From positions 1-38,342 of the forward strand of contig CAJXTP010000002.1 in assembly GCA_913061335.1 (NCBI GenBank): 38,342 bases of DNA, given 5' to 3'. The notes beneath the pieces are model-generated. The model was not told the DNA's origin. It ran no database searches and was given only the letters and a program-made list of their open reading frames with translations. Each line of letters starts with the position of its first letter. Position 1 is the first letter of the stretch. Positions 1-38,342 of this stretch are shown piece by piece. The DNA is from an uncultured Loktanella sp. GTDB taxonomy: Bacteria; Pseudomonadota; Alphaproteobacteria; Rhodobacterales; Rhodobacteraceae. Made by a program: the position numbers and the translations under genes.

Positions 1-49
1 ACGAGATGTAGAGAGGTCTCGTGGGCTCGGAGATGTGTATAAGAGACAG
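1..49. other. Nextera i7 sequencing adapter (artefact)
   Basis: The bases read as the end of the P7 primer (ACGAGAT), an 8-base index (GTAGAGAG), and then the Nextera read-2 transposon end finishing in GTGTATAAGAGACAG. The index matches Nextera N707 as I remember it. The 78-aa ORF in the track starts with MGSEMCIRDS, the familiar translation of untrimmed Nextera adapter. This is not genomic DNA and should be removed before any analysis. Confidence 0.98.
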
Positions 50-393
50 TAATCGCCTGCCTCGCCGACAAAGGGCCGCGCGATCACCCGGCCCACGCGC
101 ATCTTGTGCAGCGTCGGGGCAAGCGTTTCACAAAGATCATAGAGCCGGTCCAACCCGAAGCTTTCCTCATGCGCCGCGATCTGGAAGACGCTGTCGGCGG
201 AGGTGTAGCAGATGGGCCAGCCGGTTTCCTGATGGCGTTCGCCCTCGGCCTCGATGATGGCGGTGCCCGGCGCGTGGCGATTGCCCAGGATACCATCCAC
301 ACCGGCAATCCGCTTCACCTCTTCTACAAGATCATCGGGAAAGGCGGGCTGCTCATCCGGGAAATAGGTCCAGTCCCACGGCACCGGCACGCC
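50..393 (-). CDS. deoB: Foreign phosphopentomutase fragment (chimeric)
   Basis: Read on the minus strand from base 393 down to 50, one uninterrupted frame of about 114 codons gives GVPVPWDWTYFPDEQPAFPD at its start, then DGILGNRHAPGT, ICYTSADSVFQIAAHE and GRVIARPFVGEAGD. These are internal segments of phosphopentomutase (DeoB), the Mn-dependent enzyme that interconverts ribose (or deoxyribose) 1- and 5-phosphates. The same segment occurs, clearly diverged, in the plus-strand deoB next to it (GVPVPWEWHVF, CYTSVDSVLQIAAHE). The fragment is visibly more GC-rich than the rest of the window. It has neither start nor stop: it is cut by the adapter on one side and by an inverted junction on the other. 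It most likely comes from another Rhodobacterales genome and was joined artificially. The ORF track missed it because it has no start codon. Confidence 0.85.
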
Positions 394-434
394 GTCGGGC
401 CATTGGGAATTGGCGGGCGTGCCGGTGCCGTGGG
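375..434. repeat. 19-bp inverted repeat at the deoB/deoB junction
   Basis: CCCACGGCACCGGCACGCC (375-393) is the exact reverse complement of 416-434, with 22 bases between. Both arms encode the conserved GVPVPW of DeoB, one on each strand. Sequence identity between the two genes stops soon after the arms, so this is not a simple palindrome. It marks where two homologous genes were fused head-to-head. The likely crossover is at 389-394, where ACGCC fits both reading frames. Confidence 0.85.
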
Positions 435-1300
435 AATGGCACGTTTTCCCAAACACCAACCCCGCCTTTCCGCCCGAAATCACAAAAGCCATCTGCGACG
501 CGGCTGGCACCGACGGTATATTGGGCAATCGCTATGCGTCTGGCACCCAAGTATTAGACGACGAAGGCCCCGCGCATATGACGTCGGGCTGGCCGATTTG
601 TTATACATCAGTGGATTCAGTTCTGCAGATTGCGGCGCACGAAGGCACGTTTGGACGCGACCGGTTGATCAAACTTTGCAAAGACATCTCGCCGATGTTG
701 CATAAACTAAAACTTGGGCGCGTGATCGCTCGGCCCTTCATCGGGGATGCTAAAAACGGGTTTGAACGCACCGAATACCGCCGTGATTTCGCGATTGCAC
801 CGCCGTCAGATACGCTTTGCGATATGGCCCATGCCGCAGGTCACCGCGTTGAAGCTATTGGGAAAATTGGCGACATATTTTCCATGCGCGGGATCGATGA
901 GGTCTATAAAGGCCGTGATGCCGCACTGATGGGTCACTTGCATGATCGGGTCGATGCAGCCCCTGACGGTACATTCGTTTTTGCCAATTTCGTGGAATTT
1001 GACAGCCAATATGGGCACCGACGTGACGTCGCGGGTTACGCTGCACATCTGGAATGGTTTAATGCTGAACTATCTCGCATTTTACCGCGCTTGCGCGACG
1101 ATGACCTGCTGATCGTGACGGCAGACCACGGCAATGATCCGACGTGGATCGGCACTGATCATACGCGCGAACGGGTCCCTGTGTTGGTGCACGGGATCGG
1201 CAATAAACAATTGGGCCACGTGGCCTTTGTGGACGTCGGCGCATCCGTCGCACGCCACCTGAACATCCCATATTCTGGGGAAGGACGCAGCTTCTTATGA
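389..1300 (+). CDS. deoB: Phosphopentomutase, N-terminus missing
   Basis: Converts deoxyribose-1-P or ribose-1-P to the 5-phosphates in cytosolic nucleoside catabolism, using two Mn ions in an alkaline-phosphatase-type fold. The frame reads from TPSGHWELAGVPVPWEW at about 389-436, upstream of the TTG chosen by the ORF track, so the called start is only an internal Leu codon. Family motifs follow in order: DGILGNRYASGT, ICYTSVDSVLQIAAHE, GRVIARPFIGD, GKIGDIFSMRGI, NFVEFDSQYGHRRD, TADHGNDPTW and GTDHTRERVPVLV, which carry the metal ligands. Full-length DeoB is roughly 400 residues. About the first 95 residues are lost at the chimeric junction, not by mutation in the cell. The stop overlaps the add start (ATGA), the first of two such overlaps in this salvage operon. 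Confidence 0.95.
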   Translation, partial: TPSGHWELAGVPVPWEWHVFPNTNPAFPPEITKAICDAAGTDGILGNRYASGTQVLDDEGPAHMTSGWPICYTSVDSVLQIAAHEGTFGRDRLIKLCKDISPMLHKLKLGRVIARPFIGDAKNGFERTEYRRDFAIAPPSDTLCDMAHAAGHRVEAIGKIGDIFSMRGIDEVYKGRDAALMGHLHDRVDAAPDGTFVFANFVEFDSQYGHRRDVAGYAAHLEWFNAELSRILPRLRDDDLLIVTADHGNDPTWIGTDHTRERVPVLVHGIGNKQLGHVAFVDVGASVARHLNIPYSGEGRSFL

Positions 1301-2286
1301 CTTATCAATCGATGCCAAAAGTGGAAATTCATCACCACATCGAAGGCGCGGCACCGCCAAAATTCATCGCGAGCTTAGCCCGCGAAAAGAACATCGACAT
1401 CTCTCGGATCTTTGATGCAGATGGCAATTATGCCTATGCAGGTTTTGCCGAATTCCTAAGCACCTATGAGGCTGCTTGCGAGCCGCTGACAGGCCCGCAA
1501 GAATTCTACCGATTGACCAAAGCGATCTTGGAGGAGGCGGCTGAACACGGCGTCGTCTACCTTGAAACGTTTATTTCTCCTGATTTCTGCGGCGGCGGCG
1601 ATGTATCCGCATGGCGCGATTATGTCGCGGCAATTGAACAAGCGGCGACCGAGGCAGAGCGCGACGCGGGCATCACTCTGCGTGGGATTGCCACAGCCGT
1701 TCGCCATTTCGGCCCCGATAATGCCAAAGCATCCTCGCGCTGTGCGGCGGAAACAAAGGGCGATTTCATCACCGGATTTGGGATGGGCGGGGCGGAAACC
1801 CACCTGCGCCCACGCGATTTTGCCTATGCCTACGACATGGCCCGCGAGGCTGGATTACAATTGACCTGTCACGCAGGTGAATGGGGTGGGTCAGACATGG
1901 TTGCCGAAACCATCCACGATCTTGGGGTCAACCGGATCGGCCACGGTATCCACGTCATGCAAGACCCCAAATTGGTGGCTGAAGCCGTCGAAAAGGACAT
2001 CGTATTCGAGGTGTGCCCGGGATCAAACGTATCGCTTGGCGCTGTAACCGGATGGGACGCGCACCCGATTGCGGCGATGCGTGATGCGGGGCTGAAGGTG
2101 ACCGTATCCACCGATGACCCGCCGTTTTTCCACACGACGATGACCAATGAATTCACCATGCTGAGCAATACATTCGGCTGGGATACGGCTGACTTTGACG
2201 CGCTCAACCAAACAGCATTGGAAGCAGCATACTGCGACGATGAAACGCGCGCCAAAATTGCCAAAAAATTAGGAAAAGTAACATGA
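1297..2286 (+). CDS. add: Adenosine deaminase
   Basis: Hydrolytically deaminates (deoxy)adenosine to (deoxy)inosine, a zinc-dependent cytosolic salvage step. The 329 residues match the usual family length. Visible motifs are [10 protein letters not shown] near residues 8-17 (zinc-binding HxH, with an extra His), TCHAGE near 190-195 (zinc His and catalytic Glu), RIGHGI near 213-218, CPGSN near 240, and STDDPPFF near 271-278 (zinc and catalytic Asp pair). The family also includes adenine deaminases, but a neighbouring phosphopentomutase and uracil phosphoribosyltransferase favour a nucleoside substrate. The start overlaps deoB by 4 bases and the stop overlaps upp by 4 bases, so the three genes are probably translated in a coupled way. 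Confidence 0.93.
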
Positions 2287-2915
2287 CTGAGCACCTGATC
2301 CACGTCCAACATCCACTCGTGCAGCACAAGCTGTCGATCATGCGCGACAAGGCCACGTCAACTGCGCAATTCCGCCAGCTTTTGCGCGAAATCAGCCAGC
2401 TACTGGCCTATGAAATCACGCGCAATCTGCCGATGACCACACGGTCCATCGAGACGCCGATGCAGACAATGGACGCACCGGTTCTTGACGGTAAAAAGCT
2501 GGCGCTTGTGTCGATTTTGCGGGCTGGTAACGGCTTGCTTGATGGCGTTTTGGAATTGATCCCATCGGCGCGCGTCGGCTTTGTCGGATTGTACCGCGAC
2601 GAGAAAACGCTCAAACCAGTCGAGTATTATTTCAAGGTACCAACCGCGCTCAAGGACCGATTGGTCATCGCCGTTGACCCGATGTTGGCCACCGGTAATT
2701 CATCCGTCGCCGCGATTGATCGGCTCAAACAGGCAGGTGCTGTGAATATTCGTTTCTTGTGCTTACTGGCATCCCCCGAAGGGATCGCGCGGATGAAAGA
2801 AGCCCATCCAGACGTGCAGATCGTCACAGCAGCAGTGGACAGCCACCTCAATGACCATGGATATATTGTACCAGGGCTAGGGGATGCGGGAGACCGGATG
2901 TTCGGCACCAAATAA
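2283..2915 (+). CDS. upp: Uracil phosphoribosyltransferase
   Basis: Makes UMP from uracil and PRPP (pyrimidine salvage, cytosol). The 210 residues are the normal length. The N-terminus [19 protein letters not shown] is typical. [12 protein letters not shown] near residue 80 and the PRPP loop [14 protein letters not shown] near 128-141 identify a type I PRTase. The C-terminal [19 protein letters not shown] is the uracil-binding hood. It is the last gene of deoB-add-upp. The next gene lies 87 bases on, behind its own apparent regulatory region. Confidence 0.97.
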
Positions 2916-2938
2916 GCCTAAAATTGACCCTAAAACGG

Positions 2939-2969
2939 GAACAATTGCTTTACAAAATGGGGATTGTTC
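2939..2969. promoter_or_regulatory. Inverted repeat upstream of the SPOR gene
   Basis: GAACAAT (2939-2945) and ATTGTTC (2963-2969) form a 7-bp dyad with 17 bases between. It lies in the short gap between upp and the SPOR-protein gene and could be an operator. A possible -35 (TTGACC, from about 2924) lies just upstream. No known regulator is recognised. Confidence 0.3.
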
Positions 2970-2978
2970 GGCATCCTA

Positions 2979-2994
2979 CCACAATATCTTGTGG
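2979..2994 (+). promoter_or_regulatory. Hairpin beside the SPOR-gene RBS
   Basis: CCACAA-TATC-TTGTGG is a perfect 6-bp hairpin ending directly at the G-rich stretch GTGGGGGC that precedes the ATG at 3003. It could partly mask the ribosome binding site. The arms are seen; any regulatory effect is inference. Confidence 0.35.
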
Positions 2995-3002
2995 GGGCAC
3001 GC

Positions 3003-4313
3003 ATGAACTATCGCGAAATCTTAGGCGCAGCAGCGCTGGCGCTTATTCTTTCAGGTCAGTCGGTTCAGGCGCAATCAAGCGGTGTGCCGTCCGAATTTCC
3101 ACCGTCTAGTTTTTCTGGAAACCAGTTCGTCGATAGTGATGGCTGTGCCTTTATCCGCGCCGGTGTTGGTGGTGTCGTCACGTGGGTGCCGCGCGTTGAT
3201 CGCCGCCGCAATCAGCTGTGCAGTTTTCAATCTACCTTCGCTCAGACGGCGCGCGCGCCAATGGTCACGCAACCAGCCGGTGATGTAGATGCGCCAATGC
3301 AGACAGTGGCGTCGATCACGACAGCGCCCAATCTTGTTCGAATTCCAACGGCGACCACGGCAACAGCACGGTCACCCCAAATTGTGCGCAACGCGCCAGT
3401 ATTGGCCGTAGCGCCTGTTGTGGCACCAACCCCGCAAGTTGCGCCTTTGCGAACCAAGGCGGCGCTTTGCGTTGGGCGGACCGGCCTGCAGCAGGGTTTC
3501 GTCAGCTCAACAACAGGTAAGACGATTGATTGTGGGGGGGCTGCGCCCGTGCCTGCAGCAGCCGCTGCTGCGCCATTGCGCATGACAATGGCGCAAATTT
3601 GCGCCGATATGCGTACAACAGGCCGAAGCTTTGTAAACGCGCAAACCGGTGCTGCGGTGCGCTGTGGCCCGCAAACCCAATCGTTGACAGCAATGGCACC
3701 GACGGGTCCGGCGACGCCAAGTGTGCCAACTGCGACACCGCGTCGTTTGGCGGCAGCAAACTGCCCCGCGACGATGTTATTCGTAGCTGGGCAAGACGTG
3801 CGTTGCGGACCACAGACCCAGCCAATCACAACACGCACCACGACATTTGATGCCAGTGCCCAGGTCACGCGCAGCTCGGTCAGCGTGTCGACAGCTCCGC
3901 TGCTTGGACCCAAACCAATTCCAGCATCCAACCCGCGCGGCGCATCTCAGCGCGAGGTTCTGCCAGTGGCAGATGGCTACACGCGCGTTTGGGGTGACGG
4001 ACGTCATAACCCGAACCGTGGCCTGCCGCAGACCGCCGCGATTGTAGCATCAACATTTGAAGCCCGCGTATCGACACGCACCGCACCCGTTGCCACCACG
4101 CACCGCTATGTGCAGGTCGGCGTCTTTGCAAACGCGGGCAACGCCCAAGCCTTGGGTCAGCGCTTCATGGGAATGGGCCTGCCGGTTGGCTTGGCCAATT
4201 CATCACGTGGCAAAGTCGTCGTGCTGGGGCCATTCGCCAGCGCAAATGCATTGAACCGTGGGCTGACAGCCGCACGTGGCGCTGGTTTCAGCGACGCATA
4301 CACACGGAACTAA
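3003..4313 (+). CDS. Secreted Cys-repeat protein with C-terminal SPOR domain
   Basis: Start 3003 is chosen over 2964 because MNYREILGAAALALILSGQS...AQA makes a clean Sec signal peptide (cleavage near residue 24). The mature N-terminus has an FSGNQFVDSDGCAFIRAG block ending at NQLCSF. A low-complexity Ala/Thr/Pro linker then carries three related modules of the form C...G..FV...G..V.CG (roughly residues 144-175, 187-218 and 254-270, the last two both ending RCGPQTQ). The last 70 residues (HRYVQVGVFANAGNAQALG ... VVVLGPFAS) are a SPOR domain, which binds denuded glycan strands of septal peptidoglycan. A periplasmic, septum-associated role is therefore likely. Related Rhodobacterales proteins are known only by domain. 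The strong hairpin after the stop insulates it from the convergent neighbour. Confidence 0.88.
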   Translation: MNYREILGAAALALILSGQSVQAQSSGVPSEFPPSSFSGNQFVDSDGCAFIRAGVGGVVTWVPRVDRRRNQLCSFQSTFAQTARAPMVTQPAGDVDAPMQTVASITTAPNLVRIPTATTATARSPQIVRNAPVLAVAPVVAPTPQVAPLRTKAALCVGRTGLQQGFVSSTTGKTIDCGGAAPVPAAAAAAPLRMTMAQICADMRTTGRSFVNAQTGAAVRCGPQTQSLTAMAPTGPATPSVPTATPRRLAAANCPATMLFVAGQDVRCGPQTQPITTRTTTFDASAQVTRSSVSVSTAPLLGPKPIPASNPRGASQREVLPVADGYTRVWGDGRHNPNRGLPQTAAIVASTFEARVSTRTAPVATTHRYVQVGVFANAGNAQALGQRFMGMGLPVGLANSSRGKVVVLGPFASANALNRGLTAARGAGFSDAYTRN

Positions 4314-4326
4314 CCAGTCTCCCGGG

Positions 4327-4360
4327 AAAAGGCCTCGCGGTTCTTTATGCGAGGCCTTTT
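4327..4360. terminator. Bidirectional intrinsic terminator
   Basis: AAAAGGCCTCGC (4327-4338) and GCGAGGCCTTTT (4349-4360) form a perfect 12-bp stem with a 10-base loop and a T-run on either strand. It sits between two convergent genes and can serve both. Confidence 0.93.
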
Positions 4361-4371
4361 CTTGTGCGCAT

Positions 4372-5391
4372 TTAAATATTGCAAATACCCTGCAGGCGGA
4401 TCCAGTTGGCGTCTGACAGAATTTCCGGCTCGTCGCGTTCGGCAAACGCGTCAGCTTCGATCAATTTGACCGTCTGCGCGTCAGACCCGTCGCGGGCAAA
4501 TGCAAAGGGTGTTGTTGGGATTTGGGCTGCTGCAAACGCCGCAATCAAATCATCCTCATCTGCAAGCGTTGGATCGGCCTCTGTCAGGCTGCGGGCGTAG
4601 TCGGCCAATACGTCTGACGGCAGGTTTCCAGTGGTCAAAAGACCCATCGTCTGACGCAAACCGACAGCTTGTAGGACAGACGCAAGCGGGTCAGCGCCGC
4701 GCCGCGCCGCAATCGCAGCAATGACATATCCGGCAGGCACCGCAGGGTCATCGGCATTTTCAACGATGCGACGATCAAGCGCGATAATACCGCCGGTCAT
4801 TGCCACAGCACCTTGGGCCAACTGCGGCAAGATAACAATTCGGCCTTTAGCCTCAGCGCCAAGCAAACGGGTGTGCAGCAGCGCAAGCGCAGTAACCCCG
4901 TCAGCATCACGGCATCGCGGCCCCGTTAGCTTTTGCACATGTCCCAAAATGACAGTGCCGATCTCGGCGCGCTTTGATTGCGGAACAACAGATACGGTCT
5001 GACGAGTTAGCGCATCAGGCAGCCAGAAAACCGCCAAGGCGGCAGTACCCGCCACAAACCCAAGCGTGATGAAATGCCGTAGCTTGCCGCGCTGCGGGCG
5101 TGACCTCGCGAGCGTCTTGCGGACCTTTTCAATCGCGCCAATCATCAGATCATCGTCGATTTCCAACGTCTCAACAGCGCCCTCATCGGGGGTGAAAACC
5201 GCAGGGCGTTTGCCGGGGTTTTGACGAATAACAGCGGGCAGGGACCAATGGGTCAGCGGGCGGCCGGCGCCATCTGTGATGACCAGCGTCGCATTGCCAA
5301 ACGCAACGACCACATCACGGCGTTGCACATCCAAATTGGCGCGCCAAATTCCGCTGCTTTCCAGCCGTTCATATTCACGGAGTGCCGTCAT
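4372..5391 (-). CDS. Single-pass membrane protein, possibly a degenerate M48-type peptidase
   Basis: I do not recognise this 339-residue protein as a named family. Residues 1-100 are a soluble segment with an acidic stretch (LEIDDDLMIGAIEKVRKTLA). A basic patch (RSRPQRGKLRH) precedes one transmembrane helix near 108-126 (FITLGFVAGTAALAVFWL), so the C-terminal ~210 residues probably face the periplasm. That part resembles the core of M48 metallopeptidases: RIVILPQLAQGAVAMTGGIIALDRRIVENADDP recalls the strand and 'GLL' helix before HEXXH, and VIAAIAARRGADPLASVLQAVGLRQTMGLLTTG recalls the active-site helix. However, AARRG stands where HExxH would be. Peptidase activity would then be lost. The homology is my inference. 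It ends convergently against the SPOR gene; upstream lies an acyl-CoA synthetase on the same strand. Confidence 0.72.
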   Translation of the reverse strand: MTALREYERLESSGIWRANLDVQRRDVVVAFGNATLVITDGAGRPLTHWSLPAVIRQNPGKRPAVFTPDEGAVETLEIDDDLMIGAIEKVRKTLARSRPQRGKLRHFITLGFVAGTAALAVFWLPDALTRQTVSVVPQSKRAEIGTVILGHVQKLTGPRCRDADGVTALALLHTRLLGAEAKGRIVILPQLAQGAVAMTGGIIALDRRIVENADDPAVPAGYVIAAIAARRGADPLASVLQAVGLRQTMGLLTTGNLPSDVLADYARSLTEADPTLADEDDLIAAFAAAQIPTTPFAFARDGSDAQTVKLIEADAFAERDEPEILSDANWIRLQGICNI

Positions 5392-5453
5392 GTGCCTGCT
5401 TTTTGTTGCTTGACCTGCAGCTTAACGGGCGACGGCGCATTTGGGTAGATGGG

Positions 5454-7079
5454 TTAGATGCCTTTTGCGATCACGCGCAGTTCAAATTTCTGGATCTTAC
5501 CCGTCGAGGTTTTCGGCAATTCAAGAAACACAACTCGCTTGGGGCATTTGAACCCTGCAATACGGCTGCGGGTATGGGCAATAATCTCGGCCTCGTCGGC
5601 CACAGCGCCTTCTTTTAATTCGACAAACGCGCAAGGCACTTCGCCCCATTTATCGTCTGGCTTGGCCACAACAGCGCATAGGTTCACTGCCGCGTGGTGC
5701 ATGATCGCGCCCTCAACTTCGACAGAGCTGATGTTCTCGCCGCCAGAAATGATGATGTCCTTGGCGCGGTCGGCAATCTGCATGTACCCATTTGAATGCT
5801 GGATCGCCAAATCTTCGGAATGGAAATAGCCGCCGGAAAACGCCTTTTGGGTCGCTTCAGGGTTCTTGTAATACCCCTTCATCACGGAATTTCCGCGCAT
5901 GACAATCTCGCCTTGGGTGGCGCCATCCATCGTGACTTGGACCATCTTGTCGTCCATCACTGTGATGCTTTCCATCACTGGAAACGCCACGCCTTGCTGC
6001 GCCTTAATGCTGGCCTGTTCGTCCTCGGGCAATGCGCCCCACGCATCATCCCAAATGCATTCGGTCACATGACCATAGGTTTCGGTCAGCCCGTAAACTT
6101 GGGTGATGTTGAAGCCCAGCTTACCAACCGCAGCCAAGGTCGCGGGGGCGGGCGGTGCACCAGCAGTGAACACCTCAACAGTGTGATCAAAATCGCGGCG
6201 CTCTTCGTCTCTTGCATTCACGATCAGGTTCAAAACAATCGGCGCACCGCCAAAATGCGTGACCCCGTGGTCGCCAATCGCGGCGTAAATCGACTTCGCC
6301 GATACATCGCGACAGCACACAACCGTGCCGCCAAGTGCAGGCAACATCCACGTGTGGTTCCAGCCGTTACAGTGAAATAGCGGCACAATCTGTAGGTATT
6401 TGATGAACAGAGGCAACTGCCAAGAAATCGGCGTTCCCATCGTCATCATATACGCGCCGCGATGGTGGTACACGACACCCTTGGGGCGACCCGTGGTGCC
6501 GGACGTGTAATTCAGCGCAAGGCTCTCCCATTCATCCGTGGGCATGACCCAGACAAAGGCAGGATCACCTGTCGCCAGAAAATCTTCGTAATTGATTTGT
6601 TCGCCAATCGCAGGGACGCCAGCAACCGGATCAGGGACCTCAATGATCAACGGGGCAGGGCCATCCATCAGATCAACCGCTTGCATAACCATCGGCAGGA
6701 ATTGACTATCGACCAACGCGGCCTTGGCCTCACCGTGGTCGAAAATATACGCGACCGTGTCCACGTCCAAACGGGTGTTAATCGTGTTCAACACAGCGCC
6801 ACACGCAGGCACACCAAACGCGGCCTCGGACTGGGCCGGAATATTCGGCAACAACGTCGCAACAACATCGCCAGACTTGATCCCCGCCTTCGACAATGCA
6901 GACGCCAGCCGCGTCGCGCGGTCGTGATACTGCGCATAGGTCAGGCGCGTATCACCATAGATCAGCGCCTCGCGGTCCGCAAAAACAACCGCCGCGCGGT
7001 TCAGGTGTGACAGAGGGGTCAGCGGAACATAGTTCGCTTCACACTTGCCCAAGCCGGTTTCATCAGCCATCCATCCCAT
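5454..7079 (-). CDS. Acyl-CoA synthetase (AMP-forming)
   Basis: ANL-superfamily ligase of 541 residues that activates a carboxylic acid to its AMP ester and then to the CoA thioester in the cytosol. Motifs in order: YTSGTTGRPKGVVY (P-loop, about 185-198), YGLTETYG (about 330), HSEDLA, DRAKDIIISGGENISSVEVE (hinge and C-domain) and PKTSTGKIQK with the catalytic Lys near the C-terminus. The start GGGAGG-7 nt-ATG is well placed. The overall pattern is that of bacterial medium-chain or plant-type acyl-activating enzymes. It is related to, but does not begin like, methylmercaptopropionate-CoA ligase DmdB. The exact acid cannot be read from sequence. It is divergent from the DMT transporter gene across about 90 bases. 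Confidence 0.9.
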   Translation of the reverse strand: MGWMADETGLGKCEANYVPLTPLSHLNRAAVVFADREALIYGDTRLTYAQYHDRATRLASALSKAGIKSGDVVATLLPNIPAQSEAAFGVPACGAVLNTINTRLDVDTVAYIFDHGEAKAALVDSQFLPMVMQAVDLMDGPAPLIIEVPDPVAGVPAIGEQINYEDFLATGDPAFVWVMPTDEWESLALNYTSGTTGRPKGVVYHHRGAYMMTMGTPISWQLPLFIKYLQIVPLFHCNGWNHTWMLPALGGTVVCCRDVSAKSIYAAIGDHGVTHFGGAPIVLNLIVNARDEERRDFDHTVEVFTAGAPPAPATLAAVGKLGFNITQVYGLTETYGHVTECIWDDAWGALPEDEQASIKAQQGVAFPVMESITVMDDKMVQVTMDGATQGEIVMRGNSVMKGYYKNPEATQKAFSGGYFHSEDLAIQHSNGYMQIADRAKDIIISGGENISSVEVEGAIMHHAAVNLCAVVAKPDDKWGEVPCAFVELKEGAVADEAEIIAHTRSRIAGFKCPKRVVFLELPKTSTGKIQKFELRVIAKGI

Positions 7080-7166
7080 AGGTGTATCCTCCCAACGCGC
7101 TATTTCCGCGACATTAGGATATGTAAGACATTTAAATCAATGGGCGATTTCATCGGGGTGAAACAG

Positions 7167-8063
7167 ATGACAACAACGGTACAACCACGCCAAGCGGCCT
7201 TTCTGATCCTCGCGGGCATGATGACGCTCGGATTTACGGATAATCTGTTGCCGTACATATCCGCCGATAGCTCGCTGTGGCAGTTCCACTTTATCCGGAG
7301 CAGTCTGGTCCTAAGTGCGCTGATCGTGGCATCGGCCTTGGGGGCAGGCGCGCTTTGGCCGCGCAAACCGCTTGCGGTCATTGGGCGCAGCTTGTTCCAA
7401 GCAGGCGCGTTGCTGATCTACTTTGGCTGCATCGCGATTATGCCCATCGGAGTGGTAATCGCAGGGCTGTTCACCGCACCGTTATTTGTGCTGATCATCT
7501 CGGTCATCTTTCAGGGCAAATCCGTGGGGCCAATACGCTGGCTCGCGGTTGGCATCGGTTTTCTAGGCGCGCTCATGGTGATCCGACCTGACCCCAGCGC
7601 GCTTGACCCCATTTCATTTTTGCCGATTTTTGCAGGCCTGCTTTACGCCATCGGGGCCATCGCGACACGCGCGTGGTGCGAAGGCGAGCACACCCTGACA
7701 TTGACCGCATGGTTTTTTGTCATGCTCCTGATTTTCGGCGGCATCGGCATATTGGTTTTGCCAAGTGGCGGGGCACTTGGTGCCGAAGGGTTCCCGCTGC
7801 GTGGCTGGATGCCGGTCACTGGGACAATGCTCGGTTGGTACGCGGTGCTTGCGATCGGCGCGCTTATCGGGATCGCGTTCGTGTTTCGTGGCTACCAAAT
7901 CGGCGAGGCTTCAAGCGTCGCCATTTTTGAATACTCGCTGCTAATTTTCGCAAGCTTTTGGGCATGGACTCTGTGGGGTGAAACCGTGCCGCTGTTAGGT
8001 CTGATCGGCATGGCGCTAATCGTCGGGGCAGGGGTCATTATCACGGTGCGGTCCGACCCATGA
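7167..8063 (+). CDS. EamA/DMT-superfamily transporter
   Basis: About 298 residues with some ten hydrophobic helices in two EamA repeats (LGFTDNLLPYIS ... IRPDPSALDP, then FAGLLYAIGAIATRAW ... ITVRSDP), typical of drug/metabolite exporters in the inner membrane. I place the start at 7167 (MTTTVQPRQAAF) rather than 7140 because GGGGTG ends six bases before it and the extra nine residues add nothing hydrophobic. The substrate is unknown. The stop overlaps the following sulfotransferase start by 4 bases (ATGA), which suggests co-expression. Confidence 0.88.
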   Translation: MTTTVQPRQAAFLILAGMMTLGFTDNLLPYISADSSLWQFHFIRSSLVLSALIVASALGAGALWPRKPLAVIGRSLFQAGALLIYFGCIAIMPIGVVIAGLFTAPLFVLIISVIFQGKSVGPIRWLAVGIGFLGALMVIRPDPSALDPISFLPIFAGLLYAIGAIATRAWCEGEHTLTLTAWFFVMLLIFGGIGILVLPSGGALGAEGFPLRGWMPVTGTMLGWYAVLAIGALIGIAFVFRGYQIGEASSVAIFEYSLLIFASFWAWTLWGETVPLLGLIGMALIVGAGVIITVRSDP

Positions 8064-8686
8064 TCATCTCGCCGGGGCGCAATTATATCTTTGTGCATAT
8101 CCCCAAAACCGGGGGCACCGCGCTGGCGACAGCACTCGAGCAGCGGGCCATGCGCGATGACATTTTAATCGGCGACACACCCAAGGCGAAACGACGCAAA
8201 GCCCGCCTGAAATCGCTCACCGCCAAGGGGCGTGTTTGGAAACACAGCACGCTGTCGGACATGGAAGGTGCGGTTGATCCGACGGGCATGTTCATCTTCA
8301 CATTGGTGCGCAATCCGTGGGACCGGATGGTTAGCTATTACACATGGCTAAAGGCGCAGTCGTTTGCGCATCCGGCTGTTAAATTGGCGCAATCAACGGG
8401 TTTCAGCACGTTCCTAAATGCGGACCAAACCCGCGCAAGCGTGCTGAAAAATCCCTATGCGTCCTACGTGAACGACACAGCTTTATTCTTTCGTATCGAA
8501 CACTTAGCGGACGATCTGCAACCGCTTTGGAAACACTTAGGTTTTGAGCTAACTATTGAACACATCAATCAATCCACCCGCCCGCGTGATTGGCGGCCAT
8601 TCTACAATGACGCGGACGCATCGCTGATAAAGTCGCTCTGTGCAGATGACATAACACGGTCAAATTACACATTTGACCCCGCATAA
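8060..8686 (+). CDS. Sulfotransferase family protein
   Basis: 208 residues. NYIFVHIPKTGGTAL near residues 8-22 is the 5'-phosphosulfate loop, and FTLVRNPWDRMVSYY near 80-94 is the 3'-phosphate-binding Arg/Ser region. Together these are diagnostic for PAPS-dependent sulfotransferases of the sulfotransferase-2 type. It would move sulfate from PAPS to a carbohydrate or other hydroxyl acceptor; such short forms are frequent in marine Rhodobacterales. Coupling to the DMT exporter gene upstream makes a make-and-export pair possible, but that is inference. A strong terminator follows. Confidence 0.87.
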   Translation: MIISPGRNYIFVHIPKTGGTALATALEQRAMRDDILIGDTPKAKRRKARLKSLTAKGRVWKHSTLSDMEGAVDPTGMFIFTLVRNPWDRMVSYYTWLKAQSFAHPAVKLAQSTGFSTFLNADQTRASVLKNPYASYVNDTALFFRIEHLADDLQPLWKHLGFELTIEHINQSTRPRDWRPFYNDADASLIKSLCADDITRSNYTFDPA

Positions 8687-8688
8687 AA

Positions 8689-8720
8689 AAAGGGCGCAGA
8701 CCTCGCAGTCCACGCCCTTT
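8689..8720. terminator. Bidirectional terminator
   Basis: AAAGGGCG (8689-8696) pairs with CGCCCTTT (8713-8720). An inner GAC/GTC pair extends the stem. An A-run precedes it and a T-run closes it, so it can serve both the sulfotransferase gene and the convergent fadB-type gene. Confidence 0.85.
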
Positions 8721-8738
8721 CCTGTCATCTAATTTCGC

Positions 8739-10937
8739 TTACGCAGCTTTGACACTCTTATCAAAACGGCCATAAAACGACTGACCCTTATCAGCCATTT
8801 CGCGCAGTAACGCGGGCGTGGCAAAGCGGGCACCAAATTGTTCAGTCAACTCATCACACCGCTCGGCGGCATAAGGCGTGCCGATGATATCCAACCAGCT
8901 AAACGGGCCACCAGACCACGGCGCAAAGCCCCAGCCAAGGATCGCGCCAACGTCGCCTTCGCGGATGTCTTCCAGCACGTTTTCTTCCAACGCGCGGACG
9001 GCTTCCAACACTTGCGCAAACAACAAACGGTGCTGCACTTCGATCAGATCGGGCTGTTCGGCAGCGACCGGATATTTGGCCGCAAGACCTTCCCAAAGAC
9101 CCTGACGCTTGCCCTTTTCATCGTAAGCATAAAAGCCCGATTTGGACTTACGACCAAGGCGGCCATCGTCAAACATCCAGAACAAAACCTCGTCAACTTC
9201 GCCGTCAGGGTACGTATCGCCCATTGCGAGCCTCGTCGCTTTGGCAATCTTGACGCCCAGATCAACGGATGTTTCATCCACCAACTGCAACGGTCCCAGC
9301 GGCATACCGACCAGCTTGGCAGCGTTCTCGATCAGGGCAGGCGCGACGCCTTCGCGGACCATACGAATACCTTCGTTGATGTACGGAATGATGCAGCGGT
9401 TCGCGTAAAAGAACCGCTCGTCATTCACAACAATTGGCGTTTTGCGGATCTGGCGGACAAAATCAAGCGCCTTGGCCACCGCCACATCGCCAGTTTGCTT
9501 ACCCTTAATGATCTCGACCAACGCCATTTTGTCGACAGGGCTAAAGAAATGGATACCAATAAAGGTCTCAGCATCCGCCGCAGCCTTAGCCAATTCAGTG
9601 ATCGGCAAGGTCGACGTATTGGTCGCAAATACGCAATCAGGGCCAGTCACAGCCTGAACGTTTTTGGTGACCTCGGCCTTAACAGCCACGTCCTCAAATA
9701 CCGCCTCAACCACCAAATCACAGCCCTTAAGGGCGGCGTAATCGGTCGTCGCAGTGATCAGACCAAGCACCGCGTCCTTCTTTTCAAGGGTCGCCTTTTT
9801 GCGCGAAATTCCCTTGTCCATATAGGTCGCGGTGTAATCCTTGCCGCGATCAGCCGCGTCTTGTTTGGCGTCAATCAGCACAACTTTGATACCCGCAAGC
9901 GCAGACACAAGCGCAATGCCTGCGCCCATCATGCCCGCACCGATAATGCCGACTTGGGTCACCTTTTGGTCAGCCACGTCAGGACGGTTGGCACCTTTTT
10001 CAAGCGCCTCTTTGTTGATGAACAAAGACCGGATCATCGCGGATGACGACGGGTTCAGCAGGACTTGGGTGAAATACCGCGCCTCGATTTTCAACGCGGT
10101 ATCAAACGGCACCAGCGCACCTTCGTACACGGCGGACAGCAGCGCCTTGGCGGCAGGATATGCGCCTTGGGTCTTGCCGTTCACCATCGCAGAGGCACCA
10201 ACATACGTCATGAAACCAGCCGGATGGTACGGCGCACCGCCGGGCATTTTATAGCCCTTTTCATCCCAAGGCTTGACGATCTTAGGTTCGGACAAAACCC
10301 ATGCCTTAGCGGCAGACAGCAATTCATCAGCCGGAACAACCTCGTCGATAACGCCAGCGCGCAACGCGGCCTGTGGGCTGTTCATCTTGCCTTCTAGTAA
10401 TAACGGAGACGCAGCCATCGCGCCCATTTTGCGGACCAAACGGGTTGTGCCGCCAGCACCGGGAAAGATACCGACCATGATTTCGGGCAGGCCGATTTTG
10501 GCCTTTGGATTGTCGGCTGCAAAAATGCGGTGACAGGACAGCGGAAGCTCAAGGCCAATGCCAAGCGCCGTGCCAGGCAGCGCGGCTGCAATCGGTTTGC
10601 CACCCTTGTTGGTCTTTGGGTCCATGCCTGCACGCTCGATCTTGCGCAACATCGTATGGCCAGCCATCGTGAAATCAAACAGGGCTTGGGCAGGGTCGTC
10701 ACCCGCCTCATCGCGGATCGACGCCAGCACATTTAGGTCCATGCCACCGGCAAAACTGCCAGCCTTGCCAGACGTGATAATCACGCCTTTGACGGCATCG
10801 TCGGCCAGTGCGTCGTCGATCAGCGCGTTCAAAACCTGCATGCTGTCGCGGCTCATCACGTTCATGGATTTGCCGATCGTGTCCCACACAATCGTGGCCA
10901 CGCCGTCGGCATCGGTTTTCATAATAAAGTCAGTCAT
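8739..10937 (-). CDS. fadB: Fatty acid oxidation multifunctional enzyme (enoyl-CoA hydratase / 3-hydroxyacyl-CoA dehydrogenase)
   Basis: 732 residues. The N-terminal ~190 are a crotonase domain (ITSGKAGSFAGGMDLNVL oxyanion segment; GIGLELPLSCHRIFAAD; IGLPEIMVGIFPGAGGTTRL). Residues ~320-500 are the NAD-binding 3-hydroxyacyl-CoA dehydrogenase domain (VGIIGAGMMGAGIALVSALAG; TSTLPITELA; FIGIHFFSPVDKM). Two C-terminal HCDH domains follow (NRCIIPYINEG; GWGFAPWSGGP). It carries out the middle two steps of beta-oxidation and forms a trifunctional complex with the thiolase encoded 12 bases upstream. FadB and FadJ types cannot be separated with certainty here. It is the last gene of the minus-strand operon. 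Confidence 0.93.
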   Translation of the reverse strand: MTDFIMKTDADGVATIVWDTIGKSMNVMSRDSMQVLNALIDDALADDAVKGVIITSGKAGSFAGGMDLNVLASIRDEAGDDPAQALFDFTMAGHTMLRKIERAGMDPKTNKGGKPIAAALPGTALGIGLELPLSCHRIFAADNPKAKIGLPEIMVGIFPGAGGTTRLVRKMGAMAASPLLLEGKMNSPQAALRAGVIDEVVPADELLSAAKAWVLSEPKIVKPWDEKGYKMPGGAPYHPAGFMTYVGASAMVNGKTQGAYPAAKALLSAVYEGALVPFDTALKIEARYFTQVLLNPSSSAMIRSLFINKEALEKGANRPDVADQKVTQVGIIGAGMMGAGIALVSALAGIKVVLIDAKQDAADRGKDYTATYMDKGISRKKATLEKKDAVLGLITATTDYAALKGCDLVVEAVFEDVAVKAEVTKNVQAVTGPDCVFATNTSTLPITELAKAAADAETFIGIHFFSPVDKMALVEIIKGKQTGDVAVAKALDFVRQIRKTPIVVNDERFFYANRCIIPYINEGIRMVREGVAPALIENAAKLVGMPLGPLQLVDETSVDLGVKIAKATRLAMGDTYPDGEVDEVLFWMFDDGRLGRKSKSGFYAYDEKGKRQGLWEGLAAKYPVAAEQPDLIEVQHRLLFAQVLEAVRALEENVLEDIREGDVGAILGWGFAPWSGGPFSWLDIIGTPYAAERCDELTEQFGARFATPALLREMADKGQSFYGRFDKSVKAA

Positions 10938-10949
10938 GTCAGATGCTCC

Positions 10950-12161
10950 TTACACGCGTTCAATGATTGTGGCGGCACCCATGCCGGATGCGATGCAAAG
11001 CGTGGCAAGACCAGTTGATTTGCCTGTACGCTCCAGTTCATCCAGCAACGTGCCAATGATGATCGCACCTGTGGCACCCAACGGATGACCCATCGCAATC
11101 GACCCGCCGTTGACGTTGACGCGGCTATGATCGACATTAAATCGCTGCATGAACCGCAGAACCACGGACGCAAACGCCTCGTTGACTTCAAACAGATCAA
11201 TGTCGCTGATCGACATGCCGCTATCGGCCAAAATCTTTTCGGTAACAGGCACAGGGCCGGTCAACATGATGGTTGGATCAGTGCCGATCTTGGCTGTGGC
11301 ACGGATAACAGCGCGCGGTTTCAAACCCATCGCATCGCCCCATTCCTTGGACCCAACCAGAATACCAGCGGCACCATCAACGATACCAGACGAGTTGCCC
11401 GCATGGTGGATGTGGTTGATCTTTTCCAGATGCGGGTACTTCATCAGCGCGACTTTATCAAAGCCGGGCATATGCTCGCCCATCATCTGAAACGCAGGGT
11501 TCAACGACCCCAGCGCTTGCATATCGGTTCCGGGGCGCATGTATTCGTCGTGGCCCAAAATGGGCAGGCCGTTCATATCTGTGACAGGAACGATGGACCG
11601 AGAAAACCGGTTGTCAGCCCAAGCGGCGGCAGCACGGTTCTGGCTTTCAACAGCCAGCTGATCGGCGTCGTCACGGCTAAACCCATATTCAGTCGCGATA
11701 ATATCGGCTGAAATACCCTGTGGGACGAAATAAGTATCCATCGCAATAGACGGATCAACGGCAATCGCAGCACCGTCGGAGCCCATTGCAACACGGCCCA
11801 TCATCTCAACGCCGCCTGCGATATATGCACCGCCAGCGCCGCCTTTGATCTGGTTGGCAGCCAAGTTAACAGCTTCCATGCCAGACGCGCAAAAGCGGTT
11901 GATCGACAGGCCAGGGATCGATTGATCAAGCTCGGACGCCAACACAGCAGTACGGGCCAAACAGCCACCCTGTTCACCAACTTGGGTGACATTGCCCCAG
12001 ATCACATCCTCGACCGCATGGCCTTGCAGGTCATTGCGATCCTTGAGGGCGTTCATGATGCCAGCGGATAAGCGGGCAGATGTCACCTCGTGCAAGCTGC
12101 CGTCTTTGCGGCCTTTGCCACGCGGGGTACGCACGGCGTCATAGATATAAGCTTCGGTCAT
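10950..12161 (-). CDS. fadA: Acetyl-CoA C-acyltransferase (3-ketoacyl-CoA thiolase)
   Basis: 403-residue thiolase. The acyl-accepting Cys lies in LSINRFCASGMEAVN near residue 92, HAGNSSGIVDGAAG near 255 is conserved, VNVNGGSIAMGHPLGATGA near 350-368 holds the catalytic His, and TLCIASGMGAATIIERV at the end holds the second Cys. It cleaves 3-ketoacyl-CoA with CoA, releasing acetyl-CoA, in the cytosol. It lies 12 bases upstream of the fadB-type gene, and the GST gene is 12 bases further upstream, so the three are one transcription unit. A biosynthetic acetoacetyl-CoA thiolase is the less likely alternative, given the partner. Confidence 0.94.
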   Translation of the reverse strand: MTEAYIYDAVRTPRGKGRKDGSLHEVTSARLSAGIMNALKDRNDLQGHAVEDVIWGNVTQVGEQGGCLARTAVLASELDQSIPGLSINRFCASGMEAVNLAANQIKGGAGGAYIAGGVEMMGRVAMGSDGAAIAVDPSIAMDTYFVPQGISADIIATEYGFSRDDADQLAVESQNRAAAAWADNRFSRSIVPVTDMNGLPILGHDEYMRPGTDMQALGSLNPAFQMMGEHMPGFDKVALMKYPHLEKINHIHHAGNSSGIVDGAAGILVGSKEWGDAMGLKPRAVIRATAKIGTDPTIMLTGPVPVTEKILADSGMSISDIDLFEVNEAFASVVLRFMQRFNVDHSRVNVNGGSIAMGHPLGATGAIIIGTLLDELERTGKSTGLATLCIASGMGAATIIERV

Positions 12162-12173
12162 AGGGGGTCTCCT

Positions 12174-12809
12174 TTAGGCGCGGTCAGCAGGCGAGCCGGG
12201 CATCAAATCATAAGGGTGTTTCCAACCGGGCGTGGCGGCAATCGCGTCGAGCCAGCGGTTGATATGAGGGTAATCAGCGCGGTCAAACGTGAACGGCTCT
12301 GGGTAAAACAAGTATCCGGCGCAGGCGATATCAGCGATGGTCATGGCCTCCGCGGCCAACCAGTCGCGATCAGATAGATGGGCTTCCATGACCTTCAACG
12401 CAGCGGCAAGGCGCATCGACATAAACCCGATGACATCGGCGTTACGTTTTGCTTCGGGCAGAAAATTCATCTGAAACCGCAACATGCCTGCAATGCCGCT
12501 CACTTTGTGGTTATCGAAGAACATCCAGCGCAAAACCTCACGACGTTCAGCAGCGGACTTGCCACCCAGCTTGCCAGATTTGGAGCTAACATAATCCTGA
12601 ATGACGGCCGATTGGGTCAGCACCATGTCGCCGTCTTCAAGAACAGGGACTTCACCCATGACGTTCAATTCGCGGAATTCGTCGGAACGGGTGGCGCCGT
12701 TGAAGAAATCAACGAACACAGGCTCCCAAGACTGGTCGGCCAGCGTAAGCGTCAATGCGGCCTTATAGGCGTTCCCGCTTTCGCCAAAGCAATGCAACTT
12801 CATGGTCAT
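12174..12809 (-). CDS. Glutathione S-transferase family protein
   Basis: 211 residues. The N-terminal thioredoxin-like domain contains the GST pattern MKLHCFGESGNAYKAALTL, then NVMGEVPVLEDGDMVLTQSAVIQDYV (the cis-Pro and Gln-Ser glutathione-binding turns, about residues 50-75). A helical C-terminal domain ends with WLAAEAMTIADIACAGYLFY, the usual N-capping box. I choose the ATG at 12809 (MTMKLHC): GGGAGG abuts the upstream ATG at 12818 with no spacing, but sits nine bases before 12809. The genes downstream are the thiolase and FadB type. A detoxifying or CoA/glutathione-thioester role within the fatty-acid operon is possible but unproven. Confidence 0.87.
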   Translation of the reverse strand: MTMKLHCFGESGNAYKAALTLTLADQSWEPVFVDFFNGATRSDEFRELNVMGEVPVLEDGDMVLTQSAVIQDYVSSKSGKLGGKSAAERREVLRWMFFDNHKVSGIAGMLRFQMNFLPEAKRNADVIGFMSMRLAAALKVMEAHLSDRDWLAAEAMTIADIACAGYLFYPEPFTFDRADYPHINRWLDAIAATPGWKHPYDLMPGSPADRA

Positions 12810-12818
12810 GTCGGACAT

Positions 12819-12824
12819 CCTCCC
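12819..12824 (-). promoter_or_regulatory. RBS that decides the GST start
   Basis: GGGAGG on the minus strand lies immediately before the ATG at 12818 (spacing 0) and nine bases before the ATG at 12809. The second is the only workable start. Confidence 0.7.
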
Positions 12825-12855
12825 AGATGGTGCGCCACGTTGTGGGCGCTGTATT

Positions 12856-12883
12856 TTGAGTATTTAGAACAAAGCGAGATAAA
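12856..12883 (+). promoter_or_regulatory. Candidate sigma-70 promoter for the small plus-strand unit
   Basis: TTGAGT (12856-12861), 16 bases, then GATAAA (12878-12883). Each hexamer matches 4 of 6 consensus positions. It points away from the GST gene toward the 34-codon ORF and terminator-like stem at 12.9-13.05 kb. Without a transcript start site this is only a candidate. Confidence 0.4.
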
Positions 12884-12889
12884 GGTGCC

Positions 12890-13048
12890 CGCTATTAACT
12901 CTTACTTAAGCACGATGTCGAAAACTTACAGGGCGGTACAGGCTGGAGAGCCGATGGCCGTAAAAAGCGAGGCACCGGCGCTCGGTTGCTGCGCCCCTTC
13001 AATGCGGGGAACTCTCTGAGTGTCGGCCCTTTCCCCTCGCTTTTTCGC
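12890..13048 (+). ncRNA. Candidate structured small RNA, possibly dual-function
   Basis: Between the minus-strand RHH-like and GST genes, the plus strand shows a possible promoter, about 155 transcribed bases and a terminator-like end. AAAAAGCGAGG (12962-12972) pairs perfectly with CCTCGCTTTTT (13035-13045). Inside lies GGCGC-9 nt-GCGCC (12977-12995). GGCCG (12956-12960) could pair with CGGCC (13024-13028), crossing the long stem as a pseudoknot or alternative fold. The RNA also contains a 34-codon ORF. I recognise no Rfam family: SRP, 6S, tmRNA and common riboswitch signatures are absent. The stem ends in T-runs on both strands, so it may instead be only a terminator for the minus-strand operon. 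Confidence 0.4.
12915..13019 (+). CDS. Possible 34-aa small protein with a Cys-Cys motif
   Basis: This ORF is too short for the track. It begins MSKTYRAVQAGEPMAVKSEA and ends with GCCAPSMRGTL. Its codons look like those of neighbouring genes (GCC, CGG, GAG), and the frame ends just before the terminator-like stem. No convincing Shine-Dalgarno precedes the ATG, and I know no family. The CC pair could bind metal or be modified, but that is speculation. It lies within the candidate small RNA and may be an accidental frame. Confidence 0.3.
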   Translation: MSKTYRAVQAGEPMAVKSEAPALGCCAPSMRGTL

Positions 13049-13062
13049 AAATACTCACCTTT

Positions 13063-13275
13063 TCAACGCTTGCGGTCCTCTAGCTCGTTTTGAAACATCT
13101 TCAAACGCTGGCCAAACGTGTCCTCATTGATCACCGAATTGAAATTCTCGAACAAAAACGACAGCGCCTCGCCCTCTTCCAACTGACTATCTTTGGCAAA
13201 CCGTTTGAGCCTGCGATATCCGTCCTCTGTCATGGCAACAGGAAAACGGCGGGTTAATCGCAGACGCTTAGGCAT
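13063..13275 (-). CDS. Small ribbon-helix-helix-like protein
   Basis: 70 residues: a basic start (MPKRLRLTRRFPVAMTEDGY), then RRLKRFAKDSQLEEGEALSFLFENFNSV and an acidic/basic helical tail. The layout (short basic strand, then two helices with a turn at EEGEALSFLF) resembles RHH/CopG DNA-binding proteins. The family is not named to me. AAGGAC lies upstream of the ATG. It sits between the acyl-CoA dehydrogenase and the GST-thiolase genes on the same strand, so it may be a local regulator of the operon. No toxin gene accompanies it, which argues against an antitoxin. Confidence 0.7.
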   Translation of the reverse strand: MPKRLRLTRRFPVAMTEDGYRRLKRFAKDSQLEEGEALSFLFENFNSVINEDTFGQRLKMFQNELEDRKR

Positions 13276-13299
13276 ATCGGACAGTCCTTTATTTCGTAG

Positions 13300-13317
13300 G
13301 ATGGGTTTTAACCCATC
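13300..13317. promoter_or_regulatory. Perfect intergenic hairpin between dehydrogenase and RHH genes
   Basis: GATGGGTT-TT-AACCCATC is an 8-bp perfect dyad in the 48-base gap between the two minus-strand genes. No T-run follows on the minus strand, so it looks more like an mRNA-stabilising or processing hairpin, or an operator, than a terminator. Confidence 0.45.
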
Positions 13318-13323
13318 ATGTCT

Positions 13324-15102
13324 TTAAAACTGCGAAGCCTCCAGCGCCATCACGGTATCGGCGCCAGTGTTGATACGGGCCAAATGCATCGCCGTGGCGG
13401 GCAATTGACGGGCCATGTAGTAGCGACCAGTCGCAATCTTGGTCTCGTAGAAATCCTTGTCAGACGCGCCAGCCTCAAGCGCATCCATCGCGGCTTTGCC
13501 CATGCGCGCCCACATCAGACCAAGGCAAACGTGACCCATCATGTGCATGAAATCATATGATCCAGCCAACGCATGGTTCGGGTTTTTCACGCCGTTTTGC
13601 ATGAAATACATACCTGCGGCCTGCATATCCTTTGATGCGGCTTTTAACGGATCAAGGAAGTCAGCTTTCAGCGCCGCGTTGCCTTCGTTGTCTTTGATGA
13701 ACGTCTTGACCATTTCGAAAAACGCCATGACGTGCTTGCCGCCGTCTTGGGCCAGCTTGCGACCAACAAGGTCCAAGGCCTGAACGCCATTGGCACCTTC
13801 ATAGATCATCGCAATACGGGCATCGCGGGCGAATTGGGACATGCCCGATTCCTCGATATAGCCGTGACCGCCGTAAACTTGCTGGGCTGCGGTGGCGTAT
13901 TCAAAACCTTTGTCGGTCAAGAACCCTTTCATCACAGGGGTGAGCAAGGTAATCAGACCATCGGCGTCGGCATCATCGTTCTTATGCGCACGGTCGATCA
14001 GATAGGTGCCCCAAAGTATCAGCGCACGCGCACCTTCCACAAATGATTTCTGATCCATCAAATTGCGGCGAATATCTGGATGCACGATCAGCGGATCAGC
14101 GGGACCATCTGGGTTTTCAACACCCGTAACAGCGCGGCCCTGCAGGCGATCATTCGCATAGACGACAGCATTCTGATACGCGACCTCGGCTTGGGCGTAT
14201 CCTTGCAGGCCCACACCCAAACGGGCTTCGTTCATCATCACGAACATCGCGCGCATGCCTTTGTGCATTTCGCCGATCATATAGCCTTCGGCGTCGTCAT
14301 AATTCATGACGCAAGTCGAATTCCCATGAATACCCATCTTCGCTTCGATCTTGCCGACGGACACGCCGTTGCGATCACCAAGCGATCCATCGTCGTTCAC
14401 GATAATCTTAGGGACGATGAACAAGGACACGCCTTTGATGCCATCAGGACCGCCGGGAATGCGGGCCAACACAAGGTGGATGATGTTGTCAGCCATATCG
14501 TGGTCACCCGCCGAGATGAAGATCTTCTGGCCAGTGATCTTATAAGACCCGTCGTCTTGTGGCACCGCCTTGGTGCGCATCAAACCCAGATCGGTGCCGC
14601 AATGCGGCTCAGTCAGGTTCATCGTGCCGGTCCATTCGCATGTGACCATTTTGGGCAGGAACTTTTGCTTCTGCGCGTCCGACCCATGCACATGGATCGC
14701 GGAATAGGCACCGTGGGTCAGGCCCTGATACATCTGGAACGCCATATTGGCGGATACCATCAATTCTTGGGCGGCGGTGTGCATCACATACGGCAGGCCT
14801 TGGCCACCATATTCAGGGTCACAATCCATCGCGGTCCAGCCGCCGTCTTTCATGACCTTAAGCGCATCTTTGAAACCTGTTGGCGTGCGCACGACACCGT
14901 CTTCCAACACACAGCCTTCGACATCACCGACCATATTTAGCGGGGCCAACACCTCTGATGCGACCCTGCCGGCCTCTTCGATCACAGCGCCAGTGAACTC
15001 AGGGTCGAGGTCCTCAAACCCTGGAATGTCTTGCTCTGATACCTTCAGCAGGTCGTGCAGAACAAATTGCAAGTCTTTGACGGGGGCGTTGTAGATCGGC
15101 AT
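13324..15102 (-). CDS. Acyl-CoA dehydrogenase (FadE/DmdC-like, long form)
   Basis: FAD enzyme of 592 residues that introduces the alpha-beta double bond into acyl-CoA, passing electrons to ETF. The start at 15102 ([19 protein letters not shown]) is taken because the 27 upstream codons overlap the MerR gene and lack family similarity. Residues 1-40 are the extra N-terminal helix of this long subclass. [13 protein letters not shown] near 160 and [10 protein letters not shown] near 190 form the FAD/substrate core. [21 protein letters not shown] near 425 holds the catalytic Glu. The C-terminal ~120 residues are the extra helical domain. This architecture is shared with methylmercaptopropionyl-CoA dehydrogenase DmdC, so a DMSP-derived substrate cannot be excluded; adjacent fadA/fadB-type genes favour ordinary fatty acyl-CoA. 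Confidence 0.92.
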
Positions 15103-15136
15103 GTCAGATGTCTCTCTGTCTAGGGTGGGGGGGCGG

Positions 15137-15535
15137 TTAGGCCGCCGATTGGTCCTTTGAGATGGCGGCCAGCTTTTTGGCACCCCATTTCATTTGTGTC
15201 TTCAGCTCTCCGATAGCCTCGTCCAACTCAGCCTTTTGGGCTTGCATGGCGGCCAAGTGGTGTTCGGCGAATTCGTAGGTTTTAGACAGTTGTGTCTCTT
15301 GGCTGTCGTTCATGTGATACAAATCCAAAAGCTGGCGGATTTCTTCAAGGCTAAAGCCAAAGCGCTTGCCGCGCAGGATCAGCTTTAGGCGGGCGCGGTC
15401 GCGCTTGGTGAACAAACGGCGTTGGCCGTCGCGTACAGGGAACAGCAGTTCCTTGCTCTCGTAAAATCGCAATGTGCGCGGCGTCACATCAAATGTGAGG
15501 CACATATCGCGGATGCTCATTGTTTCAGTTGTCAT
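15137..15535 (-). CDS. MerR-family transcriptional regulator
   Basis: About 132 residues from [12 protein letters not shown]. The N-terminal winged helix ([63 protein letters not shown]) is classic MerR. A coiled-coil dimer helix follows ([33 protein letters not shown]). There is no Cys-rich effector end, so it is not a metal sensor. It resembles the MerR proteins (LiuR type) that control acyl-CoA catabolism. Its gene leads the dehydrogenase operon. I prefer 15535 to 15586 because the putative -10 lies only five bases from the upstream ATG. Confidence 0.88.
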
Positions 15536-15591
15536 GGTCACGGTCCCATTCATGCGTGGCTTGATGCCTTGCATCTGCGAGTTCATGATTG

Positions 15592-15622
15592 AGCATACAA
15601 GATAAATTGACGTTAACGTAAA
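15592..15622 (-). promoter_or_regulatory. MerR-type promoter with 19-bp spacer and palindromic operator
   Basis: On the minus strand TTTACG (15617-15622), 19 bases, TATGCT (15592-15597). The over-long 19-bp spacer is the hallmark of promoters that MerR proteins activate by twisting DNA. The perfect palindrome ACGTTAACGT (15610-15619) overlaps the -35 and spacer, and extends to TTG-ACGTTAACGT-AAA. This is close to what I recall of LiuR-type operators (TTTACG..CGTAAA). It probably drives the MerR-dehydrogenase operon and is autoregulated. Confidence 0.6.
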
Positions 15623-15752
15623 CGGAACGCTACGTCATTTCTGGCTTGACGAAAGGTCAGCAAAGATAACGCTAGGGAATGCGCAACTTATGCAAAACGA
15701 AAGATGATGATGAAATACAAGAGTTTTCCCTTAAAGTAAGGGATTCAGCCGA

Positions 15753-16118
15753 TCACCCGAGGGTTTTTGCCGTCATGTCGCGCAGCTTTTGCAACTCGTC
15801 CAATGTTTCCTGCAGCTGTTTTTGCTGCTCGATCAGTTCGACAATTTGACCATCTGCAAGCGCCACCCAGTGCTGCATTTGCGCAGTGGTGCCCTCGTTT
15901 TCGCGGATCATCAGCCATTGACGGATCTCTTCAAGCGAGAACCCAAATCGGCGGCCACGCAAGATCAACGTCATGCGCGCCACCTCGCGGGTGCCATAAA
16001 ATCGGGATCGGCCTTCTTTGTCAGGCGTCAGCAATTCGATATATTCATAGTACCGCAACGTCCGTGGGGTCACGTCAAAATTGGCGCACATGTCTTTGAA
16101 TGTTAGGCGTGTCGACAT
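15753..16118 (-). CDS. MerR-family transcriptional regulator, paralogue
   Basis: 121 residues from [26 protein letters not shown] six bases upstream fixes the start at 16118 rather than 16154. Its domain plan is the same as that of the MerR 217 bases downstream, with matching blocks FDVTPRTLR(Y/F)YE and LILRG(R/K)[11 protein letters not shown]. The DNA-binding region reads TPDKEGRSRFYGTREVARM, and the C-terminal coiled coil (ADGQIVELIEQQKQLQETLDELQKL) differs from the paralogue, so the effector or partner may differ. It has no metal-binding cysteines at the end. The two probably arose by tandem duplication and may cross-regulate the beta-oxidation genes. Confidence 0.88.
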   Translation of the reverse strand: MSTRLTFKDMCANFDVTPRTLRYYEYIELLTPDKEGRSRFYGTREVARMTLILRGRRFGFSLEEIRQWLMIRENEGTTAQMQHWVALADGQIVELIEQQKQLQETLDELQKLRDMTAKTLG

Positions 16119-16175
16119 TGTGATCCTCCGTTGCACTAAGCCTAGCGGTTGCAAAGGCTCGGGGCAACAGACGGA

Positions 16176-17315
16176 TTAGTTCAAGAAATTAGGCGCAAAG
16201 ATATGGAACCCATATGCAGCCATCGTCGCTGGTATCGTTGAATAAATCGTCGCCCAGATCGCGGCGCGCGGGTTCAATGCGATCGCAGGGAACAGCGCGT
16301 CACCGTCATTAGAAATCGCATTTCCCATCAGGGCGGAAAACGGGATCAGCCCGTTGATGTACAATGTTGTCACCAAAACCTGCGGTCCACATCCGGGGAT
16401 AAGGCCAATTGCAACGCCGATCAGCGGCAGCAATGGGGCGACCGTGCTGAACATCAATTCAAGGTCCAAGCCGGTGAAGGCAACAATATAGTCATAGGCC
16501 AGATAAGCCCCGATCACCCAAACCGAAATAAACGCCGTTTCCTCGGCCATGCGTGTTAGCGGGCTATCGTTTTCATTTGTCATCGCAGTCACAATTGATG
16601 TGGCCCAGATGAGCAGGCCAATCGCAGTCCCAATCAGACCCACAACGGTCACCATTGATCCATAAACGTCGTAGACATTTGCGCCAGAAAGCTGCGTGGC
16701 ACCAATCAGCAAACCTGGTGCGGCGGCTGCCAAAAACGCATAGTCGCGAAAGCGGGTCTTCCCGATCAGCGGCGCCAGCTCGCAATGCGCACTGGTGTTC
16801 GCGGTCATATCTTCGCGTGAAAACGCATCAACGATCCAACCCGACGCAATGCCAATCGCAAATGACAGCGGCAACACAACCATCGCCACATCAGGGCGGG
16901 TCGCAATCAGCAGAAACGCGGCGTCGCCCATCGTGGCAGTCAGCGTCGCAACCACAGCACCAAAGCCCACGTTGCCTGATGAATACGCAGCCACAACCAC
17001 AACCGCGCCACCACAGCCGGGCGTTGCGCCGAGCAGGGCAGCAAGCGGCACTTGGAACCCCTTTGCACCCTTTAGGGCCTCGCCAATGTTAAACCGGAAT
17101 ACACGTTCAGCACCGTAAAACAAAAGCAATGTCGCGGCCACAAATGCGGACACTTGGGTATAGGCATCCACCATCAATCCGCGTGTCAATTCACCCAATA
17201 GACCGGGGGCCACCGCCAGCGTCAGTAAGATCAGCGCGACAAACAACCGCTTGGGCCTAAACGGTCCAATGCGGCGCAATTGCGTTGCAGTCGGCATAAT
17301 TGTGGTGGCGTGCAT
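16176..17315 (-). CDS. Putative manganese/heavy-metal exporter (ArsP_2-like, ~10 TM)
   Basis: 379 residues, almost wholly hydrophobic, with about ten membrane helices. Two matching Gly/Pro/Cys loops, ALLGATPGCGGAVVVV near residue 95 and IGLIPGCGPQVLVTTLY near 312, mark an internal duplication. They are the signature of the ArsP_2-type 'putative manganese transporter' permeases. The conserved Cys and neighbouring MGDAAFLL/ISNDGDALFPAIAL acidic positions are candidate ion sites. It would act as an inner-membrane metal exporter; the metal is inferred from family naming only. AAGGAA precedes the ATG. A Fur/Mur-like box and a second dyad lie in its promoter (17332-17383). It diverges from the thioesterase genes. 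Confidence 0.8.
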   Translation of the reverse strand: MHATTIMPTATQLRRIGPFRPKRLFVALILLTLAVAPGLLGELTRGLMVDAYTQVSAFVAATLLLFYGAERVFRFNIGEALKGAKGFQVPLAALLGATPGCGGAVVVVAAYSSGNVGFGAVVATLTATMGDAAFLLIATRPDVAMVVLPLSFAIGIASGWIVDAFSREDMTANTSAHCELAPLIGKTRFRDYAFLAAAAPGLLIGATQLSGANVYDVYGSMVTVVGLIGTAIGLLIWATSIVTAMTNENDSPLTRMAEETAFISVWVIGAYLAYDYIVAFTGLDLELMFSTVAPLLPLIGVAIGLIPGCGPQVLVTTLYINGLIPFSALMGNAISNDGDALFPAIALNPRAAIWATIYSTIPATMAAYGFHIFAPNFLN

Positions 17316-17331
17316 TGCAGCGATTCCTTGT

Positions 17332-17346
17332 TGCGAATAACTCTCA
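17332..17346. promoter_or_regulatory. Fur/Mur-like 7-1-7 box
   Basis: TGCGAATAACTCTCA matches the alphaproteobacterial Fur-family core TGAGAAT-N-ATTCTCA at 12 of 14 arm positions. It lies between the candidate -10 and the start of the metal exporter, where a bound regulator would affect transcription start. The match is by eye only. Confidence 0.45.
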
Positions 17347-17352
17347 ATTGCA

Positions 17353-17383
17353 GATATAGCACTTGCAACCAGTTGGGCAAGTG
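17353..17383 (-). promoter_or_regulatory. Candidate exporter promoter overlapped by a dyad
   Basis: On the minus strand TTGCCC (17375-17380), 16 bases, TATATC (17353-17358). The perfect inverted repeat CACTTGC-N10-GCAAGTG (17360-17366 / 17377-17383) covers the spacer and -35, as an operator would. It lies in the divergent gap between the exporter and the thioesterase pair and could act on both. Confidence 0.45.
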
Positions 17384-17416
17384 CGAAGTTGGCCGAAATA
17401 TCACTGGAGCCAAAAC

Positions 17417-17866
17417 GTGTCTGACGAACAACAAGCCCGCCAACAGCTTTTGGCGCGACAATTCATCGAAGCGATCCCGCACGCGCAAGCGCTCGGCATG
17501 AAAGTGGCCGAGATCGGCGCAGGGCGGGCCGTGATCACGATGCCATATGACGAACGCCTGATTGGCGACCCTGAAACTGGGGTGATCCACGGCGGGGCTG
17601 TGTCCGCGTTGATGGACACCTGCGGCGGGGCGGCTGTGATGTCGCATCCGTCTTCGCCAATGGGTACGGCCACGATTGATCTGCGCATCGACTATATGCG
17701 CGCCGCCAAACCGGGCGACATGATTACCGCCATTGCAGAATGTTACCACATGACCCGCTCCGTGGCCTTTGTGCGCGCCACCGCGATGGACGCAGACATG
17801 GACAGACCCGTCGCCGCTGCCACAGGCGCATTCACCGTCGAGTCTGGAAAAGGGAAATCAAAATGA
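17417..17866 (+). CDS. PaaI-type hotdog thioesterase
   Basis: About 149 residues from a GTG start at 17417 ([16 protein letters not shown]) preceded by GGAG seven bases upstream. The track's ATG at 17363 adds an unlikely stretch inside the promoter dyad. The hotdog core carries [18 protein letters not shown] near residue 58, with the HGG nucleotide/CoA turn and the general-base Asp of PaaI enzymes. [18 protein letters not shown] and [10 protein letters not shown] continue the fold. It hydrolyses acyl- or aryl-CoA thioesters. The stop overlaps the second thioesterase by 4 bases. With fatty-acid genes nearby, an acyl-CoA overflow valve is plausible. Confidence 0.88.
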
Positions 17867-18354
17867 AGCGCCCTGAACCCGTCCAGATCATCAAACAGCG
17901 CCGCGACGCAATGCTGCAAAATCTCGTGGCTGGCGTGCCGTACATACAATTCCTCGGCATCAGCTTTGAGCGACACGGCGATGAACTTACCGCGGTCCTG
18001 CCGTACAGTGAACGCAACGTCGGCAACCCGATGATCCCAGCGCTGCACGGCGGCGTCACCGCAGCCTTCCTTGAAACGGCGGCGATTATTGAATTGTCAT
18101 GGGCGATGACTTGGGAAGACATGGAAGCCGGCAAAATCACCGATGACAGCCCGCGCATCCTGCTGCCCAAAACTATTGATTTTAGCGTCGATTATCTGCG
18201 CTCTGGCCTGCCGCGCGATGCCTATGCACGTGCACGGGTGAACCGATCTGGCAGGCGCTATGCATCGGTGCATGTCGAAGGCTGGCAAGACAACCGGACC
18301 CGCATGTTTGCCCAAGCCACAGGGCATTTCCTGATGCCCACACGCGATGGCTGA
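17863..18354 (+). CDS. Second hotdog thioesterase (PaaI-like) with Asp-to-Glu change
   Basis: 163 residues from [17 protein letters not shown], with AGGGAA upstream. The hotdog core reads [20 protein letters not shown] near residue 55, aligned with [14 protein letters not shown] of the upstream gene. The usual Asp is Glu here. [37 protein letters not shown] completes the sheet. It is ~14 residues longer, with an insertion after [14 protein letters not shown]. It may be an active enzyme with altered specificity or the partner half of a heteromer; the 4-base overlap suggests equal synthesis. Its end overlaps the MATE gene by 8 bases. Confidence 0.85.
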
Positions 18355-19660
18355 TACCAGCCTGACACATCGCCGCGTCCTTCATATCGCGCTGCCGATC
18401 GTGTTGTCCAACGCGACGGTGCCGATCCTTGGCGTCGTGGATACAGGCGTTGTTGGGCAACTTGGGCTGGCAGCGCCGATCGGTGCCGTTGGCATTGGCG
18501 CTGTGATCCTGACTGCATTCTATTGGATTTTCGGGTTCTTGCGCATGGGCACGGCGGGGCTAACGGCCCAAGCCGCGGGCGCAAATGACGACGCCGAAGT
18601 CGCCGCCCTATTATCACGGTCATTATTGATTGGGCTCGGGGCAGGGGCTGTCATGATCCTCGCACAAATCCCGCTGTTCTGGCTCGCGTTTAAGGTCTCG
18701 CCTGCCAGCGCAGAGGTCGAAAACCTCGCGCGGCAATACATGAGCATTCGGGTCTGGTCGGCCCCCGCAACCATCGCACTTTACGGCATCATCGGTTGGC
18801 TTATCGCCCAAGAACGCACGGCAGGGGTCTTTGCGATCCAAGTCGTAATGAACGGCCTCAACATCGGGCTCGATTTGCTGTTCGTACTGCATTTCGACTG
18901 GGGGGTCGCGGGCGTCGGCTGGGCGACATTTATCGCAGAATGGGGCGGTTTACTGCTGGGGCTGTGGCTGTGCCGCGACGCATTTGCAGGGACCGCATGG
19001 CGCAATGCAGCACGGGTGTTTGACCGCGCGCGCCTGATCAACATGGGGGTCGTGAACTCTGACATTTTGATCCGGTCGGTACTATTACAAGCGATCTTCG
19101 TCAGCTTTCTATTTTGGGGCGCTGATTTCGGCGATGTGAACCTCGCAGCCAACCAAATCCTGCTGCAATTCCTGCACGTCACCGCCTATGCGCTTGATGG
19201 ATTTGCCGCCGCCGCAGAAAGCCTCGTTGGGCAAGCGCTGGGCGCGAAAAACGCGGCACGGCTCAGGCGGGGCGCACTGCTCACAAGCGGCTGGGGGGTG
19301 GCAGTCTGCGGCGCACTCGCACTTGCATTCGCTGTTGCAGGCCCGTCGATCATCGACATCATGACCACCGCACCAGATGTGCAATCAACTGCGCGCAATT
19401 ACCTGCCTTACATGATCGCCGCCCCCGTTGTTGGGGTCGCCGCGTGGATGTTTGACGGCATATTCATCGGGGCCACACGGTCACGCGACATGCGCAATAT
19501 GATGATCGTCTCGGCCATCGCATATTTCGCGGCCGTGATCCCCCTGATGGCATTATTCGGCAATCACGGGCTGTGGATCGGACTGTTGTTCAGCTTCATC
19601 GTGCGCGGTGCGACGCTTGCTTGGAAATATCCAGGGCTAGAGGCCGCAGCCTACAAATAA
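18347..19660 (+). CDS. MATE-family efflux transporter (DinF-like)
   Basis: 437 residues with about twelve hydrophobic helices in two bundles. [21 protein letters not shown] near residue 20-40 and [17 protein letters not shown]-like sequence near 60-80 are MATE motifs, and the second half contains [17 protein letters not shown] near 285, typical of the DinF branch. It exports cationic or lipidic compounds from the inner membrane using Na+ or H+. The start lies inside the preceding thioesterase (8-base overlap), so the three plus-strand genes form an operon. The 3' end overlaps convergent pyrD by 10 bases. Confidence 0.9.
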
Positions 19661-20700
19661 TCCGCACGCCCCGTGCCAACAGCATCCGCAACATTGGCAA
19701 AACCGTCTTTTTCCAGCAGCTTATCAAGACCACGGGCGATATCATCAGCCAGCGAAATACCACCGTAAACCAGCGCGGTATATAGCTGCACAGCCGACGC
19801 ACCGGCACGGATTTTGGCATAGGCTTGGGCGGCGGACCCAACACCACCAACACCGATCAATGGCAGATCTGTGCGTTCAGACATCTGCGCCAAAACGCGG
19901 GTGGATTTTTCAAACAATGGCTGACCAGACAGACCACCAGACTCGCGGGCATACTGACCATGCAGGCCATTACGGTCCAGCGTCGTATTCGTCGTGATGA
20001 TGCCCGCAATGCCTGATGCATCGGCGACAGCGGCGACGTCATCCAGTTCGGCTTCATCCAGATCAGGGGCGATTTTCAGAAAAATAGACACCGGACGATC
20101 AAGCCCAGCATTGGTCTGCATGACACTGTCCAACAACGCAGCAAGCGCCGCCTTACCTTGCAAATCACGCAGGCTTTCTGTGTTTGGCGATGATACATTG
20201 ACCGTCGCGAAATCCAGAAATTCGCCGCAATACGCAAGAACTTTGGAAAAATCGGCAGAGCGATCTTCGCTGTCTTTATTGGCACCAAGGTTCAGACCAA
20301 TGATCCCCTTTGGGCGCACCGTCAGACGGGCCAACGCCAATTCCATACCCTTATTGTTGAACCCAAAACGGTTGATCGCAGCGCGGTCCTTCTTGAGACG
20401 AAACAGGCGGGGCTGCGGGTTGCCAGCTTGGGCGCGCGGCGTGATCGCACCAACCTCCAAAAACCCGAACCCGCAGCGCGATAAGGGGCGCAGCGCCGTG
20501 GCGTTCTTGTCAAACCCAGCGGCCAATCCGATCGGATTTGGCAAATCCAACCCGGCAACTGTGGTGCGCAAACGATCCGATGTGAATGGGCCGCGTTTCG
20601 GGCCAAGACCCATTTGCAATGCCTTGATCGACAACCCATGGGCGCGCTCTGGGTCCATCATGCGCAATGCGCGCAGGCCAACGTTTTCAATCAATCTCAT
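19651..20700 (-). CDS. pyrD: Dihydroorotate dehydrogenase (quinone), class 2
   Basis: Oxidises dihydroorotate to orotate with electrons to ubiquinone, the membrane-linked step of pyrimidine synthesis. 349 residues. The N-terminal amphipathic part ([25 protein letters not shown]) is the quinone-binding, membrane-associated region that marks class 2. [42 protein letters not shown] (catalytic Ser), [20 protein letters not shown] and [33 protein letters not shown] (FMN phosphate site) occur in the expected order. It follows the DUF952 gene with a 4-base overlap. Confidence 0.96.
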
Positions 20701-21029
20701 GATAGCTCCGGAAATTGGTGGGTGCCGTTGGCAATGGACAGGGGCTTGGCCCAGACCACATCAACCATGGTTAATTCGCGGTAAAGATGCGGGAAAGACG
20801 CTCCGCCGCGCGATGTTTCCCATTCCAAACCGTCCAGACCATCGGCCTCAACGGCGATCAGCATCAGATCAGGCACATCTGCGAAATACAGCGCTGCGGT
20901 TTTAACAACGGTATCAGCCCCTGAAAAATGCACATAACCATCAGCCAGATCAATCGGGGCACCTTTGGTTGTGCCCTCGGCTTGCAGGTCGGCCCACTCG
21001 GAGTCGCGGAAAATTTTGAATATCAACAT
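20697..21029 (-). CDS. DUF952 family protein
   Basis: 110 residues starting [19 protein letters not shown]. The track's 47 extra residues are upstream sequence. [28 protein letters not shown] and [32 protein letters not shown] are the DUF952 pattern, a small cytosolic fold that resembles ADP-ribosyltransferase-like proteins by structure. The molecular role is unknown. The 4-base overlap with pyrD indicates one transcript, an arrangement I recall in other Rhodobacterales. Confidence 0.87.
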
Positions 21030-21148
21030 GGGCGTCGGTTTGGACGCTGCACGCAGATTGGTCAAGCGGGTGAAATGGCTTCGGCATTTGACTCCTACAG
21101 CGCAGACAGGCCACTGTGATGTATATCCAACCTTGGGGGACCCAAAAC

Positions 21149-22708
21149 ATGCTTTCACGTATCCTGACATCCACTTGTGCGCTGGCGATGACCGCTGGCA
21201 TGGCGGCGGCGGATTATTCGCTGACCATTCTGCACACCAATGATTTCCACGCGCGATTCGAACCCGTTAGCAAATATGACAGTGGCTGTGGCGCAGAAGA
21301 CAACGCCGAGGGCAAATGCTTTGGCGGATCAGCGCGGCTTGTGACAGCGATCAACGATGCGCGCGCACGGACAAACAACGCGATCCTCGTGGATGGGGGC
21401 GACCAATTCCAAGGCACGCTATTCTACACATACTACAAAGGCAAACTTGCCGCCGAGATGATGAACAAGCTGGGCTATGACGGCATGACTGTCGGCAACC
21501 ACGAATTTGACGACGGACCAGAAGTGCTGGCTGGCTTCATGGATGCGATCAACTTCCCGATCCTGATGTCCAACGCTGACGTCTCCGGTGAACCACTGCT
21601 CGCGGGCAAACTCGCGAAATCCACAGTGATCGAACGCGGCGGCGAAAAGATCGGCCTGATCGGCCTGACACCACAAGACACCGACGATCTGGCCAGCCCG
21701 GGCGATAACGTGATCTTCACCGATCCATCCGACGCGGTGCAAGGCGAAGTCGACAAGCTGACTGCAATGGGCGTGAACAAAATCATCGTGCTGTCGCACT
21801 CTAGCTATCTGGTCGACCAACAAGTCGCGGCCAACACCACGGGCGTTGACGTGATCGTCGGCGGTCACTCGAACACCCTGCTGTCCAACACCAACGACCG
21901 TGCGTCTGGACCGTATCCAACAATGGTTGGGGACACTGCCATCGTGCAGGCCTACGCATATGGTAAATATCTCGGCGAGCTGAACGTGACGTTCAACGAC
22001 GCGGGCGAAATTGTCACAGCCGAGGGCGAGCCTATACTTATTGACGGCACCGTGACCGAAGACGCTGAAACAGTGGCACGCATCGCTGAAATGGCGATCC
22101 CACTGGAAGAAATCCGCACCAAGGTTGTGGCATCATCAGCCGCAGCCATTGAAGGCGACCGTTCAGTTTGCCGCGTGATGGAATGCGAAATGGGCAACCT
22201 CGTGGCTGACGCGATGCTTGACCGTGTGGCCAACCAAGGGATTGTGATTGCGATCGCAAACTCTGGCGGTGTGCGTGCGTCAATCGATGCTGGCGACGTG
22301 ACAATGGGCGAAGTTTACACAGTGCTTCCGTTCCAGAACACGCTGTCCACGTTTCAAGTATCCGGCGATATGCTCATGGCAGCGCTTGAAAACGGCGTGT
22401 CGCAATATGAAGAAGTTGCGGGTCGGTTCCCACAAGTTGCAGGCATGTCGTACACAGTTGATCCAGCAGCCGAAGTCGGCGCACGGATCTCCGACGTCAT
22501 GATCGGCGGCGCAGCCATTGATCTGGCCGCAACTTATGGCGTTGTGTCCAACAACTACGTGCGGGGCGGCGGCGACGGCTACAAAATGTTCCGCGACGCA
22601 GCCAACGCCTATGATTTCGGCCCGGACGTGGCAGAAGTGATGGCGGACTACATGGCAGCCCAAGGCGACTACGTGCCTTACACAGACGGTCGCATTACTG
22701 TGAAATAA
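21149..22708 (+). CDS. Secreted 5'-nucleotidase / UshA-like metallophosphatase
   Basis: 519 residues from MLSRILTSTCALAMTAGMAAA, a Sec signal peptide cleaved near residue 24. GGGGGA eight bases before the ATG supports 21149 over 21116. The N-terminal metallophosphatase domain has LTILHTNDFHARFEP (metal ligands Asp and His), VDGGDQFQGT, TVGNHEFDDG, VLSHSSYLVDQ and VGGHSNTLL. The C-terminal 5'-nucleotidase domain has EMGNLVADAML, ANSGGVRASIDAG and NNYVRGGGDGYKMF (substrate loop). It dephosphorylates nucleotides in the periplasm so that the nucleosides can enter the salvage route encoded at the left end of this window. A strong terminator follows. Confidence 0.93.
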   Translation: MLSRILTSTCALAMTAGMAAADYSLTILHTNDFHARFEPVSKYDSGCGAEDNAEGKCFGGSARLVTAINDARARTNNAILVDGGDQFQGTLFYTYYKGKLAAEMMNKLGYDGMTVGNHEFDDGPEVLAGFMDAINFPILMSNADVSGEPLLAGKLAKSTVIERGGEKIGLIGLTPQDTDDLASPGDNVIFTDPSDAVQGEVDKLTAMGVNKIIVLSHSSYLVDQQVAANTTGVDVIVGGHSNTLLSNTNDRASGPYPTMVGDTAIVQAYAYGKYLGELNVTFNDAGEIVTAEGEPILIDGTVTEDAETVARIAEMAIPLEEIRTKVVASSAAAIEGDRSVCRVMECEMGNLVADAMLDRVANQGIVIAIANSGGVRASIDAGDVTMGEVYTVLPFQNTLSTFQVSGDMLMAALENGVSQYEEVAGRFPQVAGMSYTVDPAAEVGARISDVMIGGAAIDLAATYGVVSNNYVRGGGDGYKMFRDAANAYDFGPDVAEVMADYMAAQGDYVPYTDGRITVK

Positions 22709-22730
22709 CCACACGATCAGTCGAAATATT

Positions 22731-22763
22731 GCCCTCGGCGCAGACATGCGGCGGGGGCTTTTT
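22731..22763 (+). terminator. Intrinsic terminator after 5'-nucleotidase gene
   Basis: GCCCTCGGCGCA pairs with TGCGGCGGGGGC (one G-G mismatch, one G-T pair) around the loop GACA. TTTTT follows at once. Confidence 0.9.
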
Positions 22764-22927
22764 GCTATCTAAGGTTGAATTATACGGATCAATTGCAATT
22801 TCTATGGCGTGGGGTTTGCAAATCCGGACGAAGCACGACAGTATTCATTATGGATCGTAGGGATTGTCGCCGCTCGGATCTTGGTTTTGTATGTACCTCG
22901 GTGACGTGTAGAGTAGGAACGGTTTTG

Positions 22928-24910
22928 ATGGCCGAATTGCGGCTTGTTACACAGAAATTGAGATCTGTGATGGATCTAGCGTGGGTTCTTCCGACAATTA
23001 TTTCAATTATAATAGTCGAGACCACCCTACTTCTGGGCATCGCGCTTCCAGTACCATTTTTTATCATAATTATCTGCGTCGTCATTGCGGGATCAATAGG
23101 CGGGAGACGCGCGGGGTTTATCGCTGGAATTTTCGCTAGCCTATATCTTTTTCGCGCCTATTCCTTCGAATTTGGTCCTGCGACATTGTCCGGTGGCCTA
23201 CCGCAAACCATCGCTGGGGCGGCATTTTTCATTCTGATAGGCACATTGCTTGGTCGGTTGAGGGATCAGCTGAACGCCAACATCATATCGTTGCGCGATG
23301 TCGAGCAACGGCTTCGGGCATCGCTGCGAGAGGAAACAGCCGAGAAAGACGCGCAAGCCGACAAGGTTGCTGAAAGTGAAACAAGACTGAACGCGGCCAT
23401 AAGGATCGCCGGTATCGGTTACTTTTCATTCGATATAGGCTCCGGAGAATGTACATTCTGCTCCGAACAGCACGCGGCCCATCTTGGGCTGACACCGGAC
23501 GAATTTTGCGCCGGAACAGCCGGCCCTGAAATACAATTATTCTATATTCACGCTGATGATCGCGACAAAGTTCTAGATGCGTTAGCGCGAATATATGCTG
23601 GCGAGAACCAGACCATTGAGTACCGCACGGTGCATCCAAACGGTGAGGTCAGATATATCCGCGAATTTGAAGAGCCGGTTTTCGATGAGTACGGTAAAGT
23701 GGTCGCAAATGTAGGCACGAGTATAGATATGACTGAGCTGCGCCAGGCCGAAGCGGGTGCACGCCAATCGCAACGGATCGAGGCCATCGGCACCCTGACA
23801 GGCGGCGTGGCGCATGATTTCAACAATATACTTGCGATCATACTCGGAAACTTGGAACTGAGCCAAGAAACCGACAGCCCCGAAGATATGAGGGACCTTA
23901 TCCAAACCTCGATCAAGGCGACCAAGCGCGGTGCGGACCTGACAAAAAGTCTCCTTAGTTTTGCACGACGCGCGCAGCTAAAGCCTGCGCGGCTCAATTT
24001 GAACCAAACTATTCAAAGCACCATGACGTGGGCCACCCGTGTCCTGCCCGCCACGATCGATATCGAAAATGCGCTCATGGAGGATCTTTGGGATGTAGAA
24101 TTGGATGCGACTTCAACAGAGAATGCGCTCATTAACATCCTTCTAAACGCACGCGATGCGATGCCAAACGGTGGCAAGTTGACGATTGAGACTGTCAACA
24201 TGTGGATCGGCGACGATTTTGTCTATGGACGCGATGATGATATCGGGCCGGGCCGTTATGTCATGTTGGCGATCAGCGATACTGGCCACGGAATCTCGCT
24301 GGACAAATTCGAAAAGATTTTTGAACCCTTCTATACTGAGAAACCAGTTGGTCAGGGGTCTGGACTGGGGCTCTCGATGGTGCACGGCTTTATTAAGCAG
24401 TCGGGTGGTGCGATCCGCATCTACTCCGAAGTTGGGGTTGGAACAAAGTTTAAGCTTTTCTTCAAGGCAACCGCGCAAAGCTCGGTTAAATCTTCAGCTC
24501 GGGCGCGCGCGAAGCCTGTTCTTCCAAGCAAGCAGACCGAAATTCTCGTTGTTGAAGATCAAGGCGAAGTTATGCGCGTCCTAGACCGTATTTTGGAAGA
24601 CGCCGGGTATTCGGTTACGACCGCAAGCAGCGGCGACGAAGCACTGAAAATTTTTGAAAAGCCCAATCGGTTTGACCTTGTTCTGGCTGATATCGTGATG
24701 CCCGGCAAACTTCAGGGGCCCGCACTGGCAAAAGCCATCCGATTGATTGATCCCGACATACCGTTTGTTTTCCTGTCCGGTTATGCTGCCGACGCAGGGG
24801 CACACGACAGCGTCAGGCCATCGGATATTCGCTTGATGAAGCCAGTGAGCCGACACGAGCTTTTGCGCGCGGTGTCCAAAGCACTTAAATCGGTCGACGA
24901 ATACGACTAA
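22928..24910 (+). CDS. Hybrid sensor histidine kinase (membrane, PAS, HisKA, receiver)
   Basis: 660 residues from MAELRLVTQKLRSVMDLAW; AGGAA precedes this ATG, and the track's 51 extra residues cover non-coding leader. About four membrane helices (residues ~18-115, DUF4118-like) come first, then a coiled coil (RLRASLREETAEKDAQADKVAESE), a PAS domain (~145-270), HisKA with GGVAHDFNNILAIILGN (phospho-His), HATPase with NALINILLNARDAM, DTGHGI and GQGSGLGLSMVHGFIKQSGG, and a receiver (ILVVEDQGEVMRV ... VLADIVMPG ... FLSGYAAD ... LMKPV). No response regulator or DNA-binding gene lies beside it, so its output is unknown. The PAS lacks a flavin-binding Cys motif. More ATA/TAT codons than in its neighbours hint at separate acquisition. 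Confidence 0.9.
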   Translation: MAELRLVTQKLRSVMDLAWVLPTIISIIIVETTLLLGIALPVPFFIIIICVVIAGSIGGRRAGFIAGIFASLYLFRAYSFEFGPATLSGGLPQTIAGAAFFILIGTLLGRLRDQLNANIISLRDVEQRLRASLREETAEKDAQADKVAESETRLNAAIRIAGIGYFSFDIGSGECTFCSEQHAAHLGLTPDEFCAGTAGPEIQLFYIHADDRDKVLDALARIYAGENQTIEYRTVHPNGEVRYIREFEEPVFDEYGKVVANVGTSIDMTELRQAEAGARQSQRIEAIGTLTGGVAHDFNNILAIILGNLELSQETDSPEDMRDLIQTSIKATKRGADLTKSLLSFARRAQLKPARLNLNQTIQSTMTWATRVLPATIDIENALMEDLWDVELDATSTENALINILLNARDAMPNGGKLTIETVNMWIGDDFVYGRDDDIGPGRYVMLAISDTGHGISLDKFEKIFEPFYTEKPVGQGSGLGLSMVHGFIKQSGGAIRIYSEVGVGTKFKLFFKATAQSSVKSSARARAKPVLPSKQTEILVVEDQGEVMRVLDRILEDAGYSVTTASSGDEALKIFEKPNRFDLVLADIVMPGKLQGPALAKAIRLIDPDIPFVFLSGYAADAGAHDSVRPSDIRLMKPVSRHELLRAVSKALKSVDEYD

Positions 24911-24999
24911 GAAACTTGCCTATGCCGATCAATCAGATGCGTCGTCTTTTCGCTTTGACGCGGCCAATCGTACAGCGATACCTGCGCGAAAAACGGCAT

Positions 25000-25029
25000 A
25001 TGCAAAACTTATGCAAAACTTATGCAATA
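25000..25029. repeat. 11-bp tandem repeat (ATGCAAAACTT)
   Basis: Two full copies and a partial third (ATGCAATAA) follow head-to-tail at one helical turn spacing, upstream of the SRAP gene. The 13-mer ACTTATGCAAAAC within it also occurs at 15686-15698, upstream of the MerR operon. Binding sites for an unknown regulator are possible. Confidence 0.6.
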
Positions 25030-25042
25030 ATTACCCACTTTT

Positions 25043-25066
25043 AGCGGCTCGTTTTGCCGCTATAGT
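25043..25066 (+). promoter_or_regulatory. Hairpin and -10 element before the SRAP gene
   Basis: AGCGGC-TCGTTTT-GCCGCT (25043-25061) is a perfect dyad whose last base begins TATAGT (25061-25066), a good -10. Only six bases separate it from the ATG at 25073, and no Shine-Dalgarno is visible. A leaderless transcript with a dyad across the promoter is suggested. No alphaproteobacterial LexA box (GAAC/GTTC-N7) is seen. Confidence 0.4.
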
Positions 25067-25072
25067 CGCGCC

Positions 25073-25726
25073 ATGTGTGGACGTATGGCCTTCACTTTGC
25101 CCCATGAAGCGATGGCCCAAATGTTTGATGCGACCGCGTCCAACGACCTGCCAGATGTGCCCAACTATAACGTCTGCCCGACCACCCAAGTCGGGGTCGT
25201 GACATCATCGCAAGGGCTGCGCCGCCTGCGCCCGATGCGCTGGGGATTTATCCCTAAATGGTACCAAAAACCAGGCGGCGGGCCGCTGTTAATCAATGCA
25301 CGATCGGAAACAATTGCTGAAAAGCCAGCCTTTCGCGATGCATGCCGGACCCGTCGTTGTTTGGTCGCAGTTTCTGGTTTTTATGAATGGGAACGGGGGG
25401 ATAACGCCAAACCCTTGCCGTGGTACGTGACCCGCACAGACGCACAGCCAATGGTTTTTGGCGGCATTTGGCAGCAATGGGACGACCAGAATACTTTTGC
25501 CATCGTCACCACAGATGCCAATGATGCGATGGCCAAAATCCACCACCGGCTGCCGGTGATATTGACGCCAGATCAATGGGCGCTTTGGCTCGGTGAACGG
25601 GGCAAGGGGGCGGCTGCGTTGATGACCAGCGCGCCAGAAGATGCCCTTTGTTTTCAACGTGTTGGCTTGAGTGTGAATTCGAACAGGGCAACGGGTCCGG
25701 CCCTCATTGAGCCGATTTCGATCTGA
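25073..25726 (+). CDS. SOS response-associated peptidase (YedK/HMCES, SRAP)
   Basis: 217 residues. It shields abasic sites in single-stranded DNA by forming a covalent thiazolidine link through Cys2. MCGRMAF gives Cys2 directly after the initiator Met, as required. NARSETIAEKPAFRDA (Asn75) , SGFYEWE (catalytic Glu105) and KIHHRLPVIL (active-site His) complete the set. All key residues are present, so it should be active. It stands alone between the kinase gene and tRNA-Gly. No LexA-type box is visible, so SOS control is doubtful despite the name. Confidence 0.95.
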   Translation: MCGRMAFTLPHEAMAQMFDATASNDLPDVPNYNVCPTTQVGVVTSSQGLRRLRPMRWGFIPKWYQKPGGGPLLINARSETIAEKPAFRDACRTRRCLVAVSGFYEWERGDNAKPLPWYVTRTDAQPMVFGGIWQQWDDQNTFAIVTTDANDAMAKIHHRLPVILTPDQWALWLGERGKGAAALMTSAPEDALCFQRVGLSVNSNRATGPALIEPISI

Positions 25727-25835
25727 TAACAGTTTGATCTCGCGCATCGCCGCGGTCGTAAACCTACGTTTGGGCTCAGTCGCTAAAAAATTGCCAATTG
25801 AGCCGCCTTTTGGTGGGTAAATGCGCTAAATGGGG

Positions 25836-25865
25836 TTGCATGCCCTGCCTCCATCGCCATATAGA
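25836..25865 (+). promoter_or_regulatory. Promoter of tRNA-Gly
   Basis: TTGCAT (25836-25841), 18 bases, TATAGA (25860-25865), ten bases before the mature tRNA 5' end. Spacing and sequence fit a sigma-70 promoter. Confidence 0.6.
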
Positions 25866-25875
25866 AAAAGCGCAC

Positions 25876-25949
25876 GCGGGCGTTGTGTAATGGTAAGACC
25901 TCAGTTTTCCAAACTGAAGACACGGGTTCGATTCCCGTCGCCCGCTCCA
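25876..25949 (+). tRNA. tRNA-Gly (TCC)
   Basis: Cloverleaf seen by eye: acceptor GCGGGCG/CGCCCGC, anticodon stem TCAGT/ACTGA around TTTCCAA (anticodon TCC), and T-arm CGGGTTCGATTCCCG. The CCA end is encoded (25947-25949). Decodes GGA/GGG. Confidence 0.96.
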
Positions 25950-25998
25950 ATCCTTTCCGTGTGTGCAAACTATGATGCCACGCAAAAGGAATGCCTCT

Positions 25999-27792
25999 AT
26001 GTCAGACGCCGAAAGCTATGCCGCCGATAAACGTGAACCATCCAAAAAGGTTGGCGCGGTGGGCCAGCTTTTGCCGTTTGTAAAACCTTATAAAGGCATG
26101 GTGCTTTTGGCGTTGATTGCGCTGACGTTTACCGCGCTGATTTCGCTGGTGATGCCGCTGGCTGTCCGTCAAATCGTTGATAACTTTGATATTGCCGAAA
26201 ATACCCTGCTGGACCGTTACTTTGCGATGGCATTCGTTGTGGCCGCTCTTTTGGCTGTCGGCACCGCGTTGCGTTACTATCTCGTGACGCGGCTGGGCGA
26301 ACGCATCGTCGCGGATATCCGGGTCGCAGTCTTCGACAAAATGATCGGCATGTCGCCTGCGTTTTTTGAACGTGTGATGACCGGTGAAGTGCTTAGCCGG
26401 ATCACAACAGACACCACGCTTATCCTGTCCGTGATTGGGTCGTCGGTGTCGATTGCACTGCGCAACGTGCTGATCCTGTTTGGTGGCATCGGCCTAATGC
26501 TGTGGACGTCGGTAAAGATGACGGGCCTTGTTTTATGGCCGATCCCTGTCGTGTTGATCCCCGTGGTTTTGTTGGGCCGCCGTGTCCGCAAGCTTAGCCG
26601 CGAAAATCAGGATTGGATCGCCGTATCATCCGGCGATGCATCGGAACAATTGCTGTCCGCCCAAACTGTGCAAGCGTTTACCCATGAAAATCTGTCGCGC
26701 GCCAAATTCCGCGGCGTGACCGAGAAAAGCTTTGTCGCAGCCAAGCGCCGGATCGCAACCCGTGCTGTGATGACCGCTATCGTGATCTTTATCGCATTTT
26801 CCGCCGTTGTTGGCTTCCTTTGGATGGGGGCCGCCGACGTGCGTGACGGCACCATTAGCATCGGCGAACTGGTCCAATTTATGATCTACACGATCATGGT
26901 TGCGGGCGCGCTGGGCGCGTTGACTGAAATTTGGGGCGAATTACAACGTGCTGCAGGTGCGACTGAGCGGTTGGTGGAGCTGCTGAACGCCGAGGACGCC
27001 GTGAGCGATCCAGCGTCGCCGGTGGCCGTACCTGATACACAAGCTGCTGAAATCACTTTTGAAAATGTGACCTTCGCCTATCCAGGGCGGCCAAGTATTT
27101 CGGCCTTGGATGAAATTTCTCTAACCGTGAAGCCGGGTGAAAGCATCGCCTTGGTTGGCCCGTCTGGCGCAGGTAAATCTACGGTTATTCAGCTGCTTCA
27201 GCGGTTCTATGACCCGCAGCAGGGATCGATCAAAATTGATGGTGTTGATCTGCGTGATATGGCGCGGATGGACTTTCGCAAACATGTTGCACTTGTCCCG
27301 CAAGACCCAGTGATCTTTGCCGATACGGCGCGCGAAAACATTCGGTTCGGTCGCCCTGATGCGTCGGACGCGGAGGTTGAAACCGCAGCCCGTGCCGCCG
27401 CTGCGCATGATTTCCTGACGGCACTGCCTGACGGGTACGACAGCGATGTTGGCGAACGTGGTGTGATGCTGTCGGGTGGGCAAAAACAACGGATCGCGAT
27501 TGCACGTGCGATTTTGCGCGACGCGCCAATTTTGTTGCTAGACGAGGCGACAAGCGCGCTGGATGCCGAAAGCGAATTGGCTGTGCAAACCGCCGTCGAA
27601 GACCTTGCGCGGACCCGCACGACAATTATCGTCGCACACCGCCTTGCAACCGTGAAACAGGCCGACCGAATTGTCGTGTTTGATCAGGGGCGGATCGTCG
27701 CAATGGGAACTCATGATGACCTCGTGGCCGAGGGCGGACTTTATGCGCGACTGGCCAGATTGCAGTTCACCAGTGGTGAAACCGCGCAATAA
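25999..27792 (+). CDS. ABC exporter (fused membrane and ATPase domains)
   Basis: 597 residues from MSDAESYAADKREPSKK, chosen because AAAAGGA lies eight bases upstream. Residues ~35-320 are a six-helix type IV exporter domain (YKGMVLLALIALTFTALISLVMPL ... VGFLWMGAADVRDGTISIGELVQFMIYTIMVAGALGAL). The ATPase follows: Walker A VGPSGAGKST, Q-loop VPQDPVIF, signature LSGGQKQRIAIARA, Walker B ILLLDEATSALD and H-loop VAHR. All catalytic motifs are intact, so it should work as a homodimer that exports lipids, drugs or similar substrates. MsbA-like proteins are the nearest named relatives; the substrate is unknown. Confidence 0.92.
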   Translation: MSDAESYAADKREPSKKVGAVGQLLPFVKPYKGMVLLALIALTFTALISLVMPLAVRQIVDNFDIAENTLLDRYFAMAFVVAALLAVGTALRYYLVTRLGERIVADIRVAVFDKMIGMSPAFFERVMTGEVLSRITTDTTLILSVIGSSVSIALRNVLILFGGIGLMLWTSVKMTGLVLWPIPVVLIPVVLLGRRVRKLSRENQDWIAVSSGDASEQLLSAQTVQAFTHENLSRAKFRGVTEKSFVAAKRRIATRAVMTAIVIFIAFSAVVGFLWMGAADVRDGTISIGELVQFMIYTIMVAGALGALTEIWGELQRAAGATERLVELLNAEDAVSDPASPVAVPDTQAAEITFENVTFAYPGRPSISALDEISLTVKPGESIALVGPSGAGKSTVIQLLQRFYDPQQGSIKIDGVDLRDMARMDFRKHVALVPQDPVIFADTARENIRFGRPDASDAEVETAARAAAAHDFLTALPDGYDSDVGERGVMLSGGQKQRIAIARAILRDAPILLLDEATSALDAESELAVQTAVEDLARTRTTIIVAHRLATVKQADRIVVFDQGRIVAMGTHDDLVAEGGLYARLARLQFTSGETAQ

Positions 27793-27856
27793 TCGCGGAT
27801 TTCGTAGCGTCAGACTTGCCTATTCGCGATAAATTCCACAGTCTAACCCCAACATA

Positions 27857-27881
27857 TTTCACATGACGAATTACTGTGAAA
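27857..27881. promoter_or_regulatory. Inverted repeat upstream of acyl-CoA synthetase
   Basis: TTTCACA (27857-27863) and TGTGAAA (27875-27881) form a 7-bp dyad with 11 bases between, ending nine bases before the GGGGAGGAG ribosome site. It could be an operator or a leader hairpin. Confidence 0.35.
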
Positions 27882-27904
27882 AACCAACAGGGGAGGAGAT
27901 TGGT

Positions 27905-29836
27905 ATGACTTACGCGTCTGTCGTCGATCGCGATGCGATTGAGAACGAAATGGTATGGGGTGATCGTGATCTACCCGTAACAACCTATGGGTTGCTGAGC
28001 CAAACAGCCGGAAAATTTCCAACTCGCAACGCAGTTTCATACCAGATGATGTCGGGTCCAACCGACAAATGCGAGACCTTTTCGTGGTCTGAGCTGAAAG
28101 ACAAAACCACGCAAGTTGCAAACATGCTGCGTGAATTGGGCATCGGCGAAACCGATGTTGTCGCCTATCTGTTGCCGAACGCGAATGAAACTGTTTTGAC
28201 GTATCTTGGTGGTCAGGTCGCGGGCATTGTGAACCCAATCAATCCGCTGTTGGACCCTGAGCAAATTGCGTCGATCCTGCGTGAAACAAACGCGAAGGTG
28301 CTTGTCACATTGCGTGCTTTCCCAAAGACGGATGTGTCGCAAAAGGCTGCTGAGGCCGTGGCTTTGGCGCCTAACGTGCAAACTGTTCTTGAGGTTGATT
28401 TGCATCGTTATTTGACCGGTATCAAAAAGTTAATCGTCCCGCTGATCCGTCCCAAAACCGTTGTGACCCACAAAGCCAACGTGTTGAATTTCAACGCTGA
28501 GATGGACCGTCAATCGACGACGCTTGCGTTTGAGGACAGCACTGTTGACCGCGTCGCTGCTTATTTCCACACAGGCGGCACGACGGGCATGCCCAAAGTC
28601 GCACAGCATAAATACTCTGGCATCGTTTATAATGCTTGGCTTGGTGCCCGCCTGTTGTTCACCGAAAAAGACGTGCAGATTTGCCCGCTGCCAATGTTCC
28701 ACGTGTTCGCGGCTATTGTATCGCTGGGTGCTTCGCTGGGATCTGGTGCGCACGTCGTGTTCCCAACCCCGCAAGGTTACCGCGGTGAAGGCGTGTTCGA
28801 TAATTTTTGGAAGCTGATTGAGCGGCACAAAGTCACGTTTATGATCACTGTTCCAACTGCGCTGTCTGCGTTGATGCAGCGTAAAGTGGACGCCGACATC
28901 TCCACCTTGCGGATTGCATTTTGTGGATCGGCCCCATTACCACTAGAGCTTTACCGTCGGTTTGAAGAGGCTGTGAACGCTGAAAAGGGGCCAAATGACG
29001 TTAAGCTGTCGATCTGCGAAGGTTACGGCCTGACCGAAGCCACCTGTCTGGTATCGATCAACCCACCTGACGGGGAAAAACGTGTGGGTTCCATCGGTAT
29101 TCCGTTCCCCTATACCGATGTGCGCATCGTGAACGTTGCGACCCAACTAGATTGCGGATCTGATGAAGTTGGCGAGATTTGCGTGGCGTCGCCCGGTGTC
29201 TACGACGGCAAAACCTACACCGAGACTGCGAAAAACGCCGATTTGTTTTATCCGGGTGAAAATAGCCCGCTCGGCAAATCGGTGCAGTATTTGCGCACCG
29301 GCGACCTGGGCCGGATTGATGCGGAGGGCTATTTGTGGATCACAGGCCGTGCCAAAGACCTGATCATTCGCGGTGGTCACAACATTGATCCAGCTGAAAT
29401 TGAGGAAGCGTTGGCAGGCCATGAAGCTGTTGCCTTTGCGGGCGCAATTGGCCAGCCAGATGCGCATGCAGGCGAAATTCCTTGTGTGTATGTTGAGCTG
29501 GTTGACGGTGCCACGGTGACCGAAGCAGAGCTGATGGCTTATGCAAAGGAGAATATCCACGAACGCGCTGCCCATCCTAAGCATTTGGAAATAATGGATG
29601 AATTGCCAAAGACCGCAGTTGGTAAAATCTTTAAGCCCGACCTGCGCAAACGTGCGATTACCCGTATCTTTAACGCAGCCCTTGCCAATGCTGGCATCGC
29701 CGCAGAAGTCGGATCAGTTGCAGAAGATAAGAAACGTGGACTGGTGGCTCATTTGATCAAGACTGGAACCGTGGATGCTGCGGGCGTGACCAAGGCGCTT
29801 GGGGCCTATACGAACCCATGGGATTTGGCAGAGTAA
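27905..29836 (+). CDS. Acyl-CoA synthetase (AMP-forming), long form
   Basis: 643 residues from MTYASVVDRDAIENEMVWG. The very strong RBS GGGGAGGAG (27890-27898) selects 27905. ANL motifs: FHTGGTTGMPKVAQHKY (P-loop with the GGTTG variant, about residue 220), EGYGLTEATC near 385, YLRTGDLGRIDAEGYLWITGRAKDLIIRGGHNIDPAEIEEAL (ATP-binding Asp, hinge, C-domain), and LPKTAVGKIFKPDLRK with the catalytic Lys near 580. About 60 C-terminal residues beyond the usual end (LIKTGTVDAAGVTKALGAY) are specific to this subfamily. It differs clearly from the 541-residue synthetase at 5.4 kb, so the acids used should differ. It is monocistronic, with a terminator behind. Confidence 0.88.
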   Translation: MTYASVVDRDAIENEMVWGDRDLPVTTYGLLSQTAGKFPTRNAVSYQMMSGPTDKCETFSWSELKDKTTQVANMLRELGIGETDVVAYLLPNANETVLTYLGGQVAGIVNPINPLLDPEQIASILRETNAKVLVTLRAFPKTDVSQKAAEAVALAPNVQTVLEVDLHRYLTGIKKLIVPLIRPKTVVTHKANVLNFNAEMDRQSTTLAFEDSTVDRVAAYFHTGGTTGMPKVAQHKYSGIVYNAWLGARLLFTEKDVQICPLPMFHVFAAIVSLGASLGSGAHVVFPTPQGYRGEGVFDNFWKLIERHKVTFMITVPTALSALMQRKVDADISTLRIAFCGSAPLPLELYRRFEEAVNAEKGPNDVKLSICEGYGLTEATCLVSINPPDGEKRVGSIGIPFPYTDVRIVNVATQLDCGSDEVGEICVASPGVYDGKTYTETAKNADLFYPGENSPLGKSVQYLRTGDLGRIDAEGYLWITGRAKDLIIRGGHNIDPAEIEEALAGHEAVAFAGAIGQPDAHAGEIPCVYVELVDGATVTEAELMAYAKENIHERAAHPKHLEIMDELPKTAVGKIFKPDLRKRAITRIFNAALANAGIAAEVGSVAEDKKRGLVAHLIKTGTVDAAGVTKALGAYTNPWDLAE

Positions 29837-29845
29837 TCTGAAACG

Positions 29846-29872
29846 AGGGGCGGTATCGCGCTGCCCCTTTTT
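29846..29872 (+). terminator. Intrinsic terminator
   Basis: AGGGGC (29846-29851) pairs with GCCCCT (29863-29868), followed by a T-run to 29872, just behind the acyl-CoA synthetase stop. Confidence 0.85.
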
Positions 29873-30098
29873 CGTCCGCAATGATGATATGCCGATGACA
29901 CGTGCAGCCATGCAATTTTAGATCGAGCCGCGGCCAGAATTGGCGTATCTACAAACAAGTTGATCGCAGATTTCGCGCTACCTAACCCTTGGCATCGTCT
30001 CCATGGCGCTTGCCCTTGCCTGAGGAACAACAGAACTGAGGTGCCCGTAGATTTGTAGACGGTTTGCTTGGTATTTTTGGAACCAATGAGAGACGGAT

Positions 30099-30368
30099 AT
30101 GAACAAGGGAATTGGGTTTACGGATGCGTTCAAACAGGGCGCTGTGGCACAAGTTGTTGAGCGTAGTTATGCGGTCAGCGAGGTGGTCACGCGGCTGGGG
30201 ATCAACACCAAATCGTTTTGCGCTTGGGCGTCGCAATTTGCGAAGTCGCCGGGCGTCAGGGTGGAGACGTCTGAGATCAAGCGCCTGAAGCGGGAACTGG
30301 CGCGGGTCACCGAGGAGCGCAATATCTTAAAAAAGGCGACCGCATACTTCGCGCGAGAGTCTCAGTGA
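30099..30368 (+). CDS. IS3-family transposase OrfA
   Basis: 89 residues. A helix-turn-helix start (FTDAFKQGAVAQVVERSYAVSEVVTRLGINTKSFCAWASQF) recognises the IS ends. A leucine-zipper helix (EIKRLKRELARVTEERNILKKATAYFARES) is typical of IS3 OrfA. Length and composition look complete. Because orfB is destroyed, the protein could at most act as a DNA-binding inhibitor of related elements. Confidence 0.9.
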   Translation: MNKGIGFTDAFKQGAVAQVVERSYAVSEVVTRLGINTKSFCAWASQFAKSPGVRVETSEIKRLKRELARVTEERNILKKATAYFARESQ

Positions 30369-30761
30369 GATATGCGTTTATCGAGACTCACCGCTTTGAG
30401 TTTTCGGTACGCTCATTATGCCGTATGCTGATGGCTTATTTCAGCGGGTTTTATACGTGGCTGAGGTGACCGTTAAACTTGCGTGCGCAAGAGGACGCCC
30501 GCCAAACTGACCTGATCCAGCAAGCATGGACCAAAAGCGGAAAGTTCATGGTTATCGCAAGCGGCACCCCTCTCATGGTTTGCAGACAAACCACTGCCGC
30601 GCGATATCACCTACATCAAAACGCATGAGGGCTGGTCATATCTGGCCGCCGTAATTGACCTGTTCTCACGACGCATTGCCGGGTGGTCCATGCAAGCGCG
30701 CATGACGACAGACCTCGCCTTGCAGGCCCTGCTCAGTGCAGTTTGGCGGCGCAAGCCGTGA
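30365..30761 (+). pseudogene. IS3-family transposase OrfB, disrupted
   Basis: From GTG 30365 the frame reads VRYAFIETHRFEFSVRSLCR up to an in-frame TGA (30467). The same frame resumes ([20 protein letters not shown]), then loses a base after TKSGK. A segment is then deleted, and another frame gives [20 protein letters not shown] and [20 protein letters not shown], part of the DDE catalytic core, ending at WRRKP and a stop. The rest of the DDE domain is missing. One stop, one frameshift and at least one internal deletion make this dead. Confidence 0.88.
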
Positions 30762-31165
30762 TCCAGTCCCCTCTCGGGACATTGCTGCGCAATACCCTGC
30801 CGGGCAGTGGATCAAGGCTCTCAGTAAGCTATCATTCGCAAACAAGCGATGGCGAAGCGAGCATCTTGCCAGTAAAAGTATTGCCCAAGTATCCGCTCAG
30901 GTCATCGGAAGAGACGAGGGCGACCGTATATAATTATCAACGTTGATAGGTTGCGCAGCCCGCTGAACGCATTTCCGAAGGCATCCTGGAATTGAAAGAA
31001 CCTAAGAACAAATTGCAGGGTCTCTCTTCGATGGGCATAAAGTATTGTAAAGACAAATGTGCCTTCCGTCCTAGTCCACTACGGATCCGGCAAGTGTTGA
31101 ATTGGGTCAGGAAAAGCTAGTGCGTCGATGTTGAGAGGTTTTTTTACTTGAAAATCAGTGTTTTA
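30762..31165. other. Gene-poor stretch, probably remnant DNA
   Basis: I find no supportable gene here. A VDQGSQ-like string near 30811 may be a last scrap of the transposase. A frame without a start codon (about 30950-31120, ending VLNWVRKS) is open for 56 codons and matches nothing I know. The stretch looks like decayed mobile DNA between the IS and tRNA-Thr. Confidence 0.5.
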
Positions 31166-31240
31166 TGGTGCTGCTAGGGAGAATTGAACTCCCGACCTCG
31201 TCATTACCAATGACGCGCTCTACCACTGAGCTACAGCAGC
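31166..31240 (-). tRNA. tRNA-Thr (GGT)
   Basis: On the minus strand: acceptor GCTGCTG/TAGCAGC (one G-T pair), D-arm GCTCAGTGGTAGAGC, anticodon loop TTGGTAA within CGTCA/TGACG (anticodon GGT), and T-arm GGGAGTTCAATTCTCCC. CCA is encoded (31166-31168). Decodes ACC/ACT. Confidence 0.95.
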
Positions 31241-31270
31241 CTATAAAACTAAGGGCGTTAGAGCATATGC

Positions 31271-31309
31271 CCTACTAATACCCTACTAATAATTTTCGCA
31301 TCCTACTAA
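31271..31309. repeat. Three direct CCTACTAA repeats
   Basis: CCTACTAA occurs at 31271-31278, 31282-31289 and 31302-31309, spaced 11 and 20 bases (about one and two helical turns). The copies lie between the intact tRNA-Thr and its truncated copy. Helically phased short repeats beside a tRNA resemble arm-type binding sites of a tyrosine recombinase. Confidence 0.65.
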
Positions 31310-31340
31310 CTCGTTTTTGAAGCACATCAATTTGGAATGG

Positions 31341-31386
31341 ACCGACCCATTACCAGTGACGCGCTTTACCACTGAGCTACCGCAGC
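31341..31386 (-). pseudogene. Truncated tRNA-Thr copy
   Basis: The minus strand from 31386 reads GCTGCGGTAGCTCAGTGGTA and continues through a GGT anticodon loop (CACTGGTAAT), near-identical to the 5' half of the intact tRNA-Thr. The anticodon stem's 3' strand is shortened and the T-arm and acceptor 3' strand are decayed. It cannot fold as a tRNA. It may be a scar of recombination or integration at a tRNA-Thr locus. Confidence 0.8.
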
Positions 31387-31472
31387 ATCCTCGCGGGTCG
31401 AATTAGCCGTATTCGACAATTGGTGCAAGCCCTCACTGGACGGTTTTTGCATAGCTTGGTAACAGGGACATT

Positions 31473-31622
31473 ATGGATAATAAGAGCCCTATCAAAAAAC
31501 AGCGTTCTGAGGCCGAAATCCGCGCGGATCGGCTGAAGGTATCGTTGAAAGCAAATATGGCCAAACGCAAGGCGCAGACCCGTGCACGGGCCGTTGGTAA
31601 AGATAAAGAAATGAAAGAGTAG
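31473..31622 (+). CDS. Small basic protein upstream of murA
   Basis: 49 residues, below the track's cut-off: MDNKSPIKKQRSEAEIRADR, then LKVSLKANMAKRKAQTRARA and VGKDKEMKE. It is highly charged, probably helical and strongly basic. AGGGA precedes the ATG, and the stop lies six bases before murA, which argues for a real, co-transcribed gene. I believe the same small gene precedes murA in other Rhodobacteraceae, but no function is known to me. Nucleic-acid binding is possible given the charge. Confidence 0.72.
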   Translation: MDNKSPIKKQRSEAEIRADRLKVSLKANMAKRKAQTRARAVGKDKEMKE

Positions 31623-31628
31623 GCAGGC

Positions 31629-32900
31629 ATGGATTCGATCGTAGTTAAAGGTGGCCGTGAGTTGAACGGCAAAATCCATATCGCGGGGGCAAAGAACGCT
31701 GCTCTTGCGCTGATGCCCGCCACGCTGTTGTCAGAAGAGCCGCTGACGCTGACCAATGCGCCGCGCTTGTCTGATATTAAGACAATGACTGAGCTGCTAG
31801 AATCGCTCGGTTCCGAAATATCGTCGCTTCAGGACGGCAAAGTGCAAGTCATGTCGACCCATGGCCGGATCAACACCACCGCCGATTATGACATCGTGCG
31901 CAAAATGCGGGCGTCTAACCTTGTGCTGGGCCCACTTTTGGCCCGCGAAGGCAATGCGATTGTGTCCTTGCCTGGTGGCTGTGCGATTGGTGCCCGTCCG
32001 ATGGATATTCACACGGATGGCTTGGAAAAGATGGGCGCGTCAATCGAGCTTAACGACGGGTATCTGCATGCGAAGGCTGCTGGTGGCCGCCTTAAGGGCG
32101 CTGTCATCGATTTTCCGTTTGCGTCCGTTGGCGCAACCGAAAACATCATGATGGCCGCCACTTTGGCCAAGGGCACGACAGTCATCAGCAACGCCGCTCG
32201 CGAGCCAGAGATTGTTGATTTGGCGACTTGTCTGCGCGCAATGGGCGCCCAGATCGATGGTGACGGCACATCGCGCATCGAAATTCAGGGTGTTGACCGC
32301 CTTGGTGGTGCAACGCACCCCGTTGTCACTGACCGGATTGAGCTAGGCACATATATGCTGGCCCCCGTGTTCACAGGTGGTGAAATTGAATGCATCGGTG
32401 GCCGCATGCATTTGGTCGAAAACTTTGCTGCGAAACTCGATGCTGCGGGCATTGATGTGTCCGAAACTAAGGACGGCCTGAAGGTCAAACGCCGTGGCGA
32501 TCGCCCGCGCGCTGTAAACGTCAAAACAGAGCCGTTCCCAGGGTTTCCAACTGATTTGCAAGCACAGATGATGGCGATGCTTTGCTTTGCCGAGGGTACG
32601 TCTGTTCTGGAAGAAACGATCTTTGAGAATCGTTTCATGCATGCGCCCGAATTGGTCCGCATGGGTGCCAAAATTGATGTGTCTGGCAACACCGCGACCG
32701 TCACTGGTGTCGATAAGATGAAGGGTGCGCCTGTTATGGCCACCGATCTGCGCGCATCTGTGTCGCTTATCCTTGCGGGTCTTGCGTCTGAGGGCGAGAC
32801 AATCGTGAACCGCGTCTATCACCTTGATCGCGGCTATGAACATGTTGAGGAAAAGTTAAGCGCTGTCGGTGCACAAATTGAACGGATATCGAGCAAATGA
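31629..32900 (+). CDS. murA: UDP-N-acetylglucosamine 1-carboxyvinyltransferase
   Basis: First committed step of peptidoglycan synthesis: moves enolpyruvate from PEP to UDP-GlcNAc. 423 residues. [27 protein letters not shown] at the start, [15 protein letters not shown] with the catalytic Cys near 118 (the fosfomycin target, so fosfomycin-sensitive in form), PDxQ-like [15 protein letters not shown] near 300, and [17 protein letters not shown] near 378 are in place. The repeated alpha/beta units of the fold are complete. The DUF2948 gene overlaps its end by 4 bases. Confidence 0.97.
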
Positions 32901-33373
32901 GCGATGCAAAGTTTGAAGATGGTGGTGACCGACCGCTCCGCTTGAAGGCGCTTGATGTTGATGATCTGGCCGTGATGTCATCGTTGAGCCAAGATGCGGT
33001 TTTCCCCGCGTCCGAAATGCGATGGGACCGTAAGGCCCGTCGCTTTGCGTTGTTGCTGAACCGGTTCCGTTGGGAAGATGCCCCAAACGCCAAAATCGGC
33101 AAACGCAGCGTTGAGCGAGTGCAGGCAGTCCTATCCATTGAGGACGTCATGTCGGTCAAATCCCAAGGGGTGCAGGCTGGCGATGCGGATATGATCATGT
33201 CGCTGCTGTCGGTTTCGTTTGAACCATCAACGGATGGCATGGGCCGTGTGTTGTTGACCTTATCGGGTGACGGCGCCATTGCGATTGAAGTCGAAGCGCT
33301 GGAAATCATGCTGGCCGATGTCACCCGTCCTTATATTGCGCCGTCCAAATCCGTGCCCCAACACGGCGATTGA
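32897..33373 (+). CDS. DUF2948 family protein
   Basis: 158 residues. [40 protein letters not shown] and [28 protein letters not shown] match the DUF2948 family of alphaproteobacteria. No enzyme motif, signal peptide or membrane helix is present. Its place between murA and hisD, with a 4-base overlap with murA, is typical. The function is unknown. Confidence 0.88.
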
Positions 33374-33456
33374 TCGGCGCAGTTGCAGGGCTTTTGCATC
33401 ATCTCCAATTGAAGCACCGGTCGCCCCCGCGTATGTCGGGGAAAAGGAGACGCCTC

Positions 33457-34761
33457 ATGCCACAGTTTTTGTCCACCACCGATGCCGATTTTGAGGCACA
33501 GTTTGTGGCGTTGCTTGGGGCCAAGCGTGAAGACAGCCCTGACGTGGATGCGGTGGTTGCTGACATCATTGCCGATGTGCGTGCGCGTGGTGACGCCGCT
33601 GTAATTGAGCTGACGTCAAAGTTTGATCGTCTTGACCTGACGGCCGGCACAATGCGGTTTTCACCGTCTGAGATTGAGGCCGAATGCGCCAAAGTGGGCG
33701 ACGAAGATCGCGCTGCCTTGATGCTCGCCGCTGATCGAATTTACGCCTATCATTCCCGCCAGATGCCAACCGATGAAATGTGGACCGATGACGCCGGTGC
33801 GACGCTTGGGTGGCGCTGGACGCCGGTGTCGGCTGCGGGGCTTTATGTGCCCGGTGGTTTGGCGTCTTACCCCAGTTCGGTTCTGATGAACGCGATCCCT
33901 GCTAAGGTTGCGGGGGTAGGGCGTCTTGCGATTGTTGTGCCCACACCGGATGGCAAGACTAACCCGTTGGTGATTTTGGCAGCGAAGATCGCGGACGTCG
34001 ACGAGATTTACCGTATTGGTGGCGCGCAGGCTGTCGCCGCATTGGCTTATGGCACGCAAACCATCCCGCCAGTTGATAAAATTACAGGTCCGGGCAATGC
34101 ATTTGTTGCGGCGGCCAAACGGCGGGTGTTTGGCAAAGTAGGCATCGATATGATCGCCGGACCGTCCGAGATTTTGGTCATTGCGGACGCGGACAATGAC
34201 CCTGACTGGATCGCACTTGATCTGCTGTCCCAAGCCGAACACGACGAAAGTGCGCAGTCGGTGTTGATCACCGATGATGCCGCTTTTGGGCGGGCTGTGG
34301 CAGATGCTGTTGATGTGCGCTTGCAAACGCTGGAACGCCGCGCGATTGCGGGCAAAAGCTGGGCTGACTTTGGTGCCATTATTACGGTCCGCGATATGGA
34401 CGAAGCCGTTGTTTTATCGGACCGGATTGCGCCAGAGCATCTTGAGCTGTGCACAGCGGATTGTGAAGAATTGGCGACCCGTGTCACCCATGCGGGCGCT
34501 ATTTTCATTGGTAGCTGGACGCCTGAAGCCATTGGTGATTACATCGGCGGTCCAAACCATGTGTTGCCGACGGCGAGGTCGGCACGATTCTCAAGCGGGC
34601 TGTCTGTTATGGATTTCATTAAACGCACCACTTTGTCCCGCATGACGCCCGATGCATTGGCCGCCATCGGCCCGTCTGCAGAACGCTTGGCGAAATCTGA
34701 AAGCCTTGAGGCGCATGGGTTGTCTGTGCGCGCCCGTTTGGATCGGTTGAACCAATCATGA
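33457..34761 (+). CDS. hisD: Histidinol dehydrogenase
   Basis: Last two steps of histidine synthesis: histidinol to histidinal to histidine, with two NAD+ and a zinc. 434 residues from MPQFLSTTDADFEAQF; AAGGAG eight bases upstream fixes this start, and the track's 29 extra residues overlap non-coding sequence. YVPGGLASYPSSVLMNAIPAKVAGV, GGAQAVAALAYGTQTIPPVDKITGPGNAFVA, AGPSEILVIADADNDPDWIALDLLSQAEHD (zinc Gln/His) and RIAPEHLEL (catalytic Glu/His) are diagnostic. Downstream UPF0262 overlaps by 4 bases. Confidence 0.97.
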   Translation: MPQFLSTTDADFEAQFVALLGAKREDSPDVDAVVADIIADVRARGDAAVIELTSKFDRLDLTAGTMRFSPSEIEAECAKVGDEDRAALMLAADRIYAYHSRQMPTDEMWTDDAGATLGWRWTPVSAAGLYVPGGLASYPSSVLMNAIPAKVAGVGRLAIVVPTPDGKTNPLVILAAKIADVDEIYRIGGAQAVAALAYGTQTIPPVDKITGPGNAFVAAAKRRVFGKVGIDMIAGPSEILVIADADNDPDWIALDLLSQAEHDESAQSVLITDDAAFGRAVADAVDVRLQTLERRAIAGKSWADFGAIITVRDMDEAVVLSDRIAPEHLELCTADCEELATRVTHAGAIFIGSWTPEAIGDYIGGPNHVLPTARSARFSSGLSVMDFIKRTTLSRMTPDALAAIGPSAERLAKSESLEAHGLSVRARLDRLNQS

Positions 34762-35237
34762 GCCGGATTATCCACATTGAGTTGGACGACAGCGGCCTGC
34801 CAACGCCGACGCCAGAGATCGAACAAGAGCGCAAAGTCGCGATATTTGATTTGATGGAAGACAACAGTTTTGCGTTGCCTGCGCGCGACGACAAGGATGT
34901 ACCTGTCGGGCCGTACCGTCTTGCGCTGTCGATCCGTGAACGTCGACTGGTGTTTGACGTGCAGACTGAAGACAAGACACCCGCTGGTGAATTCCATCTG
35001 TCGCTTGGGCCGTTTCGGCAGGTTGTGAAAGACTATTTTCAGATTTGCGAAAGCTACTTCGACGCCGTTAAAACGCTGCCACCAAGCCAGATTGAAACCA
35101 TCGATATGGCCCGCCGTGGTATCCACAACGAAGGCGCGCGGGTGCTGCAGGAACGTTTGGAAGGCAAAGCGGACGTAGATAACGATACCTCGCGCCGCCT
35201 TTTCACCCTTATTTGCGTCCTGCATTTCGGGGGTTAA
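34758..35237 (+). CDS. UPF0262 family protein
   Basis: 159 residues. IIHIELDDSGLPTPTPEIEQERKVAIFDLMEDNSF, FDVQTEDKTPAGEFHLSLGPFRQVVKDYFQICESYF and IDMARRGIHNEGARVLQERLEGKADVDNDTSRRLFTLICVLHF are the UPF0262 pattern, restricted to alphaproteobacteria. No catalytic motif is obvious. It overlaps hisD by 4 bases and the phosphatase gene follows 3 bases later, so all are co-transcribed. The function is unknown. Confidence 0.92.
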   Translation: MSRIIHIELDDSGLPTPTPEIEQERKVAIFDLMEDNSFALPARDDKDVPVGPYRLALSIRERRLVFDVQTEDKTPAGEFHLSLGPFRQVVKDYFQICESYFDAVKTLPPSQIETIDMARRGIHNEGARVLQERLEGKADVDNDTSRRLFTLICVLHFGG

Positions 35238-35240
35238 GGT

Positions 35241-35723
35241 ATGGGGTCAGACACATCATTTGACCCGCTTCCGCAGTCCGTTCTGTTCTGTTGCGACCAC
35301 AATGCCGTTCGCTCACCTATGGCCGAAGGTATTATGAAAAAGTTCTACGGAACTGAATGCTATATTCAATCCGTTGGCGTTAAAAACGATTTGGAAATTG
35401 ATGGGTTTTCAATTGCAGTATGTGCAGAGCTTGATGTCGAACTGTCCCGCCACCGCAGTCGCAGTTTTGATGAAATGGAAGACTGGGGCGATGATTTATC
35501 GTCGTTTGACCTTGTTCTGGCGCTTTCTCCGGCCAGCCAACGCCGCGCGCTTGACCTGACGCGGTTCTATCATCTGCAGGTGGAATACTGGCCGATCCTT
35601 GATCCGACGGGTCTGGGCGGTAGCCGCGAAACCAGTTTGATCAGCTACCGGCAGGCCCGTGACCAGATTATTTCGCGTCTGACAGAACGATTTGGTCCGC
35701 CGCGTACTGACACGGACGGCTAA
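35241..35723 (+). CDS. Low-molecular-weight protein tyrosine phosphatase family protein
   Basis: 160 residues. SVLFCCDHNAVRSPMAEG gives the phosphate loop C(X)5R as Cys18-DHNAV-Arg24, followed by Ser. DLVLALSPASQRRAL and EYWPILDPTG supply the DP general-acid Asp near residue 118. All catalytic positions are filled, so phosphatase activity is likely. ArsC-type arsenate reductases share the fold but would need further cysteines in other positions. It lies between UPF0262 and infA in the conserved block. Confidence 0.87.
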   Translation: MGSDTSFDPLPQSVLFCCDHNAVRSPMAEGIMKKFYGTECYIQSVGVKNDLEIDGFSIAVCAELDVELSRHRSRSFDEMEDWGDDLSSFDLVLALSPASQRRALDLTRFYHLQVEYWPILDPTGLGGSRETSLISYRQARDQIISRLTERFGPPRTDTDG

Positions 35724-35733
35724 GCCGTTATTA

Positions 35734-35759
35734 GCCCTTGAAATATGGCGCTTAAGGGC
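35734..35759. promoter_or_regulatory. Inverted repeat upstream of infA
   Basis: GCCCTT (35734-35739) and AAGGGC (35754-35759) are separated by 14 bases in the 89-base gap before infA. A second small hairpin, TCCGC-N8-GCGGA, lies further down. The first overlaps a TTGAAA hexamer that could be a -35. No T-run follows, so a terminator is unlikely. Confidence 0.35.
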
Positions 35760-35812
35760 GCATTTACCACCCGTCCGCATCTATTGGCGGATGAACAACC
35801 ATAGGAGATCAC

Positions 35813-36031
35813 ATGGCCAAGGAAGAACTGCTCGAATTCCCAGGTGTCGTAAAAGAACTTCTGCCCAATGCGACGTTTCTGGTCGAGCTTGAAAATGGCC
35901 ATACGATCATCGCGCATACGGCAGGCAAGATGCGCAAAAACCGCATTCGCGTTCTGGCAGGCGACAAGGTACAAGTCGAAATGACACCGTACGATTTGTC
36001 CAAAGGTCGGATCAATTACCGTTTCAAATAA
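35813..36031 (+). CDS. infA: Translation initiation factor IF-1
   Basis: 72 residues, the standard length: [60 protein letters not shown] and [12 protein letters not shown]. It is a single S1/OB fold that occupies the ribosomal A site during initiation. TAGGAG seven bases before the ATG is a good RBS. It begins the infA-maf-RNase-yacG group. Confidence 0.98.
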
Positions 36032-36076
36032 TGTATGGCGGCGCAATCGTGCCGCGATACCTGTCTGGGCGACATT

Positions 36077-36682
36077 ATGACCACAATTTCCACTGATCAC
36101 AGTCTTCGGCTGATCCTTGGGTCTGGCTCGCCACGGCGGCTGGAGCTATTGGCGCAAATTGGGGAGACCCCGTTTGCAGTCCGCCCCCCTGACATTGATG
36201 AAGAGCCGCGTAAGGCTGAGTTACCGCGCGACTATGTCAATCGCATCGCCCATGAAAAGGCCGCAGCCGTTGAGGCTGAACTAGATGAAGTTGTGCTTTG
36301 CGCCGACACATCCGTGGCCCTTGGACGCCGTATCTTGGGTAAGCCCGTTGACGCAGGGCAGGCGGCAGAATTTCTGCATGCTTTGTCTGGTCGCCGTCAT
36401 AAAGTGATCACTGCCGTGTCCGTTAAGCGTGGCGACCGGATTTGGGTGCGCGACGTGCAAACGACCGTATCCTTCAAGCGCCTCAGCGATACGGAGGTGA
36501 ACTGGTACCTAGCCACAGGTGATTGGCAAGGTAAGGCGGGTGGATACGGTATCCAAGGCCCAGCAAGCGTGTTTATCCCGTGGACCAACGGCTCATTTCA
36601 TGCCGTCATGGGCTTGCCATTGCCCGAGACCGCAGCCCTGTTAACCGCAGCAGGTTACCCCATATTTGGAGGCGCACCATGA
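36077..36682 (+). CDS. maf: Maf family nucleotide pyrophosphatase
   Basis: 201 residues from [20 protein letters not shown]; the 14 residues added by the track lack family similarity. It hydrolyses non-canonical or canonical nucleoside triphosphates to monophosphates, as a house-cleaning enzyme linked to septum control. [70 protein letters not shown] (catalytic Asp) and [11 protein letters not shown] are the Maf signatures. The stop overlaps the RNase start by 4 bases. Confidence 0.94.
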
Positions 36683-37710
36683 AGGGTCGCACTATCGTTC
36701 TAGACCACGTCAACGGCCTCGAGGCTGCGGCCTATTTGGTCGACGGCCTGCTTGATGATCTGCTGGTCGATGACACTGATGCCCCGCGCCCCGGTGCAAT
36801 CTACCGTGCTATTTGCGACCGCCCAATTAAGGGGCAGGGCGGCATGATGTTGCGTCTGCCCGAAGGTGGCACCGCGTTTCTGCGTCAAGGAAAAGGGCTT
36901 AGCGCCGGACAAGCTTTGTTGGTGCAGGTCACAGGTTATTCGGAAGATGGTAAAGCCGTGCCTGTCACCGACCGTGTATTGTTTAAAAGCCGCTATGCGA
37001 TTGTGACCCCCGGCAAACCTGGCCTGAACATCAGCCGTCAGATTGTTGAGGAAGAGGTGCGCGACGCATTGCGCGCTGTTGCCCACGAGGTCCACGACGA
37101 TACTTATGGCCTTATTTTGCGGTCATCGTGCGAAGGCGCTGACCCGTCCGAGATCGCCGAAGATATTCTTGCAATGCAAGACATGGCCAGCGCTGTGATG
37201 GCAGACGCCACAGGGATCACTCCAGAGGCCCTGACCGAAGGTGATGGCCCTCACACCATCGCATGGCGCGAATGGACAGGTGCTGCGGATGTGGTCACGG
37301 ATGATGGGTCATTCGAACACATGGGCGTGCTGGATCAGATTGATGCGCTTGATGGCGCCAAGGTTATCTTGGGCGAAGGCACGATGTATGTCGAACCGAC
37401 CCGCGCGATGGTGGCTGTTGATGTGAACACTGGCAGTGACACGTCGCAGGGGGCCGCTCTGAAGGCCAATCTGGCCGCATGCCGCGCGTTGCCGCGTGCC
37501 TTGCGTCTGCGAGGCCTTGGCGGGCAAGTTTCAGTCGACTTCGTGTCGATGTCCAAAACCCACCGCAAACAAGTAGAACAGTCCCTGCGCGCATCATTCC
37601 GCAATGACCCAATTGAAACCAGTCTTGTTGGCTGGACCCCAATGGGCTTGTTTGAACTACAGCGCAAACGCGAACGCTTGCCTTTGGCCGCGATCTTACG
37701 GAGCGTATAA
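36679..37710 (+). CDS. Short ribonuclease E/G family protein
   Basis: 343 residues from [25 protein letters not shown] seven bases upstream fixes this start. An S1-like N-terminal region ([33 protein letters not shown]) is followed by the RNase H-like catalytic core with [15 protein letters not shown] and [23 protein letters not shown], which hold the two Mg-binding Asp residues. The zinc-link CPxC and the long degradosome scaffold of RNase E are absent. In alphaproteobacteria this short paralogue accompanies maf and yacG. A role in rRNA or mRNA processing is presumed. Confidence 0.88.
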
Positions 37711-37892
37711 TGGCCTGCCCAATTTGTAATCATGCCGTCATGGCAAAGTTCAAACCTTTTTGCTCCAAGCGCTGTGCCGACGTGGACTTGTCCAAGTGGT
37801 TGTCGGGGTCTTATGCGATCCCGTTAGCCAATTCAGACGACGAGGGCGAGCTATCTCAAGAGCTATCTGAGGCCGAAAACAAGCCACATTGA
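37710..37892 (+). CDS. yacG: DNA gyrase inhibitor YacG
   Basis: 60 residues. The single zinc finger is CPIC (residues 3-6) with FCSKRC (18-23), followed by DLSKWLSGSYAIP, the gyrase-binding segment. The tail is acidic (DDEGELSQELSEAE). It binds GyrB and limits gyrase activity. The start shares one base with the RNase stop (TAATG). Confidence 0.95.
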   Translation: MACPICNHAVMAKFKPFCSKRCADVDLSKWLSGSYAIPLANSDDEGELSQELSEAENKPH

Positions 37893-37971
37893 ATTTAAGG
37901 TAAAATGGCTCTGGACACCTAGGTTTGTGTGACCTAAAACGCCGATACCCGATGGATACGTCCATCCCGGT

Positions 37972-38046
37972 GCCCGGGTAGCTCAGGGGTAGAGCAGTGG
38001 ATTGAAAATCCTCGTGTCGGTGGTTCAAATCCGCCCCTGGGCACCA
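37972..38046 (+). tRNA. tRNA-Phe (GAA)
   Basis: Acceptor GCCCGGG/CCTGGGC, D-arm GCTCAGGGGTAGAGC, anticodon loop TTGAAAA (anticodon GAA), T-arm GGTGGTTCAAATCCGCC, encoded CCA (38044-38046). The anticodon stem has one T-T mismatch. The integrase stop codon lies four bases beyond the CCA, making this the attachment site of the adjacent element. Confidence 0.95.
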
Positions 38047-38049
38047 CTA

Positions 38050-38295
38050 TTATTTTTTTTCGTTTCCTTTCAGGTCGTTAGTGACTAATATTGTCCCACC
38101 CTTCACCACGGGTGGGGAAAGTGGGACACTTTTGTTCTCTGTTTGACCTCCAGACATGCGTCGTAAGGCGCTTTCGGCGCGGGTCTTTTGACTTGCCGCA
38201 CGGGTATAGCGTGTCACCTCTTTGGATGTGCGGTGTCCTGTGATCGCCATAATCTCTTGTTCGGTGCAGCCCAGCTCAGCGAGTCGGGCAGCCGC
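38050..38295 (-). CDS. Tyrosine-type integrase, C-terminal part
   Basis: The last 81 residues of a phage/island integrase. AAARLAELGCTEQEIMAITG, then HRTSKEVTRYTRAASQKTRA, give the helix before the active site, the conserved GH and the nucleophilic Tyr of RYT. The tail PLSPPVVKGGTILVTNDLKG is usual for tRNA-integrating enzymes of alphaproteobacteria. The N-terminus is cut by the adapter (VYKRQ in the track is adapter), not by mutation. Its C-terminus faces tRNA-Phe four bases away, so it marks one end of a prophage or island extending beyond the contig. Confidence 0.93.
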   Translation of the reverse strand, partial: AAARLAELGCTEQEIMAITGHRTSKEVTRYTRAASQKTRAESALRRMSGGQTENKSVPLSPPVVKGGTILVTNDLKGNEKK

Positions 38296-38342
38296 CTGTC
38301 TCTTATACACATCTCCGAGCCCACGAGACCTCTCTACATCTC
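38296..38342. other. Nextera i7 sequencing adapter (artefact)
   Basis: Starts CTGTCTCTTATACACATCT, continues through the read-2 transposon end, then index CTCTCTAC and ATCTC of P7. It is the reverse complement of the left-end adapter, with the same index. Not genomic. Confidence 0.98.

What the first reader, a model, noticed from the sequence alone, without database searches (positions are those of the whole stretch)
12856..13048. Compact opposite-strand unit: promoter, 34-codon ORF with CC motif, long-range terminator-like stem
Inside the minus-strand beta-oxidation operon, the plus strand has a plausible promoter, a 34-codon ORF (MSKTYRAVQAGEPMAVKSEA...GCCAPSM...) and a perfect 11-bp stem (AAAAAGCGAGG/CCTCGCTTTTT) enclosing further hairpins and a possible pseudoknot. 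It fits no RNA family I know. It could be a small regulatory RNA, a small Cys-Cys protein, or both, placed where it could act on the flanking RHH/GST/thiolase transcript. This is my best candidate for an undescribed element.
Basis: partly seen in the sequence, partly recalled or inferred. Interest (0 to 1): 0.62.

Follow-up and report, generated by a model that had tools for sequence, protein, structure and literature searches.

The report
Two-part guide RNA matching scattered sites
The interval encodes an undescribed small RNA, present in most members of one large bacterial family, whose hairpin loop and adjacent single-stranded stretch together spell out the sequence of short sites scattered through the same genome, as if the RNA told an unknown partner where to go.

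Summary
The 34-codon ORF is not conserved, and its ATG lies upstream of the predicted transcription start. What is conserved is a small RNA: a hairpin with strong covariation, then an 11-nt exposed stretch, then a 3' hairpin. A covariance model finds 1-7 copies in 236 of 297 family genera, sporadic copies in other alphaproteobacterial families, and none in Rfam. Each gene sits beside one or two copies of a 22-bp site, NNN-TATTT-N3-word. In 186 copies the site's NNN usually equals three loop nucleotides of the hairpin, and the word equals the 11-nt stretch apart from a conserved G.U/G.T wobble. The same sites are scattered through the genome. In one genome with four such RNAs, all 29 exact-word sites in 2 Mb carry the NNN of the matching RNA. 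Sites cluster at gene 3' ends in both orientations. Best explanation: a two-part guide RNA directing an unidentified partner to DNA sites. The code is shown; partner, transcription and function are not. Argonaute, IS110 and TnpB are not obligatory partners.

The parts
12858..12879 (+). Upstream site GAG-TATTT-AGA-ACAAAGCGAGA (NNN 12858-12860, TATTT 12861-12865, N3 12866-12868, word 12869-12879)
   Evidence: Matches loop GAG and guide of the RNA; same site dispersed in own genome (29 pattern matches incl. the two arms)
12895..12909 (+). TTAA-N7-TTAA box (CtrA-type by resemblance)
   Evidence: TTAA at -39 and -28 from hairpin in aligned copies; TTAA[CG] in -36..-20 in 115/185 vs 1/185 in a control window
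12921..12926 (+). -10-like element AAAACT (xAnnnT)
   Evidence: A 72% and T 78% at the two conserved positions over 185 copies
12933..12961 (+). Core hairpin; predicted RNA 5' end at about 12933
   Evidence: 98.9% of cells paired, 6 of 9 pairs with changes on both sides, 0/500 shuffles
12945..12948 (+). Tetraloop G-GAG; GAG (12946-12948) is guide part 1
   Evidence: Loop NNN = NNN of neighbouring sites in 155/186 (up) and 144/186 (down); shuffles max 62/60
12962..12972 (+). Guide part 2, AAAAAGCGAGG
   Evidence: 11-nt match to site word, mean 1.92 mismatches vs 5.42 shuffled over 309 pairs
12973..13034 (+). Variable hairpin region of the RNA
   Evidence: MFE fold; not conserved between copies
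13035..13056 (-). Downstream inverted site GAG-TATTT-GCG-AAAAAGCGAGG; in the RNA strand its word half pairs with the guide and ends in T5 (possible terminator)
   Evidence: 11-bp perfect stem
12915..13019 (+). 34-codon ORF, judged non-coding
   Evidence: ATG in this frame in only 54/185 copies; ATG upstream of predicted TSS
13063..13275 (-). Neighbouring 70-aa conserved protein, no Pfam match; not considered part of the system
   Evidence: next to the RNA at this locus in related genera but not at other loci

Best explanation
The interval is one gene of a multicopy small-RNA family carrying a two-part guide. Part 1 is three nucleotides of the hairpin tetraloop (G-NNN). Part 2 is the 11 nt after the hairpin. 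Together they spell the sites NNN-TATTT-N3-word that flank the RNA gene and lie dispersed at gene 3' ends in the same genome. I propose that the RNA loads a protein not yet identified, that the complex recognises the sites as DNA by pairing both guide parts to the strand complementary to the site while the constant TATTT is read by the protein, and that it acts there in an orientation-independent way, for instance as a transcription boundary. The sites beside the RNA gene would give autoregulation. Shown: structured RNA family, two-part code, dispersed sites obeying the code, code turnover between genera, location at gene ends. Inferred: transcription, a protein partner, pairing to DNA rather than RNA, and what happens at the sites.
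For: Covarying hairpin. Loop code: 155/186 and 144/186 vs shuffled means 45/41, max 62/60; for the 119 non-GAG loops 97/90, against 2/1 if GAG is assigned. Word code: 309 RNA-site pairs, 1.92 vs 5.42 mismatches; 211/309 carry site A / guide G at position 5, which keeps a G.T or G.U pair only with the strand complementary to the site. Within genome G202 with four RNAs, exact-word sites have NNN = GGA 3/3, AAG 10/10, GAG 6/6, CCG 10/10 with a fixed N3 spacer. G005 has two RNAs and two matching site dialects. The code also holds in distant families. DNA rather than RNA targets: tandem sites are sense 11 / antisense 10, equally intact; divergent promoters are avoided (2 of 36) and convergent ends enriched (11 of 36, against 147 of 1121 intergenic regions).
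Against: No expression data. No adjacent partner gene. Piwi, IS110 and TnpB-type domains are absent from 20, 11 and 15 of 20 RNA-bearing genomes, so no known RNA-guided effector can be named. Guide plus loop is only 14 nt, and in the window the guide can be buried in the 11-bp stem. Gene-3'-end location would also fit an RNA-level or passive-repeat role. Gene calls are from a home-made codon model.
Confidence: 0.5

Rival explanations
1. RNA-level targeting: the RNA is a trans-acting sRNA, perhaps with Hfq, that pairs by guide and loop with transcripts containing rc(word)-N3-AAAUA-rc(NNN) in 3' UTRs, leaving an A/U-rich loop for Hfq or RNase E and so shaping mRNA 3' ends.
For: Classical sRNA shape (hairpin, single-stranded stretch, 3' hairpin). 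Hfq is present in 18 of 20 RNA-bearing genomes. Sites follow stop codons, and the pairing tolerates G.U.
Against: About half of tandem sites, and the site upstream of the RNA gene, are oriented so that the mRNA does not contain the target strand, yet they are equally intact. Hfq not found in G844 and G922 (both draft genomes).
Confidence: 0.2
2. REP-like or mobile-element system: sites are recombination or transposition ends, and the RNA gives an element-specific nuclease or recombinase its specificity.
For: RNA genes flanked by inverted sites; the cassette is inverted at the recO locus in 3 of 11 genomes; G000 has an inverted site pair without the RNA there; copies near rep genes on plasmids of other families; avoidance of promoters, like REPs.
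Against: N3 and flanks are unrelated among sites of one code, so sites do not look like recent copies. RNA paralogues in one genome mostly have different codes. Some genes have both sites upstream. No transposase tied to the RNA.
Confidence: 0.17
3. A code-specific DNA-binding protein reads the sites, and the RNA is a decoy or feedback regulator mimicking the site.
For: RNA and site carry the same sense sequence; sites lie beside the RNA promoter.
Against: Would need one co-evolving protein per RNA (four in G202); the loop triplet and 11-nt stretch are separated in the RNA by about 15 nt of stem strands, unlike in the site.
Confidence: 0.07
4. Plain intrinsic terminator plus a small Cys-Cys protein, as the first reader also considered.
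For: ORF and 11-bp stem ending in T5 are present in the window.
Against: ORF not conserved; hairpin covariation; the stem strands belong to guide and site.
Confidence: 0.01

Closest known systems
IS110 bridge RNA (PMC11208160)
   Same: Non-coding RNA with separate guide segments in structured context, specifying DNA sites
   Different: Here both guide parts match the same strand, one part is a tetraloop triplet, there is no donor loop, and the IS110 recombinase domain is absent from 11 of 20 RNA-bearing genomes
TIGR-Tas tigRNA (PMC12045711)
   Same: Short split guide (two pieces)
   Different: No tandem array, unequal pieces (3 + 11 nt), both pieces match one strand, whereas TIGR spacers each target a different strand (PMC12045711). 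No Nop-protein search was run here
TnpB omega RNA / TldR / Cas12-type guide RNAs
   Same: About 11-nt guide next to a structured RNA and a short constant motif in the target
   Different: Guide not at the RNA 3' end; second guide in the loop; constant TATTT lies between the two matched parts; Cas12f1-like_TNB above cut-off in only 3 of 20 genomes, none in the home family
Hfq-dependent trans-acting sRNAs
   Same: Size, 5' hairpin, exposed stretch, 3' hairpin
   Different: Matches many dispersed intergenic sites in both orientations, with a second loop guide
REP / RAYT repeats and DNA-uptake-sequence dialects
   Same: Tens of short extragenic sites at gene ends, species-specific dialects
   Different: The dialect is written in an RNA; several dialects coexist in one genome with one RNA each

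Membership tests
Any Rfam 15 family | Covariance-model match | tested here: not met
   No match at the RNA in the window or in 17 related loci (one chance hit, E 0.74, elsewhere in L034)
Structured RNA (general) | Compensatory covariation of helices | tested here: met
   6 of 9 pairs, 0/500 shuffles, collapse on sliding
IS110 bridge RNA | Encoded with an IS110 recombinase | tested here: not met
   PF01548 absent in 11/20 RNA-bearing genomes; not among neighbour clusters
IS110 bridge RNA | Separate target and donor loops | tested here: not met
   One conserved hairpin; both guide parts read one site
TIGR-Tas | Tandem array of dual-spacer units | tested here: not met
   Single RNA units at each locus
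TIGR-Tas | Spacers A and B target opposite strands | tested here: not met
   Loop and guide match the same strand
TIGR-Tas | Nop-domain Tas protein | not tested
TnpB/Cas12-type guide | TnpB/Cas12 effector present | tested here: not met
   PF07282 above cut-off in 3/20 RNA-bearing genomes, 0/15 of the home family
Prokaryotic Argonaute guide | Piwi-domain protein | tested here: not met
   PF02171 in 0/20
Hfq-dependent sRNA | Hfq in host | tested here: inconclusive
   18/20; none found in G844 and G922 (draft genomes)
Hfq-dependent sRNA | Base-pairs with mRNA, Hfq-bound in vivo | not testable with these tools
   No RNA data
Small protein gene | Conserved reading frame | tested here: not met
   54/185 copies have an ATG in frame
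Guide RNA (sequence criterion) | Guide sequence predicts matching genomic sites | tested here: met
   29/29 exact-word sites carry the matching NNN in G202; 309 RNA-site pairs
Guide RNA (function) | RNA directs a protein to the sites | not testable with these tools
   Needs experiment

The most novel reading that the evidence does not exclude
A vertically inherited, multi-RNA, RNA-guided DNA-recognition system with a bipartite guide (tetraloop triplet plus 11 nt) marks tens to about a hundred gene ends per genome, uses none of the known RNA-guided effectors, and its RNA code and genomic sites change together between genera.
Probability: 0.45. Interest if true: 0.95.

Novelty: categorically new. 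Interest (0 to 1): 0.86.

Why it matters
If the pairing is functional, this is a guide-RNA system unlike CRISPR, TnpB, IS110 or TIGR: the guide is split into a hairpin triplet and a short tail, and several RNAs per cell each address their own set of sites. It appears in most genera of a large marine and soil bacterial family that includes Paracoccus, Ruegeria and Roseovarius (named records). The effector, whatever it is, would be a new RNA-guided protein. Even in the most modest reading it is a widespread unannotated RNA family tied to a species-specific repeat, and it explains a class of dispersed motifs at gene 3' ends.

Tried and rejected
Coding ORF: rejected on lack of conservation and a start upstream of the predicted TSS. 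Known Rfam family: none. Simple terminator: the stem strands belong to guide and site, and a simple scan found a T-run terminator in only 54 of 185 copies. Simple MITE with terminal inverted repeats: sites are scattered singly with random N3, and about a dozen genes have both sites upstream. Adjacent partner protein: neighbour clustering gives housekeeping genes only; five RNA-bearing rhizobial and related plasmids share only ordinary backbone genes. Known RNA-guided effectors: Piwi, IS110 and TnpB not universal. IMG/VR viral contigs: no exact core match. Papers: no description found (structured-RNA surveys PMC8632094 and PMC11109978 checked by keyword only). Preprints are not in the library, so an earlier description cannot be excluded.

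Full report
Observation. Fold energy alone is ordinary. A search of the window's own genome showed that both ends of the interval, GAGTATTTAGAACAAAGCGAG at 12858 and its inverted partner ending at 13056, recur at dozens of other places. A search of 60 relatives showed that 29 bases in the middle (core CGGTACAGGCTGGAGAGCCGATGG) are 100% identical in genomes where the rest of the locus is different.

Structure and distribution. Aligning copies gives a gapless pattern: a hairpin NCGG(U)-ACA-GGCN-G[NNN]-NGCC-GAUG-(A/G)CCGN, then 11 nt, then a variable 3' part. In 84 distinct copies 98.9% of cells pair, 6 of 9 base pairs show changes on both sides, none of 500 shuffles reaches these values and sliding the structure destroys it. 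Models built from these alignments find 1-7 copies in 236 of 297 genera of the family and sporadic copies in other alphaproteobacterial families; a phylum-wide sample again found them almost only in the home family, where all but one listed member had them. BLAST finds copies on plasmids of Rhizobium, Shinella, Mesorhizobium, Azospirillum and one gammaproteobacterium, Thiothrix. Rfam has nothing.

Transcript and ORF. Aligned upstream sequence has xAnnnT at -13..-8 and TTAA at -28, often with a second TTAA at -39 (TTAA-N7-TTAA, resembling a CtrA box; that resemblance is from general knowledge). This puts the RNA start just before the hairpin, at about 12933. The ORF's ATG at 12915 is then upstream of the transcript, and the frame has an ATG in only 54 of 185 copies. 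The ORF is judged non-coding.

The code. In each copy the arms read NNN-TATTT-N3-word. The triplet NNN equals the last three bases of the tetraloop: GAG, GGA, AGG, GGG, GCG, CCG, CGG, AAG, GTG, AGA and TGG loops sit beside GAGTATTT, GGATATTT, AGGTATTT and so on. Observed matches are 155 (upstream) and 144 (downstream) of 186, against 45 and 41 with shuffled loops, maximum 62 and 60 of 1000 shuffles. For loops other than GAG, 97 and 90 of 119 match, while assigning GAG to all gives 2 and 1. The word equals the 11 nt after the hairpin: mean mismatch 1.92 against 5.42 shuffled, with identity falling off after position 10. At position 5 the site has A and the guide G in 211 of 309 pairs, and identical-or-wobble is 96% there. 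This A-to-G asymmetry is what pairing with the strand complementary to the site would tolerate.

Dispersed sites. In genome G202, with four RNAs (loops GGA, AAG, GAG, CCG), 2.0 Mb were read. Searching only TATTT-N3-word with any NNN gives GGA 3/3, AAG 10/10, GAG 6/6 and CCG 10/10 (first part, with reversed-word controls near zero). G005 has two RNAs and two dialects, ACAAAGCGA and GCAAGATGA, while other genomes show one main dialect (that pattern fixed GAG and part of the word). The code also holds for copies from Azospirillum, Defluviicoccus and unnamed alphaproteobacterial families, for example a 13-nt perfect guide match in L384.

Where the sites lie. Of 36 sites in G202, 11 are between convergent genes, 11 tandem sense, 10 tandem antisense, 2 divergent and 2 inside genes. 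Background intergenic regions are 705 tandem, 269 divergent and 147 convergent. Sites follow stop codons and avoid promoters, with no orientation preference. Many, but not all, are preceded by a hairpin (GCCTCCGGCGG or GGGGG..CCCCC-ACCCCC). N3 and flanks differ among sites of one code. In close relatives some sites are shared and some absent with a shorter spacer.

Mechanism. Identity of two separate RNA segments with two separate parts of a site, conserved through many different codes and within single genomes with several codes, is hard to explain without base pairing or shared recognition. Equal preservation of sense and antisense sites, and of the site upstream of the RNA's own start, favours DNA as the target; I hold this at about even odds. 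An RNA-level role, or a mobile-element role, is less likely but open. Inversion of the cassette between its two sites at the recO locus in 3 of 11 genomes keeps recombination in play. No partner is adjacent. Piwi, IS110 and TnpB domains are missing from most or many RNA-bearing genomes, and Hfq is present in 18 of 20.

Known kinds. The nearest are IS110 bridge RNAs (PMC11208160) and TIGR guides (PMC12045711), both with split guides. Neither fits: no array, no donor loop, both parts on one strand, unequal lengths, and no universal IS110. Nop-domain proteins were not searched. Literature searches found no description, but preprints are not held.

Limits. No transcript data; copies were found with models trained on the family; gene calls for site context are approximate; E-values from the models are rough; the copy set includes related sequences, so shuffles are not strict probabilities. 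The within-genome result does not depend on relatedness between genomes.

Noticed in passing
L060 around 1501 (G000:C5:9120): At the DUF1491-recO intergenic region, where other genomes carry the RNA gene, the window's genome has only an inverted pair of sites with a spacer of about 17 bp and no RNA.
   Followed up: partly
L022, L029, L035 versus L019-L021, L024, L027, L030, L032, L036: At the recO locus the RNA cassette between the inverted sites is in the opposite orientation in 3 of 11 genomes, suggesting inversion at the sites.
   Followed up: partly
L397 (G000:C286:1741): A second RNA of the family in the window's genome, with loop ACA and a degenerate ACATATAT site upstream.
   Followed up: no
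L115, L118, L139, L140, L163, L174, L215, L221, L233: A second gene layout: two sites back to back upstream of the RNA promoter and none downstream.
   Followed up: partly
L343, L344, L346, L347, L378, L379 and L382, L387, L376: Outside the home family the RNA is often within a few hundred bases of a plasmid replication initiator gene.
   Followed up: partly
L252 4001-5267: On a Cereibacter plasmid the RNA lies about 140 bp upstream of an ISAs1 transposase gene.
   Followed up: no
G016:C1 1.77-2.13 Mb: About ten of nineteen sites of one code cluster within 360 kb around their RNA gene.
   Followed up: no
window 13063-13275 (-): Conserved 70-aa protein between the RNA and the acyl-CoA dehydrogenase gene, with no Pfam match.
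   Followed up: no
L005 1506 and L004 1521: Two site-like matches inside protein-coding genes (one encodes VSIFEKARQIGGQ of a flavoprotein), probably chance.
   Followed up: no
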